DNA of 64,000 bases from Paenibacillaceae bacterium (lineage in GTDB: Bacteria; Bacillota; Clostridia; Lachnospirales; Lachnospiraceae). Location of the stretch: the NCBI GenBank assembly GCA_015057705.1, contig SVDU01000026.1, positions 1-64,000 on the forward strand, read 5' to 3'. A model generated the notes under the pieces. It did not search any database. It was not told the origin of the DNA and was given only the letters and a program-made list of their open reading frames with translations. The translations under genes and the position numbers were made by a program. How positions within the stretch are numbered: the stretch's first letter is position 1; each line of letters begins with the position of its first letter. Below, piece after piece: positions 1 to 64,000 of the stretch.

Positions 1-279
1 TTCGGCTATATCCTTCCCACTACCGGGCGGATTCAAGACTTACACTCGTTGGAACGTGTGCCCGCCGGGCACACGCAATAAAAAACGGTCAGCGGGGTAG
101 CTGACCGTTTTTCGGAGAAGGTATTTCGTTTCTTATGGGGTGTAGCAAAAACTATATAATGTATTGGGGGGGTTTACGTTTATTAATATACCACGCCTGA
201 GAAAATAAGTGTGCACAAACATCAATTTTTTATCAATATTTTTTTATGCATTTTTTCTCTCATTCTCCACAGGCAACAA
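1..279. other. gene-free left edge with palindromes
   Basis: I see no convincing protein gene here. Positions 55-75 form a perfect palindrome of two 10-base arms (CGTGTGCCCG and its complement) around one base. A strong hairpin terminator lies at 81-112 and a run of seven G at 166-172. The first six bases, read on the minus strand, are GCCGAA, which could be the 5' end of a tRNA-Leu running off the window. Six bases cannot prove this. The remaining AT-rich part (173-279) shows nothing I can name. Confidence 0.5.
81..112. terminator. bidirectional intrinsic terminator
   Basis: A 13-bp perfect stem (AAAAACGGTCAGC, 81-93, with 100-112) encloses the loop GGGGTA. The arms carry A5 and T5 tracts, so it can terminate on either strand. 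It probably separates whatever lies left of the window from the ftsH side. Confidence 0.85.
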
Positions 280-335
280 AAAAGCGCAGATTCACAGGCA
301 AAAACTTAGATATTTTACCGGATCTCTGCGCTTTT
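280..335 (-). terminator. terminator of the tilS-hpt-ftsH operon
   Basis: The arms AAAAGCGCAGA (280-290) and TCTGCGCTTTT (325-335) are complementary over 11 bp around a 34-base loop. Read on the minus strand the stem starts 22 bases after the ftsH stop and is followed by a T tract. Confidence 0.75.
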
Positions 336-357
336 ATCTCAAATCAAAGTTTCGTCA

Positions 358-2178
358 TCAGACTTCTGCTTCAGCAGGAAACAGGCTTTCAAATTCTTTC
401 TGGCCTATCTTCTCCTTTTCCATCAGCAGCTTACAGCAGGCATGAAGGACATCTTCATGTTTTAAAATGATTTCCTTCGCCTTCTCATAGCATTCATCAA
501 TGATTCGCTTCACTTCATTATCAATGGTATTGGCAACCTGGCCTCCATAATTCTTGGTATGAGCCAGATCCCTTCCGATGAATACCTCATCGCCATCATT
601 ATCATAATTAATCATTCCAACCTGATCAGACATTCCATACTGGGTTACCATAGCCCTGGCAAGAGCTGTTGCCTGCTTGATATCCTGGGAAGCACCTGTG
701 GTAATGTCGCCGAAGATAATCTCCTCAGCGATCCTTCCGCCCAGATCCACCATAATATCCTGCAGCATCTTGCCTTTCGTATTAAACATATGATCACTTT
801 CCGGAAGAGGCATGGTATAACCAGCAGCACTGACTCCCGTAGGTATGATGGATATGGTATGAACCGGTCCCTCATCCGGAAGCAGATGGAAAAGGATTGC
901 ATGCCCTGCCTCATGGTAGGCCGTAATCTTCTTTTCTTTCTCCGTAATAACCTTGCTTTTCTTTTCTGCACCGATTCCCACCTTTACAAAGGCTTTATCA
1001 ATATCAGACTGATTAATATACTTTTTCCCATGCCTTGCTGCATAAATAGCGGCTTCATTCATCAGGTTCTCTAAATCTGCACCTGTGAATCCGGCTGTGG
1101 TCTGAGCGATTCTTTTTAAGTCCACATCTTCCGCGAGAGGTTTCTCCTTGGAATGAACCATTAAGATCTCTTCTCTTCCCTTCACATCCGGTCTCCCTAC
1201 GCTGACCTTACGGTCGAAACGTCCGGGTCTTAAAATAGCCGGGTCTAAAATATCCACACGGTTGGTAGCTGCCATTACGATGATTCCTTCATTGATTCCA
1301 AAACCGTCCATCTCAACGAGAAGCTGGTTTAATGTCTGCTCTCTTTCATCATGGCCGCCGCCCATTCCGGTTCCTCTTCGGCGTGCAACTGCATCGATCT
1401 CATCGATAAAGATGATACACGGCGCGTGCTTCTTTCCCTCTTCAAACAAATCTCTGACACGGGATGCACCAACACCCACAAACATCTCAACGAAATCCGA
1501 ACCGGAAATCGAGAAGAACGGTACGCCTGCCTCTCCAGCTACTGCTTTAGCAAGAAGGGTTTTACCTGTTCCGGGAGGTCCTACCAAAAGAATTCCCTTG
1601 GGAATCCGGGCTCCCACGCCGGTATATTTTTGAGGATTCTTTAAGAAGTCTACAACTTCCTCCAACTCCTCTTTTTCCTCTTCAAGTCCGGCTACCTTGC
1701 TGAAGTTTATTTTATTGGCATCCTTCGCAAGATGAGCACGGCTTCTTCCAAAATTCATCATCTTGGCATTGGCGCTGCCGGCTCCGGCTCTGGCATTCAT
1801 TAACATAAACAGAAAAACCAGGGCTACTGCCGTTAAAATAATGGGTAAGGTTATGACAAGAAAAAGATTCTCTTTCTGGACTGCATCCACTGTGTAGGTA
1901 ATTCCATTCCGGTCCAGAAGATCCTGGATCTCAATCACATTGGATACATTGGCCTGCTTTAATGAATTGTCAGTCATGACCATCTCGATTCTGCCGGTTG
2001 GTGGCGGATCGTTCTGTCTGACTGTCGCTGAGGTTATGGTCCCATTGTCAATCGCCTGCATGAGTTCCTGGTTTGTAATGATTCCGCTCTTTTGGGGCAG
2101 TCTGCTGGCAAATAATAGCATTATAGCCAGAAGGAGCAGGAATCCCAAGCCTTTAAATGGTTGCTGTTGTTTCAACAT
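358..2178 (-). CDS. ftsH: ATP-dependent zinc metalloprotease FtsH
   Basis: Membrane-bound AAA+ protease that degrades misfolded and regulatory membrane or cytoplasmic proteins. Seen: two membrane segments (about residues 11-25 and 104-127) flanking a short extracytoplasmic part, Walker A GPPGTGKT at 200-207, Walker B IIFIDE at 255-260, the second-region-of-homology arginines near 317-323, and the zinc site HEAGH at 422-426. The 606-residue length is normal for the family. The start has a good ribosome site (AAGGAGG, 5 bases upstream). It begins 9 bases after hpt, in the widely conserved tilS-hpt-ftsH order, and is last in the operon. Identification is secure. Confidence 0.97.
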
Positions 2179-2187
2179 GCTGCCTCC

Positions 2188-2715
2188 TTATTGCTGTTCT
2201 ATCACTCCAATATATGGCAAATTCCTGTATATCTGATCGTAGTCAAGACCATAACCGATGATAAATTCATCCGGTACGGTAAAGCAGGTATACTTCACTT
2301 CAACCTGTTTCTTCACACGTCGTTCCGGTTTATCAAGCAGGGTACATAACTCAACACTGTTTGGATTTCTCTGTTTCAGCACCTCGATTAAGTAAGAAAG
2401 AGTATTGCCGGAATCAATGATATCCTCCACAATCAATACGTCCTTGCCTTCAATCGGGTCATCCAAATCTTTGATGATTTTCACAATTCCGCTTGATACG
2501 GTTCCGGATCCATAGCTGGAAACAGACATGAAGTCCATAGTTAACGGCAGACTAATCCGTTTTGCCAGTTCGCAGGTAAAGAAAACGCCTCCCTTTAAAA
2601 TGCAAATCAGGTGAAGAGGTTTTCCCTCATAGTCCCTGCTGATCTCTTCTGCTACTTCCTTGATTCTTGTTGCTATCTCTTCCTCTGATAACATAACACG
2701 TATCTTGTCATCCAT
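2188..2715 (-). CDS. hpt: hypoxanthine phosphoribosyltransferase
   Basis: Purine salvage enzyme that converts hypoxanthine (and usually guanine) plus PRPP to IMP (GMP). The 175-residue length is typical. The PRPP-binding signature VEDIIDSGNTL lies at about residues 95-106, and the N-terminal LKGGVFF segment is the usual second family motif. Its start overlaps the tilS stop by 8 bases, so the two are translationally coupled, and ftsH follows after 9 bases. In Bacillus the HprT-FtsH-TilS neighbourhood is conserved and HprT with TilS can affect ftsH transcription; here only the arrangement is seen. Confidence 0.95.
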   Translation of the reverse strand: MDDKIRVMLSEEEIATRIKEVAEEISRDYEGKPLHLICILKGGVFFTCELAKRISLPLTMDFMSVSSYGSGTVSSGIVKIIKDLDDPIEGKDVLIVEDIIDSGNTLSYLIEVLKQRNPNSVELCTLLDKPERRVKKQVEVKYTCFTVPDEFIIGYGLDYDQIYRNLPYIGVIEQQ

Positions 2716-4084
2716 TAACTTTTCCTCCGTCTAGCTGCATTTGTATTACTGTATGGGTATCATCTGTTATCTTATAGTATTCACTGATCCGGTATCCGAT
2801 TACCCATAGGACATGGGAACCTTCCGTTACGAGCGGAATTTTTCCACGCTCTTCTTTGGGAACCTTGGAATCGATCAGATAAGACTTTAAAGTCTTTCTT
2901 CCGCCCCCGGCCAGCGTCATGTAATCTCCGGTTTCCCGATACCTCACAGAAAGTGCACATTTGATTTTATCATAATCAAACCATTTCGTATACCCGTTTT
3001 TGGGAATTTCCATGCCTTTTTTGTAGGAAAATACAGAAAAATCAACATTTGGGAGAGAAACTTCCAGGTGGTTATCCACCGGATCTTCGACATTTTTCTT
3101 TTTTATCCACATTTGTTTCCCGGTTCTGACTGCAATCAGTCCTCCGGGAAGGTCAATCTGCCTGCCTGCAGGACCAAAAAGAAGCGCTGCCGCGCTTTCC
3201 ACATGAATCATGGTAATATCTTTCATGGACTGATTAACGCCCTTAATCATCTGGCGGATTACATAACCCCTTATGATGTCATCCTCGTTTAAGAGTATTT
3301 CAGTTCCGATTCCCCACTGATAAACGGTTCCGTCTTTTTCTTTCTTTAAATCTCCATGATTCATCAGCAGGCTGTCTGCATGTTTTTCCAGATAGGCATC
3401 TGCTTTCGCCGCCATTAACCCTGCATGGATTATGTTCTCCCCCGCCCTTGCATTCAGCTGTTGCTTAATCTGGGGAAGGATTACTTTCCTGATCCGGTTT
3501 CTGGCATATTCGGTTTCGTTGTTGGTGGAATCCTCACAATAAGATATCCCATTTTCGCTGAGATATGCAAGAATTTCCTCTCTTCCTACACAGAGCAGAG
3601 GCCGCACAATCCGGTCTCTTAATGGCCGCATTCCACCCAGTCCCTTTAATCCGGTGCCCCGGAATAAGTTGTACAATATAGTCTCAGCCTGATCATCGCC
3701 GTGATGAGCCACCGCAATCTTCGTTCCCTCAAATAACAGTCTTTCTTCTTCAAAAACCTTATATCTTAAATGCCTTCCTGCTTCCTCCACAGACATTCCA
3801 TGCTCTTTTGCATAGCCTGCTGCATCTACATGGGCGCAGGAAAAGGGCACTCCCAGTTTTTCTGAGAGTTCCCCGGCATAGTTACTGTCTCTGTCCGCTT
3901 CTTCTCCTCTTAATCCATGATGAACATGCACTGCCTTTAAAGCCAGATCAAACTCCTGCTTCATTTCGTTTAAAACTACAAGAAGACAGACAGAATCGGC
4001 CCCACCGGATAGCGCCACAATCACGCGGTCTCCCCGGTCAAACAGCTGGTTCCGTCTGACATAATCTAAAATCGTTTTGTACAT
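2708..4084 (-). CDS. tilS: tRNA(Ile)-lysidine synthetase TilS
   Basis: Essential enzyme that attaches lysine to the wobble C34 of the tRNA-Ile that reads AUA, using ATP. Seen: the PP-loop SGGADS at residues 26-31, the family motif HHGDDQAET at about 126-134, and a C-terminal substrate-binding region, in 458 residues (normal for Firmicutes). The probable ribosome site AAGGAAGG precedes the ATG. A good sigma-A promoter (4127-4155) lies directly upstream, so tilS-hpt-ftsH can be transcribed independently of spoIIE. Confidence 0.95.
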   Translation of the reverse strand: MYKTILDYVRRNQLFDRGDRVIVALSGGADSVCLLVVLNEMKQEFDLALKAVHVHHGLRGEEADRDSNYAGELSEKLGVPFSCAHVDAAGYAKEHGMSVEEAGRHLRYKVFEEERLLFEGTKIAVAHHGDDQAETILYNLFRGTGLKGLGGMRPLRDRIVRPLLCVGREEILAYLSENGISYCEDSTNNETEYARNRIRKVILPQIKQQLNARAGENIIHAGLMAAKADAYLEKHADSLLMNHGDLKKEKDGTVYQWGIGTEILLNEDDIIRGYVIRQMIKGVNQSMKDITMIHVESAAALLFGPAGRQIDLPGGLIAVRTGKQMWIKKKNVEDPVDNHLEVSLPNVDFSVFSYKKGMEIPKNGYTKWFDYDKIKCALSVRYRETGDYMTLAGGGRKTLKSYLIDSKVPKEERGKIPLVTEGSHVLWVIGYRISEYYKITDDTHTVIQMQLDGGKVNG

Positions 4085-4126
4085 TCAGCCACCTTCCTTA
4101 GTTGATTTTCTCCCCTCTCTATCTTA

Positions 4127-4155
4127 AATATACCCGTAAAACATGTCTGTTGCAA
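4127..4155 (-). promoter_or_regulatory. sigma-A promoter of tilS-hpt-ftsH
   Basis: On the minus strand TTGCAA (4155-4150), a 17-base spacer and TATATT (4132-4127). It sits in the 74-base gap between spoIIE and tilS, which gives the housekeeping genes their own start. Confidence 0.65.
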
Positions 4156-4158
4156 TTA

Positions 4159-5574
4159 TTATTTTCTTTTCCATATCCCGGCAGTCAGCACCGTCATATC
4201 ATCGGCGGCACTTTCTGTAAATGATCTTGCAAATAAAAGAATCCGATCTGCCATATCCTGAGGATTCTTTATTGGCATTCCTGCAATAAATTCCTGAAGC
4301 ATCAGCTCCTTGTCATCTGCAGGAAGTGCATCTAACACGCCGTCACTTACCATAATGATCCGGTTATCATCCCACAGCTTTTTGGATAAAAGCACCGGTT
4401 CCACCGGACTTAGTATACCCATGGGTACTTCGCCTGCCTCTAAGCGTTCCACACCTCTCTCGCTGCGGATATAGGTGGCCGCTGCTCCCAGCTTCATGGC
4501 TTCCATGATTCCAGTTTTTAAATCGATGCAGCATAAGTCAAGGGTTGCCGGATGCTGGGTCAGTCCGGTAAGAAGTAGTACGGTATTTACCATTTTCAGC
4601 GCTGCCCTGGTAGAAAATCCAGCTTCCAGCAGTCTCTGGGTCAGCTCGATCACCTGTCTGCTCTCTTCCTCTGCTATTTTACCGCTTCCCATGCCATCAG
4701 ACAGACTCATAATAACCTGTCCGGGCTGAACCTGTCCAAATGTATAGTTATCTCCGGAAATCTCTTCTCCTGTTTTAACGGCCTTTGCAGCTCCGTAGAT
4801 AATCTGATAATCTCCCTTTTCAACAAAACGGATGGTGTCCGCTGACCTGGTAACCAGAGTTCTTCCGTCAGGTGCCACCGTCCACTCCCCTTCTTCCATG
4901 GCATCCTCTAATATATCTGCTGCTTCCTTGACCGTAACGCAGCGCCCATTTAAAGTTCTCATAGTGAGATAGGCTTCTCTCTGCTGGTTCTCATATTCCA
5001 GGAGAAGCATTTTTTCTATCACAATATGATTTTTGCGGAAAGCCCGCCTGATCTCCTCTTCCCATTCCGGTGTAATGTCAGTGGCATGCTCCACCTGATG
5101 GGAAAATTCTTCTAAAATCACTGCCAGTTCTTTAAACTGAACAATGATTGCATCCCTGCTCTCCAAAAAACGGTTCTTCCATGCAAGATTCATGGTCGCC
5201 CGTCCAAGCCCCCTGTTTAAGTGAGCCAGATATTCTTCCCTTCTTTTACAGCTTTCCAGAAAAAAACGGGGCATGTCCCCGTAATCTACGCTTCCCTTTT
5301 GTTCAAACGCACGAATTAAATACTGCAGATAGTACTGGTTGTCCTGTTCCTTACCGGGATATACGATACATTTGTTGCAGCCTGCGCATACCATTGCAGC
5401 AGCAGTCTCCAGTGCTGCTATCCCATCTTCCTTTGTAAGTCCCTGTTCTGCGGACAGTTCATCTGTGCACGCTTTGGCAAGTTCCCCAAGCGAATTTGCC
5501 ATGTCGTTTAATCTCTTTGCCGTATATACATTCACATCAGCCATATCGTGATGTGCCGCCTTACGTCTGAACAC
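4159..5574 (-). CDS. spoIIE: SpoIIE-family phosphatase lacking the membrane domain
   Basis: SpoIIE dephosphorylates the anti-sigma-F antagonist SpoIIAA and so activates sigma-F in the forespore. Seen: a central regulatory region (about residues 10-240, Cys-containing and helical) and a C-terminal PP2C domain (about 255-471) with the metal-binding motifs SGDN, LSDGMGSG, SDGVLD and DDMTVL all present. What is missing is the N-terminal part of about 320 residues with roughly ten membrane helices found in known SpoIIE. I choose the GTG at 5574-5572 because AGGAGG lies 7 bases upstream; the ATG at 5598 has no ribosome site. That gives 471 residues. Position between divIC and tilS is the expected one. 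It may act as a soluble phosphatase, or be a shortened remnant. Confidence 0.85.
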   Translation of the reverse strand: MFRRKAAHHDMADVNVYTAKRLNDMANSLGELAKACTDELSAEQGLTKEDGIAALETAAAMVCAGCNKCIVYPGKEQDNQYYLQYLIRAFEQKGSVDYGDMPRFFLESCKRREEYLAHLNRGLGRATMNLAWKNRFLESRDAIIVQFKELAVILEEFSHQVEHATDITPEWEEEIRRAFRKNHIVIEKMLLLEYENQQREAYLTMRTLNGRCVTVKEAADILEDAMEEGEWTVAPDGRTLVTRSADTIRFVEKGDYQIIYGAAKAVKTGEEISGDNYTFGQVQPGQVIMSLSDGMGSGKIAEEESRQVIELTQRLLEAGFSTRAALKMVNTVLLLTGLTQHPATLDLCCIDLKTGIMEAMKLGAAATYIRSERGVERLEAGEVPMGILSPVEPVLLSKKLWDDNRIIMVSDGVLDALPADDKELMLQEFIAGMPIKNPQDMADRILLFARSFTESAADDMTVLTAGIWKRK

Positions 5575-5579
5575 AAAAA

Positions 5580-5629
5580 TCCCTCCTGCCTGTATCATGC
5601 TTTAAATCATTATATACAGGCAGGAGGGA
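5580..5629 (-). terminator. terminator hairpin containing the spoIIE ribosome site
   Basis: A 16-bp perfect inverted repeat (5580-5595 with 5614-5629; arm CCCTCCTGCCTGTAT plus one pair) has an 18-base loop. On the minus strand the second arm contains AGGAGGG, the spoIIE Shine-Dalgarno, and is followed by TTTTT and the GTG start. In RNA coming from divIC it should act as terminator and mask the ribosome site. RNA begun in the loop lacks the first arm. Confidence 0.75.
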
Positions 5630-5641
5630 AAATTTTGTCAA
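5609..5641 (-). promoter_or_regulatory. spoIIE promoter with 21-base spacing
   Basis: On the minus strand TTGACA (5641-5636), 21 bases, then TATAAT (5614-5609). Promoters of B. subtilis spoIIE and spoIIG have this long spacing and need Spo0A~P. The -35 overlaps TTTGACA, one mismatch from the reverse 0A box (TTCGACA), and TGTCGTA at 5673-5667 is another one-mismatch 0A box. The predicted start near 5602 falls in the hairpin loop. Confidence 0.6.
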
Positions 5642-5676
5642 AACAGCTGATTCATTTTTAAAATTGTACGACAGTT

Positions 5677-5780
5677 TCCTCTAATTATGTCCAAGTTTTT
5701 TGGACATCCAGGGATACCCGTAGGGTGCTCCTCTAATTATGTCCAAGTTTTTTGGACATAAAGGGATACCCGCAGAGATT
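5677..5780. repeat. 52-bp tandem duplication with inner hairpins
   Basis: Two adjacent 52-base units (5677-5728 and 5729-5780) share an identical first 31 bases and GGGATACCCG further on. Each has an 8-bp hairpin, ATGTCCAA/TTGGACAT, around GTTTT. They fill the space between divIC and the spoIIE promoter, where the missing 5' part of spoIIE would be expected. Confidence 0.85.
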
Positions 5781-6104
5781 CTACTTCTTCTGCGATGGTT
5801 TCAATAGTATTTCATCGGGTTTCACAAGCCCCAGCTTCTGCTTTGCCACTTCCTCCACATACTGCTTGGTCTGGACATATACCCGGTATTCTTCCAGTTC
5901 CTTGGCACGACTTTGCTCCTTGTCCACCTGCGCCTGAAGATTCTGCAGGCGATACTGATATTCCAGTTCTTTTTCTTTGAGCGAAGCACCTTCAATCGTG
6001 ACAATCACTGCCAGACTGAATACCACAAAGGTAATTCCAATCAAGGTCATGCGGTTGCCCCATCTATCTTTTCTTTTTCTTCTTGACTTTCCCATCTTAT
6101 TCAT
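5781..6104 (-). CDS. divIC: DivIC/FtsL-type septum formation protein
   Basis: Small bitopic division protein of the DivIC/FtsB family, part of the septal DivIB-DivIC-FtsL complex. Seen: a basic cytoplasmic N terminus (KSRRKRK), one membrane segment (MTLIGITFVVFSLAVIV), then an extracytoplasmic coiled coil rich in E, K and Q, and the typical end VEEVAKQKLGLVKPDE. I start at the ATG at 6104 (107 residues, GGTGA upstream). A GTG at 6149 would overlap yabQ by 28 bases without a visible ribosome site. It is last in the hup-rqcP-yabP-yabQ-divIC run. Confidence 0.88.
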   Translation of the reverse strand: MNKMGKSRRKRKDRWGNRMTLIGITFVVFSLAVIVTIEGASLKEKELEYQYRLQNLQAQVDKEQSRAKELEEYRVYVQTKQYVEEVAKQKLGLVKPDEILLKPSQKK

Positions 6105-6121
6105 ACAATCACCAGTTGTTC

Positions 6122-6478
6122 CTACTGCCGTCTCTTTGGACGGATCCACTTATGCATTATCATTTTAAGGTATTTCTGAAGGTTTTTCAAGGATTTTAAA
6201 AAAAACCTGCTGACCAGCCGGTCATATAAAAGCATCCCAAGAAAAATCCCGGCTATGACATATCCTCTCAATCCTCCGTCATTTTGTTCATATAACAGGG
6301 AAAATGCAACCAGTGCGGCATAAACCCAGTAAATCATGTCCTCAATTCCTGTGAATACATAAGAATGCGGAATAAATATACGGAAAATTCGAAGCAGGTC
6401 ATATGTCATCATAAGCCCTGCACCTGTAAAAAAGCTGTAGAGCAGAAGTTTTACTTCATATACGATATGAACGCTCAT
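6122..6478 (-). CDS. yabQ: spore cortex biosynthesis protein YabQ
   Basis: Integral membrane protein needed for spore cortex formation in Bacillus, where it is made in the mother cell under sigma-E. The 118-residue protein has a hydrophobic N-terminal half with about three membrane segments and a basic tail (KKSLKNLQKYLKMI region to KWIRPKRRQ). It is shorter than B. subtilis YabQ (about 211 residues), which is common in Clostridia. The gene lies 17 bases after yabP and is presumably read from the yabP promoter. Confidence 0.88.
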   Translation of the reverse strand: MSVHIVYEVKLLLYSFFTGAGLMMTYDLLRIFRIFIPHSYVFTGIEDMIYWVYAALVAFSLLYEQNDGGLRGYVIAGIFLGMLLYDRLVSRFFLKSLKNLQKYLKMIMHKWIRPKRRQ

Positions 6479-6495
6479 ATGACTCCCTCTGGATT

Positions 6496-6780
6496 TTATT
6501 TAAACAGCCTGGACAAAAGAGACTCCCCCGACCTTCGAAGAGCTTCGTTAGAGGAATATAAAAGACTCTCTATGGTGCCATTTAAATCCACTTCCCCTTT
6601 TTCCAGGGTTAACCGGCTGACATGAAGATCCTTGCCCTTTAAAGTCAGAAGCCCCATATCCGTATCCAGTACTACCTGGTTCTCATCGAAGGATACTACG
6701 TCCCGTATTCCAGTCATCGTACTGGAAGCACGATTATCTATTGTCAGCCTGTGAGGGCGTACGCTTATTTTTTCTTCCAT
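6496..6780 (-). CDS. yabP: sporulation protein YabP
   Basis: Small cytoplasmic sporulation protein that partners YabQ in cortex assembly; the exact biochemistry is unknown. The 94 residues match the family over the whole length: RPHRLTIDNR at the start, IRDVVSFDENQVVLDTDMG in the middle, then LTLKGKDLHVSRL. The ribosome site AGGAGG, 9 bases upstream, is inside a perfect hairpin, and a sigma-E-like promoter overlaps that hairpin. The layout suggests expression is kept off in readthrough from hup-rqcP and turned on from its own promoter. Confidence 0.92.
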   Translation of the reverse strand: MEEKISVRPHRLTIDNRASSTMTGIRDVVSFDENQVVLDTDMGLLTLKGKDLHVSRLTLEKGEVDLNGTIESLLYSSNEALRRSGESLLSRLFK

Positions 6781-6789
6781 AAAGAAAAA

Positions 6790-6824
6790 CCTCCTAATAT
6801 ACCTGTATAAAGTATATTAGGAGG
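6790..6824 (-). terminator. terminator hairpin containing the yabP ribosome site
   Basis: The arms CCTCCTAATATAC (6790-6802) and GTATATTAGGAGG (6812-6824) form 13 perfect pairs with a 9-base loop. Read on the minus strand the second arm ends in AGGAGG, the yabP Shine-Dalgarno, followed by TTTTTCTTT and the ATG. This is the same layout as at spoIIE: terminator for hup-rqcP RNA plus ribosome-site mask. Confidence 0.8.
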
Positions 6825-6839
6825 CGAGCTCCAATATTC
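6811..6839 (-). promoter_or_regulatory. sigma-E-like promoter of yabP-yabQ
   Basis: On the minus strand GAATATT (6839-6833) fits the sigma-E -35 consensus KMATATT fully. After 14 bases AATATACT (6818-6811) matches CATACAHT at 6 of 8 positions. The predicted start near 6804 lies in the hairpin loop. YabP and YabQ belong to the sigma-E regulon in B. subtilis. Confidence 0.65.
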
Positions 6840-6870
6840 CTGAAATTAAACTTTTGTATCAAGTGAAAGG

Positions 6871-7110
6871 CTAAAGATAGCGATAAAGCTCTTTTGCCTC
6901 ATCTTTTTTTACGGTTTCCGCCACATCAAGAACCTCTACCTTAACCGAACTGGTGCCAAAGTGTATTTCAATTACATCGCCTTCCTTAATGTTTAAGGAG
7001 GCTTTTGCAGGTTTATCATTCACAAGCACACGGCCTGCATCACAGGCTTCGTTTGCTATGGTTCTTCTCTTAATGATCCTGGAAACTTTCAGAAACTTAT
7101 CAAGTCTCAT
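6871..7110 (-). CDS. rqcP: S4-domain ribosome quality control protein RqcP
   Basis: RqcP (YlmH/Hsp15-like small S4 protein, formerly YabO) binds 50S-peptidyl-tRNA complexes and helps RqcH add alanine tails to stalled chains. Seen: 79 residues with the S4 RNA-binding fold at the N terminus (MRLDKFLKVSRIIKRRT, then GRVLVNDKPAKAS and IKEGDVIEIHF). It begins 3 bases after the hup stop, so the two form one transcription unit. The neighbourhood hup-rqcP-yabP is conserved in Clostridia. Confidence 0.93.
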   Translation of the reverse strand: MRLDKFLKVSRIIKRRTIANEACDAGRVLVNDKPAKASLNIKEGDVIEIHFGTSSVKVEVLDVAETVKKDEAKELYRYL

Positions 7111-7113
7111 GGA

Positions 7114-7389
7114 TTATGCGTTCACCATATCCTTTAATGCCTTACCTGCTTTGAACTTTGGAGTCTTGGAAGCCGGTATATTCATTACTTCACCGCTCTT
7201 AGGATTTCTGCCTTCTCTGGCAGCTCTCTCAGATACTTCGAATGTACCAAAGCCAACTAACTGGATTTTCTCGCCCTTAACTAATTCTTCAGATATTACA
7301 TCTGTTAAAGCTTTTACTGCCTTTTCTGCATCCTTCTTGGACAGCTCTGCTTTCTCTGCTACTGCCGCGATTAACTCTGCTTTGTTCAT
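7114..7389 (-). CDS. hup: DNA-binding protein HU
   Basis: Histone-like nucleoid protein that bends DNA as a dimer. The start [13 protein letters not shown] at 7389 is typical and is preceded by AGGAGG 9 bases upstream; an upstream in-frame ATG at 7416 would add nine residues and is less likely. The 91-residue protein contains the HU signature [22 protein letters not shown], whose arms contact the minor groove. A strong sigma-A promoter lies upstream (7456-7484). It heads the hup-rqcP unit. Confidence 0.96.
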
Positions 7390-7455
7390 TGATATCTTCC
7401 TCCTAGAATGTAGCACCAGGCTACTGATTTTCTCGTTGACACGATTACTATATCA

Positions 7456-7484
7456 TTTATAGCTGTTTCTCCTGTTTTTGTCAA
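7456..7484 (-). promoter_or_regulatory. sigma-A promoter of hup-rqcP
   Basis: On the minus strand TTGACA (7484-7479), 17 bases, TATAAA (7461-7456). The -35 overlaps the mazG stop codon. This supports hup-rqcP as a vegetative unit that would read into yabP if nothing stopped it. Confidence 0.75.
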
Positions 7485-7873
7485 GGTTTTTTGCTCTTTT
7501 CACGAGCCTTCTCCTGCATTTTTATGGCATTCCAGACAGCCTCTCCCTCTTCCGACGAAATCACCTTTTTATCGCCAAAAACATGGGGATGTCTGCGGAT
7601 CATTTTCTCACAGATTCCATTCACCACATCGTCGATGGAAAAGCAGTGGCTTTCCTTGGCAATCTGGCTGTGCAGCATTACCTGAAACAAAACGTCTCCC
7701 AGTTCTTCACAAAGATTCTCCATATCCTTATTGTCAATTGCCTGGAATACTTCCTGACTCTCTTCTTCCAGATGCTTTTTTAAACTCTCGTGAGTCTGCT
7801 CTCTGTCCCAGGGACAACCATCCTCCGCCCGCAGTTTATTTGTAATATCTACTAAATCTTTAAAAGTATACAT
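7481..7873 (-). CDS. mazG: MazG-type nucleotide pyrophosphohydrolase
   Basis: All-alpha NTP pyrophosphohydrolase that hydrolyses (d)NTPs to NMPs and pyrophosphate, a housecleaning role. Seen: the MazG pattern GCPWDREQTHESLKKHL, then the metal-binding EEESQE and EELGD motifs, in 130 residues. E. coli MazG has two such domains in 263 residues; this is the single-domain form frequent in Clostridia. The ribosome site AAGGAGG is present. Located between spoVT and hup as in relatives. Confidence 0.9.
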   Translation of the reverse strand: MYTFKDLVDITNKLRAEDGCPWDREQTHESLKKHLEEESQEVFQAIDNKDMENLCEELGDVLFQVMLHSQIAKESHCFSIDDVVNGICEKMIRRHPHVFGDKKVISSEEGEAVWNAIKMQEKAREKSKKP

Positions 7874-8030
7874 GCACGGAACCTCCTTTTTTCAGATTAT
7901 AACATATACCGGAACAAACCGGGGAAACTGTTTCCAATTCTGACGTTTTTCTGACATTTGTCCCGGACCCCTGTTAAAAATCCCTTGATTCTATTATAAT
8001 AAGTGCAGTTAAATAAAACCGGAGGTTAAC

Positions 8031-9011
8031 ATGAAACATTTTAGTATATGGAAAAAAATAGCCGCCTGCGTGCTGTTTATTAACATCGTTTTAAGTGGAT
8101 TTACACCTGAAATTGTGACACCCGGAAGTACAGCCGATGAGTTGACAGCCGTACGTATGGGCATTGGTCCTTCCTTAAATATCGGACCTGGCGGCAAGAT
8201 CTTTAACGGAGGGAGTCTTTCTCTTCTTGCAGATTATGACAACCGTCAGATGCTTTCCATGGTTTTGCAGGATAAGAACGGATCTTTGGTAGTTATTGAT
8301 GGCGGCTGGGATATTGATGCGGATCATTTAAGTGATGTAATCCGTTCAAAAGGCGGACATGTTTCTGCCTGGTTCATCACCCATCCCCACTCCGACCATG
8401 TAGGAGCACTGGTTAAAATTTTAAATAATCCAGATCGTAATATTACTATTGATAATGTTTACTATTCTCTGGCAGACCAGTCCTGGTATGATAAGGTAGA
8501 GTCCTCCCGATCTGTGCTGGTAACGGATTTACGTTCTGCCTTATCTACACTCCCGGCAGCAAGTCTCCATACCGTGAAAAAGGGAGATGAGATCCAGGTG
8601 GGCTCAATAAAGGCAAAAGTACTGAATAACCCCTACCTGCTTGATGTAACATCAGTAAACAACAGCTCTGTTGCGTACAAATTCTTTTTAAACAATGTAA
8701 GCATTCTTGTTTTGGGAGATATGGGGCCTGAGGCGGGAAAACTTCTCTTAGAAGAGACAGGCGCTGCTGATTTAAAAAGCGATATCGTACAGATGTCCCA
8801 CCATGGCCAGTATGGCGTAAGCCGGGAAGTATACGCAGCCATTAAACCTCAGATCGCTTTATGGCCATGTCCGCTCTGGCTGTGGAATAATGATAACGGC
8901 GGCGGTATCGGAAGCGGTGACTGGAAAACCCTGGAGACCAGAAAATGGATGCAAGAGCTGGGTGTAAAGGTTAATTATTGTATTAAGGATGGCGATCAGA
9001 CCATAAACTAA
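8031..9011 (+). CDS. exported metallo-beta-lactamase-fold hydrolase
   Basis: A ComEC/Rec2-like metallo-beta-lactamase-fold protein. Seen: a hydrophobic N-terminal segment (about residues 9-24) fitting a signal peptide or anchor, the zinc motif HPHSDH at 118-123 (HxHxDH), a later GDMG aspartate near 230, and MSHHGQYG with a further His pair near 255. The substrate is unknown; family members include DNA-uptake-linked nucleases and phosphodiesterases. The gene has a good ribosome site (GGAGG) and lies on the opposite strand inside the otherwise conserved spoVT-mazG interval, so it is probably a lineage-specific insertion. It is monocistronic, with a terminator after it. Confidence 0.8.
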   Translation: MKHFSIWKKIAACVLFINIVLSGFTPEIVTPGSTADELTAVRMGIGPSLNIGPGGKIFNGGSLSLLADYDNRQMLSMVLQDKNGSLVVIDGGWDIDADHLSDVIRSKGGHVSAWFITHPHSDHVGALVKILNNPDRNITIDNVYYSLADQSWYDKVESSRSVLVTDLRSALSTLPAASLHTVKKGDEIQVGSIKAKVLNNPYLLDVTSVNNSSVAYKFFLNNVSILVLGDMGPEAGKLLLEETGAADLKSDIVQMSHHGQYGVSREVYAAIKPQIALWPCPLWLWNNDNGGGIGSGDWKTLETRKWMQELGVKVNYCIKDGDQTIN

Positions 9012-9026
9012 TCACGACCCGTCATC

Positions 9027-9063
9027 AAAACGGCAGCCCTGTTAATTTCTGGCTGCCGTTTTT
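9027..9063. terminator. bidirectional terminator
   Basis: AAAACGGCAGCC (9027-9038) pairs with GGCTGCCGTTTT (9051-9062), 12 bp, with a T5 run on the plus strand and T4 on the minus strand. It serves the hydrolase gene on the left and the spoVT/small-ORF unit on the right. Confidence 0.88.
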
Positions 9064-9081
9064 AGTTGCGCATTTTTTGTA

Positions 9082-9225
9082 TTAATCCCCTCCAGGACCA
9101 TCTCTTCTTGGTCTTTCTGATTCTGGAAGTGGTTCTACATAAAAACCGTCTTTGTAAGGGTCCGTATCAATCTCCGGAATATCGCCATCACTGTAGTCAT
9201 CCTCTTCGGGCATAAAAATCCTCAT
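9082..9225 (-). CDS. 47-residue acidic protein downstream of spoVT
   Basis: Short reading frame with an excellent ribosome site (AAGGAGG, 7 bases before ATG at 9225) that starts 12 bases after the spoVT stop and ends before a terminator. The product begins MRIFMPEEDDYSDGDIPE and is rich in D, E and P, with a C terminus RPRRDGPGGD. No signal peptide, membrane segment or Cys is present. I do not recognise a family. The signals and the cotranscription with spoVT make it a real gene candidate, perhaps expressed late in sporulation. Confidence 0.65.
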   Translation of the reverse strand: MRIFMPEEDDYSDGDIPEIDTDPYKDGFYVEPLPESERPRRDGPGGD

Positions 9226-9237
9226 ATTCTCACCTCC

Positions 9238-9786
9238 TTAACCTTCCATCTGGCGGCCTAAAAATCCGGCAGCTGTTGTCGCTAGTTTTGTCTCCATATC
9301 ACCAAAGCGTGCTCTTGGCTCTCTGCTTAAAAGTGCAACTGCTCCAATGGCATCTCCTTCACAAATAATTGGTGCCACTACCTGAGCCGTTATGCCTTCC
9401 AGAGTCTCTCCTGTCAATGCTACAAATCCTTTATCATCTTTTCCTGCCACAACAACGGTACGCTCATTAATGATCGTCTCCAGCTGCTTGCTGATAGTCT
9501 TTTGAAGAAGCTCCTTTTTTGATCCGCCAGCCACAGCGATAATCTGATCGCGGTCACTGATACATACGGTTAGTCCGGTAGTCTGTGCCATTGCTTCCGC
9601 ATACTGGGAAGCAAATGCAGTAAGCTCTACCATAGGAGAATATTTTTTTAATATAATTTCGCCTTCTCTGTCTGTAAATATCTCAAGCGGAGTTCCTTCT
9701 CTAAGTCTGAGTGTTCGTCTGATCTCTTTTGGTATTACCACACGTCCAAGATCATCAATTCTTCTTACAATACCAGTTGCTTTCAT
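9238..9786 (-). CDS. spoVT: stage V sporulation regulator SpoVT
   Basis: Transcription factor that modulates sigma-G-dependent genes in the forespore. Seen: an N-terminal AbrB/SpoVT swapped-hairpin DNA-binding domain (MKATGIVRRIDDLGRVVIPK, to about residue 50) and a C-terminal GAF-like domain (about 55-178). The 182-residue length fits. In B. subtilis the gene is transcribed by sigma-G; I could not find a clear match to that consensus here. It lies downstream of mfd, as in many Clostridia, and upstream of a 47-residue reading frame. Confidence 0.96.
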   Translation of the reverse strand: MKATGIVRRIDDLGRVVIPKEIRRTLRLREGTPLEIFTDREGEIILKKYSPMVELTAFASQYAEAMAQTTGLTVCISDRDQIIAVAGGSKKELLQKTISKQLETIINERTVVVAGKDDKGFVALTGETLEGITAQVVAPIICEGDAIGAVALLSREPRARFGDMETKLATTAAGFLGRQMEG

Positions 9787-9884
9787 ATTTAATATTCCTC
9801 CATCTTGTGCATTTTTATATCACTGATATTATTTTGCATAGATTACACCAGATTATACTTAAGTCTGCCATATTTCCCAAATTT

Positions 9885-9928
9885 TAAAATCAGGGTCAGA
9901 CTTTTAATAAAGTCGAACCCTGATTTTT
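9885..9928 (-). terminator. terminator after the 61-residue gene
   Basis: A long hairpin (AAAATCAGGGT with ACCCTGATTTT, extended inward by GACTTT/AAAGTC with a small bulge). On the minus strand it ends in a T run, 49 bases after the stop at 9977. Confidence 0.75.
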
Positions 9929-9976
9929 AATTAGTAAATTATGAAATTTTAAGAAGTGGGATGTTCCATACCCAGA

Positions 9977-10162
9977 TTAAAAATCACCTTGTTTGACACG
10001 ATGGGGAACTTCTTTTGAAGAGGTTATATACGCCTCATGTGCCACTTTTGCTGCCGGATTATCGGGAACAGGGGACACAAATCTGTTTTCAAAAGAACCA
10101 TAGCGCTGAATGGTTAATTCATCTGATACTCGTTGGAGAAGATACATACCTAAAACGTCCAT
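9977..10162 (-). CDS. 61-residue hypothetical protein
   Basis: I do not recognise this protein. The start is the ATG at 10162, with AAAGGTGG about 6 bases upstream; an in-frame ATG at 10225 would add 21 residues without a better signal. The sequence begins MDVLGMYLLQRVSDELTIQR and ends EVPHRVKQGDF, is soluble and has no Cys. It lies between mfd and spoVT and has its own terminator. It could be a small lineage-specific protein; function unknown. Confidence 0.5.
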   Translation of the reverse strand: MDVLGMYLLQRVSDELTIQRYGSFENRFVSPVPDNPAAKVAHEAYITSSKEVPHRVKQGDF

Positions 10163-10306
10163 AGCTACCACCTTTCTTCGAAACAAATGTATTGAAGTAA
10201 GAAAGCATCCGGGACTTAATCCCATCTTCTACTATTAGTATATCACAAAATGCCGAAAAATCAACCAGACAAGCTATATTTTTTTAGTTATATTTTCTAT
10301 ATTTTT

Positions 10307-13300
10307 CTATTTTTCAGATAATTCGCCAATCTGCTTTAAGATGATCTCAGCCTGGCCTATCATAGCATCTGTTGTTGCATTTTTCTTCCGGTCAAGGTAG
10401 GCAAATTTGGGCTCATCTCCCATATGGAATTTTAAATCGCCTTTGTACTGCTCAATAATCTTAGGAATTCCTTCTACCTTAAGCTTTGCATTCCGGTACA
10501 TGGTAAACCGGATTTCCTGGCGGTTAATGTTTACCTCCGTCACATATGCGCTGTGTGCCAGGGCCTTTAATGCCGCAACCTTAAGAAGATTCTCAACCGG
10601 CTTTGGCATCTCGCCGAAACGGTCCATCAGTTCATCCTGCATATCCATATGTTCTTCTTCATTCTCAATAGAAGAAATCCGCTTATAGATGTCAAGTTTC
10701 TGATATTCATTTTTAATATAAGAGGTTGGAATATAGGCATCGATATCGCAGTCCACCACGGTCTGGTAAGTGTCCTCTTCTTTTCTCTCACCCTTCAGTT
10801 CCAACACCGCCTGGTTCAAAAGTTTACAGTAAAGATCATAGCCCACCGCTTCCATATGACCATGCTGCTCTGCACCCAGAACATTGCCCGCTCCTCTTAT
10901 TTCCAGATCCCGCATGGCAATTTTGATACCAGAGCCAAGCTCTGTAAATTCCCGGATCGCCTGAAGACGCTTCTCTGCCTCTTCTTTTAACATTTTATCC
11001 CGTTTATACATGAGAAATGCATATGCAGTGCGGCTGGAACGTCCTACCCTTCCTCTTAACTGATAGAGCTGGGAAAGTCCCATGCGGTCCGCATCCTGAA
11101 TAATCATGGTGTTTGCATTGGAAATATCAAGTCCTGTCTCAATAATTGTGGTACATACAAGAACATCAATTTCACCGTTTACAAAATCAAACATGATTCG
11201 TTCCAGTTCATGCTCATGCATCTGTCCGTGGGCAAATGTAACCACTGCCTCCGGAACCAGCTTTGCAATGTGGTTGGCAATCTCATCAATGTTGTTAACC
11301 CGGTTGTATACGTAATAGACCTGTCCTCCCCTTGACAGTTCCCTGTGGATCGCTTCCCGGACCATTTCGTCATTATGCTCCATTACATAGGTCTGTATGG
11401 GCATTCGGTCAACAGGCGGCTCTTCCAGAACGCTCATGTCCCGGATTCCCACAAGGCTCATATGAAGTGTTCTGGGGATTGGGGTGGCCGTAAGGGTAAG
11501 AACGTCTATATTTTCCTTTAACTGCTTGATTTTCTCCTTATGGGCAACTCCAAAACGCTGTTCTTCATCAATAATCAAAAGACCCAGATCCTTAAACTGC
11601 ACATCTTTGGATAATACCCGGTGGGTGCCTATCACAATATCCACCATGCCTTTTCTTAAGTCTTCCACCGTTTTCTTAATCTGTGCAGAGGTCTTAAACC
11701 GGGACATTAAATCCACCCGTACTGGAAAGTCCTTCATTCTCTGTGCAAAGGTATTATAATGCTGTTGAGCCAGAATCGTGGTGGGAACCAGGTAGACCAC
11801 CTGTTTTCCTTCCTGAACCGCTTTAAAGGCCGCTCTCAGTGCAATCTCCGTTTTACCATATCCCACATCTCCGCAGATTAAGCGATCCATAATTTTGCCG
11901 CTTTCCATATCTGCTTTTGTGGATTCGATTGCATCCCACTGATCCTCAGTCTCTTGGTAGGGAAACATCTCTTCAAACTCTTTCTGCCAGACGGTATCTT
12001 CACTGTAACGAAATCCATGAGTCTGCTGTCTGGCTGCATAGAGCATAACCAGATCCTTTGCTATCTCTTTTACAGCACCCTTAACTCTGGTTTTCGTTTT
12101 ATTCCACTGATCTCCTCCAAGACGGTTCAGCTTTGGCTTCTTGGCTTCTGCACCAGCATACTTCTGGATTCCGTCAAGCCTGGTAGCAGGAAGATAAAGG
12201 TTGCCGTTTTCTGCATACTCCACCTTTAAGTAATCCTTGATAACGCCGTCCTGTTCAATTTTTTCGATTCCCCGGTATATACCAAGACCATGGTCCTCAT
12301 GTACCACATAATCTCCAACAGCGAGATCTGAGAAGTTCTGGATTCTGGTGCCTTCATATACTGTCTTTTTACGTTTACGTTTCTTTTTCTCCACACCGAA
12401 CATGTCACCTTCGGTAATCACAAGGAATTTAATCATGGGGTATTCAAATCCCCGGTGAATATTGCCGTGGGTGACCAGGATTTCTCCCGGCTTTACCTCA
12501 TGCTCCCCCTCCTGATCGTCCGGGCAGTAAGCGCGTAATTCGTATTCTCTTAAATCGCCTGCCAGACGGCTGGCTCTTGTTCTGGAGGCAGACAGAAGAA
12601 TGACCCGGTATCCCTCCCGTTTCCATCTGGTTAAATCCTTAATAAGAAGTTCGAAACTGTTTTGATAGGAATTAACGTTTTTCACCTGAAAACTATAGCG
12701 GTTTTTCACCACAAAGCCTGACAGTTTCTGTTCCAGACCGGTTAAATACACTCCGCTCTTCATCTCAATTCTGGCTAACATCTCTTTTGCCGGATAAAGA
12801 AGATTCGTCTGCCCCGGAAGGAGATAACCATTTTCCAGACGATGAATCATGCTTTCCCGGAATTCCATCTCAACGGTTTCTCCCTTTTCCTTTAACCGTT
12901 CCGGCTCATCTAAGAAAAAGACTGTATCTTCAGGAGAAAAATAATCAAGGAAGGATACGCTTCCTTTACAGAAGTACTGAATGTATCCATCAAGTCCGTG
13001 CTGCTTCCAGCCTTCCTTTAAGCCTTCTATCAGTTCTGATACAATGGACCGGATTCTGGCGGCTTCCTGAATCTTTGACTGAGCCCGCAGATCCTTTTCA
13101 TATTTTTTCAGTTCTTTTTGTAGTTCCTCCAGCCCATCGTTAATCTGCTGGGAGGTAAGAACCATCTCTGTGGCAGGATAGATACAAATTTCATCCAGCT
13201 GGTCTATGGACCTCTGGCTTTCTAAATCAAAGGTTCGGATGGAGTCCACCTCATTGTCCCAAAGCTCAATACGGACAGGAAGTTCTTCTGTTAAGGGAAA

Positions 13301-13843
13301 AATATCAATGATACCGCCACGGATGGAAAACTGCCCCATTCCATCTACCTGACCCATCCGTTCATATCCCAGCTGGGTAAGCTGCTTTTTCCACAACTCC
13401 ACATCAATAATCTGACCGTTCTCAACAGAAAGTGCCTGTTTCTTTAAATCAGCAAGAGGCATAAGGTGGTCCATCAAACCATCAAAGGTTGTTACCACCC
13501 ACCCGGAGGATTGTTCCATTAAATGACGGAAGACCTCCATTCTCTGCTTGGTCAGCAGATTTCCATGGATATCTGCATTGAAAAACAGCAAGTCCCTTGC
13601 CGGATAAAGCCACGTATCGGAATCAAAAAAGCGAAGGTCTTCATAGATCTCTCTTGCCCTGGTATCATCATAGGTGATTACCAGTTTAAGACCTGCCTGT
13701 TTTGCCGCTTCATACATCAGATGAACTTTCTGGGAATCCATGCAGCCGCTTGCCATGACTGGTCCGGCCTTCTTTTTCAGATCAGAGCAAAGACCTTCAA
13801 AATCCTTTAGTTCCCTTAATGGTTTCTCAAATAGATCGTTCAT
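10307..13843 (-). CDS. mfd: transcription-repair coupling factor Mfd
   Basis: Translocase that removes RNA polymerase stalled at lesions and recruits UvrA. Seen over 1178 residues: an N-terminal UvrB-like degenerate module with the segment IRGGIIDIFP, the RNA-polymerase-interacting domain (DYVVHEDHGLGIYRG, about 500), and RecG-like helicase motifs including GDVGYGKTEIA (Walker A, about 650), DEEQRFGV (about 745), and the C-terminal TRG and D7 regions. The length is normal. It starts 9 bases after pth, and the pth-mfd pair is conserved in Firmicutes. Confidence 0.97.
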   Translation of the reverse strand: MNDLFEKPLRELKDFEGLCSDLKKKAGPVMASGCMDSQKVHLMYEAAKQAGLKLVITYDDTRAREIYEDLRFFDSDTWLYPARDLLFFNADIHGNLLTKQRMEVFRHLMEQSSGWVVTTFDGLMDHLMPLADLKKQALSVENGQIIDVELWKKQLTQLGYERMGQVDGMGQFSIRGGIIDIFPLTEELPVRIELWDNEVDSIRTFDLESQRSIDQLDEICIYPATEMVLTSQQINDGLEELQKELKKYEKDLRAQSKIQEAARIRSIVSELIEGLKEGWKQHGLDGYIQYFCKGSVSFLDYFSPEDTVFFLDEPERLKEKGETVEMEFRESMIHRLENGYLLPGQTNLLYPAKEMLARIEMKSGVYLTGLEQKLSGFVVKNRYSFQVKNVNSYQNSFELLIKDLTRWKREGYRVILLSASRTRASRLAGDLREYELRAYCPDDQEGEHEVKPGEILVTHGNIHRGFEYPMIKFLVITEGDMFGVEKKKRKRKKTVYEGTRIQNFSDLAVGDYVVHEDHGLGIYRGIEKIEQDGVIKDYLKVEYAENGNLYLPATRLDGIQKYAGAEAKKPKLNRLGGDQWNKTKTRVKGAVKEIAKDLVMLYAARQQTHGFRYSEDTVWQKEFEEMFPYQETEDQWDAIESTKADMESGKIMDRLICGDVGYGKTEIALRAAFKAVQEGKQVVYLVPTTILAQQHYNTFAQRMKDFPVRVDLMSRFKTSAQIKKTVEDLRKGMVDIVIGTHRVLSKDVQFKDLGLLIIDEEQRFGVAHKEKIKQLKENIDVLTLTATPIPRTLHMSLVGIRDMSVLEEPPVDRMPIQTYVMEHNDEMVREAIHRELSRGGQVYYVYNRVNNIDEIANHIAKLVPEAVVTFAHGQMHEHELERIMFDFVNGEIDVLVCTTIIETGLDISNANTMIIQDADRMGLSQLYQLRGRVGRSSRTAYAFLMYKRDKMLKEEAEKRLQAIREFTELGSGIKIAMRDLEIRGAGNVLGAEQHGHMEAVGYDLYCKLLNQAVLELKGERKEEDTYQTVVDCDIDAYIPTSYIKNEYQKLDIYKRISSIENEEEHMDMQDELMDRFGEMPKPVENLLKVAALKALAHSAYVTEVNINRQEIRFTMYRNAKLKVEGIPKIIEQYKGDLKFHMGDEPKFAYLDRKKNATTDAMIGQAEIILKQIGELSEK

Positions 13844-13852
13844 GAAATCTCC

Positions 13853-14419
13853 TTATTTCTTCCTGTTGAAATGATTCATCGCCTTTTCGGCTCCGTCTTC
13901 CACCATCATGATTGCTGCCTCTGCCGACGCCAGGTAAGCATCCGCCATAACAGACTCCAGCTCCTTCGGAAAACGTCCAAGCACATAGTCTGCCAGATCC
14001 ATTTCTTTAGGCTTCTCACCCACTCCAACTCGGATTCTTGGGAATTCCTGGGTTCCTAAGTGCTGTATGATGTTTTTCAGTCCGTTATGTCCGCCGGCAC
14101 TTCCTTTCAGACGAATCCGAAGCTGTCCCTCTACAAGGTTGATGTCATCGCAGATCACAATAACATTTTCCGGCTCTACCTTATAAAAGTCAGCCATGGA
14201 GCGGATGCTCTCTCCGCTTAAATTCATATAGGTCTGGGGTTTTGAAAGAATAACCTTCTGATATCCTGCCATTCCCATACCATATATTGCTTTATGCTTC
14301 TTCTCCGTCATGGGGATTCCCAGTTTGTCCGCCAGAACATCAATAGCCTCAAAGCCTACATTGTGTCTTGTTTTATCATATTCTCTAGTTGGATTACCTA
14401 ATCCTGCGATGATGTACAT
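13853..14419 (-). CDS. pth: peptidyl-tRNA hydrolase
   Basis: Releases tRNA from peptidyl-tRNA that has dropped off ribosomes. Seen: the start AGLGNPTREYDKTRHNVGF with the catalytic His and the Asn, KPQTYMNLSGES, the second signature VICDDINL, and GSAGGHNGLKNI, in 188 residues, the standard length. The first gene of the pth-mfd unit. Upstream lies a gap of about 200 bases that carries an imperfect hairpin. Confidence 0.96.
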   Translation of the reverse strand: MYIIAGLGNPTREYDKTRHNVGFEAIDVLADKLGIPMTEKKHKAIYGMGMAGYQKVILSKPQTYMNLSGESIRSMADFYKVEPENVIVICDDINLVEGQLRIRLKGSAGGHNGLKNIIQHLGTQEFPRIRVGVGEKPKEMDLADYVLGRFPKELESVMADAYLASAEAAIMMVEDGAEKAMNHFNRKK

Positions 14420-14499
14420 GATGATTCTCCTTATTATTGTCTATATTAACAGCAGTTGCATTTCATGACTGATCATGGAGTTTTATGAACGCCCGAAAA

Positions 14500-14532
14500 G
14501 CGTTAGATTTCCCATATAAGGGAACCTAACGC
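14500..14532. other. imperfect hairpin between divergent genes
   Basis: GCGTTAG-at-TTCCC (14500-14513) pairs with GGGAA-c-CTAACGC (14520-14532) around ATATAA. There is no T run, so it is not an obvious terminator. It could be an operator or a 5' leader element of pth. Confidence 0.5.
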
Positions 14533-14599
14533 GATTCCTCTAATTTTAGCAGTTTAAAAGATGGATGTAAAGGCAGAATCACAGAATAATTTTAATCCA

Positions 14600-14628
14600 T
14601 TGAAATCATTCAGACAGAAAGTTATAAT
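14600..14628 (+). promoter_or_regulatory. sigma-A promoter of the DUF4091 gene
   Basis: TTGAAA (14600-14605), a 17-base spacer and TATAAT (14623-14628), 26 bases before the chosen start codon. Confidence 0.75.
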
Positions 14629-14654
14629 GTAGGTATTTGAGAAAGGAACCTGAC

Positions 14655-16313
14655 ATGGAACAAACAAATAATACTTACCGCATGATTCTTTTAAGCTCAT
14701 TAACCAAAGTATTTACCGATGAAGAGCCCTTATTTTATCCGGAATGCTGCCGCCTTACCGGTCTTTATGGGGAAACGGTTTCTTTTCAGACTGCCTGCTC
14801 CTTTTCCGGCGAAGAGAAGGAAGCGCTTCAGGTTTCCATCAATTCTCCCCTGGAAAAACAGATCCGGATCAGACAGGTGATTTCCGTCCCCTCCGCTTAC
14901 CCTGCCCATGAAAAACGGGACAGTAATTATCTCCGCCACACTCCCGGCCTTTACCCGGATCTTCTTAGGAATCTGGATCATGACAGTCTCCTTCTGGTAC
15001 CCGGCAAATGGCAAAGCCTTTGGGTAGATATTTTACTCACCAGCGAAATCAACCCAGGTATTTATCCAATTACAGTTTCACTGATCAATTCGGAGAAGTC
15101 AATTGCTGCATCCGTTACAGCCAAACTGGAAATCATACCTGCCTCATTGCCCAGTCAGGAACTGATTCACACCCAGTGGTTCCATGGGGACTGCCTGGCT
15201 GATTATTATCATGTCCCCGTTTTTTCAGAGGAACATTGGACTATTCTGGAACATTTTATTTCTCTTTATGCAAAGAGAGGAATGAACATGATACTCACAC
15301 CAATCTTCACCCCACCCCTTGATACGGCAAGAGGCGGAGAGCGGACAACCATTCAGCTGGTGGATATCCTGGAAGAGAACGGGACTTACCAGTTTGATTT
15401 CACCATGTTACAGAGATGGGTGTCAAGCTGCAAAGCATCTGGAATCAGATATTTTGAAATGGCCCATCTCTTTACTCAATGGGGCGCCGAATCTGCTCCT
15501 AAAATTTTGGTCACAACCAACGGGGAGGTAATCAGGCGGTTTGGCTGGCACACCCCTGCTTTAGGGGACTACACCCATTTCCTTAATCAGTTTCTTCCTG
15601 CACTGAAAGCAGAGTTAAAGCACCTGGATATCGTAGATGATACCTGGTTTCATATATCCGATGAGCCAAAACCTGCCAATTTTAACTCCTATGCTGCAGC
15701 CAGAGAGTCCGTTATGGAGCACTTAAAGGGCTGTAAGATTATAGATGCACTATCTGATTATTCTTTTTATGAGTCCGGTCTGGTAGAACGGCCTGCTTGT
15801 GCTACCGACCACATAGAGCCATTTTTACAGCACCGGGTACCTCATTTATGGAGCTACTATTGTACTGCTCAGTGTGTTGGTGTTGCCAACCGATTTATGG
15901 CAATGCCTTCAGAAAGGAACCGAATCTATGGGATTCAGGTTTATAAATTTGGAATTGAAGGTATCCTGCACTGGGGCTTTAATTTTTATAATTCCGAATA
16001 TTCTCTGGAGCACATCAACCCTTATCTGGTTACGGACAGCGGGGGAAGCTTCCCCTCAGGAGATGCGTTTTTAGTTTATCCGGGAGCCGACAGGTATCCG
16101 GAAGAGTCCATCCGGCTGATGGTCTTATATGAAGCCATACAGGATCACAGAGCATTAAAGCTGTTGGAACAGTATATTGGCAGGGAAGCTGTAATCGATC
16201 TTTTAGAAGAGGACTTATCAGAACCGATTACGTTTCAGACGTATCCGAAATCAGCATCCTATCTAATTTCAGTCAGAAATAAAATTAACCGGTTGTTAAA
16301 ACAATTTATTTAA
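14655..16313 (+). CDS. DUF4091 glycoside hydrolase-like protein
   Basis: DUF4091 proteins are related to GH123-type (alpha/beta)8 hexosaminidase folds. Seen: an N-terminal beta-rich part (about residues 1-165) and a C-terminal barrel (about 170-550) with FHGDCLADYYHVP, WFHISDEPKP (acidic pair on a probable active-site strand), and LHWGFNFYN near the end, all typical of the family. No signal peptide, so it is cytoplasmic. The ATG at 14655 has GAAAGGA upstream; an upstream TTG at 14637 is less likely. Monocistronic. The substrate is unknown; a role in processing imported glycans is inference. Confidence 0.75.
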   Translation: MEQTNNTYRMILLSSLTKVFTDEEPLFYPECCRLTGLYGETVSFQTACSFSGEEKEALQVSINSPLEKQIRIRQVISVPSAYPAHEKRDSNYLRHTPGLYPDLLRNLDHDSLLLVPGKWQSLWVDILLTSEINPGIYPITVSLINSEKSIAASVTAKLEIIPASLPSQELIHTQWFHGDCLADYYHVPVFSEEHWTILEHFISLYAKRGMNMILTPIFTPPLDTARGGERTTIQLVDILEENGTYQFDFTMLQRWVSSCKASGIRYFEMAHLFTQWGAESAPKILVTTNGEVIRRFGWHTPALGDYTHFLNQFLPALKAELKHLDIVDDTWFHISDEPKPANFNSYAAARESVMEHLKGCKIIDALSDYSFYESGLVERPACATDHIEPFLQHRVPHLWSYYCTAQCVGVANRFMAMPSERNRIYGIQVYKFGIEGILHWGFNFYNSEYSLEHINPYLVTDSGGSFPSGDAFLVYPGADRYPEESIRLMVLYEAIQDHRALKLLEQYIGREAVIDLLEEDLSEPITFQTYPKSASYLISVRNKINRLLKQFI

Positions 16314-16367
16314 AAAAGATGCTGCAGGTCAGACATGCCCGTTATTAAAATTTTATACTCATGTCCC

Positions 16368-16397
16368 TTGTCATAACTCCTCCCATTATGTTAAAAT
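16368..16397 (+). promoter_or_regulatory. promoter of the riboswitch-controlled gene
   Basis: TTGTCA (16368-16373), 18 bases, TAAAAT (16392-16397) with an upstream TG (extended -10). The RNA would begin about 5 bases before the purine aptamer. Confidence 0.6.
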
Positions 16398-16409
16398 AAA
16401 ACCGTTGCG

Positions 16410-16470
16410 CTTATATAAGTTCAAAATTGGTTGAACGTTTCTACCAACTACCTCAATAGTTGACTATAAG
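16410..16470 (+). promoter_or_regulatory. purine riboswitch, guanine type
   Basis: Seen: P1 CTTAT/ATAAG (16410-16414 with 16466-16470), P2 GTTCAA/TTGAAC with loop AATTGG, the invariant junction GTTTCTACC (16437-16445), P3 AACTA/TAGTT with loop CCTCAA, and GACTAT. The base that pairs with the ligand (16464) is C, which marks guanine/hypoxanthine rather than adenine specificity. The GG of loop 2 and CC of loop 3 needed for the kissing contact are present, but both loops are one base shorter than in B. subtilis xpt. No terminator follows before the start codon, so control may be at translation. Confidence 0.88.
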
Positions 16471-16497
16471 GGTTAGAAGGAAAAAGGAGTGATGTTC

Positions 16498-17907
16498 ATG
16501 AAGGAAGCTTCAAAAAATTACGATGTGATCATCATCGGTGCAGGCCCTTCCGGTATTTTCTGCGCTTATGAACTGATCGATAAAAAACCGGATTTAAAGA
16601 TCCTGATGATTGAAAAGGGACGTCCGATTGAAAAACGTACCTGCCCCAAACGTACAACCAAAGTATGCGTAGGCTGCAAACCATGCTCCATCACCACTGG
16701 CTTTGCAGGTGCAGGTGCATTTTCAGACGGTAAATTATCCTTATCTCCTGATGTAGGAGGTAATCTGCCCGAAATACTGGGATATGATAAAACCGTGGAA
16801 CTGTTAAAGGAATCTGATAATATTTATTTAAAATTCGGCGCAGATACCAATGTATATGGTGTTGATAAGCAAAAGGAGATCCAGGAGATCCGCCGTAAAG
16901 CCATAAACGCCAATTTAAAACTAATTGAATGCCCCATCCGCCATCTGGGTACGGAGGAAGGCTATAAAATCTACACCCGTCTTCAGGAGCATTTACTGGA
17001 ACAGGGTGTGGAGATGGAATTTAATACCATGGTAAAGGACATTATTATCCAGGATAATCAGGCTAAGGGAATTATCACTGATAAGGATGAAATCTATGAG
17101 GCTCCTGAGATCGTTTCTGCCATCGGCCGCGAGGGATCTGACTGGTTCAGCCATATCTGCGGGAATCATGGAATTGAGACAAAGGTAGGAACCGTTGATA
17201 TCGGAGTTCGTGTTGAAGTCAGAGATGAAGTTATGGAATTTTTAAATAAGAATCTATATGAAGCGAAGCTTGTTTATTACACTCCAACCTTTGATGATAA
17301 GGTACGTACCTTCTGTACCAATCCTTCCGGAGAGGTAGCCACAGAATATTACGAGAACGGGCTGGCAGTTGTCAATGGACACGCATACAAATCCCAGGAA
17401 TACAAAACCAATAATACCAATTTTGCAATCCTGGTATCCAAAAACTTTACCAAGCCATTTAAAACACCCATTGAATACGGGAAACATATTTCACAGTTAA
17501 GCAACATGCTGTGTGACGGCAGGATTCTGGTGCAGACCTTTGGAGATTTTCAGAGAGGAAGACGTACCACTGAAGAGCGCTTATGCCGCAACAATATTAT
17601 TCCAACCTTAAAGGATGCGGTTCCAGGCGATTTATCCCTGGTATTCCCTCACAGAATTATGGTTGATATTAAGGAAATGCTGCTGGCTCTTGATAAGGTA
17701 ACACCTGGTATTGCTAGTGATGAAACACTTCTTTATGGTGTGGAAGTTAAATTCTATTCCAATAAAGTGGTTGTTAACAGTGATTTTGAAACCAGCGTGC
17801 TGGGGCTGCGTGCCATCGGAGATGGTGCTTCCGTAACTCGGGGACTTCAGCAGGCATCTGCCAATGGTATCAGCGTTGCAAGAAGTATTTTAAGCAAATT
17901 AAATTAA
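16498..17907 (+). CDS. FAD-dependent oxidoreductase under a guanine riboswitch
   Basis: Member of an uncharacterised FAD-dependent dehydrogenase family (COG2509-like). Seen: the N-terminal FAD Rossmann motif IIIGAGPSGIFCAYEL, then a Cys cluster CPKR...CVGCKPC (about residues 42-58), GFAGAGAFSDGKLSLS, and a C-terminal AIGDGASVTRGLQQASANG that closes the FAD site. About 469 residues. I start at the ATG at 16498, 8 bases after AGGAG; GTG and ATG codons at 16489 and 16492 are too close to it. It is alone, with a riboswitch before and a terminator after. The substrate is unknown. The riboswitch suggests a role in purine metabolism or redox balance tied to guanine level. Confidence 0.8.
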   Translation: MKEASKNYDVIIIGAGPSGIFCAYELIDKKPDLKILMIEKGRPIEKRTCPKRTTKVCVGCKPCSITTGFAGAGAFSDGKLSLSPDVGGNLPEILGYDKTVELLKESDNIYLKFGADTNVYGVDKQKEIQEIRRKAINANLKLIECPIRHLGTEEGYKIYTRLQEHLLEQGVEMEFNTMVKDIIIQDNQAKGIITDKDEIYEAPEIVSAIGREGSDWFSHICGNHGIETKVGTVDIGVRVEVRDEVMEFLNKNLYEAKLVYYTPTFDDKVRTFCTNPSGEVATEYYENGLAVVNGHAYKSQEYKTNNTNFAILVSKNFTKPFKTPIEYGKHISQLSNMLCDGRILVQTFGDFQRGRRTTEERLCRNNIIPTLKDAVPGDLSLVFPHRIMVDIKEMLLALDKVTPGIASDETLLYGVEVKFYSNKVVVNSDFETSVLGLRAIGDGASVTRGLQQASANGISVARSILSKLN

Positions 17908-17917
17908 AGTGCAAAAA

Positions 17918-17967
17918 GGGGTGTTACAAAACTGACGTAAGCTGGTTTTGTTGCACCCCGGTTTTTA
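17918..17967 (+). terminator. terminator of the FAD oxidoreductase gene
   Basis: GGGGTG-tt-ACAAAAC (17918-17932) pairs with GTTTTGT-tg-CACCCC (17945-17959), and a T5 run follows after GG. It also marks the left border of the RloA/RloB pair. Confidence 0.8.
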
Positions 17968-17989
17968 TCTATCGAAACATGAATCATTG

Positions 17990-18640
17990 TTAAACTTTAT
18001 TAATTTTACTTTTTATCTCCCCCACCAAATCATGCACCGTTGTACACGGCCACATCTCCGATGGCTTCACTTTACCTTCTCTTTTACACTGCTCAATTTT
18101 CTGCTGTGCAATTCTTATCGCTTTCTCTTCATCACCGTTCTTGCAAATTCTTTTGTAAATATTGCTGTCTGCTTTGGAATACTTTTGTCCTGTTCTACTT
18201 TCATACACTTTGCCAAATTCTGAACAACACGTCCATGATTCACGCAATGCAGGCATTGAACCAAAGTAGGCATAAGTCCAGATTTCAAAGCATGGATTCG
18301 ACCAGCCTACTCCGATTTCTTTTTCTCTTGCTGCATGAATTATTTCATCGAAATCTTTCACTTGATCTCTATCAAACACAATCCAAGGCATGCGGTACTG
18401 TGCTTCATATGCTGTCAATTCCATACATTTTTCTAACATGTTACGTGTTTTGGTTTCTACTACACGAATTACAAGCTTATCTTGAATCTCATAAGGCAGA
18501 CTTTCATGTAAGCCATTAAAGTAACATCGTTCTGTAGCTTCTGTATCTGTAACAATTAGATAATACCCCAACTCAGGTGCTCTAACCTTATTGCGTTGTT
18601 CTCTTGTTTTTCGATTACCCGTTCTTTCGTCTCTTGCCAC
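17990..18640 (-). CDS. RloB-like Toprim-type protein
   Basis: RloB proteins accompany an RloA ATPase and carry a Toprim-like nuclease fold. Seen in 216 residues: a basic N terminus, an acidic cluster TEATE (about 33-37), the FDRD motif at 89-92 (DxD), and the family signature NPCFEIW at 115-121. The start lies 2 bases after the rloA stop, so the two are coupled. Such pairs are found near restriction systems and in defence islands and resemble OLD/PARIS-type ATPase-nuclease systems. An antiphage role is inference. The pair is AT-rich and bounded by terminators, which fits horizontal acquisition. Confidence 0.8.
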   Translation of the reverse strand: MARDERTGNRKTREQRNKVRAPELGYYLIVTDTEATERCYFNGLHESLPYEIQDKLVIRVVETKTRNMLEKCMELTAYEAQYRMPWIVFDRDQVKDFDEIIHAAREKEIGVGWSNPCFEIWTYAYFGSMPALRESWTCCSEFGKVYESRTGQKYSKADSNIYKRICKNGDEEKAIRIAQQKIEQCKREGKVKPSEMWPCTTVHDLVGEIKSKINKV

Positions 18641-18642
18641 TC

Positions 18643-19899
18643 TTAACCCTCCTTAAAAATGTCAATACTCTTTAAGGAGGGAATTGCGCCATACTTACCA
18701 ATCAGATAATTCTTTTCGTAACTCTCATCCTTCCTGATTCTAGTTCCATCTTCATCTATAAAATCCGCAAGTGAATATAAGGTCGATATTCCTTCATGAC
18801 TTTTTTCAGTAAACCAGATTTCATCTCGTCTAAGCAAATGATTTGATAGCTGCCAGGTATCATGTGTTGTAAATACCAACTGTGCATGATTTACATTTAT
18901 CTGTGGATTTAAAAATGTAAGAATAAAGTTTCTTACCAGTAGTGGGTGTAACCGTGCATTTAATTCATCTATAAAGAATACGCTTCCTTTGTTGATTACT
19001 TCCTGTAGCTCTGGATATAAGGCAAACATTTTTAAGGTTCCTGCGGATTCCATAGCCAATGGAATCTCTGCCATCTCATCCGAGTCTATCTTTTTATGAA
19101 GTGCATTAATTTTATATTTACCTTCTTTTGAGTCTCCCTCTACCGGAATCTTTTCAACACGAAAGTCCTTAATGTTTTCATCAAAAGATGCAAAATATTC
19201 AACTACTTCTTTTTGCACATTTTTATCTTCTACGAATTCTTTTGGTAATCTTTTTGACATGAAAAAATTGGTAATCACATCTCCAAAATCCGCAAATTGA
19301 TTTGCAAAAAACCAATCACGAATTGCTTTACATTTTGCAATCTTTAATTTGGCTCCCAAGGATATAATCAGAACCTGCTTTTCTAAAGCAACTTCTATAT
19401 TCTCTCTGCTATTCTTTGGAATACCCATAAGATCCAAAGTGTCCTCTGAACGATAAAATACAGGGCTATATTTTCTGGCTGTTTTTGCTTTTACATTTAG
19501 CCATTCTTCTGTAATACCTACATTACCAATGCAGAATCCATAGTTATATGATTTTTCACCTTTATCACCAGGTATTGTAAAATAGACTTCAAAGCTGGAT
19601 TCTGCATTTTCCGAATTACTGTCAAACAAAAATGGGGTGGGTCTATATTCTGTAAAATTTTCATCTTCGTCACCGTACTTAAATGATTCTATTATATATT
19701 CTGTCATGTATTCAAATGCATTGTAGACATTTGACTTACCACTTGCATTTGCACCATATATTGCTGCAACCGGAAGAATTTTTTCACTGCCTATACAAAC
19801 AACACGTTCTGAAAACTCAGTCATTTTGGCCGCTGATAGGTCTAATGTAGCTTCATCTTTGAAGGATTTATAATTTTTAAAATTAAACTGTATTAACAT
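18643..19899 (-). CDS. RloA-like AAA/ABC-type ATPase
   Basis: SMC/OLD-like ATPase of the AAA_15 group, the partner of RloB. Seen in 418 residues: the opening FNFKNYKSFKDEATLDLS, Walker A GANASGKS at 49-56, an ABC signature-like ESAGTLKMF at about 284-292, Walker B VFFIDELNARLHP at about 307-319, and the switch histidine in TTHDTWQL. I start at the ATG at 19899, which has GGTGAGG upstream; a start at 19941 would add 14 poorly matching residues. Promoter at 19931-19958. It probably senses a phage or DNA structure and licenses RloB. Confidence 0.82.
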   Translation of the reverse strand: MLIQFNFKNYKSFKDEATLDLSAAKMTEFSERVVCIGSEKILPVAAIYGANASGKSNVYNAFEYMTEYIIESFKYGDEDENFTEYRPTPFLFDSNSENAESSFEVYFTIPGDKGEKSYNYGFCIGNVGITEEWLNVKAKTARKYSPVFYRSEDTLDLMGIPKNSRENIEVALEKQVLIISLGAKLKIAKCKAIRDWFFANQFADFGDVITNFFMSKRLPKEFVEDKNVQKEVVEYFASFDENIKDFRVEKIPVEGDSKEGKYKINALHKKIDSDEMAEIPLAMESAGTLKMFALYPELQEVINKGSVFFIDELNARLHPLLVRNFILTFLNPQINVNHAQLVFTTHDTWQLSNHLLRRDEIWFTEKSHEGISTLYSLADFIDEDGTRIRKDESYEKNYLIGKYGAIPSLKSIDIFKEG

Positions 19900-19930
19900 G
19901 GTATCAACCTCACCTTCTATTCTATATTCT

Positions 19931-19958
19931 ATTATACCCATTTTAGATATAAAATCAA
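19931..19958 (-). promoter_or_regulatory. promoter of the RloA/RloB pair
   Basis: On the minus strand TTGATT (19958-19953), 16 bases, TATAAT (19936-19931), about 30 bases before the RloA start. Confidence 0.6.
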
Positions 19959-20073
19959 CGACAAAATGTGATATTATCTCATTTATATGTATACTTTATT
20001 TTAAAAAGCAAAAGCAGATTCCTAAGAACCTGCCTTATCTGGTAATGCCTGTTAATTATTTTGTTAAAAAGAA

Positions 20074-20090
20074 CAGGAGCATTGCTCCTG
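20074..20090 (-). terminator. terminator after the HAD-xpt unit
   Basis: The palindrome CAGGAGCATTGCTCCTG is followed on the minus strand by TTCTTTTT. It lies 58 bases past the HAD stop and separates it from the RloA/RloB pair. The gap 19959-20147 shows no gene. Confidence 0.6.
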
Positions 20091-20147
20091 ATATGAAATC
20101 ATAAAGAATTCACATCATTTTGCAATACTCCCTTTTATTATAATGTT

Positions 20148-20945
20148 TTAGACAAGCCCCAGCTTTTTCATCGCATAAGCCACTCCGTCATCTTCCACAT
20201 TCTTTGTATAGAAGGTGGCATACGGCTCCAGCTCTACGCTGTGGTGTCCCATTAAGATACAGTTCTTTGCATATTCAAACATAGATAAATCATTGGTGCT
20301 GTCACCGAATACGTATGTATCGGAAAGATCCACTCCGTAATGCCTGATTACTTCCTCAATTGCAGTCGCCTTGGAGTGTCCTGCCGGAACACATTCGTAA
20401 AATCCGCCGCCCCGGTTAATAATATCAAAATCCAGTCCCAGTTCTCTGGCAAAGCCCTTCATATCACTTTGTTCATCTTCCATAACACAGAATTTATCAA
20501 AGTCATAGCAGTCTTCATCCCATCCCAGTGGAGAACAGTTTCCCTCGGAAGCTACATGCTCCTTCATGATTCTGACCTTTTCGATCCGTGATTCCTCTTT
20601 ATTAAAATAGCAGCTTTCTGTTCCTTCTAAGATCCCGTCAAGACCGTATTTCACAATCATTTTCTTAATTTTAATGCCCGTTTCATGAGGAATTGAGGCG
20701 GAGTAAATCACGTCTTTCCCCGCCACAATCCGTGTCCCGCAGCCGCAGCAATAGCCGTCTACTTCCAGGAGAGACCGAATGGGTCCGGTGAGGCAGTAGG
20801 TGCGTCCGGAATTTATAAATACCAGATGCCCTGCCTCTCTCGCCCGCTCAATGGCCTGCTTTGCGCTTTCCGGCACATTCCGGTTAATTTCCGAAAACAG
20901 AGTACCGTCAATATCAAAAAACAGGGCTTTTCTCTTTCCTGTCAT
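20148..20945 (-). CDS. Cof-type HAD phosphatase
   Basis: HAD-superfamily IIB phosphatase acting on small phosphorylated metabolites such as sugar phosphates or flavin precursors. Seen in 265 residues: motif I FFDIDGTLF near the N terminus with the nucleophile Asp, motif II INSGRT, a C2B cap, and motif IV FGDSTNDLSMFEYA. The start overlaps the end of xpt by 4 bases, so the two are coupled. The exact substrate cannot be read from sequence. Confidence 0.88.
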   Translation of the reverse strand: MTGKRKALFFDIDGTLFSEINRNVPESAKQAIERAREAGHLVFINSGRTYCLTGPIRSLLEVDGYCCGCGTRIVAGKDVIYSASIPHETGIKIKKMIVKYGLDGILEGTESCYFNKEESRIEKVRIMKEHVASEGNCSPLGWDEDCYDFDKFCVMEDEQSDMKGFARELGLDFDIINRGGGFYECVPAGHSKATAIEEVIRHYGVDLSDTYVFGDSTNDLSMFEYAKNCILMGHHSVELEPYATFYTKNVEDDGVAYAMKKLGLV

Positions 20946-21526
20946 CGGTCACCTCGAAAACAGATGGTTCCGGTGGCTTCATCCATACTTTCTACAATCG
21001 CAAGAGATTCTACCCGGATTCCTTCTGAACGAAGGTGGTCTCCGCCGGGCTGAAATCCCTTCTCAATGACGATTCCTGCACCTACCAGTTCAGCACCGGA
21101 ATCTTTTACAATTGCTGCAAGTCCCTCCAGTGCTTTGCCGTTGGCTAAAAAATCATCAATGAGCAGAACCTTGTCGCCTGTACCTATGAACTCCCTGGAT
21201 ACCATTACATCATAGGTTCTTCCATGGGTGAAGGATTCTACCTGAGTGGTATAAACATCTCCGGCGATATTCTTCGTCTTGGATTTCTTGGCAAATACGA
21301 CAGGAACATCAAAATACTGAGCTACAATACAGGCGATACCGATACCGGAGGCCTCAATGGTCAGGATTTTGTTAACTTCTTCATCTGCAAATCGTCTCTT
21401 AAACTCTTTTCCGATCTCCACGAACAGCTTAATATCCATCTGGTGATTTAAAAAGCTGTCTACTTTCAGTACGTCACCGGACTTAATCTTTCCGTCCTTC
21501 CGTATTCTATCCTTTAAAAGCTGCAT
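20942..21526 (-). CDS. xpt: xanthine phosphoribosyltransferase
   Basis: Purine salvage enzyme that converts xanthine plus PRPP to XMP. Seen in 194 residues: MQLLKDRIRKDGKI at the start, LTIEASGIGIACIVAQYF, FAKKSKTKN, and the PRPP-binding loop LLIDDFLANGKAL, all as in B. subtilis Xpt. In Bacillus the gene carries a guanine riboswitch. Here there are only 25 bases between the upstream lipoprotein stop and xpt, with no aptamer, so it depends on the upstream gene's promoter. Confidence 0.94.
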   Translation of the reverse strand: MQLLKDRIRKDGKIKSGDVLKVDSFLNHQMDIKLFVEIGKEFKRRFADEEVNKILTIEASGIGIACIVAQYFDVPVVFAKKSKTKNIAGDVYTTQVESFTHGRTYDVMVSREFIGTGDKVLLIDDFLANGKALEGLAAIVKDSGAELVGAGIVIEKGFQPGGDHLRSEGIRVESLAIVESMDEATGTICFRGDR

Positions 21527-21551
21527 AAAGGTTCCCCCTATGGTATGTGAT

Positions 21552-22658
21552 TTATTGGGTAATGTTAGCGTTTTCTTTTAAGAAATCCAGTACTTTATTA
21601 CTGATGATATAATCATCTACTTCATACTGTCCTGCTGCCTGGATCATGCTGTCTACACTTTCGTATCCCATCTTCTGTGCTACATCAGTGCGGTCATCAT
21701 CACTTACTGTGATTCCCTCTTTTTCAGCTATGGCATTTAATACCAGTCTCTGTTTTACAATTCCCTCAGCCTGAGTTTTCACTGTGTTTCTGAAGTCTTC
21801 TTCCTTCATTCCGGTAAAAGCTGTAATAAAGGACGCAAAATCCATTCCATAAGCGGCTGCCTGATTGGTATATCTGGCTACTACGTTCTCAACATTGGCA
21901 TCAATGGCTTCCTGATTAGCCTCAACTGTGGAGTTTGCTAAAACTGCATCGTAAATATTGCTTTTTACAGTCTGATCAGCCTGATCATTCTTATTCTGGA
22001 GAAGAGTGGTTTTCTTATCTTCCTTATACTCGTCAACTGTTTTAAACTTTGTATTCTCCTGAACAAATGCATCGTTTAATTCAGGGGTCTGTTTTTCTTT
22101 AATTGTATTAACCGTTACCTCGAATACAACAGGTTTTCCTGCCAGATCCTTGTTGTTATATTCCTGAGGGAAAGTAAGGTCTAAAGAAAGCTTGTCTCCC
22201 TTTTTAGCGCCGATGATACGCTCTTCAAATCCAGGAATAAACTGATTGGATCCGATGGTTAAATCATAGCCCTGAGCAGTGCCGCCATCAAATGCAGCAC
22301 CATCTTTCTTTCCAACAAAATCGATGTTTACAACGTCACCAGACTGTACAGCACGATCTACATCAACGTCTTTCTCATGAGCTGCCAGATCACTCTGGAT
22401 TGCCTGTTGTACTTCTTCATCAGTCACTTCTACAGTTTCTCTTTTTACTTCTATGCCTTTGTAATTTCCCAGTGTAATGGTTCCGTTATTCACTTTTGAT
22501 AAATCTACAGTGGGAACAGTTTCCTGTGCAGAGGATTCGGTAGCTTCTGTTGTCTCAGGTGCTGCTGTTGTCGTCTCAGCTGCCGGTTTTTTAGAGCAGC
22601 CGGTCATAATTGCGGCGGCAACAAGACCGCACATACATACATTTAAAAATTTTCTCAT
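21552..22658 (-). CDS. trigger factor-like peptidyl-prolyl isomerase lipoprotein
   Basis: Extracytoplasmic foldase. Seen in 368 residues from the ATG at 22658 (AAGGA upstream): a signal peptide ending in the lipobox-like AAIMTGC, a Thr/Glu-rich linker, a trigger-factor-like FKBP domain (about residues 100-180: VVNIDFVGKKDGAAFDGG, FIPGFEERIIGAKKGD), and a helical C-terminal chaperone-like part (about 190-365). It lacks the ribosome-binding N-terminal domain of real trigger factor and is anchored outside the membrane. Followed by xpt after 25 bases, an odd pairing. Confidence 0.85.
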   Translation of the reverse strand: MRKFLNVCMCGLVAAAIMTGCSKKPAAETTTAAPETTEATESSAQETVPTVDLSKVNNGTITLGNYKGIEVKRETVEVTDEEVQQAIQSDLAAHEKDVDVDRAVQSGDVVNIDFVGKKDGAAFDGGTAQGYDLTIGSNQFIPGFEERIIGAKKGDKLSLDLTFPQEYNNKDLAGKPVVFEVTVNTIKEKQTPELNDAFVQENTKFKTVDEYKEDKKTTLLQNKNDQADQTVKSNIYDAVLANSTVEANQEAIDANVENVVARYTNQAAAYGMDFASFITAFTGMKEEDFRNTVKTQAEGIVKQRLVLNAIAEKEGITVSDDDRTDVAQKMGYESVDSMIQAAGQYEVDDYIISNKVLDFLKENANITQ

Positions 22659-22783
22659 AATACAATCCTTTTTCCTTCTAAAATTATATATCATATTTGT
22701 ACCGCTTCCTGTCAGTTATACCATATCAGGCACAGTAAAAAAAGCACTTTCCGGAAATTAACAAAAATTTCAATATTCCGTTA

Positions 22784-24178
22784 TTATTTGTAAAATGCCT
22801 TGAATGCCTTATATGTATTATAAACATCCAGTTTGGAAGAAAGCTCGAATGGGGAATGCATGGAAAGGATTGGCACTCCTAAATCCACTACATCAACATC
22901 CATGGCAGCTACATACTTGGCTATGGTTCCGCCACCGCCCTGGTCAACTGCCCCCAGTTCACCGATCTGCCAGTAAACGCCATCCTTCTCCATCATGGCA
23001 ATCACCTTAGCCATAAGCTCTGCGCTGGCATCATTGGATCCTGCTTTTCCCCTGACACCGGTATACTTTGTCAGAACACAGCCTTTATTCAGATAGCAGG
23101 CATTGCGCTCTTCGTAAACAGAAGCAAATGTAGGATCATAAGCAGCATTCACATCAGAAGACAAGCACATGGAATTGCGCAGAACCGTTCTGACATTTGC
23201 ATGAGCCACTTCAGCCAGATCCTCAATAAAATGAAGAACAAAATGGGAATTTAATCCGGTATTTCCGTCAGAACCCACCTCTTCTTTGTCAGCCAGTATG
23301 GTAAGTGTGGTGTATTCCGGCTTCACTGCATCGATCTCCGCCATAAGAGCTGTATAAGCACATACCCTGTCATCCTGTCCATATGCACCGATGATGCTTC
23401 GGTCCAGACCTACATCGCTGGCTTTCTGTGCCGGTACCATCTCGATCTCAGCCCGTAAGAAATCTGCCTCCGTAATACCAAAACGGTCGTTTAAAAGCTT
23501 GAGGGCCATTAGTTTTACCGGCTCTTTTATCTCAGCTTCGTCATTAAAAGGCAGAGATCCGATTACTACATTCAGTTCTTCTCCCTTCAGTCCGTCTCTT
23601 AACTTTCTCTCATTCTGTTCTGCGGCCAGATGAGGAAGTAAATCTGTAATGCAAAATACAGGATCGCCTTCTTTTTCACCGATGTTGACTTCGATGATTT
23701 CTCCGCTTTTCTTAATAATTACACCATGCATGGATAATGGAGTGGTGGCCCACTGGTATTTGCGGATTCCGCCGTAATAGTGAGTTTTAAAGTAGGCAAG
23801 ATCGTTTTTCTCATAAACAGGATTGGGTTTTAAATCCAGTCTGGGGGAATCGATATGGGCACCGTTAATGCGGATTCCTTTCTCAAGCCCCTGTGTACCA
23901 AAGGTGGTCGCAAGAATTGCCTTTCCCCTGTTCACCTGGTATACCTTGTCTCCGTGGCGGTAGCTCTTTGATGAGTCGAACGGTACATAGCCCTGCATCT
24001 CCAGCATGGCAACAGCTTCTCTTACACACTCACGCTCTGTCTTACCATTATCAAGAAATCTTTTATATCCCTGGCAAAACATCTCTGCCTCTTCTGTCTG
24101 TTCCGGTGCTTCTTTTCCAATATGGGGAAATTTAAATGTTAATTCATCCTGAAGCTTTTGTCCAATTGTTTTATCCAT
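22784..24178 (-). CDS. M18 family aminopeptidase
   Basis: Zinc aminopeptidase of the M18 (aspartyl/aminopeptidase I) family, cytoplasmic, cleaving N-terminal residues from peptides. Seen in 464 residues: NGAHIDSPRLDLK with the first metal His and Asp, ADKEEVGSDGNTG with the metal and catalytic Glu pair, and the end VDLGVPILSMHSPFE with the last metal His. I take the ATG at 24178 (GGAGG upstream); an in-frame ATG at 24238 would overlap dtd and has no good ribosome site. Follows dtd and the GDPD gene on the same strand. Confidence 0.9.
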   Translation of the reverse strand: MDKTIGQKLQDELTFKFPHIGKEAPEQTEEAEMFCQGYKRFLDNGKTERECVREAVAMLEMQGYVPFDSSKSYRHGDKVYQVNRGKAILATTFGTQGLEKGIRINGAHIDSPRLDLKPNPVYEKNDLAYFKTHYYGGIRKYQWATTPLSMHGVIIKKSGEIIEVNIGEKEGDPVFCITDLLPHLAAEQNERKLRDGLKGEELNVVIGSLPFNDEAEIKEPVKLMALKLLNDRFGITEADFLRAEIEMVPAQKASDVGLDRSIIGAYGQDDRVCAYTALMAEIDAVKPEYTTLTILADKEEVGSDGNTGLNSHFVLHFIEDLAEVAHANVRTVLRNSMCLSSDVNAAYDPTFASVYEERNACYLNKGCVLTKYTGVRGKAGSNDASAELMAKVIAMMEKDGVYWQIGELGAVDQGGGGTIAKYVAAMDVDVVDLGVPILSMHSPFELSSKLDVYNTYKAFKAFYK

Positions 24179-24219
24179 GGTAAATAATCCTCCGTTTTTA
24201 TTAGGGCTTAGCCCTGTTA

Positions 24220-24681
24220 TTAAGTCATTGACGGGCAAATCGTCTCACTGTCTAATACCAGAGTAAACGGTCCGTCGTTTAATAATGATACCTTCATGTC
24301 TGCACCGAAGCTGCCGGTCTGTACCCTTCTTACGAAATTGGCAAAACGCGCAGCTGTGTATTCGTAAAGATGGTTCGCCAGCTGAGGGGAGCCTGCTTTA
24401 TCAAAACTGGGCCGGTTTCCTTTTTTACAATCTGCGTAAAGTGTAAACTGACTCACTAGCAGAATCTCTCCTTCCACCTGGGATAAGGATAGATTCGTCT
24501 TACCGTTTTCATCAGCGAAAACTCTGAGTTTGCATATTTTGTCCACCATCTTATCCGCAATCTCTTCTGTGTCGGTATCCGAAACTCCTAACAGAAGAAG
24601 AAAGCCTCTCCCTATTGAGCCGGTCTCCTGTCCATCTACAGTGACTGCAGCATGGGCGACCCGCTGTAATACTATCCTCAT
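24220..24681 (-). CDS. dtd: D-aminoacyl-tRNA deacylase
   Basis: Hydrolyses D-amino acids (and glycine) mischarged on tRNA. Seen in 153 residues: [17 protein letters not shown], the active-site loop with [24 protein letters not shown], and the cross-subunit GlyPro-containing end [18 protein letters not shown]. The standard length and order of motifs are kept. It sits 14 bases after the GDPD gene. In many Firmicutes dtd follows relA; here a small alarmone synthetase lies two genes upstream. Confidence 0.95.
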
Positions 24682-24695
24682 ATGTGCTCTCCTGT

Positions 24696-26495
24696 CTATT
24701 TTAATACCAGCTGCAGATATTCCAGCAGACTTTCAGTAGCAGCTTCCCGGTAGATGATCTCCCTGGCAAGAATAGGATAATCTGTAATAATGTTATCCAC
24801 TCCCAGCATCTTCATGCGTTCCATCTCGCTCTTCCCGTTTACAGTCCATGCGTGAACTGCTTTACCTTTTTCATGGGCGGCCTCCACCAGCCGTTCATTG
24901 ATGAAGCTGGAGCGAAGACTGATAAAATCGATGGAATCACTGGAATAAAAATCCCCATACGCCGCAGAAATAATATATCCGGTCCGGATCTGGGGATCCG
25001 CCTTTTTGATTCTGATCAGATAAGAGAAACGGGTGGATGTGACCACGCACTGTTCTTCCATCTGGTATTCTTCAATCAGCTGCATCACCTTATCGGGAAG
25101 GTTACTGTCCTCACCCATGTTTTTAATCTCAATATTTAAATTGATCTTCCCTTTGCAGTATTCCATGACCTCCTTTAAAGTTGGGATACGTTCCTCTTTA
25201 TATTCATCGGAAAACCAGGAACCCACATCCAGTTTCATCAGATCGTCATAATCATAAGAGCCTATGGTGCGGTTCACGCCCGCTACCCGGTTTAGCGTAT
25301 AATCATGCCCCAGCACCACGATCCCATCCCGTGTCTCTTGTACATCAATCTCTGCGTAATCGGCCAGATCATTCACTGCCTTATGAAGGGCTGCCATGGT
25401 GTTCTCAGGCGCTTCGTTGGAACTGCCTCGGTGAGCCGTAATCTGTATCTCACTAAGCATATCTCCGGTAATAACCGAACCGTTTCTCAATACATAAAAG
25501 AGGGACATCAGGCAAAGCGCCGATGCTGCTGCCATGATAATGCCTGCAGTCTTCCGGTTTCCAAAGGGCTTACCCTCATAACCAATGGCTGCCGCCTTTC
25601 TCGTAATTCTGCTGTTAAAACGGAAATACTGAACACTGACAGCTCCGTATTTGCCCACAGCCAGAAGCATGCTGGAAAAGAATATAAGAACCAGCTCGAT
25701 CCAGTCACAGGCTGCCGGAAGCACAGCAAGTGCCAGACGGTTATCTGTGAATAAGGTGACTGCAACAGCAGTAAGCACAACACAGAATCCGTAAAGCATC
25801 CAGAGTGCAAGAATGGCAAGCCCGTAGTAGCAGAACATCAGAGGAAGAACCTCAAATATTCTCCGTCTCAAAAGCCACCAGCTTTTTAAATAGCCGTCAC
25901 GAAACCGCTTTTGTTCCACCATACAGGCATGAAACGTATAAAGTCCCGGAAGCACAAAAAGCAAAAGTATTAAGATCACTGCTGCCAGACCCATGCGACC
26001 CAATGGCTGTCTTAAAATTTCAGTGGTAACAAAATTAATGGGTTTTACATGAGTAAATACCCGGTAAATCAGATAAACATTGGTAATAAAGTAATCTGCC
26101 AGAACCAGAAGTCCCAGCTGCCAGTTTTTCCGGCGCAGCTCATCTAAAAGTTTTGATAAACCTCCTGCCAGAATCTGCCACAAATTCAGCTTTCTGAAAT
26201 AAAAAGCCCCCTGATACAATGTAATCAGACAGCCAGCTTCCAAAAGCAGCACTAATATTCCAAGAATTAAAAGAGCTGCAATGGTCACTGCTGTCCATGG
26301 CTTAATCAGAAACAATCCGATGTTTGACACAGTTAAATAGCTGTAATCCGCCATTTTAAGCGCAAACTTAAGACCTGCATTAAGAGCAAGCAGATACAGA
26401 GGAGTTGTGATCAGACGAAACAGCAGCGTGAAGATGAAACCATTCCTCTGATTATATTTGAGAATCTTAAATGTGTCTTTTGTTAATGTGCCCAT
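24696..26495 (-). CDS. membrane-linked glycerophosphodiester phosphodiesterase
   Basis: Hydrolyses glycerophosphodiesters to glycerol-3-phosphate and an alcohol, in lipid or teichoic-acid turnover. Seen in 599 residues: an N-terminal membrane domain with about six to eight helices (to about residue 345, GPDPase_memb type) and a C-terminal GDPD barrel (about 355-590) with [33 protein letters not shown] and INLNIEIKN carrying the catalytic His and metal Glu/Asp. The active site probably faces the outside. It may feed the glycerol-3-phosphate genes further right. Confidence 0.9.
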
Positions 26496-26520
26496 AGAAC
26501 AACCTTCTTTTTATGAAGTT

Positions 26521-26558
26521 AAAAAACAGCCTTAAGCGAGTGGAATCGTCAAGGCTGT
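26521..26558 (-). terminator. terminator of the alarmone synthetase gene
   Basis: ACAGCCTT (26526-26533) pairs with AAGGCTGT (26551-26558). On the minus strand a T6 run follows. It lies 13 bases past the alarmone synthetase stop. Confidence 0.75.
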
Positions 26559-26570
26559 ACCCTTTTTTCA

Positions 26571-27248
26571 TCATTCGTCCTCTGCTTTGCTGTCCCCGCC
26601 GTCCGGTATGGGCTTTTGTGCTTCACTCAATTCCAGAATGGCCTGATTCAAAGAAAACATCTTCTTATCAAGCATATTCACCACATCTGCACATGCTTTT
26701 AACTCCTGCTGCAGATATGCCGGCGCATTGCCTTCAAACTTGTAGTAAATTTTATGCTCCAGACTTGCCCAGAAATCCATGGCAACTGTTCTGATCTGAA
26801 CCTCCACCTTGGTGTCAACCGGCCCGTCCGTGAGATATATGGGGATGGTCACTACCATGTGGTAGCTCTTATATCCATTGGGTTTTGGATTCTCAATATA
26901 ATCCTTTACATAAAGGACTGTTACATCACTTTGCTTTGTTATCATCTCCGCAATCTGATAAATATCTGAAGTAAACGAGCAGATAATCCGTATTCCTGCA
27001 ATATCGTTTAACTTTTCCACCATATTATCGATGGTCACATCGTATCCGTACCGTTTTAATTTTTTAACAATACTGTCCGGTGTCTTAAGCCTTGACTTGA
27101 TGTGCTCAATGGGGTTGTAATTATAGATATGCACAAACTCATTATTGAGTATCTCTATTTTTGTATTAATTTCCCTTAATGCTGAGTCATACAAAAATAT
27201 GACGGATTTCCACTGGTCAACCTGATCAAATGATTTGGGAATATTCAT
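26571..27248 (-). CDS. small alarmone synthetase (RelQ-like)
   Basis: Single-domain (p)ppGpp synthetase that transfers pyrophosphate from ATP to GTP or GDP. Seen in 225 residues: a RelA/SpoT synthetase core with HIKSRLKTPDSIVKKLKRYG, IAGIRIICSF (substrate-binding region), NGYKSYHMVVTIP, and the end VEVQIRTVAMDFWASLEHK, all canonical. It lacks the HD hydrolase, TGS and ACT domains, so it is of the RelQ/YjbM class. Monocistronic with its own terminator. In Firmicutes such enzymes respond to cell-wall or alkaline stress and affect GTP pools. Confidence 0.92.
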   Translation of the reverse strand: MNIPKSFDQVDQWKSVIFLYDSALREINTKIEILNNEFVHIYNYNPIEHIKSRLKTPDSIVKKLKRYGYDVTIDNMVEKLNDIAGIRIICSFTSDIYQIAEMITKQSDVTVLYVKDYIENPKPNGYKSYHMVVTIPIYLTDGPVDTKVEVQIRTVAMDFWASLEHKIYYKFEGNAPAYLQQELKACADVVNMLDKKMFSLNQAILELSEAQKPIPDGGDSKAEDE

Positions 27249-27266
27249 TCCACATTCCCCCTCTCC

Positions 27267-27319
27267 CTGGTAACCTGTCTGGGTCAGTGAGACAGGGGCA
27301 GCCCAATAGACAGCCCCTG
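27267..27319. other. overlapping hairpins downstream of the S1-domain gene
   Basis: CCTGTCT with AGACAGG, and CAGGGGC (27293-27299) with GCCCCTG (27313-27319), share bases and cannot both form. No T run follows on either strand. They lie between the alarmone synthetase and S1-domain genes. Confidence 0.4.
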
Positions 27320-27378
27320 CTACTTCTATTACAGTATACCATAGAAACCCGATATTTTATATTATTTTTCCCCAGTTT

Positions 27379-28311
27379 CTAAAATTTTAATCCTTTTAAA
27401 AGACCGGAGAGTCCGGTAAAGGCACTTCCTTCTTCTTTGTAGTCAAAGATCTCTTCTGCCTCCTGCTCATCATCCTCCACTGCCTTCATGCTTAAACTGA
27501 TTTTATTATCTGCAGTTGAGATAATTTTAACCTTCACAGTCTGTCCTTCTTTTAAAACTGCTCCCGGATGTTTGATTCTCTGATTGCTGATCTGGGAAAT
27601 ATGAAGCAGACCGGACAGACCGTTTTCCAGATTGATAAATGCCCCGTAATCCTTTATGGTATCAACCGTTCCTTCCATCACCACTCCGGCCTGGCATTTG
27701 GCAATTTTTTTGCTGGTTTCTTCTTTTTGTTTTAACAATGCTGGTTCTTTTCCAGACAGAACCAGCTTGCGGTTTTCCTCATCAGCAGTAATAACGGTAA
27801 CATCAATGGTCTTTCCGCTGAATTCTTCCAGATTTTCCACATATTCAGCAGCCAGCTTGGACGCCGGGATAAATCCGCGGATTCCTTCCAGGTGAACCAC
27901 AACACCGCCTTTTACAACCTCTGCGACCTTCACCTTTATGATGGTGCGTTCTTCCATCATGGTCTTTAACTTCTCCCATGCTGCCTGATCGTTTTGAAGC
28001 TTTCTGGAAAGGAGAATATTTCCTTCCCCATCATCGGTCTTAATCACAGTTGCGGTGATTTCATCTCCCATATGAATTTCCAGAAGTGGGTTGAATTCAG
28101 GATCACTGCTTAAATCTTCTTTGTTTATAATTCCTTCTGCATAATATTTTAAATCCAGAAAGACCTGGTCTTCGGTGACACGGATTACTGTTCCTGTAAT
28201 TGTATCGCCTTCTCTGACGCGTTTAAAGGAAGCTTCCAGCTCTGCAGCATAATCATCCATGGTCTCTACATGCTCCTCTAAAACGGCATCTGTCTTCATC
28301 TCTTCTTCCAT
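27379..28311 (-). CDS. S1 RNA-binding domain protein (short RpsA-like)
   Basis: Translation-associated RNA-binding protein with several S1 domains. Seen in 310 residues from the ATG at 28311 (GGAGGAA upstream): S1 repeats at about residues 35-105, 120-190 and 205-280, the last with VDTIKDYGAFINLENGLSGLLHISQIS, then an acidic tail and GLSGLLKGLKF. Short RpsA-like proteins of this type are common in Clostridia. They need not be true ribosomal S1, which in Gram-negatives has six repeats. Monocistronic. Confidence 0.85.
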   Translation of the reverse strand: MEEEMKTDAVLEEHVETMDDYAAELEASFKRVREGDTITGTVIRVTEDQVFLDLKYYAEGIINKEDLSSDPEFNPLLEIHMGDEITATVIKTDDGEGNILLSRKLQNDQAAWEKLKTMMEERTIIKVKVAEVVKGGVVVHLEGIRGFIPASKLAAEYVENLEEFSGKTIDVTVITADEENRKLVLSGKEPALLKQKEETSKKIAKCQAGVVMEGTVDTIKDYGAFINLENGLSGLLHISQISNQRIKHPGAVLKEGQTVKVKIISTADNKISLSMKAVEDDEQEAEEIFDYKEEGSAFTGLSGLLKGLKF

Positions 28312-28481
28312 AACAATTCCTCCATTCATAAAATACCTTATTTCAGGCATAATCTAAGTATATATTTAACACATCCCGCCCGATATTTCTATAGTTTTAT
28401 CAGGAAAAATATGTTATATTTTAAGAAATATACATACCTGCCGGAATCAGATGATCCGGCTTTGTAATAGAAAGGACAAAC

Positions 28482-29210
28482 ATGATGAAAGACATAATGG
28501 ACCTGCATACACATACCGTGGCCAGCGGACACGCATACAGCACCTTGTATGAAATGGTAAGATCGGCCTCTGAAAAAGGGCTGGCTCTCATGGGTTCCAC
28601 CGACCACGCACCAAAAATGCCAGGAACATGCAACGAATTTTATTTTATTAATTTTAAAGTGATCCCGCGAACGCTCTTTGGAATTCATATTCTTATGGGA
28701 GCAGAGCTAAATATACTGGATTATACCGGCCGGATCGACTTAAGAGAAGGCATACTTCAAAATCTTGATTACACCATAGCCAGCATACACGAACCGTGCT
28801 ACAAAAACGGAACAATGGCTCAGAACACCAGTGCCTGTGTAGGTGCCATGGAAAACCCATATGTGAAAATTATCGGCCACCCGGATGACAGCCGCTTTCC
28901 TATTGATTATGATACCCTGGTCGCCGCTGCGGTAAAAAACCATACCCTTTTGGAGGTCAACTCCAGTTCTCTCCACCCATTAAGTCCACGAAAGAATGCC
29001 AGAGAAAACTACAAGGTGATGCTGGATTTATGCCGCCGCTACGGAGCATCCGTTATTATAAACAGTGATGCCCACATTGAGGCTGACGTAGGAAACCACG
29101 CCCGCGCGCTGGAACTTCTTGAGGAGCTTTCATTTCCGGAGGAACTGGTTGTAAACAGTTCCATTGACCGGCTGCTCCCTTATATTCCCAAGCTGGAGGC
29201 TTATTTATGA
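28482..29210 (+). CDS. PHP-domain phosphatase (YcdX-like)
   Basis: Metal-dependent phosphoesterase of the PHP superfamily. Seen in 242 residues: MDLHTHTVASGHAYST with the HxH metal motif, STDHAP, GAELNI, IASIHE, IIGHPDD and INSDAHIEADVG, which supply the trinuclear metal ligands as in E. coli YcdX. Ribosome site AAAGGA. Its stop overlaps the start of the LysR gene by 4 bases, so they form one unit. The natural substrate is unknown; histidinol phosphatase is less likely because no his genes are near. Confidence 0.88.
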   Translation: MMKDIMDLHTHTVASGHAYSTLYEMVRSASEKGLALMGSTDHAPKMPGTCNEFYFINFKVIPRTLFGIHILMGAELNILDYTGRIDLREGILQNLDYTIASIHEPCYKNGTMAQNTSACVGAMENPYVKIIGHPDDSRFPIDYDTLVAAAVKNHTLLEVNSSSLHPLSPRKNARENYKVMLDLCRRYGASVIINSDAHIEADVGNHARALELLEELSFPEELVVNSSIDRLLPYIPKLEAYL

Positions 29211-30145
29211 TTAACTTCCTGAACCTGGAATATTTTCTGGCTGTTGCGGAAGAATTAAATATTACAAGGGCCGCCAAGCGGCTTTATATCTCCCAGCAGT
29301 CTTTAAGCAACCATATTTCCAATATGGAGAAAGAATTTGATGTTCAGCTCTTTAACCGCACCATGCCCCTGACACTGACCTATGCAGGCCGCGCCTTAAA
29401 GATCCGTGCCAAAGAGCTCCTGGATTTAAAAGATGAAACATATCGTCAGTTGGCAGACATTAAGGATTTCACCATTGGTCAGCTCTCCATTGGTGTATCT
29501 CATACCAGAGGACGCTTTCTTCTCCCCGTTATTCTTCCGGCTTTTCAGGAGAAGTTTCCCAATATCGAACTTCATCTGGTAGAGGGAAATTCTTTTGAAT
29601 TAAGCAATGCTCTGATCCATGGAGAAATCGATCTTATGATTGACCTTCTTCCATTTAAAGCAGAAAATGTAGAAACAGTTCCTATCTGCGAGGAGGAAAT
29701 TCTTCTTGTTGTTCCTGATCAGATTTTAGACCGCTATTTTCCTGGCAGACAGGAAGCCGTCAAAAAGGAACTGGAATCCAATGCAGATGTTAATCTGTTA
29801 AAGGATTGTCCTTATCTGCTCATTAATAAGGGAAACCGGGTACGCACCATAGCTGATGAAATATTTGAGGAAGCACAGCTTACTCCCAACATTCTTTTGG
29901 AGACAGAAAATATTGAAACAGTTCTTGCTCTTGCATCCAAAGGAATGGGAATCACCTTTTATCCTAAGATGTTTATGTCCGGAAACCAGGATGGCTCCGG
30001 TTCCGTTATGAAAAAAAATGGATTAAATTACTTTTCATTAAATTACATGCGAAGCCATGGCATTCTCGCCTTTGGATGTCACAAGGGCAGATACTTATCC
30101 CAGGCTACCGAAGAATTTATCCGCATTGCAAGGGAAAATATATAG
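29207..30145 (+). CDS. LysR family transcriptional regulator
   Basis: LysR-type regulator of 312 residues. Seen: an N-terminal winged helix-turn-helix (INFLNLEYFLAVAEELNITRAAKRLYISQQSLSNHI) and a C-terminal periplasmic-binding-protein-like sensor domain (about 90-310). It overlaps the PHP phosphatase gene by 4 bases in the same direction. LysR genes usually act on a divergent neighbour; here the arrangement suggests it controls its own operon or distant genes. The ligand is not predictable. Confidence 0.88.
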   Translation: MINFLNLEYFLAVAEELNITRAAKRLYISQQSLSNHISNMEKEFDVQLFNRTMPLTLTYAGRALKIRAKELLDLKDETYRQLADIKDFTIGQLSIGVSHTRGRFLLPVILPAFQEKFPNIELHLVEGNSFELSNALIHGEIDLMIDLLPFKAENVETVPICEEEILLVVPDQILDRYFPGRQEAVKKELESNADVNLLKDCPYLLINKGNRVRTIADEIFEEAQLTPNILLETENIETVLALASKGMGITFYPKMFMSGNQDGSGSVMKKNGLNYFSLNYMRSHGILAFGCHKGRYLSQATEEFIRIARENI

Positions 30146-30159
30146 ATTTTAACTGCAGA

Positions 30160-30221
30160 TTGACAAACGGAGCATAATCTTATATTATTAAATAGTAACA
30201 ATTATCACTATAATTATTGTT
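30160..30221 (+). promoter_or_regulatory. perR promoter with downstream inverted repeat
   Basis: TTGACA (30160-30165), 17 bases, TATTAT (30183-30188) is a near-consensus promoter. Just after it AACAAT (30197-30202) and ATTGTT (30216-30221) form an inverted repeat in AT-rich sequence, a plausible autoregulatory PerR/Fur-type site, although it is not a close match to the Bacillus PerR box. Confidence 0.6.
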
Positions 30222-30239
30222 TGCGGAAAAGGAGCGGCC

Positions 30240-30629
30240 ATGAAAACATTAAAGTACAGCCGTCAACGGGAATCTATTAAGACCTGCTTAATGGCGAGAC
30301 ACGATCACCCCACTGCCGACGCCTTATACACATCGATTCGTGAAGAATTCCCCAATATCAGCCTTGGTACGGTTTATCGGAATTTAAACCTTCTGGTAGA
30401 ACTGGGAGAAATTCAGAAGCTGACCTGTGGAGACGGTGCCGACCACTTTGATGCGGATACATCACCGCATTATCATTTTGTATGCAGGAACTGCGGGCAG
30501 GTGTATGATCTGCCTATGGAACCAATGGACAGTATTAATCAACTGGCTCAAAAACATGCGGGGGGCCAGGTAGACAGTCACAAGATTTATTTTTATGGTA
30601 CTTGTAATGATTGTTTGGAAAATAATTGA
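30240..30629 (+). CDS. perR: Fur-family peroxide regulator (PerR-like)
   Basis: Metal-dependent repressor of oxidative stress genes. Seen in 129 residues: a winged helix (TVYRNLNLLVELGEI), then DHFDADTSPHYHFVCRNCG with the regulatory-metal Asp and His pair, and two CxxC structural-zinc motifs (CRNC, CNDC). The residues around HYHF fit PerR better than Fur, but metal choice cannot be proved from sequence. The two rubrerythrin genes downstream, typical PerR targets in Clostridia, support the call. Confidence 0.85.
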   Translation: MKTLKYSRQRESIKTCLMARHDHPTADALYTSIREEFPNISLGTVYRNLNLLVELGEIQKLTCGDGADHFDADTSPHYHFVCRNCGQVYDLPMEPMDSINQLAQKHAGGQVDSHKIYFYGTCNDCLENN

Positions 30630-30638
30630 GAAATTCTC

Positions 30639-30697
30639 TTGACATAAGATGAAACTTGTGATAACTTAATATCAGTAATCATTATTGTTATTGATTA
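30639..30697 (+). promoter_or_regulatory. rubrerythrin promoter and PerR-like site
   Basis: TTGACA (30639-30644), 17 bases, TAACTT (30662-30667). Downstream TAATCA (30676-30681) and TGATTA (30692-30697) are inverted repeats in AT-rich sequence with ATTGTT in between, recalling the repeat in front of perR. A shared operator is likely but unproved. Confidence 0.55.
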
Positions 30698-30745
30698 TCA
30701 ATATTAAACAAAATATAAAATTAAAATAAAAGGAGACTTGAGATC

Positions 30746-31288
30746 ATGAAAAAATGGGTTTGTACAGTATGCGGTTATGTTCACGAAGGAGACACAGCTC
30801 CAGAATTCTGTCCAGTATGTAAAGTTGGTTCTGAGAAATTTAAATTACAGGACGAAGATATGTCCTGGGCCTGCGAGCATGAGATTGGTGTAGCTCAGGG
30901 TTCTCCGGAAGATATCATGAAGGATTTAAGAGCAAACTTTGAAGGGGAATGTTCTGAAGTTGGTATGTACCTTGCTATGTCCAGAGCTGCTCACAGAGAA
31001 GGATATCCTGAAATCGGCTTATATTATGAAAAAGCTGCTTTCGAAGAGGCTGAGCATGCTTCCAAATTTGCTGAATTATTAGGCGAATGTGTAACCGCCA
31101 GCACAAAGAAAAACCTGGAATTAAGAGTAGCAGCTGAAAATGGTGCAACAGCAGGCAAATTTGATCTTGCAAAGCGTGCAAAAGCATTAAACTTAGATGC
31201 AATCCATGATACCGTACATGAGATGGCAAAAGATGAAGCACGTCACGGAAAAGCATTCAAGGGCTTGCTGGAAAGATACTTCGGCTAA
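30746..31288 (+). CDS. reverse rubrerythrin
   Basis: Non-haem diiron NADH peroxidase of the reverse type, important for peroxide and oxygen tolerance in Clostridia. Seen in 180 residues: an N-terminal rubredoxin domain (Cys 6, 9, 22, 25) followed by a four-helix ferritin-like domain with EGECSE, EAEHA and DEARHGKAF carrying the iron ligands. The order of domains is the reverse of classical rubrerythrin, as in C. acetobutylicum. Strong ribosome site AAAGGAG. Followed 27 bases later by a classical rubrerythrin; both probably share a promoter under PerR. Confidence 0.93.
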
Positions 31289-31315
31289 ATCCATTTTCAA
31301 AAGGAGGGTTTTAAG

Positions 31316-31852
31316 ATGTCTAAATATGCGGGTACAAAAACAGAACAGAACTTAAAAGATGCATTTGCAGGCGAGTCCATGGCAAGAAACAAGTATACAT
31401 TCTATGCGTCTGCTGCTAAAAAGGCCGGCTATGAGCAGATGGCTGCTTTATATCTGGAAACTGCTGACCAGGAGAAAGAACATGCCAAGATGTGGTTTAA
31501 AGAACTGCACGGCATCAACTCTCCGGCAGAAAACCTTGCAGACGCTGCAGAGGGTGAAAACTATGAGTGGACCGATATGTATAAAAGAATGGCGGAAGAA
31601 GCCAGAGCAGAGGGTTTCACTGAACTTGCACTGAAGTTTGAATTTGTGGGTAAGGTAGAGGCAGCTCACGAAAAGAGATATTTAAAACTGTTGGACAGCT
31701 TAGAGAATGATAAAACCTTTAAGGGAGATGCTCCCCTTGGCTGGAAGTGCCGCAACTGCGGTTATATCCATGAAGGTGTGGATGCTCCTGAGATTTGTCC
31801 GGTATGTGCTCATCCAAAAGCCTATTTTGAAAGAAAATCTGAAAATTACTAA
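31316..31852 (+). CDS. rbr: rubrerythrin
   Basis: Classical rubrerythrin, reducing hydrogen peroxide with electrons passed through its rubredoxin domain. Seen in 178 residues: an N-terminal ferritin-like four-helix domain (about 1-135; [28 protein letters not shown]) and a C-terminal rubredoxin domain (CRNCG and CPVC). It complements the reverse rubrerythrin gene just upstream; having both types side by side allows electron input by two paths. Terminator follows. Confidence 0.95.
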
Positions 31853-31884
31853 AGCACTGTCATAAACTCTCCGTTATGGCAGGA

Positions 31885-31936
31885 ACGGGGCAGAAGCCAG
31901 CCGAATTTAATTCGTTTGACTTCTGCCCCGTTTTTT
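31885..31936. terminator. bidirectional terminator
   Basis: ACGGGGCAGAAG (31885-31896) pairs with CTTCTGCCCCGT (31920-31931), 12 perfect bp, followed by a T6 run. It ends the rubrerythrin unit and faces the stop of the convergent glycosyltransferase gene. Confidence 0.88.
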
Positions 31937-31940
31937 ATTT

Positions 31941-32972
31941 CTAATCTTCTAAAGCTTTCTCGTCCACTGCCTTGCTGGCAAGCTCCTCATAAACCTTTGC
32001 CTGAGTCAAATCTCCTGCTTGTTCATAACATCTGGCAAGTTTAAGAAGAGGGAGTTCTCTGGAATACCGGATATTCAGTTCGCATTCTGTTTCATAAGCG
32101 GCATTATAAAACCAGATCACAGCTTCATTAATATCTCCTGCCTCCATAAAATACTCCCCGACGTCATAGCAGACCTCTGAGCTTGCCTTCCCACAGGCAA
32201 CATTTTTTAAAGCATTTTTTAAGATCTGGGTTCCATCTTTTTTAATCCGACCGCATCTGGTCAGAACACACTGAATGATTTTTAACTCTTCTTCAGTCCT
32301 GTCCTCAGAAAGCAAACCGTTAAAGTAATCTTCCGCTTCCAGAAAATCCTGATCTTCTCCGGAAATAAACAGTTCTCTGGCATACATGGAACGAAGCTTT
32401 TTCGAAAGAGGTAGACCTTTTCTGATCAGTTTATTAAAAATATCAAAATCCCGCTTGGAATGATTTCCCTCGGGCATATGTATGATTTCAATTTCACTGT
32501 CAAATATAACCGGCTCTAAGCGTATGGTTTCATGAACGGGATCCAGCCATTCAAACCTGCGGTTTCTTTTAAATAATTTGGGCCGATACTCGCAGTCAAA
32601 GTTATAGGTTGTATTAAACTGAAGCTGATTAGTGTATTTCATCTGTACAATTTCTATTTCTGGCAGGATACACTTTTTTAAATCCATGAACCGTTTTCTG
32701 TTTTCTTCGTCAATGACCTCATCGGCATCTGCGGTGTAGATATAGTCCATCCCGGCTTTTTCAAAGGAAAAATTTCTTGCGGCGGCAAAATCATCCACCC
32801 ACGTAAAATCAAAGATCCTGCATCCAAACTGTGCTCCGATCTCTTTTGTTGCGTCTGTGGAACCGGTATCTACAAGAATTATCTCATCAGCCAGATCCTT
32901 CAGACTTGAAAGACAGCGGGCCAATACATTTTCTTCATTCTTTACAATCAGACATGCGCTGACAGTAATCAT
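31941..32972 (-). CDS. family 2 glycosyltransferase with TPR-like tail
   Basis: Cytoplasmic GT2-type glycosyltransferase. Seen in 343 residues: a GT-A domain (about 1-200) with SACLIVKNEENVLARCL, ILVDTGSTDAT, and TADADEV (the DxD motif), then helical TPR-like repeats (about 210-340) including EVCYDVGEYFMEAGDINEA. This build is shared with SunS-like and other peptide or protein glycosyltransferases. The acceptor is unknown and no substrate peptide gene is visible next to it. Confidence 0.82.
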   Translation of the reverse strand: MITVSACLIVKNEENVLARCLSSLKDLADEIILVDTGSTDATKEIGAQFGCRIFDFTWVDDFAAARNFSFEKAGMDYIYTADADEVIDEENRKRFMDLKKCILPEIEIVQMKYTNQLQFNTTYNFDCEYRPKLFKRNRRFEWLDPVHETIRLEPVIFDSEIEIIHMPEGNHSKRDFDIFNKLIRKGLPLSKKLRSMYARELFISGEDQDFLEAEDYFNGLLSEDRTEEELKIIQCVLTRCGRIKKDGTQILKNALKNVACGKASSEVCYDVGEYFMEAGDINEAVIWFYNAAYETECELNIRYSRELPLLKLARCYEQAGDLTQAKVYEELASKAVDEKALED

Positions 32973-33002
32973 CGCCTTTGTACCTCATCTCTTTCTTTTT
33001 TC

Positions 33003-34142
33003 TTAAAAGCAGGATAGTATCAGTTCAAATGTAACACGGTACCCTTCTTTCAGACTGTCGATATCAACCCATTCCTGCCGGGTATGGGCTCCACCTCCCC
33101 TGACTGCGCCAAAGCAGACACTGGGAATTCCCTGTGACAAAGGAATGTTGCAGTCTGTAGAGCCACATTCGTTTTTTGGCTCAGTACCTGTATGTTTTTT
33201 CAATATTTCTGTGACCTTGCTGGTGATACGATCCTGTTTTACCGGATCAACCCCACTGCTGCAGGGACGTTCCCCTACCAGAATTGTATTAACCTCCACC
33301 TGCTTTGATCGGTAACTTTCTGCCACAGCCCGAAAATGCTGATCCATAAATTCCAGATCTTCTCTGCTGTCAGATCGGAACTCATAAAGCATTTTGGCCT
33401 GCTGGGCTATGGTGTTGACTGAGGTTCCACCCTGAATGGTTCCTACATTATAGGTGGTTTTTGTCTTTGTTTGCGGTACCTTTAATGTATAAAGAGTATC
33501 AATCATGGATGCCAGATAGGCGATGGCATTGCGGTTTCCAAAGTTTGTAAAGGAATGACCACCTTCTGACAATACCTCCACCTCATACCGCTTGGATCCT
33601 ACCGCATCTGTTGTAATATGATCCATATATCCGTCTATGGAATAGAACTCTCTGATTCGCCCTTTATATTCTTTAACAATCTGCCTGGAGCCTTTTAAAT
33701 TACCCAGTCCTTCCTCTCCTGCATTGGCTACAAGAAGCAATCCGCAGTCTGCTGGAGTAATCTTTTTACCCGCAATGTATTTGGCACACATAAGAAGTGC
33801 GCATAGATTAGCCGTATCGTCTCCGATTCCGGGTGCTTTTATCCTACCAGCCTCCACTACAACCGGAAGAGGTGTCGTATCGGGGAAAACCACATCTGTA
33901 TGAGCCATAAAAACGACTACAGGGTTATCTTTCGTACATCCAACAGGATAGACCACATTCAGCGTGGAATCAATATAAACATTTTCTGCCCCCTGACTTA
34001 CCAGCCAGTCCCGGCAAAATTCTGCTCTTTTTTCTTCCTGATTGGAAGGTGCAGGTATTGTTCCAAGGTTCAGCAAAAGTTCATATGTCTCGCTGCTGTG
34101 TTCCTCAATATATTCCAGTATTTCCAATGATAAGTGATCCAT
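33003..34142 (-). CDS. M20 family metallopeptidase
   Basis: Zinc-dependent peptidase or amidohydrolase of the M20 (PepT/ArgE-like) family. Seen in 379 residues: VFMAHTDVVFPD (first metal His and Asp), APGIGDDTANLCAL (bridging Asp), ANAGEEGLGN (catalytic and metal Glu), SIDGYMD, and the end RGGGAHTRQEWV with the last metal His. A dimerisation domain is inserted at about 190-300. Monocistronic. The substrate, probably a di- or tripeptide or an N-acyl amino acid, is not determinable. Confidence 0.88.
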   Translation of the reverse strand: MDHLSLEILEYIEEHSSETYELLLNLGTIPAPSNQEEKRAEFCRDWLVSQGAENVYIDSTLNVVYPVGCTKDNPVVVFMAHTDVVFPDTTPLPVVVEAGRIKAPGIGDDTANLCALLMCAKYIAGKKITPADCGLLLVANAGEEGLGNLKGSRQIVKEYKGRIREFYSIDGYMDHITTDAVGSKRYEVEVLSEGGHSFTNFGNRNAIAYLASMIDTLYTLKVPQTKTKTTYNVGTIQGGTSVNTIAQQAKMLYEFRSDSREDLEFMDQHFRAVAESYRSKQVEVNTILVGERPCSSGVDPVKQDRITSKVTEILKKHTGTEPKNECGSTDCNIPLSQGIPSVCFGAVRGGGAHTRQEWVDIDSLKEGYRVTFELILSCF

Positions 34143-34217
34143 TGTTCATCCCTCCGTTTTTATATATTCTATCACGTTTATCCGCTTTGTACAGCATGAT
34201 TGGATTTTTAAGGACAG

Positions 34218-34256
34218 AAAAAAAGTGTACAACTGCAGAGATCAATTGTACACTTT
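34218..34256 (-). terminator. terminator of the FAH-family gene
   Basis: AAAGTGTACAA (34222-34232) pairs with TTGTACACTTT (34246-34256), 11 perfect bp. A T run follows on the minus strand. Confidence 0.82.
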
Positions 34257-34273
34257 CCCATAAAATTATTCAG

Positions 34274-35173
34274 TTATTTTACACGGTTTTTAATGGAACC
34301 AATCTTTTCTATGATACATTCCACCTCGTCACCTGGAGACAGAAATGCCGGGGGATTAAAGCCCATTCCCACCCCTTTTGGAGTTCCGGTGGATATAATG
34401 GTTCCGGCCTTTAAGGTCATGCCTCTTGATAATTCACTGATAATGTGATCAATCTGGAATATCATCAGTCCTGTATTACTGTCCTGTCTCAGTTCTCCAT
34501 TCACCTTTGACTGAATGGAAAGCTCAGGCGGATAGGAAATGGAATTGGCTGTGAGAATGCAGGGACCCATGGGAGTAAATCCATCCAGGCTTTTTCCAAA
34601 ATACCATTGCTTGTGAGCTGTCTGTATATTACGTGCGCTCACATCATTTATGATGGTATAACCAAATATATAATCTTCTGCCTTTTCTGGAGGCACATCC
34701 TTTGCATCTTTTCCAATGATAACAGCTAATTCAGCTTCATAATCCAGGCTGTCCACCATATCACTATGACTTAATATATCACCATAGGGACCAACTGCCT
34801 CATTCACTCTCTTTGAGAAATAGACTGCATAGTTTCTTTCCCCGTCAAACGCTTCTTTTTTATAGCGCGCTGACTCCTCGGCATGTTCCATGTAATTAAG
34901 ACCCAGACAGATAATATCCTGATCTGGTGTCAGAATTGGGGCCAGGAGGGTAACCTCTTTCATCATAGCTGCTCCAACGATGTTGCTGCTTTCAGGATCC
35001 AGCCCAGATGCATGTTCAAGCAAGTCCCGTTCTGACTGGCTCAGTCCCTTTACAACTTCCAGCATCTCTCTGTATTCCATACCAAAAGCCTTAAGAGGGA
35101 AAACCCACATCTCATCCCTGCTCACGACTCCGATATCTCTTCTACGGTCAACCTCGTAAGTAACTAATTTCAT
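34274..35173 (-). CDS. fumarylacetoacetate hydrolase family protein
   Basis: FAH-superfamily enzyme, acting on acylpyruvate-like substrates by C-C cleavage, decarboxylation or isomerisation. Seen in 299 residues: an N-terminal small domain, then the catalytic domain with CLGLNYMEHAEES, a metal triad in DYEAELAVIIGK, the segment YTIINDVSARNIQ, and GTIISTGTPKGVGMGFNP near the end. Located between M20 and glpP on the same strand, 12 bases after glpP, so it may be cotranscribed with it. The natural substrate is unknown. Confidence 0.85.
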   Translation of the reverse strand: MKLVTYEVDRRRDIGVVSRDEMWVFPLKAFGMEYREMLEVVKGLSQSERDLLEHASGLDPESSNIVGAAMMKEVTLLAPILTPDQDIICLGLNYMEHAEESARYKKEAFDGERNYAVYFSKRVNEAVGPYGDILSHSDMVDSLDYEAELAVIIGKDAKDVPPEKAEDYIFGYTIINDVSARNIQTAHKQWYFGKSLDGFTPMGPCILTANSISYPPELSIQSKVNGELRQDSNTGLMIFQIDHIISELSRGMTLKAGTIISTGTPKGVGMGFNPPAFLSPGDEVECIIEKIGSIKNRVK

Positions 35174-35185
35174 AAAATCCTCCTT

Positions 35186-35746
35186 TTACATGAACCATAA
35201 CTCTTCCCTGGTAGTAGAGATCGCATCTGCTCCTGCGTTAAAAGCAGCCATAATATCCTTCTTGTCCGATATGAGTCCACCGGCAATGATGGGAATATTG
35301 GTGTATCTGCGGATCTCTTCCAGTGCTTTGGGCATTACTCCGGGCATGATCTCAACCATATCCGGATGGAAGGTATCAATCTGCTTTTTTGTCGTACTCA
35401 TGGCAAGGGAATCGATAATAAATGTTCTCTGAATCCCGAACAATCCAAGTTCCACCGCGCGCTTTACAAGAAGCGGCTTCGTACTGATGATACCATCAGC
35501 TAACGTATTTTCCTTGATGAAATCCACCACGATCTCTTTTGAATTGAGACCATGGGTCAGATCTGCATGTACCATTGCGTACTTTCCATGTTCTTTTATC
35601 TGCCGTACTATCGTTCCGATGTTTAAAATACTTCCGTACAGAACAAAAACGACCTGGCACTCTGATTCAAAACACCGTTTCAGCCCGCCTTCATCCTTTA
35701 CTGCCGCAATCACCGGAGACGTCTCCAGCAGTTCTATTGCTTTCAT
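35186..35746 (-). CDS. glpP: glycerol-3-phosphate responsive antiterminator GlpP
   Basis: RNA-binding regulator that, with glycerol-3-phosphate, prevents termination in the leaders of glp operons. Seen in 186 residues covering one TIM-barrel-like domain: VIAAVKDEGGL, VFVLYGSILNIG, HADLTHGLN, GIISTKPLLVKRA, and IIAGGLISDKKDI. The length fits B. subtilis GlpP (192). It lies next to the glp dehydrogenase operon and glpK, both of which have terminator-bearing leaders here. A promoter candidate, TTGACG-N17-TAAAGT on the minus strand, lies just upstream. Confidence 0.9.
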   Translation of the reverse strand: MKAIELLETSPVIAAVKDEGGLKRCFESECQVVFVLYGSILNIGTIVRQIKEHGKYAMVHADLTHGLNSKEIVVDFIKENTLADGIISTKPLLVKRAVELGLFGIQRTFIIDSLAMSTTKKQIDTFHPDMVEIMPGVMPKALEEIRRYTNIPIIAGGLISDKKDIMAAFNAGADAISTTREELWFM

Positions 35747-35890
35747 TATTATCCCTCCGCACCCAAAAAAACTATGGATCTTGTTCTACTTTATCAATCC
35801 TTACCACCACCGTCAAGAAAATTCTTCCTCTTTCTTTATTTTCTTTCAAAAGTAAAGTCTCTTTTCAGTCTTTTTCCACCGCTGACTGAT

Positions 35891-35960
35891 TAAAAATAAA
35901 CCCGCAGCAAAGGCTCTTTTTAACCGGCTTTGAAAGCGGGTGGCATTTGCTGCGGATTTT
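35891..35960 (-). terminator. terminator of the glp dehydrogenase operon
   Basis: CCGCAGCAAA (35902-35911) pairs with TTTGCTGCGG (35946-35955) around a loop that can fold further. T-rich on the minus side. It separates the operon from glpP. Confidence 0.7.
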
Positions 35961-35969
35961 TCTGATCAG

Positions 35970-36332
35970 TTATGATCTTTTTACATTTCTTGCGGCAACG
36001 ATGGATACTCCGGTGCCTGCGCAGTTTTCAATGATTACATCTCCAATGGCAACCGGGGCATGAACAGAGGCTTTCTGAATCTCTTTCATACAATCAAAGA
36101 TCTTACCTTTTGGAATATCTGTTTTGGTTTTTACGGGAACCATGGCAAATTCACCGTCAATTACCTTTACCGTGGAGGTCACAACCCGGGTTGGACTTAA
36201 CACTTCTTTCTCCCCGTATTCTGCACCTCTCGCACAGGAATTACCAGTAACGGTCACCGCACCGTTGTCGATACGTACGGTCATAGGGCAGCCCAGGGGA
36301 CAGCAGATACAGATCAGTTCACGTTCTTCCAT
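35970..36332 (-). CDS. DUF1667 iron-sulfur-type protein
   Basis: Small protein found in Clostridia next to glycerol-3-phosphate dehydrogenase-like flavoproteins. Seen in 120 residues: an N-terminal cysteine pattern CICCPLGCP...NSCARG (about residues 8-35) that can bind a cluster or metal, then KVIDGEFAMVPVKTKTDIPKG. It starts 1 base after the preceding gene's stop, so it is the last member of a three-gene operon. It probably serves as the electron-transfer or assembly partner, similar in role to GlpC; this is inference. Confidence 0.85.
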   Translation of the reverse strand: MEERELICICCPLGCPMTVRIDNGAVTVTGNSCARGAEYGEKEVLSPTRVVTSTVKVIDGEFAMVPVKTKTDIPKGKIFDCMKEIQKASVHAPVAIGDVIIENCAGTGVSIVAARNVKRS

Positions 36333-36333
36333 T

Positions 36334-37599
36334 TTAATCCTCCTCTGTGCAGATTACGATTTCTGCCAAATCCGGATATTTTTCCAGACTTTCTTTCTTA
36401 ATTGCTACCTGCTCCATCTCCCCAGGTGCGAGAACTTTTTTCTTCTTATGATAAACACGTTCATCTCCATAATAAATACTGATATAACGGTCCCGGTATA
36501 CATCGGAAACACGGAAACGGATCTTCCACTGATCAGCCTCAGACTCCCGGTTAACAAACTGGGGAACTGTATAGCGGACACCGTTCACAGCCCGGATTCT
36601 GATATTGGAGGATGAAGGTTCCTCTTTCTGGGACCCGGCATAGGCTGCAGCACTTCTTCCAGCAAGAGCAGCCTCTTCGGAAACGTAATCCACCAGATCA
36701 TGAACATGAAGTACATTTCCACAGGCAAATACGCCGCTTATGCTGGTTTCCAGGCAGTCGTTCACAACAGGGCCGCCTGTTATCTGGTCAAGATCCACTC
36801 CTGCGCTTTTTGACAGCTCATTTTCCGGAATCAGACCCACTGACAGAAGAAGTGTATCGCAGGAATAATATTCTTCCGTTCCCGGAACTGGCCTGCGTTT
36901 CTCATCCACTGCAGCAAGCGTTACTCCTGTTACCCGCTCCTTTCCATGAATCTCTACTACAGTGTGGCTTAACTTTAACGGAATTCCGTAATCATCCAGA
37001 CACTGTACAATGTTTCTTTTTAATCCGCCGGAATAGGGCATAAGCTCTGCCACAACTTTAACTTTAGCACCCTCTAAAGTCATGCGTCTTGCCATAATGA
37101 GACCGATGTCTCCTGAACCTAGTATGACCACTTCTTTTCCGACTTCATAGCCGTCTAAATTCATAAGACGCTGGGCAGTACCTGCTGAATAAATTCCTGC
37201 GGGACGATAGCCTGGTATGTTAAGAGCCCCCCTTGGACGCTCCCTGCATCCCATGGCCAGAATCACAGCACCTGCTTTTATCTGAATTAAGCCTTCTTCC
37301 CGGTTAATAACGGTCAGCACTCTGTCACTGCTGATGGAAAGAACCATGGTATTAAGCTTATAAGGGATCTGCTCTTTTTCAATCATATCAATATAACGGG
37401 ACGCATATTCCGGTCCTGTCAGCTCTTCTTTAAATGTGTGAAGACCAAAGCCGTTGTGAATACACTGATTTAGTATACCGCCCAAGTGACCTTCCCGCTC
37501 CAGGATCAGTATATCTTCTGTTCCCGCTTTCTTTGCAGCCGCAGCGGCAGCCAGACCAGCAGGGCCTCCCCCGATAATAACGATATCATGCTCTGTCAT
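36334..37599 (-). CDS. FAD/NAD(P)-dependent oxidoreductase of the glp operon
   Basis: Disulfide-reductase-like flavoprotein. Seen in 421 residues: the FAD-binding VIIGGGPAGLAAAAAAKKAG, a second Rossmann motif VVILGSGDIGLIMARR for NAD(P)H, and SGVFACGNVLHVHDLVD near the flavin ribityl site. It sits between the GlpA-like and DUF1667 genes with 1-base gaps on both sides. In Clostridia these three replace GlpABC and probably pass electrons from glycerol-3-phosphate to NAD or another carrier. Confidence 0.87.
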   Translation of the reverse strand: MTEHDIVIIGGGPAGLAAAAAAKKAGTEDILILEREGHLGGILNQCIHNGFGLHTFKEELTGPEYASRYIDMIEKEQIPYKLNTMVLSISSDRVLTVINREEGLIQIKAGAVILAMGCRERPRGALNIPGYRPAGIYSAGTAQRLMNLDGYEVGKEVVILGSGDIGLIMARRMTLEGAKVKVVAELMPYSGGLKRNIVQCLDDYGIPLKLSHTVVEIHGKERVTGVTLAAVDEKRRPVPGTEEYYSCDTLLLSVGLIPENELSKSAGVDLDQITGGPVVNDCLETSISGVFACGNVLHVHDLVDYVSEEAALAGRSAAAYAGSQKEEPSSSNIRIRAVNGVRYTVPQFVNRESEADQWKIRFRVSDVYRDRYISIYYGDERVYHKKKKVLAPGEMEQVAIKKESLEKYPDLAEIVICTEED

Positions 37600-37600
37600 G

Positions 37601-39055
37601 TCACTCTCCTCCTTGTCTTTTCCCTGTCAGTATATTAGAACCGGATCTGTTTTTGCAGATGTCTTCCATATTTCTTCCAGTTTCCCTTGCCAGAATTTCC
37701 ATTGTTTTCGGGATACAGAAGCCTGACTGGCAGCGTCCCATTCCTGCACGCACCCTACGCTTTACTCCATCTACGGAAACTGCTCCCAGGGTTCTTGTCA
37801 CTGCATCTGCAATCTCACCCTCACTAATGCCTTCACAGCGGCAGATGATGGTTCCGTATCTGGGATCCTTTTTGATCAGTTCACCCCTCTCTTCCAGGGA
37901 AAGCTTCTGAGGATTTATAATACCTTTTCTGGTTTCAATGAAGTTTTCCTTCTTTTTTGCATTGGCTTTCAGGGCTATCTGCTCTGCTAAGTAAACCCCC
38001 ACTGCAGGAGCGCTTGAGAGTCCTGGAGATTCCATGCCTGCTGCATCGAAGAATCCGTCTGCATCCTTTACTTCTCCCACAACGAAATCATCTCCCTCTT
38101 CATGGGCACGAAGACCGGAAAAAGATGTAATCACCTGACGGAAGGGAATATTGTTCACTCCCCAGGCTGCCTTTTCCATAATATCGGCAAGCTCCTGGGC
38201 TGTTGTAGAGGTTTCCTCTTTGTCGGTTACATTAATTGCCGTAGGTCCTGTCAGCAGATTACCATGAACCGTAGGTGTTACCAAAACACCTTTTCCCATC
38301 TTTCCGGGAAGCTGGAATATGGTATGGCTCACCAGATTTCCTGCTTCTTTATCTAACAGGCAGTAATCTCCCTTTCGTGGTATGATGTGAAGCTTTGACT
38401 CACTGACCATGTTGTGGATCTGGTCTGAGTAAACGCCGGCTGCATTGACCACATAGGTGGCGTGAATGATTTTATCACTGGAAATCAGATCATAACCGGA
38501 ATCCGTTTTGTTAATTGTCTCAATCTCTGTTTCAAATAAGAAATCGGTTCCATTATCACAGGCATTCTCTGCCAGAGCGATGGTCAGTCCAAAGGGGCAG
38601 ACAATTCCGCCGGTTGGCGCATATAATGCGGCCACCACTGTTTCAGAAACACTGGGTTCCATGGCACGTACTTCATCCCCCGTCAGTATGGATAATTGGG
38701 GAACACCGTTTTTTAATCCTTTTTCATACAGCGCATTCAGAGACGGTCTGTCGTCTTCAGAAAAACAGAGAACCAGTGAACCGTTTCGGTTAAAGGAAAA
38801 ATCAAGAGCTTTTGAAAGATCTCCCATCATGCGGTTTCCTTCTGTATTAAATCTTGCCTTTAATGAGCCTGGCTCAGCATCGTATCCTGCATGCACAATG
38901 GCACTGTTGGATTTTGATGTACCGGAGCAGACATCTTCCTCCCGCTCAATGACACAGATGTTCAGCTGATAACGGGACAGCTCTCTGGCTATGGCACAGC
39001 CGGTAACGCCGCCGCCGATAATCGCCGCATCGTAATTTAATTCCTTCATAATCAA
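37601..39055 (-). CDS. GlpA-like glycerol-3-phosphate dehydrogenase flavoprotein
   Basis: FAD-dependent dehydrogenase that oxidises glycerol-3-phosphate to dihydroxyacetone phosphate. Seen in 484 residues: AAIIGGGVTGCAIARELSRY at the N terminus, a DAO-type fold, GLRAHEEGDDFVVGE, and a C-terminal BFD-like [2Fe-2S] domain (about 400-465) with CRCEG and GMGRCQSGFC. First gene of its operon, behind a leader with a terminator that GlpP may control. Glycerol kinase lies upstream, so the product supplies its next step. Confidence 0.88.
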   Translation of the reverse strand: MIMKELNYDAAIIGGGVTGCAIARELSRYQLNICVIEREEDVCSGTSKSNSAIVHAGYDAEPGSLKARFNTEGNRMMGDLSKALDFSFNRNGSLVLCFSEDDRPSLNALYEKGLKNGVPQLSILTGDEVRAMEPSVSETVVAALYAPTGGIVCPFGLTIALAENACDNGTDFLFETEIETINKTDSGYDLISSDKIIHATYVVNAAGVYSDQIHNMVSESKLHIIPRKGDYCLLDKEAGNLVSHTIFQLPGKMGKGVLVTPTVHGNLLTGPTAINVTDKEETSTTAQELADIMEKAAWGVNNIPFRQVITSFSGLRAHEEGDDFVVGEVKDADGFFDAAGMESPGLSSAPAVGVYLAEQIALKANAKKKENFIETRKGIINPQKLSLEERGELIKKDPRYGTIICRCEGISEGEIADAVTRTLGAVSVDGVKRRVRAGMGRCQSGFCIPKTMEILARETGRNMEDICKNRSGSNILTGKRQGGE

Positions 39056-39099
39056 TCTCCTCCAAATCCGTGATAATTCCCGTTTCGCCGGGACTATAG

Positions 39100-39154
39100 A
39101 AAAAAAGAGTAAGGAAAATAAACGGATAGCTCCGTATCATAATCCTTACTCTTT
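39100..39154 (-). promoter_or_regulatory. leader attenuator of the glp dehydrogenase operon
   Basis: AAAGAGTAAGGA (39104-39115) pairs with TCCTTACTCTTT (39143-39154), 12 perfect bp, and a T7 run follows on the minus strand. Inside is an ACGGA/TCCGT hairpin. It lies 45 bases upstream of the start codon and downstream of a promoter, so it would stop transcription unless antiterminated. The inner part resembles that of the glpK leader. Confidence 0.75.
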
Positions 39155-39185
39155 CGTCTCAAAGGTTATTTATTCAATTGTATTA

Positions 39186-39215
39186 ATGCTAACATAATTT
39201 CATTCTGATTGTCAA
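39186..39215 (-). promoter_or_regulatory. promoter of the glp dehydrogenase operon
   Basis: On the minus strand TTGACA (39215-39210), 18 bases, TAGCAT (39191-39186) with a TG in front (extended -10). It lies between the glpK stop and the leader terminator. Confidence 0.55.
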
Positions 39216-39232
39216 GTGATTTATAGCCTGGC

Positions 39233-40756
<1,524 letters not shown>

Positions 40757-40787
40757 TCACTCGTTAATTTTTTACCAAACAATAAAG

Positions 40788-40834
40788 AAAGAGCCTTGGA
40801 AATGAACGGTTCCCCGCACTCATCACCTGGCTCT
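40788..40834 (-). promoter_or_regulatory. leader attenuator of glpK
   Basis: AGAGCC (40790-40795) pairs with GGCTCT (40829-40834), with further pairs inside (ATGA/TCAT, ACGG/CCGC-like). TTTCTTTATTGTTT follows on the minus strand. Its core, read as RNA, runs TGAT...GCGG...ACCGTTCATTTCC, close to the core of the other glp leader (ACGG...TCCGTTTATTTTCC). Confidence 0.7.
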
Positions 40835-40871
40835 GTCATCTCTTAGGCTTATTATTAAATAACACAAATTT

Positions 40872-40900
40872 ATACTACCACGCAGGCAAAAATATGTCAA
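40872..40900 (-). promoter_or_regulatory. sigma-A promoter of glpK
   Basis: On the minus strand TTGACA (40900-40895), 17 bases, TAGTAT (40877-40872). The RNA would start near 40865 and carry a leader of about 130 bases with the attenuator. Confidence 0.75.
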
Positions 40901-40939
40901 GTTCTACAATAAATACATATTTTACCTGTTAAAAAACCA

Positions 40940-43546
40940 TTAATGCATACTCTCCCGGATGGTTTTCAGCGCCTGAATCACCAGCGTAGGAAGAATAGCA
41001 AATATAAATATAGTTATAAATTGTCTTCCTGTTAAATCTGCCACATAAAAAAGATCGTGAAGCGCCGGAATAAAAAGGACTGCTCCCAGTAATACTGCTC
41101 CCGCCTCAAACGCCATGATACTCCATAAGTTGCTCATAAAACCGATTTTCAAAATGGAATGACTGCTGCGGCAGTTAAATCCATGGAACAATCTGGCAAG
41201 TGTCAGGGTAGAGAATGCCATAGTACTGGCTGCAGCTTCACTTCCGGTTAACAGACCGGTACTGTAGGAGGCCATGGTGCATACTGCAATCAGTGCCCCC
41301 TGAAAGAGAATCACAAGGATAAACCTCTTTGTTAAAATTCCTTCCTTGGGATTTCTGGGCTTCTGGGACAGCAGGTCCGCTTCTGCCTGCTCCATTCCTA
41401 TCGCAATTGCAGGAAGGGAGTCTGTCAGCAGATTGATAAACAGCAGATGAACCGGTGCAAAGGGCAATGGGAGTGCCATAAGAGAGGTATAAAGCACACA
41501 TAAAATTCCTGCCATGTTTCCTGAAAGCAGGAACTTAATGGCATTTCTTATATTCCTGTATACGTTGCGTCCATTGGCCACCGCTTTGATAATTGTAGCA
41601 AAATTGTCATCAGTGAGAATCATGGAAGAGGCTTCCTTGGAGACTTCTGTTCCCATCTGTCCCATGGCGACTCCGATATCCGCCTGCTTTAATGCAGGAG
41701 CATCGTTGACACCATCTCCTGTCATGGCTACAATGTGTCCTTTTTTCTGCCAAGCACGTACAATCCTTATTTTATGTTCCGGGGATACCCGGGCATATAC
41801 ACTGATGGATTCCAGCCGGTGCCCCAGCTCATCTTCAGTCATATCATCAAGCTCCGGACCACTGATTGCCAGATCATCTTCCTCCAAAATGCCAATCCGT
41901 TCCGCAATGGCTGCTGCCGTAATCTTATGATCTCCCGTAATCATTACCGGGAAGATTCCAGCTCTTCTGGCATTGGAAACAGCATTCCTTGACTCTGGCC
42001 GGGGAGGATCCATCATGGATACCATGCCGAGAAATGTATATTCGTTTTCTGAATTTTCCGAAAGCTTCTCCCGATCCTCCATCTCCCTGCATACAAAGGT
42101 AAGAACCCGAAGCCCCTGGGCAGAAAACATCATGTTCTGCTCCATAAGCATCTGTTTATCACCGTCTCTGAACGGGCGGATTCCTTCGGAAGACCAGATC
42201 TGGGTTATTCTGGGAAGAATGATATCCACTGCTCCTTTTGTAAATAGAATATTTTTGCCTTCCAGATAATGAAGTGTACTCATAAGCTTTCTTCTGGAAT
42301 CAAAGGGAACCTCTCCTAATCTTGGGTGGTAGGATCTGACCGCCTCATCATCTACTCCGGCACGCTCCGCCATCTGGAGTAATGCGGTTTCAGTCGGTTC
42401 ACCGTTAAGAACTCCATTTATATGGCTGGAATCATTGTTTAAAACAGCATCGTAAAGCAAATATTTATGTACTGGAATCTCAGGCTTTAACATTTCTGGA
42501 AGATAAAGCCTGTTATTAACAAAAACCTGCTGTACCGTCATTCGGTTCTGGGTGAGGGTTCCTGTTTTATCGGAGCAGATAACGGATACACACCCAAGGC
42601 TTTCTACCGCTTTTAAATCCTTAATAATCGCATTTTCTCCCGCCATCTTCTGGGTTCCCATCGCCTGTACGATGGTAACGATAGAACTGAGGGCCTCTGG
42701 TATGGCGGCGACGGCCAGAGCTACTGCAAACATAAGGGAGTCCAGAATTGGCATTTTCCTGTAAATACTTAATCCAAAAACAATTACACAGATAAACAGG
42801 ATAGCTGCCGCCAGCCTGCTTCCAAACTGGTCAAGGCTCACCTGAAGAGGTGTCTTCTTCTCGCCTGTATCATTCATTAAAGAGGCAATTCTTCCAATTT
42901 CTGTATTCATGCCTGTTCCGGTGACGACTGCAATGGCTCTTCCTGCTGCAACCTGAGAGCCGGAGAAAACCATATTGGACTGTTCTGCCAGCGGAACCTT
43001 CTCCATACGCAGTCTTCCTGTATGCTTTTCCACATTCACTGATTCTCCGGTCAGAGAGCTTTCATTGACCAGAAGAGAATAATTTTCCAGGATACGGCCG
43101 TCTGCCGCCACCATATCTCCTGCCTCCAATAAAAGTATATCTCCTGGTACGATTTCTTCCGACAGGACTTCTTTATTTTTCCCATCTCTTCTCACCCACG
43201 CCACCGGCGCAGATAATGACATCAGGCTGTCTAAGGATTTTTCTGCTTTCTGATGCTGTATAGTTCCAAGAATTGCATTAAGCAGTAACACTGCGAAAAT
43301 TACTCCGGTACTTTCCACGTCACCAGATACCATGGAGATTACCGCTGCTATAATCAGAATTATGACTAATAAATCTTTAAACTGATCCAGAAATACTTGA
43401 AAGGCACTTTTTCGTTTTGCTTTTTTCAGCAGATTGGGACCATGCACCTGCCTGCGCCTGAGAATTTCTTCGGAATTCAGTCCATTCCTGTCAGCATGAA
43501 GCTGTTTTAAGACTTCATCCTCTGATAAACGAAACCATTCTTCCAT
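40940..43546 (-). CDS. P-type cation (Ca2+-type) ATPase
   Basis: P2-type ATPase, probably exporting calcium. Seen in 868 residues: an N-terminal cation-ATPase domain, helices M1-M2 (about 57-95), the actuator motif LTGES (165-169), M3-M4 with AAIPEALSSIV in M4 (about 280-290), the phosphorylated Asp 326 in SDKTGTLT, MTGDGVNDAPALK, and a C-terminal block of helices. PEAL replaces the PEGL of SERCA. Glu in M4 supports Ca2+ rather than heavy metals. Monocistronic; an inverted repeat upstream may be an operator. Confidence 0.9.
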   Translation of the reverse strand: MEEWFRLSEDEVLKQLHADRNGLNSEEILRRRQVHGPNLLKKAKRKSAFQVFLDQFKDLLVIILIIAAVISMVSGDVESTGVIFAVLLLNAILGTIQHQKAEKSLDSLMSLSAPVAWVRRDGKNKEVLSEEIVPGDILLLEAGDMVAADGRILENYSLLVNESSLTGESVNVEKHTGRLRMEKVPLAEQSNMVFSGSQVAAGRAIAVVTGTGMNTEIGRIASLMNDTGEKKTPLQVSLDQFGSRLAAAILFICVIVFGLSIYRKMPILDSLMFAVALAVAAIPEALSSIVTIVQAMGTQKMAGENAIIKDLKAVESLGCVSVICSDKTGTLTQNRMTVQQVFVNNRLYLPEMLKPEIPVHKYLLYDAVLNNDSSHINGVLNGEPTETALLQMAERAGVDDEAVRSYHPRLGEVPFDSRRKLMSTLHYLEGKNILFTKGAVDIILPRITQIWSSEGIRPFRDGDKQMLMEQNMMFSAQGLRVLTFVCREMEDREKLSENSENEYTFLGMVSMMDPPRPESRNAVSNARRAGIFPVMITGDHKITAAAIAERIGILEEDDLAISGPELDDMTEDELGHRLESISVYARVSPEHKIRIVRAWQKKGHIVAMTGDGVNDAPALKQADIGVAMGQMGTEVSKEASSMILTDDNFATIIKAVANGRNVYRNIRNAIKFLLSGNMAGILCVLYTSLMALPLPFAPVHLLFINLLTDSLPAIAIGMEQAEADLLSQKPRNPKEGILTKRFILVILFQGALIAVCTMASYSTGLLTGSEAAASTMAFSTLTLARLFHGFNCRSSHSILKIGFMSNLWSIMAFEAGAVLLGAVLFIPALHDLFYVADLTGRQFITIFIFAILPTLVIQALKTIRESMH

Positions 43547-43733
43547 TAATGACGCTCCTTCCCATTTCTCCTACTATGGTATGAAACAGGACGGGAGTTT
43601 CATGAATGATTTTCCCTGCTTAAGATGACGGCATTACCCCGGTTTTATCTGTCCGGTTATGGACTGGAATCTGTTCCTACGATGCTTATAGAAGTTTCCG
43701 ACGCATTAAAACAATCAATTCATCAGCACGGAT
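43547..43733. other. intergenic region with operator-like repeat
   Basis: ATGAAAC (43581-43587) and GTTTCAT (43597-43603) form a 7-bp inverted repeat with a 9-base spacer just upstream of the ATPase gene, a candidate operator. The rest (43604-43733) has no recognisable gene or riboswitch, yet a strong plus-strand terminator follows. A 54-codon frame at 43625-43789 lacks a ribosome site and runs through the terminator, so I do not call it. Confidence 0.45.
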
Positions 43734-43777
43734 ACGGCTGCGTGCAATTGTTCCTATTGCATGCAGCCGTTTTTTTT
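43734..43777 (+). terminator. orphan intrinsic terminator upstream of luxS
   Basis: ACGGCTGCGTGCAAT (43734-43748) pairs with ATTGCATGCAGCCGT (43756-43770), 15 bp with one G-T pair, followed by eight T. No plus-strand gene ends here, so it either ends a short RNA or attenuates transcription toward luxS. Confidence 0.85.
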
Positions 43778-43785
43778 ATTATAAT
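43757..43785 (+). promoter_or_regulatory. luxS promoter within the terminator
   Basis: TTGCAT (43757-43762), 17 bases, TATAAT (43780-43785). The -35 lies in the right arm of the terminator and the spacer is its T run. Confidence 0.65.
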
Positions 43786-43847
43786 TTGACTGAAGGCAGC
43801 CAATTTATCCAACGGCTTAACCACCTTTCAGAAAGGACCTGATCAAT

Positions 43848-44330
43848 ATGGAGAAAATTACAAGCTTTACGATCAATCACTTAAAGCTTCTTCCGGGTAT
43901 CTACGTTTCCCGCAAAGACAAAGTGAACGATACCACAATTACTACGTTCGATATCCGCATGACCAGACCGAATTTTGAACCGGTCATGAATACAGCAGAG
44001 ATACACACCATGGAGCACTTAGGTGCCACATTCTTAAGAAATCACCAATCATTTGCTTCCAAAGTTTTATACTTTGGTCCTATGGGCTGCCGCACCGGCT
44101 TCTACCTTCTTTTAGCCGGTGATTACAAATCCAGGGATATCGTACCGCTCATAACTGAAATGTATGAATTTATGCGTGATTTTGAGGGAGAAATTCCCGG
44201 GGCCGCAGCCAGAGACTGCGGAAACTATCTGGATATGAACCACGGTATGGCAAAATATCTTGCCAGAAAGTTTTTAGATACGGTTCTTTACGGCATTGAT
44301 GACGAACACCTCATTTATCCGGCAGATTAG
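43848..44330 (+). CDS. luxS: S-ribosylhomocysteine lyase LuxS
   Basis: Cleaves S-ribosylhomocysteine to homocysteine and DPD, the precursor of AI-2, in the activated methyl cycle. Seen in 160 residues: the metal ligands H53 and H57 in HTMEH and C124 in RDCGNYLDM, catalytic E56, and C81 in GCRTGFY. Ribosome site AAAGGA. No mtnN/pfs gene nearby. Its stop overlaps the stop of the convergent lipoprotein gene by 3 bases, with no terminator visible between them. Confidence 0.97.
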   Translation: MEKITSFTINHLKLLPGIYVSRKDKVNDTTITTFDIRMTRPNFEPVMNTAEIHTMEHLGATFLRNHQSFASKVLYFGPMGCRTGFYLLLAGDYKSRDIVPLITEMYEFMRDFEGEIPGAAARDCGNYLDMNHGMAKYLARKFLDTVLYGIDDEHLIYPAD

Positions 44331-46126
44331 CGGTTATTTCCAGGCGGCATACTGCCCCTACCCCCTTCACGGACGGCGTTTGAAGTGACAATTGACTCAA
44401 GCGTCAGTTCGGTTTGTTCCGAACCTGCCGTGAGGGTGTAGGTGCTGCCAGTCTGTAGTTTGGGACTGCTGATGACAACGGAAGAATACTTTTTCTCAGG
44501 GGTAAAACTGTTAAGCTCATTTCCCTCCTTGTCCTTAAGTGTAACTTCAGTCCCTGCTTCCTGCTGTGCGGCTAAATTATGTAAAACTGAGCATTGGGTA
44601 GAGGAATCACCAAATCCCTGTGCCATACCAGAGCTGCCAACCGCTATTACTGTTCCTCCTGTAATAATCCCATCTCCATTATAATCAATTGCTCCGTTTC
44701 CGTCGCTTACCGGACCGGTGACATAAACCATACCTCCTGATATCAAAAGACTTCCATTGGAATCCAGTCCATCTCCGCCTGTATCTACGTGCAGAGTGCC
44801 TCCTGTTATCTTAATATAAGCATTGGTATCATTCTCCATACTTCCGCCCATTTGACCGCCACCGATTACACCTTTGCCACAAGGACCGCCGCCTCTTCTT
44901 TGCTTGCCTTGTTGTGGCAGGTTTTCATCTGATTGTGCCCCGGACTGGTTTTCCTCTGACCTGGGAGAATTCCCTTTCCCCTGGTCATCTTGCGGCATTT
45001 CCTGTTTCTCTTTCCCACTATCACTCTGACCAGTATCCTGACCTTCTGTAGATGAAGATTTTGGCTGTGCCGCATTAATTCCATCATCGGAAGCCTGAAT
45101 TGAGATTTCCCCACCATTCACCGATACCCGATAAGCTTCCAGTCCTTCATAGCAGCTGGTGACGGTTATTGTACCGTCATTGATCACTACATCCTGATCT
45201 GCATGGAACGCATCATCTCCACATTCTACCGTAAAGGTGCCTCCGTCAATTACCATCGTCCCGCTGGCATGGAAGGAGTCGTCTTTGGAATTGACAGTAA
45301 AGGTTCCGCCTGCCACATAGATGTTTCCAAGAGATGTATCATCCTCATTACTTGATTTCACCGCTTTTCCTGAAGTTGTCAGCAAAAATGTACCATCCAG
45401 GATTTTCACTTCATCCTTACCTGCCAGACACTGGGAGACTGCGTTAACAGAGATATTTCCTCCTGTAATTGCCAACGTATCCTTTGAAACAATTCCGTGT
45501 TTATAGTTGGCATTTACCTCCAGACTTCCACTGCCGTTTACAGTCAGATCCTCTTTCGAGAAGATAACCCCATCTACCGTATTGTCATCAGTATCTATGT
45601 ACTCCGTTCCTCCTGACAGCTTATTTGTTGTTCCATCTGCCAGAGTAACAAAAAACTTATCAGCAGATTTAACATAGATTGCCGCACTGGTTTCACAATT
45701 AATTCCGGCATTTGATAAAATAATCTGAACTTTGTCTGTATCCGCTGCATCAACAATAATCTGACCATTATCCAACGTTCCGCTTACCACATAAGTACCT
45801 TCTTTGCTTATGGTTACAGTACTTCCAGTTATACTGACACCAGCTCCCTCTGCCTCTGCTTTGTCTGAATTCAAATTTATTTTAACTGCACTGCTTTCGT
45901 CGTAGCTCCCATCCTTATCACGGTCTGTAAAGTCCTTGTCAACAGTTGCTTCTGCCGTACTGCTGTCTGTAGTACCATCAGTGCCAGAATCTGCCTGTGT
46001 GCTTTGTGTAACAACCGTATTTTCCATTGAAGTCTGGCTTTTACAGCCAGAAATACTTGTTGATGCTAACGCCATTATTAACACCAGTGCGGCTGCTTTG
46101 CCTCTGAACAGCTTTCTTTTTACCAT
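44327..46126 (-). CDS. Cthe_2159-like carbohydrate-binding lipoprotein
   Basis: Surface lipoprotein with a right-handed beta-helix like Cthe_2159, which binds acidic polysaccharide. Seen in 599 residues: signal peptide with lipobox ASTSISGC (Cys 28), a Ser/Thr/Asp-rich linker, many short repeats of the type GSGSLEVNANYKHGI, GGNISVNAVS, GGTFTVNSKDDSFHA and GDDAFHADQDVVINDG, a low-complexity Gln/Ser/Asp insert (about 345-400) and GRGG/GGGQMGG, then a C-terminal beta domain. Starts 1 base into the DUF4956 stop. Last of a three-gene operon with the VTC protein. Confidence 0.8.
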   Translation of the reverse strand: MVKRKLFRGKAAALVLIMALASTSISGCKSQTSMENTVVTQSTQADSGTDGTTDSSTAEATVDKDFTDRDKDGSYDESSAVKINLNSDKAEAEGAGVSITGSTVTISKEGTYVVSGTLDNGQIIVDAADTDKVQIILSNAGINCETSAAIYVKSADKFFVTLADGTTNKLSGGTEYIDTDDNTVDGVIFSKEDLTVNGSGSLEVNANYKHGIVSKDTLAITGGNISVNAVSQCLAGKDEVKILDGTFLLTTSGKAVKSSNEDDTSLGNIYVAGGTFTVNSKDDSFHASGTMVIDGGTFTVECGDDAFHADQDVVINDGTITVTSCYEGLEAYRVSVNGGEISIQASDDGINAAQPKSSSTEGQDTGQSDSGKEKQEMPQDDQGKGNSPRSEENQSGAQSDENLPQQGKQRRGGGPCGKGVIGGGQMGGSMENDTNAYIKITGGTLHVDTGGDGLDSNGSLLISGGMVYVTGPVSDGNGAIDYNGDGIITGGTVIAVGSSGMAQGFGDSSTQCSVLHNLAAQQEAGTEVTLKDKEGNELNSFTPEKKYSSVVISSPKLQTGSTYTLTAGSEQTELTLESIVTSNAVREGGRGSMPPGNNR

Positions 46127-46815
46127 TATAGTTCCTCCTTATTGCCAAAAGGTCTTCCCAAAAATATTTCAAGATTCCCGTTTCTGCATCGCAAATCGTC
46201 AATCAGTTTCTTTTCTTCTCCGTTATTTTTTAAAACTACTTCATAATCCAGTTTATAAAGACTTCCCATATTGGTTGTCTTCACCTGATTCAGATCCCAG
46301 TTTTTCAGATACCGGGCAAATACTTCATCAAATACAGATGTATAATCCAAAGACTCCGGAATTGTGATCTTAAGTACTTTTACGCCTGTCTTCTGCTGTC
46401 CGAATTTAAGGGAAGCCAGTAAAATATTTACCCCTCCCATAATAAGGACAAATAAAACTGCCATGCCAACGTACCCCATCCCCGTAGCCAGTCCTACCGC
46501 CATTGCCTGAAAAATGCTGCTGATCTCCTCTGCCTTTCCAGGAACTGACCGGAAGCGGACCAGGGAAAAGGCTCCCATTACTGCAACTCCGGTGCCAAGG
46601 TTTCCGTTTACCAGTAAAATAACCATCTGCACCATAGCGGGAAGCAATGCAATTGTCACCACAAATCCCCTTGAATACGAATTCCGGTACATGTGTATAC
46701 CTGCAATTATAAGCCCGAGAACCAGAGAAGTGGTTAAGCATACAAGAAATGATCCTGGTGAAAATGCAACCTCTGATTCCTCTATTAAGATTGATTGAAA
46801 CCATGTATTAAGCAC
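46126..46815 (-). CDS. DUF4956 membrane protein
   Basis: Membrane protein of unknown function that often accompanies VTC-domain proteins. Seen in 229 residues: about four membrane segments (residues 20-40, 50-75, 95-140) including MVQMVILLVNGNLGTGVAVMG and LVRFRSVPGKAEE, and a cytoplasmic C-terminal ferredoxin-like domain (about 145-229). The start is a GTG with GGAGG 8 bases upstream. It overlaps the VTC gene by 8 bases and the lipoprotein gene by 1 base, so all three are coupled. A role in a membrane complex is inferred. Confidence 0.82.
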   Translation of the reverse strand: MLNTWFQSILIEESEVAFSPGSFLVCLTTSLVLGLIIAGIHMYRNSYSRGFVVTIALLPAMVQMVILLVNGNLGTGVAVMGAFSLVRFRSVPGKAEEISSIFQAMAVGLATGMGYVGMAVLFVLIMGGVNILLASLKFGQQKTGVKVLKITIPESLDYTSVFDEVFARYLKNWDLNQVKTTNMGSLYKLDYEVVLKNNGEEKKLIDDLRCRNGNLEIFLGRPFGNKEEL

Positions 46816-47536
46816 AGCTGATTCCTCCTTTTTTCTCTGATCTAATTATTTGCTGCTTTTCATATGCCTGACCATATTTGGAAAAGGAAGCCGGATATAT
46901 TTTCAGTTCATCCAGTATATGACCCAGCCAGAGAGGCATGGATCCAGGGATTTTTATCTCCATAAGGTACCAGCCGTCTTCTAAAAGAGGGGTCCCCCAG
47001 GGACCATTTTCCAGTCTTAAGCAATCGGTTCTCCAAAGGATATTTCCGTCTAAAGTCAGCCGCAGATTCTCATCCTCCAGTCCATACAGGGCAGTTCTTT
47101 CATAGGAAATATACATGGCAGGAATCATATCTTCATAATAGTGCAGAAACCAGTCAATCTCACGAAGTACCTGGGTTTGTTGTTCCGGCTTTATTCCCCG
47201 GTATAAATACGCCTCTGCATCAGCTAAATTAAGAGTTTCACGGCGTTTATAAACAATACCCTGGTATTTCTTTTTCAATTCCAGAAACACAGAACTGGTT
47301 TCTCCTGGCAGCCCATAGCTTCGGAGTCTGAATTTTTCCTTATAAACTGGTTTTTCCAAGGATTTTCTGATCAGCCTTGCATCCGGTGTGTCAAAATAGA
47401 CATTGCATATTGTGGAATTACCGTATTGATCGGTTTCCATTTTCCCCATCAGTCTCTCTTTAAGCTTTAAGTATTGTACCGAATCTATCAGATATTTCAT
47501 TTCTGTCCGTTCAAATGTCATTTGATATCCACTCAT
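46808..47536 (-). CDS. VTC-domain polyphosphate polymerase-like protein
   Basis: Protein with the tunnel-type VTC domain, which in yeast Vtc4 makes polyphosphate from ATP. Seen in 242 residues: the start FERTEMKYLIDSVQYLKLK (with ExK), YFDTPDARLIRKSLEKP, KFRLRSYG (basic tunnel residues), FLELKKKYQGIVYKRR, and the last strand YLMEIKIPGSMPLW (MEIK). All basic and acidic tunnel residues of the family seem present. First gene of the operon with DUF4956 and a surface lipoprotein. The bacterial product may be polyphosphate, but the biology of this operon is open. Confidence 0.85.
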   Translation of the reverse strand: MSGYQMTFERTEMKYLIDSVQYLKLKERLMGKMETDQYGNSTICNVYFDTPDARLIRKSLEKPVYKEKFRLRSYGLPGETSSVFLELKKKYQGIVYKRRETLNLADAEAYLYRGIKPEQQTQVLREIDWFLHYYEDMIPAMYISYERTALYGLEDENLRLTLDGNILWRTDCLRLENGPWGTPLLEDGWYLMEIKIPGSMPLWLGHILDELKIYPASFSKYGQAYEKQQIIRSEKKGGISCA

Positions 47537-47718
47537 AAAAACCTCCTTATCCCCTTCTTTTTGTTACTTTACGCAGATTATACAGATCAAACCTGAAATC
47601 AACTTGAAAGAATGGCAGATTCACAGATCTTTCACAGCTTGCTGGAATGTAAAAATCTTATTGATAAAACTTGACCATTTAGGTACAGTATGTTAATCTT
47701 ATAACGTGGAGGTGCGAT

Positions 47719-48120
47719 ATGCTCATAACCAGAGAATGCGATTATGCCATAAGAATCATAAGAGCCTTATCATCAGGCGATATCATGAACGTTCCTACGA
47801 TCTGTGAGAAAGAATCCCTGACTTCAGCCATCACCTACAAGATGGCACGAAAGCTGGAAAAAGCGGGATTAATCAAAAGCTATCGTGGAAGCGCGGGAGG
47901 CTATGCCTTAAACTGTGATCTGGAACGCACAAGTTTATATGATATTCTCACTGTGATTGATTCCAAAATGCTGCTGATCGAATGCATGCAGTCCGGCTAT
48001 GACTGCCTCGTGAACCAGCCCAAGCAGCCTTGCCTGGTTCACAGGGAGTTCTTAAGAATTCAACTGAATCTTAATCGGGAACTGAAAGAATGTTCTTTGG
48101 CTAAGCTACTGCACGGATAA
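47719..48120 (+). CDS. Rrf2 family transcriptional regulator
   Basis: Winged-helix regulator of the Rrf2/IscR group. Seen in 133 residues: MLITRECDYAIRIIRAL, the helix-turn-helix PTICEKESLTSAITYKMARKLEKAG, GSAGGYALNCD (wing), and three cysteines (ECMQSGYDC...PC, about residues 94-110) in the place where IscR and NsrR bind an Fe-S cluster. Ribosome site GGAGG. It sits 54 bases before cooS in the same direction, so it probably senses redox, Fe-S or CO status and controls the CO dehydrogenase genes. Confidence 0.87.
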   Translation: MLITRECDYAIRIIRALSSGDIMNVPTICEKESLTSAITYKMARKLEKAGLIKSYRGSAGGYALNCDLERTSLYDILTVIDSKMLLIECMQSGYDCLVNQPKQPCLVHREFLRIQLNLNRELKECSLAKLLHG

Positions 48121-48174
48121 TTTTTTTAATTTAATCTTTACTAAAATGGTATAGATTCAAAAGGAGGAAAAACA

Positions 48175-50058
48175 ATGAATCAATGTTACGGGTGCAACAC
48201 CTGTCAAAGCGCCGACAAACCTTTAGAAACGTTCATCTCTTCCCTGCCGATGGAGACTTCTCATCACAGAGTAGAAAAACAAAGCACCAAATGCGGATTT
48301 GGTCTCCAGGGAGTCTGCTGCAGACTCTGTGCCAACGGCCCCTGCCGTATTACGCCGGATGCTCCCCGTGGAATATGCGGAGCGGATGCAGACACAATTG
48401 TTGCCAGAAACTTTTTAAGGGCGGTGGCTTCAGGAAGCGGCTGTTACATACACATTGTTGAAAATACAGCATTAAATTTAAAAAACACAGCAAAAATAAA
48501 AGGCGAATTAAAGGGATTAAAATCTCTTGACCACCTGGCTGACATCTTCGGAATCATAGAATCCGATGTGTACAAAAAGGCGGAAAAAGTCGCTGATGCG
48601 GTAATTGCTGATATCTATAAACCGGAATATGTGGAAATGGAGCTGACGGAAAAAGTCGCTTACGCTCCAAGAGTTGCCCGCTGGAAAGAACTTGGAATCA
48701 TGCCAGGAGGAGCTAAATCCGAAGTATTTAAGGGCGTGGTCAAATGTTCCACCAACTTAAACTCTGATCCCTTAGATATGCTGGTTGACTGCTTAAGACT
48801 GGGTGTCTCCACAGGTGTATACGGACTGACTCTTACAAACCTGTTAAATGATGTGCTTCTTGGACAGCCGGAACTTCGTATGGCTCCCGTAGGCCTTCGT
48901 GTTATTGACCCGGATTATATCAACATCATGATTACCGGACATCAGCATACTATTTTTGTTGATTTACAGGAACAGCTTATTTCCCCAGAGGCAGTTGCCA
49001 AGGCAAAGGCTGTTGGAGCCAAAGGCTTTAAACTGGTAGGCTGTACCTGCGTAGGTCAGGATCTGCAGTTACGTGGCGCTCATTACCAGGAGGTATTTGA
49101 CGGCCATGCAGGAAACAACTACACCAGCGAGGCGATCCTTGCAACTGGCGCCATCGATGCCGTTCTTTCTGAGTTTAACTGTACTCTTCCTGGTATTGAA
49201 CCAATTTGTGAGGAGCTTAAGATCAAACAGATCTGTCTTGATGATGTGGCTAAAAAATCAAATGCAGAGCTTATGAAGTTCGATTTTGACCACCGCAGAG
49301 AGCAGAGTGAAAAGATCATTGATAAAGTGGTGAAATCCTATCAGGAACGCCGAGGCACGGTACCCCTTAATCTTATGCCTGACCACGGATATGAGAATAC
49401 CCTGACCGGTGTCAGCGAAGGTTCCTTAAAGGACTTCCTGGGCGGAAGCTGGAAGCCTCTTATTGATTTAATCGTATCAGGAGATATTAAAGGTATCGCT
49501 GGCGTGGTAGGCTGTTCCAACTTAACCGCAGGAGGACACGATGTTCTTACTGTGGAACTGACAAAGGAACTGATTGCCAAAGATATCATCGTGCTGACTG
49601 CAGGCTGTTCTTCAGGCGGCATCGAAAACTGCGGACTTATGACACCGGAAGCTGCTGAATTTGCCGGTCCTAAATTAAGAGAAGTCTGCAAAAAGCTGGG
49701 AATTCCGCCAGTTCTCAATTTCGGTCCCTGCCTTGCTATCGGACGTCTTGAGATTGTTGCTACTGAAATTGCACAGGAGCTTGGTGTGGATCTTCCCAAA
49801 CTTCCACTTGTCCTTTCTGCAGCTCAGTGGCTGGAAGAACAGGCTCTTGCAGATGGCTGCTTCGGCCTTGCCCTTGGTCTTCCCCTTCATTTAGGACTTC
49901 CTCCTTTTGTAACAGGAAGCAAAGTTGCTGTTAAGGTTCTCACAGATGGTATGAAATCATTAACCGGCGGTCAGGTCATTATTAATAATGATGCTGTGGA
50001 AAGTGCCGACATACTGGAAAAAATCATTATGGAGAAGCGGACCGGTCTTAATATATAG
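48175..50058 (+). CDS. cooS: anaerobic CO dehydrogenase, catalytic subunit
   Basis: Ni-Fe-S enzyme that interconverts CO and CO2. Seen in 627 residues: N-terminal Cys 40, 48, 49, 52, 57 of clusters D and B (CGFGLQGVCCRLCANGPC), and the C-cluster ligands in the stretches GCTCVGQD, VVGCSN, TAGCSSGGIENCG and NFGPCLAIGR. The length is typical of CooS. Strong ribosome site AAAGGAGG. No acetyl-CoA synthase genes or cooC lie near, so this is a stand-alone CODH linked to a ferredoxin and an NAD(P)H reductase. Confidence 0.96.
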   Translation: MNQCYGCNTCQSADKPLETFISSLPMETSHHRVEKQSTKCGFGLQGVCCRLCANGPCRITPDAPRGICGADADTIVARNFLRAVASGSGCYIHIVENTALNLKNTAKIKGELKGLKSLDHLADIFGIIESDVYKKAEKVADAVIADIYKPEYVEMELTEKVAYAPRVARWKELGIMPGGAKSEVFKGVVKCSTNLNSDPLDMLVDCLRLGVSTGVYGLTLTNLLNDVLLGQPELRMAPVGLRVIDPDYINIMITGHQHTIFVDLQEQLISPEAVAKAKAVGAKGFKLVGCTCVGQDLQLRGAHYQEVFDGHAGNNYTSEAILATGAIDAVLSEFNCTLPGIEPICEELKIKQICLDDVAKKSNAELMKFDFDHRREQSEKIIDKVVKSYQERRGTVPLNLMPDHGYENTLTGVSEGSLKDFLGGSWKPLIDLIVSGDIKGIAGVVGCSNLTAGGHDVLTVELTKELIAKDIIVLTAGCSSGGIENCGLMTPEAAEFAGPKLREVCKKLGIPPVLNFGPCLAIGRLEIVATEIAQELGVDLPKLPLVLSAAQWLEEQALADGCFGLALGLPLHLGLPPFVTGSKVAVKVLTDGMKSLTGGQVIINNDAVESADILEKIIMEKRTGLNI

Positions 50059-50069
50059 GAGGAGGGCAT

Positions 50070-50519
50070 ATGAAACGGATATTCATTGATGAAGCCAAAT
50101 GCGACGGGTGTAAGAACTGTGTTCTCGCCTGTATGCAGGCACATAGAAAAGATGGCGGAAGCATTTATGATTTGGATTTAACCAATCCGGAAAATGAATC
50201 CAGAAATCACATCGTCATGAAAGGGAACGGTCACTATGCTCCCATCTTCTGCCGCCACTGCGACCAGCCGGAATGTGTGATGTCCTGTATGAGCGGAGCT
50301 CTTGTAAAGGACGAAGAATCGGGTCACGTATATTACGACGAAAAAAAGTGCGGTTCCTGCTTCATGTGTGTGATGAACTGCCCATACGGTGTGTTAAAAG
50401 CGGACACAACCACGAAAACCAGCGTGATCAAGTGCGACTTCTGCTTTGACCACGGCAGCGAGCCAAGCTGCGTAAAAGCATGTCCTACCAAAGCAATCTA
50501 TGTTAAGGAGGTGGAATGA
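50070..50519 (+). CDS. CooF-like polyferredoxin
   Basis: Electron-transfer protein with four [4Fe-4S] cluster motifs, of the CooF/DmsB/HycB type. Seen in 149 residues: CDGCKNCVLACMQ, CRHCDQPECVMSC, CGSCFMCVMNCP and CDFCFDHGSEPSCVKACP. It accepts electrons from CooS. It starts 11 bases after cooS, and its end overlaps the oxidoreductase gene by 4 bases. The combination CooS-CooF-FAD/NAD reductase is a known CO oxidation module. Confidence 0.93.
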   Translation: MKRIFIDEAKCDGCKNCVLACMQAHRKDGGSIYDLDLTNPENESRNHIVMKGNGHYAPIFCRHCDQPECVMSCMSGALVKDEESGHVYYDEKKCGSCFMCVMNCPYGVLKADTTTKTSVIKCDFCFDHGSEPSCVKACPTKAIYVKEVE

Positions 50520-51745
50520 TGACTCATGTAATTATCGGCGCAGGCGCTGCCGGCATCTCGGCTGCTAAAACAATCCGAAAGCTGGAACCAAAAGCGGATA
50601 TCATCATGGTGTCGGTTGACGACCAGGTTCATTCCCGTTGTATGCTCCATAAGTACTTAAGCCATGAACGGGATGAAGCAGCACTTTCTTTTGTTCCGGA
50701 AGATTTTTTTGATACACTTGGAATCAAGTGGCTGAAGAACAAAGAAGCGGTACATATTGATCCCATCAGACAGACTGTTTTACTTGATGATGGCACAGAG
50801 CTTAACTTTGACCGCCTACTGATTGCAACAGGTGCGCACAGCGTGATACCTCCCATTGTTAATTTAAGAGAAGCCAAAAATGTATTTGGGCTCCGGAATT
50901 TAAGTGACGCAAGAAAAATCCGCAAATTTGCCCAGTCCGCAGATAAGATTCTGGTATTAGGCTCCGGGCTGGTAGGAGTGGACGCCGCTTATGCATTTCT
51001 GGAGCAGAAAAAGGATGTAACGGTATTAGAACTGGCGGACCGGATTCTTCCAAAGCAGCTGGATGAAAAGGCTGGTAAAGCCTATCAGAAGTTATTTGAA
51101 CAGCATGGGTGCAAATTCGTTTTGGGAAGAAAAGTGGTTTTAACCACTATGCCGGAAAATGATCAGATCAACTCCGTTATGCTTGATGACGGGACTATTC
51201 TGGAATGTGATATGATTGTTGTCGCAGCCGGAGTCCGCCCGGCAACAGACTGCACAGAAAGCTGTGAAATTGCCGTTGACCGCTTTATTAAGGTGAATAA
51301 TTGCATGGAAACATCCTGCAAAAACATTTACGCTGCAGGAGATGTGAACGGAATCGCTGCCATATGGCCTAATGCCATGAAGCAGGGATACACAGCTGCC
51401 TTAAATATGTGCGGAGTTCCAACCCCTTATGAAGATCCTTACGGCATGAAAAACACCATGAATTTTTATGGGCTTACAACGCTTTCTTTAGGAGATGGAA
51501 TTGCAAGAGACGGAGATCAGATCCTGTCACTGGAGGACTCCGGTTGTTATAAAAGGGCAATGTTACGTGATGGACGCCTTCAAAGCATTATGATTCAGGG
51601 TCCCATTGATTACACCGGTATCTATCAGTATCTGATCAAAAATCAGGTATCTCTTGATACTGTTAAGACTGATATCTTCCATCTGTCTTTTGCCGACTTT
51701 TACGGAACAGATTCCCGGGGGCAGTATCGTTATACAATGAATTAA
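50516..51745 (+). CDS. NAD(P)H:FAD oxidoreductase of the CODH module
   Basis: Flavoprotein of the rubredoxin/ferredoxin-NAD(P) reductase type. Seen in 409 residues: FAD motif IIGAGAAGISAAKTI, second Rossmann motif LVLGSGLVGVDAAYAF, and NIYAAGDVNGIAAIWPNAM closing the FAD site. It overlaps the ferredoxin gene by 4 bases and is last in the operon. It likely passes CO-derived electrons from CooF to NAD(P)+, so the cell gains NAD(P)H or detoxifies CO and oxygen. Confidence 0.9.
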   Translation: MMTHVIIGAGAAGISAAKTIRKLEPKADIIMVSVDDQVHSRCMLHKYLSHERDEAALSFVPEDFFDTLGIKWLKNKEAVHIDPIRQTVLLDDGTELNFDRLLIATGAHSVIPPIVNLREAKNVFGLRNLSDARKIRKFAQSADKILVLGSGLVGVDAAYAFLEQKKDVTVLELADRILPKQLDEKAGKAYQKLFEQHGCKFVLGRKVVLTTMPENDQINSVMLDDGTILECDMIVVAAGVRPATDCTESCEIAVDRFIKVNNCMETSCKNIYAAGDVNGIAAIWPNAMKQGYTAALNMCGVPTPYEDPYGMKNTMNFYGLTTLSLGDGIARDGDQILSLEDSGCYKRAMLRDGRLQSIMIQGPIDYTGIYQYLIKNQVSLDTVKTDIFHLSFADFYGTDSRGQYRYTMN

Positions 51746-51755
51746 TTTAAAAAGC

Positions 51756-51805
51756 AGTAGGGAAGCCAGATAAGATGAAACCACTGGCTACTCTACTCTT
51801 TTTTT
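51756..51805 (+). terminator. terminator of the cooS operon
   Basis: AGTAG-gga-AGCCAG (51756-51769) pairs with CTGGCT-act-CTACT (51784-51797), followed by C and seven T. The decayed ATPase frame begins inside it. Confidence 0.78.
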
Positions 51806-53027
51806 ATTTAAATACAAGCTCATTTTAAAAATTTCTATTGGAAATGATCTTATTAAAGTATTAACTGGCATCCGCCGAAGCGGAAAATCCGTCATGCTAG
51901 ATTTAATTAAGCAGGAGTTGGTTGCCTCCGGTGTGAATGATAATCAATTTATTTCTATTAACTTTGAAAATATGAGCAACGCGCACCTTTGCTTTGCCGA
52001 AGCCCTGCATCAGGAGATTACTCAGAGAATAAGTGAAATCACAGGTAAGGCATATCTTTTTTTTGATGAGATACAGGAAGTAATTCATTGGGAAAAGTGC
52101 ATTAACTCCTTTCGTGTTGAATTTAATTGTGATATCTATATCACCGGCTCTAACGCCAGGCTGCTTTCAGGAGAGCTGGCCACATACCTTGCAGGAAGAT
52201 ACGTGGAATTTGTAATTTATCCTTTTTCCTTTGGCGAATTCTCAGAGCTATATCATACTATCTTTCCTGACTCAGATTTAAGAGCAATGTTTACCCAATA
52301 CCTTACCAGTGGCGTGATGCCGTATTTGAGCAACCTCCGATATGCCGAGCAGCCGAGCCGTCAGTATCTGCAAGACCTTTATAACTCTGTTGTCCTTAAA
52401 GATATTGTAAAACGCAACAACATCCGTGATGTTGACCTGCTGGAGAGAATCATCGCTTACATCACAGCAAACATCGGAACGACATTCTCCGCTACGGCGA
52501 TTTCAAAATATTTGAAAAACGAAGGACGTACGGTTGCACCGGAAACAATCTTAAACTACATCAAAGCTTGCTAGGATGCTTTTCTTTTTTACCGTGTCCG
52601 CAGGCAGGATCTGCAAGGTAAGAAGATTCTTACTGTCAATGAGAAATACTACATTGCCGACCACGGAATCCGAGAGGCTGTTTTTGGTGGTAATATGAAA
52701 GATATCAACCTGATTTTTGAAAATATTGTGTATATGGAGCTTCTTCGGCAAGGATATAAGGTCACTGTTGGAAAAGCAGGAGAAAAGGAAATTGATTTTA
52801 TTGCTGAAAAGCAGTCCCAAAAGCTCAATGTCCAGGTTGCGTATCTGCTGGCATCACAAGAAACAATCCTGCGAGAATTTGGGGCATATAGCACAGTCAG
52901 AGATAACTTTCCCAAATATGTTGTGTCTTATGATGAATTCGATTTGAGCAGGGACGGATATAAACATGTAAATATTCGTGAGTTTCCTGATGTCTCAGCA
53001 ATGGAATTAAGTATTACCAATAAATAA
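51774..53027 (+). pseudogene. decayed DUF4143/AAA_14 ATPase gene
   Basis: Remnant of a large family of AAA_14-DUF4143 ATPases. The open frame has a Walker A (GIRRSGKS, about 51867-51890), an FFDEIQEV Walker B, a SNARLLSGELATYLAGRY segment, and, after an amber codon at 52572-52574, the DUF4143 part with KYYIADHGIREAVFGG, EKEIDFIAEKQ and FPKYVVSYDEFD. The frame continues without a shift through the amber, so a single base change (probably GAG to TAG) broke it. No ATG, GTG or TTG lies upstream of the Walker A, so the original start has been lost as well. Confidence 0.88.
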
Positions 53028-53067
53028 ATGCCCGGCTTGGCTTACTGACAAGATGGGCATTTATTTT
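53026..53067 (+). terminator. terminator after the ATPase remnant
   Basis: AAATGCCC (53026-53033) pairs with GGGCATTT (53055-53062), followed by ATTTT. It is the old gene's terminator, still intact. Confidence 0.7.
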
Positions 53068-53083
53068 ACTGTTCAAAATTTTC

Positions 53084-53133
53084 TTGACAACTATATCACT
53101 CTGATATAAAATTCAAACTATATCAGAGTGATA
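53084..53133 (+). promoter_or_regulatory. promoter and PadR-type operator of the glycosyltransferase
   Basis: TTGACA (53084-53089), 17 bases, TAAAAT (53107-53112). A 15-bp perfect inverted repeat, TATCACTCTGATATA (53094-53108) and its complement (53119-53133), overlaps the spacer and -10 and covers the expected start. This is what an operator for the PadR encoded downstream should look like. Confidence 0.8.
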
Positions 53134-53147
53134 CAAGGAGAAACAGA

Positions 53148-54323
53148 ATGAATATTTTATTTGTAAATGCAAATCTGTATGGACATATCAATCCCACACT
53201 TGGACTGGTGAAGAAGCTTACAGAAAAAGGGCATAAAGTAGATTATTTCTGCTCAGTGGAATTTTCGGAGCAGGTAACAAAATCAGGTGCAGACTGGATT
53301 GACTTTGGAAGCGGCCTGAATCTTTTTTTTAAAAATTACCGCCCCACAGACAGGCATCCGTTTTACATGCTGATGGAATATATTCTTTTATACGATGAAG
53401 TAATGCTGCCTCAGATTCTGGATATTTTAAAAGAACGTACCTATGATCTCATCTTTTGTGACTCCATCTTTGGGGGCGGGTGCTTTTTAAAACAGCTTAC
53501 TCATACACCGGTTATCTGTTCCCATTCTTCTTTTGCCATGAGCCATGCACCGGTACCACCGCGTATGCTTGTGCCCGGGACTCACCCACAGCTGGATTAC
53601 TGCTATCAGATATTGAACAGAATCTGTACTTGTTATAAAATAGAAGAACCCGCACTGGAAGAAGTTTTTATAAGCAAAGCCGATCACAATATTGTATATA
53701 CCACCAGGGAATTTAACGGGGATGATGCAGTAACCGAACCTCAATATTTATTTGCCGGACCTTCTATGGAGCGGACAAAAAATACAGAGTCTGTAGACTT
53801 ATCCGGGATTGGGAGCAGAAAACTGCTATATATCTCACTTGGCAGCCTGAACACGGATTTTATGGATTTCTATAAGATGTGCATCTGTGCATTTGAAAAT
53901 ACAGACTATTATGTGTGTATGTCCATTGGAACCAAGTGCGACGTTGATCAATTGGGGGAATTACCGGACAACTTTCTGGTTAAAAATGTATTTCCCCAGC
54001 TTGAGATTCTAGATAAAGCAGATGCCTTCATCACCCATGCAGGATTTAACAGTGTGAATGAGGCATTATACTTTGGTGTACCCATGCTTGCCTTCCCTCT
54101 GGTCAATGATCAGCATATGACTGCCAAAAGGCTTGTATCCATGAATCTGGGTTTATCAGATAACATGAAAGAGCTATCAGCAGAAAAACTAAAAATCCAG
54201 ATCCAGCAGCTCCTGTCAGATGAGACAGTAAAGGAAAACTGCCTTAGAATTTCTCATAAAATGAAAAGCTGTTCCAATTGGGATCTTACAGTTGAAAAAC
54301 TGGAAAGTTACGTTAATAAATAA
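53148..54323 (+). CDS. macrolide-type glycosyltransferase (MGT/YjiC-like)
   Basis: GT-B fold, family 1 glycosyltransferase of the macrolide/YjiC type, which adds sugars from UDP-sugars to small hydrophobic molecules. Seen in 391 residues: an N-terminal acceptor domain starting ILFVNANLYGHINPTLGLVKKL, a linker, and the nucleotide-sugar domain with KLLYISLGSLN and THAGFNSVNEALYFGVPMLAFPLVNDQ (donor loop). Known relatives inactivate macrolides or modify phenolics. Ribosome site AAGGAG. Cotranscribed with a PadR regulator 16 bases downstream. The role is probably detoxification or modification of a plant or antibiotic compound. Confidence 0.85.
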   Translation: MNILFVNANLYGHINPTLGLVKKLTEKGHKVDYFCSVEFSEQVTKSGADWIDFGSGLNLFFKNYRPTDRHPFYMLMEYILLYDEVMLPQILDILKERTYDLIFCDSIFGGGCFLKQLTHTPVICSHSSFAMSHAPVPPRMLVPGTHPQLDYCYQILNRICTCYKIEEPALEEVFISKADHNIVYTTREFNGDDAVTEPQYLFAGPSMERTKNTESVDLSGIGSRKLLYISLGSLNTDFMDFYKMCICAFENTDYYVCMSIGTKCDVDQLGELPDNFLVKNVFPQLEILDKADAFITHAGFNSVNEALYFGVPMLAFPLVNDQHMTAKRLVSMNLGLSDNMKELSAEKLKIQIQQLLSDETVKENCLRISHKMKSCSNWDLTVEKLESYVNK

Positions 54324-54339
54324 AAGAAAGGCAATTATA

Positions 54340-54879
54340 ATGGCGTTAAAAAACAAATCCTTATATGCGATTTTAGGAATCTTAAATGTCTCACCAGGCA
54401 CTGGCTACGATATTAAAAAATATTGCGATACCGTTCTCTCCGGTTTCTGGAACGAAAACTTTGGGCATATATACCCAACGCTGAAAAAAATGCTCATAGA
54501 TGAAATGGTGGAGATCGTAGAAAGCGAAACAAATGAGAAAAAAATACAGTACCAGATTACTCCAAAAGGTCGTCTGGAGTTAGAATCCTGGCTTATGGAA
54601 GACACAGAAATACAACCCATGCGCTCTGAATTTATGCTGAAATTGTTATTCTCAAGCAATCTGCCAAAAGAACATATTATTAAAATGCTGGAAGATTATA
54701 AACAAATACATGTTAAAAAACTGGAAAAGTACCTGAACATGCAGCACGATCTGGAACAGGGAATTGAGGAAATATCTGAAGAACGTTCCCGTTTTTTAAA
54801 GGCTATGCTTCGCAGAGGTATTTTATCCTGCGAGGCTACCATTCGCTGGTGTGATGAGACCATCGATTCCGGACTATAA
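54340..54879 (+). CDS. PadR family transcriptional regulator
   Basis: Winged-helix repressor of the PadR/Vir-like group with a helical dimerisation tail. Seen in 180 residues from the ATG at 54340 (AAAGAAAGG upstream): KNKSLYAILGILNVSPGTGYDIKKYCD, a wing with KIQYQITPKGRLELESWL, and a C-terminal coiled-coil region (about 115-175). An in-frame codon at 54292 would overlap the glycosyltransferase. PadR proteins respond to phenolics or drugs. The large inverted repeat in front of the operon is its probable site. Confidence 0.88.
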   Translation: MALKNKSLYAILGILNVSPGTGYDIKKYCDTVLSGFWNENFGHIYPTLKKMLIDEMVEIVESETNEKKIQYQITPKGRLELESWLMEDTEIQPMRSEFMLKLLFSSNLPKEHIIKMLEDYKQIHVKKLEKYLNMQHDLEQGIEEISEERSRFLKAMLRRGILSCEATIRWCDETIDSGL

Positions 54880-54959
54880 CAGATTAGCTTGAAACCCATT
54901 CAGGCCTGTGTTACTATCATTTAAAAGATTAGTGGCAAAGCCTCAGAAAGGAATCAAAT

Positions 54960-55922
54960 ATGTTTAAAGTGCTGATCCCAAGAACGATTTCTCATACAGG
55001 TACCGACTACTTAACAAAAAAAGGCTATGAGCTTATATTATCTGCTCCCACATCTGCAGATGACCCTGTTTTTGAACAATGTCACGCCCTACTTACAGGT
55101 CCTACCAGAAAATTCCGGTACGATAAACCATTACTGGACCGGTGCAAAAACCTTAAAGTGATTTCAAGCTTCAGTGCAGGAGTTGACTATATTGATACAG
55201 TCTATGCAGAAAAACTGGGCATCCAGGTGACTAACTCTGGAAATGCCAACTCCAATGCGGTGGCAGAGCATACTATTTTTTTCATGCTTGCCTGTGCTAA
55301 AAACCATGAGATCATGTCTGAAGCTGTAAAGAAAAGCGATTTTTCAATCCGGAAGGATGTTTTTAACATGGAACTGTCTGGTCGCACCCTGGGGCTGATT
55401 GGATTTGGCAATATAGGAAAGCTGGTGGCAAAAAAGGCTTCTATGGGATTTGATATGAAGGTTATGGTCTACGATCATCATTTAACCACTGACAATGCTC
55501 CCGCTGGTGTTACTCCGGTGTCCTCTCCGGAAGAGGTCTATCGAAATGCGGACTTCATTTCTCTCCACGTTCCTTTTACTAAAAAAAACCGGCACATGAT
55601 TGCCAGAGAGCAGCTGGATATGATGAAGCCATCCGCTGTCTTAATCAATGTCTCCAGGGGTGGATTAATACAGGAAGACGATTTAGTTCAGGCTGTAAAA
55701 GGCAAAAAAATTAAAGGGGCTGCCCTTGATGTGTTCGAAACAGAACCTCTTCCTGCAGACAGCGCGCTGCTTAAATATAACAATATCATTGTTTCTCCCC
55801 ACTGCGCCGCCAATACCAGGGAAGCTCTTGACCGTATGGAGCTTTTTGCTGCTATGGACATCTATCGGGTCTTAAATGGAGAAAGACCGGAGTTTCCGGT
55901 CAATCATCCTGTTAATGTATAA
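54960..55922 (+). CDS. D-2-hydroxyacid dehydrogenase
   Basis: NAD-dependent D-isomer 2-hydroxyacid dehydrogenase of the SerA/LdhA-like family. Seen in 320 residues: FSAGVDYIDTVYAEKLGIQVTNSG, the Rossmann motif GLIGFGNIGKLVAKKA, the catalytic Arg in NVSRGGLI, Glu in DVFETEPLP, and His in VSPHCAANTREA. No ACT domain, so it is not a typical serine-pathway SerA. Near-contiguous with, and convergent to, the HAD-PTS cluster. The substrate is open (hydroxypyruvate, glyoxylate or a sugar acid). Confidence 0.87.
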   Translation: MFKVLIPRTISHTGTDYLTKKGYELILSAPTSADDPVFEQCHALLTGPTRKFRYDKPLLDRCKNLKVISSFSAGVDYIDTVYAEKLGIQVTNSGNANSNAVAEHTIFFMLACAKNHEIMSEAVKKSDFSIRKDVFNMELSGRTLGLIGFGNIGKLVAKKASMGFDMKVMVYDHHLTTDNAPAGVTPVSSPEEVYRNADFISLHVPFTKKNRHMIAREQLDMMKPSAVLINVSRGGLIQEDDLVQAVKGKKIKGAALDVFETEPLPADSALLKYNNIIVSPHCAANTREALDRMELFAAMDIYRVLNGERPEFPVNHPVNV

Positions 55923-55941
55923 TTGTTGATTTGATTTTATT

Positions 55942-56592
55942 TTACTGGCTTTCCAGGTAACAGATAATCTCCTTCAGTGTAGGAAGTATCTTTACGGTTC
56001 TCTGCGTTTCAGCATGATCTGGCTGTATAATATCTGGTATCATCACTACAGGGCAGCCGGCCTGAAAGCCAGCCAGTACGCCATTCGGCGAATCCTCTAA
56101 AACCAGACATTCTTCCGGGAGTCTCCCCAACTTTTCTACTGCTTTTATGTATATTTCAGGATCTGGTTTGCTTTTTTCAGCCATATTCCCATAGATGCAG
56201 ACATCAAAATAATCAGCAACCCCTTCCATAGAAAGGTATCTGGCCGCCGGATCTTCAGAAGTAGAAGTGGCTACAGCAATCTGATACCTTCTATCCTTTA
56301 AATATCCCAAAAGTTCTTTAAGTCCTTGCTTATGAGGCAAACCATGAATCCTAATATATTGCTCCATGTATTCAACTCTCGATCTGCGTATTCTCATAAA
56401 GTCAAATTCCGGGCCATATTTCTTATAAAACAGTTCTTGAACAAGCGACTGATTTGCGCCGCGCATTGGATTTAAATCCTCTGGTTTAATTGCATAGCCA
56501 AATTGCTTACCTGCGTACTCCCATGCAATATCATACAGACTCTCCGTATCAAACATCAGTCCGTCCATATCAAAAATAACTGCTTTAATCAT
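55942..56592 (-). CDS. beta-phosphoglucomutase-like HAD phosphatase
   Basis: HAD-IA hydrolase of the phosphoglucomutase/YniC group. Seen in 216 residues: FDMDGLMFDTES with two catalytic Asp, a helical C1 cap, ATSTSE, KSKPDPEIY, and VLEDSPNGVLAGFQAG. Its start overlaps the SIS gene's end by 8 bases, so it is translated with it. As last gene of a PTS operon it could dephosphorylate or isomerise the sugar phosphate released by the SIS enzyme. Confidence 0.87.
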   Translation of the reverse strand: MIKAVIFDMDGLMFDTESLYDIAWEYAGKQFGYAIKPEDLNPMRGANQSLVQELFYKKYGPEFDFMRIRRSRVEYMEQYIRIHGLPHKQGLKELLGYLKDRRYQIAVATSTSEDPAARYLSMEGVADYFDVCIYGNMAEKSKPDPEIYIKAVEKLGRLPEECLVLEDSPNGVLAGFQAGCPVVMIPDIIQPDHAETQRTVKILPTLKEIICYLESQ

Positions 56593-57718
56593 TCGTTTCT
56601 CCGTTTTGATCAGAATACTGATCCCTGATGCCGTCTAATATTTTACTTCCTATCTTTTTATGAAATTCAGGATCTTTTGGTATATCCGGGTTTATTCCAA
56701 GATCCTGGGGTGCAAGACAGGCAATTACTTGCAGCGGTATAATATATTCCCATGGAGAAAACAGCGGATCCTCTATAAACTCACAAACCAAATTCTTTAA
56801 TGAATCTTTAAGCAATCCCTCAGGTGAGGCAATTACGTAGTGATGAGGAGTCCATTCATTTAAAATATTCACAAGCTTCTCCACCCGTGGTTTATAATCA
56901 CCTTTTGATGCCAGATAAAAAATATGAGAAGTTTCCGTAATGGAGTTATAGATCCCATGGAAAAACTCTTCTATATCATAACCGGTTACTCCCTGACGAA
57001 CAGTCTCCAGAATCTTCAATGCGCCTTCCAGAACATCGGCATACATACCATCATAACCCACTACAATAATTCTTTTTGCAGGAAGGAATTCTTCCTTTAT
57101 ACGCCCATACCATTTAGTGGCTTCTTCAGTAATCATCCCCATGTTTGCAATGACCCGGAACATCCGTTTTAAATAATCCTGAGCAGCATCTTCTGTCACA
57201 ATTCCCTTTGCAATCGCCCATTCTGTCAGCATCATCATGAGAGTTACCGTAGTTCCTGCATATCCTTTTGTTTTTGCACCACATTTTTCATTCCCCACGA
57301 AAAGCCTTGTTTTGGTATCTGCATGTTCAAAGATAAGAGCTGTCGGATTTTCTGACAATGCAGCCGTATAAAGTCCCCGTTTTGCAGCTGAATCAAGGCC
57401 TGCAACTGTGGAAAGGCTCTGTCCACCCTGAGAGACGCCTATTACCAGAGTGTTTTTGTTAAAAATCTTTTCATTTCGTTCAAATTGTGTAGGATAACAA
57501 ACAAACACCTTAATATTAAGGATTTCCTCAAGGTATGCTTTCGCAGAAAGTCCAGCGTGATAACTGGTTCCGGAACCGATCACATATATCTGATCAATCG
57601 TTTTGTCCTGGTAAAATTCCACAAATTCTTTTGTTATCTCTTTTCTCCGATTAATTATATCCGTTAGCACTACAGGAGTTTCACAAATGTAATCATACAT
57701 TTTTGATTCAAAATTCAT
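56585..57718 (-). CDS. SIS-domain sugar isomerase or deglycase
   Basis: Protein with two SIS (sugar isomerase) domains, like the isomerase half of GlmS and like FrlB/GfrEF deglycases. Seen in 377 residues: first SIS domain with VIGSGTSYHAGLSAKAYLE (about 50-65) and VIGVSQGGQSLSTV, second SIS domain with IVVGYDGMYADVLEGALKILE (about 215-235), and the end PEFHKKIGSKILDGI. It overlaps the IID gene by 1 base. It likely cleaves or isomerises an amino sugar or fructosamine phosphate brought in by the PTS. The glutamine amidotransferase domain of GlmS is absent. Confidence 0.85.
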   Translation of the reverse strand: MNFESKMYDYICETPVVLTDIINRRKEITKEFVEFYQDKTIDQIYVIGSGTSYHAGLSAKAYLEEILNIKVFVCYPTQFERNEKIFNKNTLVIGVSQGGQSLSTVAGLDSAAKRGLYTAALSENPTALIFEHADTKTRLFVGNEKCGAKTKGYAGTTVTLMMMLTEWAIAKGIVTEDAAQDYLKRMFRVIANMGMITEEATKWYGRIKEEFLPAKRIIVVGYDGMYADVLEGALKILETVRQGVTGYDIEEFFHGIYNSITETSHIFYLASKGDYKPRVEKLVNILNEWTPHHYVIASPEGLLKDSLKNLVCEFIEDPLFSPWEYIIPLQVIACLAPQDLGINPDIPKDPEFHKKIGSKILDGIRDQYSDQNGETND

Positions 57719-58551
57719 TATAATATTCCTAAAAACGCACAGATTATGCCGGCTGCAATGATGCCAAACATGACTGATACTGTTTTATATCCTTTCTTCA
57801 ATAATCCATAAATTCCAAACGTAAGTAAGAGCGGCAGGATTTTGGGGAGAATCTGGTCAAACACTCCCTGTAACTCGACTTTCATCTCTCCAATACTAAG
57901 AACCAGAGGGGTGGAGAATGCCACCATCGATGCTATCATTGCACCAACGACGCAAAGTCCTATGATTTTAGCACTGTTAGTAAGAATTTCCACCATTCCA
58001 GAGGATTGCGCTGATTCAATAAAATTAATTCCGCTCTTATATCCCAGTCTTAGTCCATAATATCTCACCAGATAATGAGGGATATTAAATATGAGTAAAA
58101 ATAAAACAGCTCCAAGCAGGCTCCCTTTTGAGGCCAGACCACACCCCACTCCTGCTGCTATGATGCGGAATGTTCCCCAGAAAAATGAATCTCCAACTCC
58201 TGCAATAGGACCCATCAGAGCGGCTTTTAATGCTGTAATTGATTCAATATCAAAGCCTTCTTCTGATTTTTTATTCTGCTCTTCTAATGCCACACAGGCA
58301 CCCGTAATAAAGCTTACCACCTGAGGCGTCGTATTAAAGAACGACAGATGACGCTTTAATGCTTCCCTTGCCTTTTCCTTCTCCGGATACAAGCGCTTTA
58401 ATACTGGTATCATGGAATAACAAAATCCCACATTCTGCATACGCTCATAATTAAAGCACCCCTGCAATGGAAAAGACCGCCAGAATGTCTTTCTCATATC
58501 AGATTTAGTAATAAGGCTGTTTTCAGTATACACTTCATCCATATGGTTCAT
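57718..58551 (-). CDS. PTS mannose-family IID component
   Basis: Membrane component of a mannose/fructose/sorbose-family phosphotransferase system. Seen in 277 residues: the family's N terminus with TFWRSFPLQGCFNYERMQNVGFCYSMIPVLKRLY, the segment MGPIAGVGDSFFWGTFRI, and several membrane segments in the C-terminal half. It overlaps the IIC and SIS genes by one base each (ATGA junctions). Together with IIC it forms the sugar channel. Substrate not predictable. Confidence 0.93.
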   Translation of the reverse strand: MNHMDEVYTENSLITKSDMRKTFWRSFPLQGCFNYERMQNVGFCYSMIPVLKRLYPEKEKAREALKRHLSFFNTTPQVVSFITGACVALEEQNKKSEEGFDIESITALKAALMGPIAGVGDSFFWGTFRIIAAGVGCGLASKGSLLGAVLFLLIFNIPHYLVRYYGLRLGYKSGINFIESAQSSGMVEILTNSAKIIGLCVVGAMIASMVAFSTPLVLSIGEMKVELQGVFDQILPKILPLLLTFGIYGLLKKGYKTVSVMFGIIAAGIICAFLGIL

Positions 58552-59342
58552 TACAATTCACCTCCCAGGTCATCAGACATAGACTGAGTCATTGCATACG
58601 CCAGTTGTTCTTTTTTTCTTTGTGTGGCGGTCTGATAGACAGTATAAGCAATCACCGCTCCCACAATTGCCACACCAACGGTACTCATTCCAAGTAATGC
58701 GGTTAATACAAAACCAACAAAAAGATAAGCTGCATTGGTTTTGTCAAAAATAAGCTGCATCAGAATTGCAATTCCTAATGCCGGCAGCATGCCGCTTGCA
58801 ATTTTTAAGCCATTTAATATGAAAGCAGGCAGTGCAGCTACAAATGCAGCAATGGTATTGGATCCCAGAATCACCCCAAGAAATACCACCAGGAATGAGC
58901 TGAACCAAAACAGCCATGCTCCTGACCAGAATGCTTTTGCAACCCCTCTGTAATCCCCCTCCTCAGCCGCGTTATCCGCCCAGTGAAGAAAGGTGGCATT
59001 TATGGTTCTGTCTAATATGCCTACTGATTGAGCTAATGTAGCAATCGGCAGTGATAAAGCAACCGCAGCATCCATATCAAGTCCCGACATTATGGCAAAG
59101 GCAGTAGCCAGAATACCTCCAGATACAACATCCGGTGGTGTTGCCGCACCAATTCCCACAATCCCCATCATTACTAATTCTACGGCTGCACCCATTACAA
59201 TTCCCGTATGTACATCACCAAGAAGAAGTCCTACAATAGGACCGGTCACAATAGGGCGGTCAAACATATGCTGCCCAAATACACGTCCATCCCAGATAGC
59301 AAATCCTGCAAGAATCCCCAGAAGCAACGCTTTAAATACCAT
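58551..59342 (-). CDS. PTS mannose-family IIC component
   Basis: Integral membrane permease of the mannose-family PTS. Seen in 263 residues: about eight hydrophobic segments and the family motifs ILAGFAIWDGRVFGQHMFDRPIVTGPIVGLLLGD near the start and LDMDAAVALSLPIATL in the middle. The last residues overlap the IID start by one base. With IID it forms the translocation unit, whose IIB and IIA partners lie upstream in the same operon. Confidence 0.94.
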   Translation of the reverse strand: MVFKALLLGILAGFAIWDGRVFGQHMFDRPIVTGPIVGLLLGDVHTGIVMGAAVELVMMGIVGIGAATPPDVVSGGILATAFAIMSGLDMDAAVALSLPIATLAQSVGILDRTINATFLHWADNAAEEGDYRGVAKAFWSGAWLFWFSSFLVVFLGVILGSNTIAAFVAALPAFILNGLKIASGMLPALGIAILMQLIFDKTNAAYLFVGFVLTALLGMSTVGVAIVGAVIAYTVYQTATQRKKEQLAYAMTQSMSDDLGGEL

Positions 59343-59358
59343 ATAATTCTCCTCCTTC

Positions 59359-59856
59359 TTATTTTTGAAACTCTTTTACAATCTCACCATACAGCAGTTT
59401 CTTTTCTGTAGGCACAGCCTGCAGATAGATTCCTTTACCCAAAGCATGTATCTTCTCAATCCCACGCATATCCTCAATATCCAGATAAACCTGTCGTTCC
59501 ACCATCTTTTTGCCGGGAGACTGTCTGATTCCACCCAGGCATACTTCGGAAACCGCATCGCACTGTTCGATTAAATAAAGTGCATCCTTTACGCTGGCTG
59601 TTACCACAAAAATTTTACGCCCTGCATGCTTAGGATTATTAATTACTGCAGCCGCTCCCTCCAGCGATTTAATAGATAAGGTTACCTGCGGCGGCTTTGC
59701 CATCTGAAAAGCCATTTGCATAAGTTTATCGGTTGCTGACTTATCATTGGCAACCAATATGGTATCTGCTCCCAAAAATGATGTCCAGCTTACTGCGACC
59801 TGACCGTGGATCAAGCGGTCATCCACCCGTAATAATTTAATCATGCTACCCTCCAA
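59359..59856 (-). CDS. PTS mannose-family IIB component
   Basis: Cytoplasmic phosphotransfer domain of the mannose-family PTS. Seen in 165 residues: KLLRVDDRLIHGQVAVSWTS with the phosphorylated His in the typical RLIHGQV motif, LVANDKSATDKLMQMAFQMA, and VCLGGIRQSPGKKMV. It precedes IIC by 16 bases. It receives the phosphoryl group from IIA and transfers it to the sugar during transport. Confidence 0.94.
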   Translation of the reverse strand: MEGSMIKLLRVDDRLIHGQVAVSWTSFLGADTILVANDKSATDKLMQMAFQMAKPPQVTLSIKSLEGAAAVINNPKHAGRKIFVVTASVKDALYLIEQCDAVSEVCLGGIRQSPGKKMVERQVYLDIEDMRGIEKIHALGKGIYLQAVPTEKKLLYGEIVKEFQK

Positions 59857-59882
59857 TGCCGTTTAAAAACGGCGCAATTCAT

Positions 59883-60326
59883 TTACAGTTCCTCCGAATC
59901 AACCGGCAGATCCCTATTTGCCTCCAAGAGATCATTAACCAAAGACATGGTATTTTTCGAACTTTCGATTGCATTTTTTAATGCCTGTCTGTCTGATTGC
60001 TGCTCTCCGCATAAAGGGAGCATGGCTATTTCCAGCAGCAGCCCCAGATTAAGACCTGTAATCAGATAAATGCTCTTTTCCGTGTCCATCAGTTCCATGG
60101 CTGCTCTGGTGGTACTTCCTCCAGCAATATCACTGATTATAACGGTGACTGCATCCCTGGAATAAGGTTTCAACTTAGCTTTAATCATGCCAGTTATCTC
60201 AGGAATTGTTTCTTTTGCACTGATCGAGACAAATTCTATATAATCTGTCTCTCCCATTACCAGTTTTACAGATGTGAGTATCCCTTTGGCGAAGTCTCCG
60301 TGCGTTACCAAAATAATCTGTTTCAT
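59883..60326 (-). CDS. PTS mannose-family IIA component
   Basis: Phosphoryl acceptor of the mannose-family PTS. Seen in 147 residues from the ATG at 60326 (AAAGGAGG upstream): KQIILVTHGDFAKGIL with the phosphorylated His near residue 9, IISDIAGGSTTRAAME, and VYLITGLNLGLLLE-like fold features. An in-frame codon at 60491 would add 55 residues of AT-rich, non-family sequence and is rejected. First gene of the IIA-IIB-IIC-IID-SIS-HAD operon, behind a sigma-A promoter and an inverted repeat. Confidence 0.93.
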   Translation of the reverse strand: MKQIILVTHGDFAKGILTSVKLVMGETDYIEFVSISAKETIPEITGMIKAKLKPYSRDAVTVIISDIAGGSTTRAAMELMDTEKSIYLITGLNLGLLLEIAMLPLCGEQQSDRQALKNAIESSKNTMSLVNDLLEANRDLPVDSEEL

Positions 60327-60360
60327 AATCCTCCTTTTATGTTTTCTTTCTCCCCCTAAT

Positions 60361-60393
60361 AATGTATATACCTTTTTATTAAGTATATTCATT
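60361..60393. promoter_or_regulatory. candidate GntR operator
   Basis: AATGTATATAC (60361-60371) and GTATATTCATT (60383-60393) are inverted repeats with 10 of 11 positions paired and an 11-base spacer. They lie between the PTS promoter and the IIA start, as expected for the UTRA regulator encoded divergently. Confidence 0.6.
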
Positions 60394-60409
60394 TCCTTTT
60401 GTTTCCCAT

Positions 60410-60438
60410 ATACTATCACAAAAAAAATAATATTGCAA
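60410..60438 (-). promoter_or_regulatory. promoter of the PTS operon
   Basis: On the minus strand TTGCAA (60438-60433), 17 bases, TAGTAT (60415-60410). The operator candidate lies 17 bases downstream. Confidence 0.65.
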
Positions 60439-60484
60439 CTTGTTTTCCTTGCAATATTAAATAAAATTTCTTTTCTATTATGTA

Positions 60485-60513
60485 TAGACAATTAGCATAG
60501 ATCACTATATAAT
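60485..60513 (+). promoter_or_regulatory. promoter of the gntR gene
   Basis: TAGACA (60485-60490), 17 bases, TATAAT (60508-60513), 36 bases before the GntR start codon. Confidence 0.7.
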
Positions 60514-60548
60514 AATATGAGGCAGATATGCCCTGAAGGAGTGTATTT

Positions 60549-61259
60549 ATGAACCAAAAACCAAAGTATATACAAATAAAGGATTGTATTTTAAAGGATA
60601 TAAAAAACCAGACACTGCATGCAGGTGATCAGATCCCCACTGAAACCGAGCTCTGCGACCGGTTTCAAGTCAGCAGGATGACGGTTAATAAAGCGATTTC
60701 AGCTCTTACCTCAGAGGGTTATATCAGAAGAATTGCAGGAAAGGGAAGCTTTGTGACCAGTTCGCTGATACAGAAGGAATTTCATCATCAACCGATCAGC
60801 TTTACGGAAGACATGGAATCCATTGGATTAAAACCGGGTGCAAGGCTGTTAGAGTACAGAATTTACAGGGGATGTGATATTCCGTCAGAAATAGCCCAGA
60901 AACTTCAGGCAGGCCCTGATGATCTGATTCATTACTTCTCCAGAATACGGACCGGTAATGGAATGATTATCAGCATCAGCTATAATTACGTTCCCTGCAA
61001 TACAGTTCCCGCGATTGACATTGAAAGTCTGGAGCATTCATTCTTTAACTATCTGAAAAAACTGGGATTTACAGATTTGCATACTGTTAATTTTTCTCTT
61101 TCAGCAACACTTCCCTCCCCGGAACAAAAAAAACTGCTGGAGATTGAAAATGAAGCACTATTAAAAGTATCTCATTTAACCTGCAGCAGTCAGAATGATA
61201 TTCTGGAATACATTGATACATATTACATTGGAAGCATGTATACATACCGGTTAGACTAA
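60549..61259 (+). CDS. GntR/UTRA family transcriptional regulator
   Basis: HutC/GntR-type repressor, with a winged helix at the N terminus (residues 1-75: KDIKNQTLHAGDQIPTETEL, RMTVNKAISALTSEGYI) and a UTRA effector-binding domain (about 90-236). Divergent from the PTS-SIS-HAD operon. The UTRA family usually binds a phosphorylated sugar, so the effector is probably the product of this PTS. The stop overlaps that of the convergent GH13 gene by 3-4 bases. Confidence 0.92.
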   Translation: MNQKPKYIQIKDCILKDIKNQTLHAGDQIPTETELCDRFQVSRMTVNKAISALTSEGYIRRIAGKGSFVTSSLIQKEFHHQPISFTEDMESIGLKPGARLLEYRIYRGCDIPSEIAQKLQAGPDDLIHYFSRIRTGNGMIISISYNYVPCNTVPAIDIESLEHSFFNYLKKLGFTDLHTVNFSLSATLPSPEQKKLLEIENEALLKVSHLTCSSQNDILEYIDTYYIGSMYTYRLD

Positions 61260-63100
61260 TCAGCTTTCCCGATAAATACCACAATTGTCCTGGGAGGAAC
61301 GATAACGTTCTTTCCTTCCAGAACCGGTTCTTTTCCTTCCTCATACATTGCGTTCTCTTCCAATTTATCCGTATGAAACACCACATGCCACTGATGTTTT
61401 TTCGGAAGGTTTGGAAGATCGAACGTATGGGGTTCCCAGTGCATGTTATAAGCAATATAAAAATGATTATCAGCCGTCCCATCTGCTTTTCTGGCATAAT
61501 CTCCCCAATAAAGAATTCCCAGCTGACGCTTGAAATTCTCATATTCCGGATACCATGGTTTTACTCCATGATAAGAAACATCAGGGACTCCGCAGGCAAG
61601 ATAATCCATGTTCTTCGCTTCTTCTCTCCTGTGAAATACGGGATGTGCCTTTCTAAATGCAATGACTGCTTTCACAAATTCAAAAAGATCTCTGTTTGTT
61701 TTTAAGAGGTTCCAGTTTAACCAGGAAATATCATTATCCTGGCAATAAGCATTGTTATTGCCCGACTGGGTATTGCCAAATTCATCCCCCGCCATAAGAA
61801 GCGGCGTACCCTGACTTAAGAGCAGCAGCAAAAAAGCGTTGCGCAGCTGTTTTTTCCTAAGCTCCACTACTTTTTTCTTTCTGGTTGGACCTTCTATCCC
61901 GCAATTCCACGTATAATTATAGGGATTTCCATCCAGATTAGATTCTCCATTGGCTTCATTATGCTTTGTATCATAGGAAACCATATCCATCATGGTGAAC
62001 CCATTGGTATTCGCCATATATTGAATCATGCCCCGGTCAGACGGATTGTTTCTGGTTCGGAAGACCAGATTTTTCATCTGCTCCTCGTCCCCTTTCAGCA
62101 CTCTTCTCATATCTGTCTGAAAGCTGTCATTATATTCTGCCAGATATTTAAATCTCTTTACTGGAATGTCACCCCAGGAATCAGCCCATAGCTTTAACCC
62201 TTTTAAATAGGGATCACGTCCGATTAAATCAAGAGGCGGGAACCCAACCAGATGAATTCCATCCAGGTGAAATTCTTCTGCCCAGAACCGTACCGCATCA
62301 AGAACAAAGGTTGGAGACTCCTTCCCTGAAAAATACAATTCTGAAATAAGTTCCATCCCTTCCTTATGAAGGGCCTTAACCAGATTCTTTAATTCCAAAG
62401 CTGGTGTTTCCTTATTATCCGAGACATAAGACGCTTTGGGAGCGAAATAGAATCCCGAGGTATATCCCCAATAATTTATTTTTCCCGTAGGTTTATCCAC
62501 ACCGTAAGGACTACCCTGCACAATTTCAGGAAGGATCACTTCCTGAAATTCATAAACCGGCATCAGCTCGACAGTTGTGATTCCCAGTTCTTTTAAGTAG
62601 GGGATTTTTTCCTCTATCGCCCGAAAGGTTCCTTTATTCCTGGTTCCGGAAGAAGAATGCATGGTAAATCCCCTGACATGAATCCGGTAGACCACAGAAT
62701 CCTCATATGGAATCAGGGGACGCTTCTCCTCTTCCCAGTCAAAAGCTTTAAACGTAACCGGACTTTTAGATAATACAGCTGTTCTCTCTAAATCTCCCCA
62801 GCGATCCTTATCTGTAAAAGCTCTTCCATACGGATCAGAGAACCGTTTCCCATCAATCTCATAACAATAGAAAATCCCGGTAAAGTCATCTCCAAGGATT
62901 GTAACAGAAAACACTTCTCCCCGCTTTTCTTTTTCCGGAAAGAGAAAGGTGCAGAAGGGCTCCTTTTCCTCGCTACGAAAAAAAAGTAGTTTTAATTCCT
63001 TTCCCTGAGCCGCAACGCTGAAATGAACCCCCTCCCCAGTCTTAGTCATTCCCATGGGATAATATCCTGTTTCTCTCTTGGCGATCCTGTACTGTTTCAT
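61256..63100 (-). CDS. GH13 debranching-enzyme homologue lacking catalytic residues
   Basis: Homologue of isoamylase/GlgX-type alpha-1,6-glucosidases. Seen in 614 residues: an N-terminal CBM48 (about 10-95), a GH13 barrel (about 130-500) with SPYGVDK, HNEANGE, WNCGIEGPTRKKK, MAGDEFGNTQSGNNNAYCQDN, and a C-terminal beta domain. The four conserved regions are altered. The nucleophile Asp is Val 285 (DGIHLV for DGFRFD), the acid/base Glu is Asp 307, the transition-state Asp is Asn 366 (TNGFT for HDGFT), and region I has LYFS for VYNH. I infer a non-catalytic glycan-binding or regulatory protein. The ATG at 63100 has AGGAG upstream. Confidence 0.85.
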   Translation of the reverse strand: MKQYRIAKRETGYYPMGMTKTGEGVHFSVAAQGKELKLLFFRSEEKEPFCTFLFPEKEKRGEVFSVTILGDDFTGIFYCYEIDGKRFSDPYGRAFTDKDRWGDLERTAVLSKSPVTFKAFDWEEEKRPLIPYEDSVVYRIHVRGFTMHSSSGTRNKGTFRAIEEKIPYLKELGITTVELMPVYEFQEVILPEIVQGSPYGVDKPTGKINYWGYTSGFYFAPKASYVSDNKETPALELKNLVKALHKEGMELISELYFSGKESPTFVLDAVRFWAEEFHLDGIHLVGFPPLDLIGRDPYLKGLKLWADSWGDIPVKRFKYLAEYNDSFQTDMRRVLKGDEEQMKNLVFRTRNNPSDRGMIQYMANTNGFTMMDMVSYDTKHNEANGESNLDGNPYNYTWNCGIEGPTRKKKVVELRKKQLRNAFLLLLLSQGTPLLMAGDEFGNTQSGNNNAYCQDNDISWLNWNLLKTNRDLFEFVKAVIAFRKAHPVFHRREEAKNMDYLACGVPDVSYHGVKPWYPEYENFKRQLGILYWGDYARKADGTADNHFYIAYNMHWEPHTFDLPNLPKKHQWHVVFHTDKLEENAMYEEGKEPVLEGKNVIVPPRTIVVFIGKAD

Positions 63101-63127
63101 CCCTCTTCTCCTCTGTGACAAGTCCTG

Positions 63128-64000
63128 TTACTGGTTCTGAATCTGTTCTGCCAGATCATTTAAATACATCCAGCGTTCCATCTTCTCCTCTAATAATCCT
63201 TCTTTTTCTGCCTTTTCTTCCATCAGCTGATTCAATTTACCATAGTCACTGGCAGCTTCTTCGATCTTTTTGTCCAGCACCTCGATAGCTTCTTCCAATC
63301 CGGCAATGTCATCTTCAATGGTTTCCCACTCCCGCTGTTCTTTATAGGAGAACTTAAGCTTACGCTCTAATTTGGGTTTTTCCTTCCCCTTCTTCTCTCC
63401 TGAATCTTCTTTTTTGTAAGTTCCAGCTGATTCCCCGGGAAGCCCGTCCGGATATTTTGCAGCGAAAGCCGCCTGATAATCCGTAAATCCTCCCTCGTAT
63501 TGAGTGACCTTTCCCTGTCCTTCAAATGCGAATATTCTGCGCACCACCCGGTCCAGAAAATAGCGGTCATGAGATACGGTTATGACAATACCTGGAAAGC
63601 TGTCTAAGTAATCCTCAAGGATGGTAAGTGTCTGAATATCCAGATCATTGGTGGGCTCATCAAGAAGGAGGACATTGGGTGCCTCCATCAGGATTCGCAG
63701 CAGATACAGCCGCCGTTTTTCCCCTCCGGAAAGCTTTTCAACAGTGGTATACTGAACGCTTGATGGAAATAAAAACCGTTCCAGCATCTGGGAGGCACTG
63801 ACACTTCCGTCTTTTGTTTTCACATACTCAGCTGCATTCCTGATATAATCGATGACCTTTAAGCTGCCGTCCATATCTTCGCTCTCCTGGGAGAAATAAC
63901 CCATCTTAACAGTCTGTCCCACAGTTAAGGTTCCCTCATCCGGCTGAAGCCATCCCACAATAATTTTCATAAGTGTGGACTTGCCGGATCCGTTTGGGCC
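63128..64000 (-). CDS. ABC-F ATPase, 3' part
   Basis: C-terminal part of an ABC-F protein; the gene starts beyond the right edge and is open to position 64000. Seen: the second nucleotide-binding domain with GPNGSGKST at the window edge (Walker A), the ABC signature LSGGEKRRLYLLRI, Walker B VLLLDEPTNDLD, and SHDRYFLDRVVRRIFAFEG, then a charged region and a C-terminal coiled coil. No membrane domain exists in ABC-F proteins; they act on ribosomes. It could be a translation factor or an antibiotic-resistance type; the missing linker prevents a choice. Confidence 0.88.
   Translation of the reverse strand, partial: GPNGSGKSTLMKIIVGWLQPDEGTLTVGQTVKMGYFSQESEDMDGSLKVIDYIRNAAEYVKTKDGSVSASQMLERFLFPSSVQYTTVEKLSGGEKRRLYLLRILMEAPNVLLLDEPTNDLDIQTLTILEDYLDSFPGIVITVSHDRYFLDRVVRRIFAFEGQGKVTQYEGGFTDYQAAFAAKYPDGLPGESAGTYKKEDSGEKKGKEKPKLERKLKFSYKEQREWETIEDDIAGLEEAIEVLDKKIEEAASDYGKLNQLMEEKAEKEGLLEEKMERWMYLNDLAEQIQNQ

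Follow-up and report, generated by a model that had tools for sequence, protein, structure and literature searches.

A putative sigma-E-type promoter nested in a terminator-like hairpin with the yabP ribosome-binding site, and its apparent recurrence at sporulation genes of Lachnospiraceae

The element between rqcP and yabP (6781-6840, minus strand, in the window, the whole 64-kb stretch of DNA analyzed here) is probably a three-in-one developmental insulator, a reading to which we give a probability of about three in four on the strength of the sequence: terminator, ribosome-binding-site (RBS) lock, and internal promoter would share the same bases. RNA polymerase arriving from the vegetative hup-rqcP unit would make the full hairpin and be released at the T run before the yabP start, and any read-through RNA would keep the full hairpin, with the yabP Shine-Dalgarno (SD) sequence paired, and stay untranslated. 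During sporulation, the sigma-E polymerase of the mother cell would use a promoter with its -35/-10 spacer and -10 overlapping the left arm. The resulting RNA would begin in the loop and be translated, forming neither terminator nor lock because the left arm is missing. We infer the start site, sigma-E dependence, termination, and translational blocking at yabP. With less assurance, we favor the view that superimposing promoter, terminator, and RBS lock is a recurring design of the sigma-E regulon in Lachnospiraceae, sparser in other Clostridia, with repeated origin at unrelated genes (yabP, spoIVA, csp, spoIID, spoIIIAA, cwlD, pdaA, spoIIID, SipL-like) and also at the Spo0A-type spoIIE; this element of ~60 nt would insulate both RNA synthesis and translation and mark unrecognized sporulation genes.

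The genes concerned lie on the minus strand in the order mazG-like, hup, rqcP, yabP, yabQ, divIC-like, spoIIE (Table 1). The name rqcP is taken from the preliminary description of this DNA and agrees with the position of the gene; for hup, we picked the ATG at 7389, and the open reading frame (ORF) list has a GTG at 7416. The strong sigma-A promoter previously assigned to hup-rqcP holds up as the only match of its kind in the window, and a co-directional promoter reading towards yabP is present at the motif level. The 90-base rqcP-yabP gap contains, in order, GGAATA, a spacer ending in CCTCCT, AATATACT, the loop, GTATATTAGGAGG, TTTTTCTTT, and ATG.

Table 1. Features of the yabP and spoIIE region, listed in the direction of the minus strand
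Feature	Position	Strand	Description or basis
mazG-like gene	7481-7873	minus	heads the gene order before hup
Sigma-A-type promoter of hup, TTGACA-17-TATAAA	7456-7484	minus	sole TTGACA-N16..18-TATAAW in window (expected 0.11)
hup (HU)	7114-7389	minus	first gene of hup-rqcP unit; HU/IHF model matches below their cut-offs
rqcP	6871-7110	minus	upstream of yabP; S4-type RNA-binding protein; weak Hsp15/TlyA matches below cut-off
Sigma-E-type -35, GGAATA	6835-6840	minus	sequence and comparison of leaders
Hairpin left (5') arm, CCTCCTAATATAC	6812-6824	minus	complementary to RBS; covariation
Sigma-E-type -10, AATATACT	6811-6818	minus	in left arm, last base in loop
Hairpin loop, TTTATACAG	6803-6811	minus	sequence
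Hairpin right (3') arm, GTATATTAGGAGG	6790-6802	minus	contains yabP SD AGGAGG, 6790-6795
T run, TTTTTCTTT	6781-6789	minus	terminator tail and SD-to-start spacer in one
yabP (sporulation protein)	6496-6780	minus	TIGR02892, 89.4 bits, cut-off 75.4
yabQ	6122-6478	minus	next downstream of yabP, same strand; TIGR02893, 80.7 bits, cut-off 32
divIC-like gene	5781-6149	minus	named by position; without NCBIfam match
spoIIE promoter, TTGACA-21-TATAAT	5609-5641	minus	spacer contains hairpin left arm
spoIIE companion hairpin	5580-5629	minus	right arm holds AGGAGGG, then ATTTTTGTG
spoIIE	4159-5574	minus	GTG start at 5574

Several further features of the window were noted. TTGAAA-17-TAAAAT within the end of yabQ (6162-6190, minus strand) is a possible vegetative promoter of the divIC-like gene, which would require one of its own if yabPQ is insulated. 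The gap between the divIC-like gene and spoIIE (5678-5776) carries two near-identical copies of CTCTAATTATGTCCAAGTTTTTTGGACAT...GGGATACCCG, each a small hairpin. The spoIIE product aligns only to 310-762 of the 764 positions in the SpoIIE model and thus seems, from its sequence, to be without the N-terminal membrane half; the genome has one other match to this model, a weak one (29 bits). A purine riboswitch aptamer lies at 16391-16486 on the plus strand (57.8 bits).

The 13-bp perfect hairpin with AGGAGG in its right arm is present between rqcP and yabP as the preliminary description had it, and the observation as a whole, including T tail and promoter geometry, was confirmed on the minus strand. 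Counting end pairs and wobble, the stem has 16 pairs; its upper part is A-T rich, and the yabP ATG (6780-6778) directly follows TTTTTCTTT. A GC-containing stem with a T run immediately after it, as in an intrinsic terminator, is found at yabP. The 90-nt long RNA of the leader is predicted to fold at -28.3 kcal/mol (z -4.75), which none of 200 shuffles equaled, and the RBS lies within the 3' strand of this stable predicted hairpin, whose fold is backed by covariation. The short RNA is predicted to retain some structure, at -8.6 kcal/mol in 54 nt, with a fold around the start codon. Across 56 leaders, the predicted probability that the SD is unpaired was 0.00-0.22 in the long RNA folded from the -35 and 0.20-0.91 in the short RNA folded from 7 nt after the -10; the leaders nearest the window's gave ~0.43 for the short RNA.

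The promoter was originally read as GAATATT-14-AATATACT (6839-6833 and 6818-6811), which is exact and identical to GGAATA-16-AATATACT. The pattern ATA-N16-MATATAMT occurs once in the 64-kb window, at yabP (expected 0.16; present in 16 of 100 shuffles). GGAATA-N16-MATATAMT likewise occurs once in the genome, at yabP, a uniqueness that is not independent because this site supplied the motif. In the window and its 56 relatives, NNNATA stands exactly 16 nt before [AC]ATATA[CT]T in 54 of 57 leaders, so the claimed promoter with its -10 in the left arm keeps its spacing; the distance is 17 nt in two leaders, the pair is absent from one (L064), and a single leader offers more than one candidate -10. 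ATATA of the -10 is invariant across the 41 aligned leaders. The left arm coincides with the promoter spacer plus the -10 in the yabP leaders and, at the motif level, promoter and hairpin 5' strand overlap such that the promoter's RNA would be without that strand. Transcription is predicted to start near 6804 in the loop, 7 nt downstream of the -10, a placement that rests on the usual -10-to-start distance. An ATA-type -35 and a CATA-type -10 thus stand at fixed spacing ahead of a sigma-E-regulon gene: the sigma-E -35 of Clostridioides difficile is an ATA motif (PMC3789822), and yabPQ, spoIVA, cwlD, and others are under sigma-E in Bacillus subtilis (PMC517825).

We collected yabP loci by protein search, taking one genome per species, which gave 64 loci (L042-L105) from Lacrimispora, Hungatella, Enterocloster-like, and other Lachnospiraceae and Clostridia. 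Among 56 leaders (L042-L097), the stem score was at least 20 in 52 and at least 24 in 49. The plan was absent from the eight most distant loci (L098-L105), of which L098 has upstream sequence too short to judge. A search that included the T tail recovered the yabP site in 24 of 25 genomes of the genus, the exception (G013) having a C-to-T change in an arm; spoIIE and TPP-like sites recurred in part of these 25 genomes, plus scattered further sites. At least four T occupy the first six nucleotides after the SD in all 56 yabP leaders vs 14 of 183 genes of the window's own genome, and this T-rich spacer stands where other genes have an A-richer one. This conservation of the T run speaks for a role of the hairpin in intrinsic termination in addition to the RBS lock. 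The rqcP-yabP gap has a median of 89 nt (range 59-235), and a separate terminator-like hairpin between rqcP and the yabP promoter is absent in 54 of 55 loci.

Covariation was counted in alignment A1, which has 41 of the 56 leaders. The 15 omitted are near-identical or odd and include L071, whose -10 is 77 nt from the start. In A1, 86.8% of cells are paired, and 30 both-side changes were observed vs 8.1 in shuffles (as high in 0 of 500), while the numbers of covarying pairs and of pair types did not clearly exceed those in shuffles (as high in 53 and 155 of 500). Eight leaders have the outer stem shifted by one base, with seven of seven outer pairs formed in the shifted register; since they blur column-based covariation, they were aligned as A3 and the other 33 of the 41 counted apart as A2. 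There, 92.4% of cells are paired, both-side changes number 22 vs 5.9 in shuffles (as high in 0 of 500), and covarying pairs and pair types were as high in 5 and 9 of 500 shuffles. With the partner moved by -1, double changes were as frequent or more so (22 in A2, 38 in A1), but only 40-44% of cells paired. In an alignment-free test by arm swapping, left arms fit the right arm of their own leader better than those of other leaders at yabP (46 distinct), spoIIE (40), and spoIVA (25); for each gene, none of 10000 permutations reached the observed value. The shuffle and permutation tests leave relatedness among leaders in place. Together with the controls described below, the conserved spacing, covariation, and T run support the nested architecture and sigma-E-type promoter proposed in the preliminary description.

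Neighboring genes served as same-locus controls, with the best of several candidate starts taken for every gene alike. A stem score of at least 24 with the SD in the right arm was found at 49 of 56 yabP and 38 of 53 spoIIE starts, and at none of 161 control starts (mazG 0/43, hup 0/38, rqcP 0/5, yabQ 0/40, tilS 0/35). The nested companion at spoIIE, 1.2 kb away, was found as previously described (Table 1); the TTGACA-21-TATAAT spacing is one that we take to be Spo0A-type. In a scan of the window's own genome (the window plus 20 x 20 kb), spoIIE (37) and yabP (31) ranked first and second among 372 scored SD-bearing genes. Twelve of these genes score at least 20, seven at least 24, and two at least 28; among the 12, only spoIIE and yabP have a T run. 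A second genome, G083 (342 genes), has four genes at 24 or above and three at 28 or above, two of the three with a T run. Among all 714 genes of the two genomes, a score of at least 28 with a T run is confined to spoIIE, yabP, a csp-type germination protease gene, and an acyltransferase-like gene, so an equal frequency before non-sporulation genes, the outcome against which the hairpin scan had been proposed, was not seen. Only the own-genome half of this sample is unselected because G083 was taken for its single contig and its existing model hits, the csp gene among them. The acyltransferase-like case (L286:6320-7351 in G083) has, by eye, a stem of 23 bp carrying the RBS, with a T tail; the design is therefore not confined to spore genes.

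Within the own genome, the sequence makes the design clear at yabP and spoIIE only. Long stems among its CCTCCT/AGGAGG sites were seen by eye at yabP, spoIIE, a near-palindrome on contig C5, and a site at 18648. The last is a CCCTCCTTAAAGA/TTTTTAAGGAGGG stem (18647-18681, minus strand) with an RBS in its right arm and no T run, which precedes a GTG ORF (17990-18640) and came joint third in the own-genome scan. At spoIVA there is a weak 7-bp version (score 12). At spoIIIAA (L330, C5), inspection by eye finds a terminator-like hairpin whose tail has seven T, followed by a sigma-E-like promoter (GTCATA-15-CATATATT) and the RBS; the parts and the ends they would serve are the same as at yabP but stand side by side, whereas at yabP they are superimposed.

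We built a covariance model, R1, from 33 yabP leaders, including the -35/-10 bases and the T tail, and ran it on 200 genomes of the family. Matches at E<=0.1 were obtained in 110 genomes and none in 90, some of which are probably non-sporulating (spoIVA turned up in 43 of 60 genomes of the family). Among the matches listed, removal of four opposite-strand duplicates left 90 distinct sites at E<=0.0029, 24 of them yabP by blast. Sporulation or germination families account for 33 of the 53 non-yabP sites with an ORF: spoIVA (11), csp-type protease (7), spoIID (4), SleB/SpoIID-domain genes (4, labeled SleC-like in this analysis), cwlD (2), and one each of spoIIIAA, pdaA, pdaB, cotS, and spoVAD. 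Curated cut-offs are exceeded by 10 of the 11 spoIVA genes, spoIIIAA, and spoVAD, and the cut-off of the SpoIID/LytB domain model is passed by the four spoIID genes. Matches of csp, SleC-like, cwlD, pda, and cotS genes fall below spore-specific model cut-offs, one cwlD (L216) far below. As a forespore gene, spoVAD is a misfit with the sigma-E set. The remaining sites comprise 13 unassigned or ambiguous, 7 clearly unrelated (dGTPase, dndB, an ABC transporter, two transposases, folT, and alcohol dehydrogenase), and 13 without an ORF. Counted as unassigned are L176 (SpmA-like look) and L201 (SpoIIM-like look), which gave no Pfam/NCBIfam model match, and L243, which gave no Pfam model match and resembles L204. 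Because R1 includes the promoter, this list indicates recurrence at sigma-E-type genes, not exclusivity. In C. difficile, spoIID, spoIIIAA, cwlD, and csp are sigma-E-controlled and sleC is sigma-K-controlled (PMC3789822). Down to E 10, R1 finds in the own genome only yabP and a TPP-riboswitch site at E 3.4.

A T run follows in 14 of 14 non-yabP matches with a usable spacer (26 tried), a count that is circular because R1 contains the T tail. Among spoIVA orthologues, 14 of 27 scorable loci, drawn from the best 30 of 43 matches, have a strong nested stem; 3 of the 30 were unscorable, and for two of the 27 (L254 and L259) the start used in scoring probably does not belong to spoIVA. The upstream gene is co-directional at 24 of 28 recurrence sites, which include L201 and L243 from outside the 33; three are opposite by a crude ORF finder, and one site has no upstream ORF. 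Orientation does not discriminate at spoIVA because all 27 callable upstream genes are co-directional whether the hairpin is present or absent. Outside the family, R1 matched at E<=0.003 in 32 of 196 Clostridia genomes; of 29 new loci, 13 were without a properly placed ORF, and spoIIID (2), SipL-like (2), and yabP (1) were identified. In genomes of the family and of the class, nested sigma-E-like hairpins also precede genes for TIGR04086/DUF3792 membrane proteins (L209, L229, L303, L308, and, by blast, L312), which are candidate sporulation genes on this basis. Separately, RBS-in-terminator hairpins at a folT-type gene (L224, TIGR04518) and at a transporter gene that looks alike by eye (L309) are perhaps riboswitch platforms.

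Among other explanations, a tentative case can be made that the hairpin is a terminator only, ending the hup-rqcP transcript, with the yabP RBS and promoter lying inside it merely from the short gap and no lock involved. Such a role fits the T run that follows the stem in 56 of 56 leaders and the hairpin's standing as sole terminator candidate in 54 of 55 rqcP-yabP gaps, and at the own-genome spoIIIAA a separate terminator appears, by eye, to do the same job. Compactness by itself, however, does not demand an SD in the stem, and the SD is predicted to be buried in the long RNA of all 56 folded leaders (<=0.22 unpaired). The terminator and lock roles are hard to tell apart by sequence because formation of the stem by itself creates the lock. 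The converse, an RBS lock of the T4 gene e type in which read-through is common and translation blocked with no termination, has a precedent in the late promoter within the hairpin 5' strand of that gene (PMC3014915) and agrees with the SD burial predicted by folding. It is unlikely, given a T run conserved far above the genome background and the lack of any other terminator-like hairpin between rqcP and yabP at 54 of 55 loci.

It is very improbable that the element is a ligand- or protein-controlled attenuator, with an RNA that starts upstream and a switch that opens the hairpin in sporulation. An RBS-in-terminator hairpin of the same kind does lie behind the own-genome TPP riboswitch (C5:48470), but no Rfam family was matched at yabP at gathering scores, the gap is just 59-235 nt with promoter elements conserved inside the hairpin, and the aligned leaders have no conserved block upstream of the -35 over the about 60 nt covered. 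Even less probable is a DNA palindrome acting as the operator of a dimeric protein, e.g., a sporulation repressor. The inverted repeat overlaps the promoter, and SpoIIID represses yabPQ in B. subtilis (PMC517825), but the arm sequences vary between lineages with pairing kept, including the one-base register shift in eight leaders, and operators keep sequence, not only complementarity. Chance or compositional coincidence at one locus can be virtually dismissed: CCTCCT-N8..38-AGGAGG is not over-represented in the own genome (11 sites per strand vs 15 in the control), but conservation and covariation across relatives refute it. The preliminary description had already judged chance unlikely, a conclusion that stands through this comparative evidence, although its own argument, resting on two cases within 1.2 kb, carried little weight.

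The preferred reading, a promoter, terminator, and RBS lock in one element, has partial parallels. In phage T4, gene e (and also soc, 49, and I-TevI) has its RBS buried in a hairpin of long early RNAs, and late promoters overlapping the hairpin 5' strand give short RNAs without that strand, which are translated (PMC3014915). The escape logic is that of yabP, an internal promoter freeing the RBS; gene e differs in belonging to a phage, and the accessible text describes no T run or terminator and no sigma-E or sporulation programme. The same logic applies to the B. subtilis sigG (spoIIIG) read-through hairpin (PMC5942855, which cites Masuda 1988 and Sun 1991). It differs as a single gene with a sigma-F/G promoter, and the accessible text describes neither a fused terminator nor recurrence at sigma-E genes. 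A TPP riboswitch aptamer of the own genome (L032:1501-1621, C5:48470) precedes an RBS-in-terminator hairpin that leads into a T run and ATG. Like yabP, this platform has the RBS in the right arm with the T run and start codon directly after, but what opens it is an alternative fold under ligand control instead of an internal promoter. A search of the open-access literature found no earlier account of a terminator-fused version that is used recurrently; these two aspects appear to be new, and the escape logic itself is known from T4 gene e and sigG.

Spore formers must silence spore genes that lie tens of bases behind busy housekeeping genes. The benefit of the element, we infer, would be that spore genes stay silent in growing cells despite the short upstream gap (median 89 bp). 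If this reading is correct, many Clostridia would use one short element to cut incoming RNA, hide the RBS, and start the proper RNA inside, a general rule of sporulation gene layout that reaches beyond single genes such as those for T4 lysozyme and B. subtilis sigG. The element would then also allow unknown sporulation genes of uncultured bacteria to be searched for and offer a compact part for constructing insulated genes.
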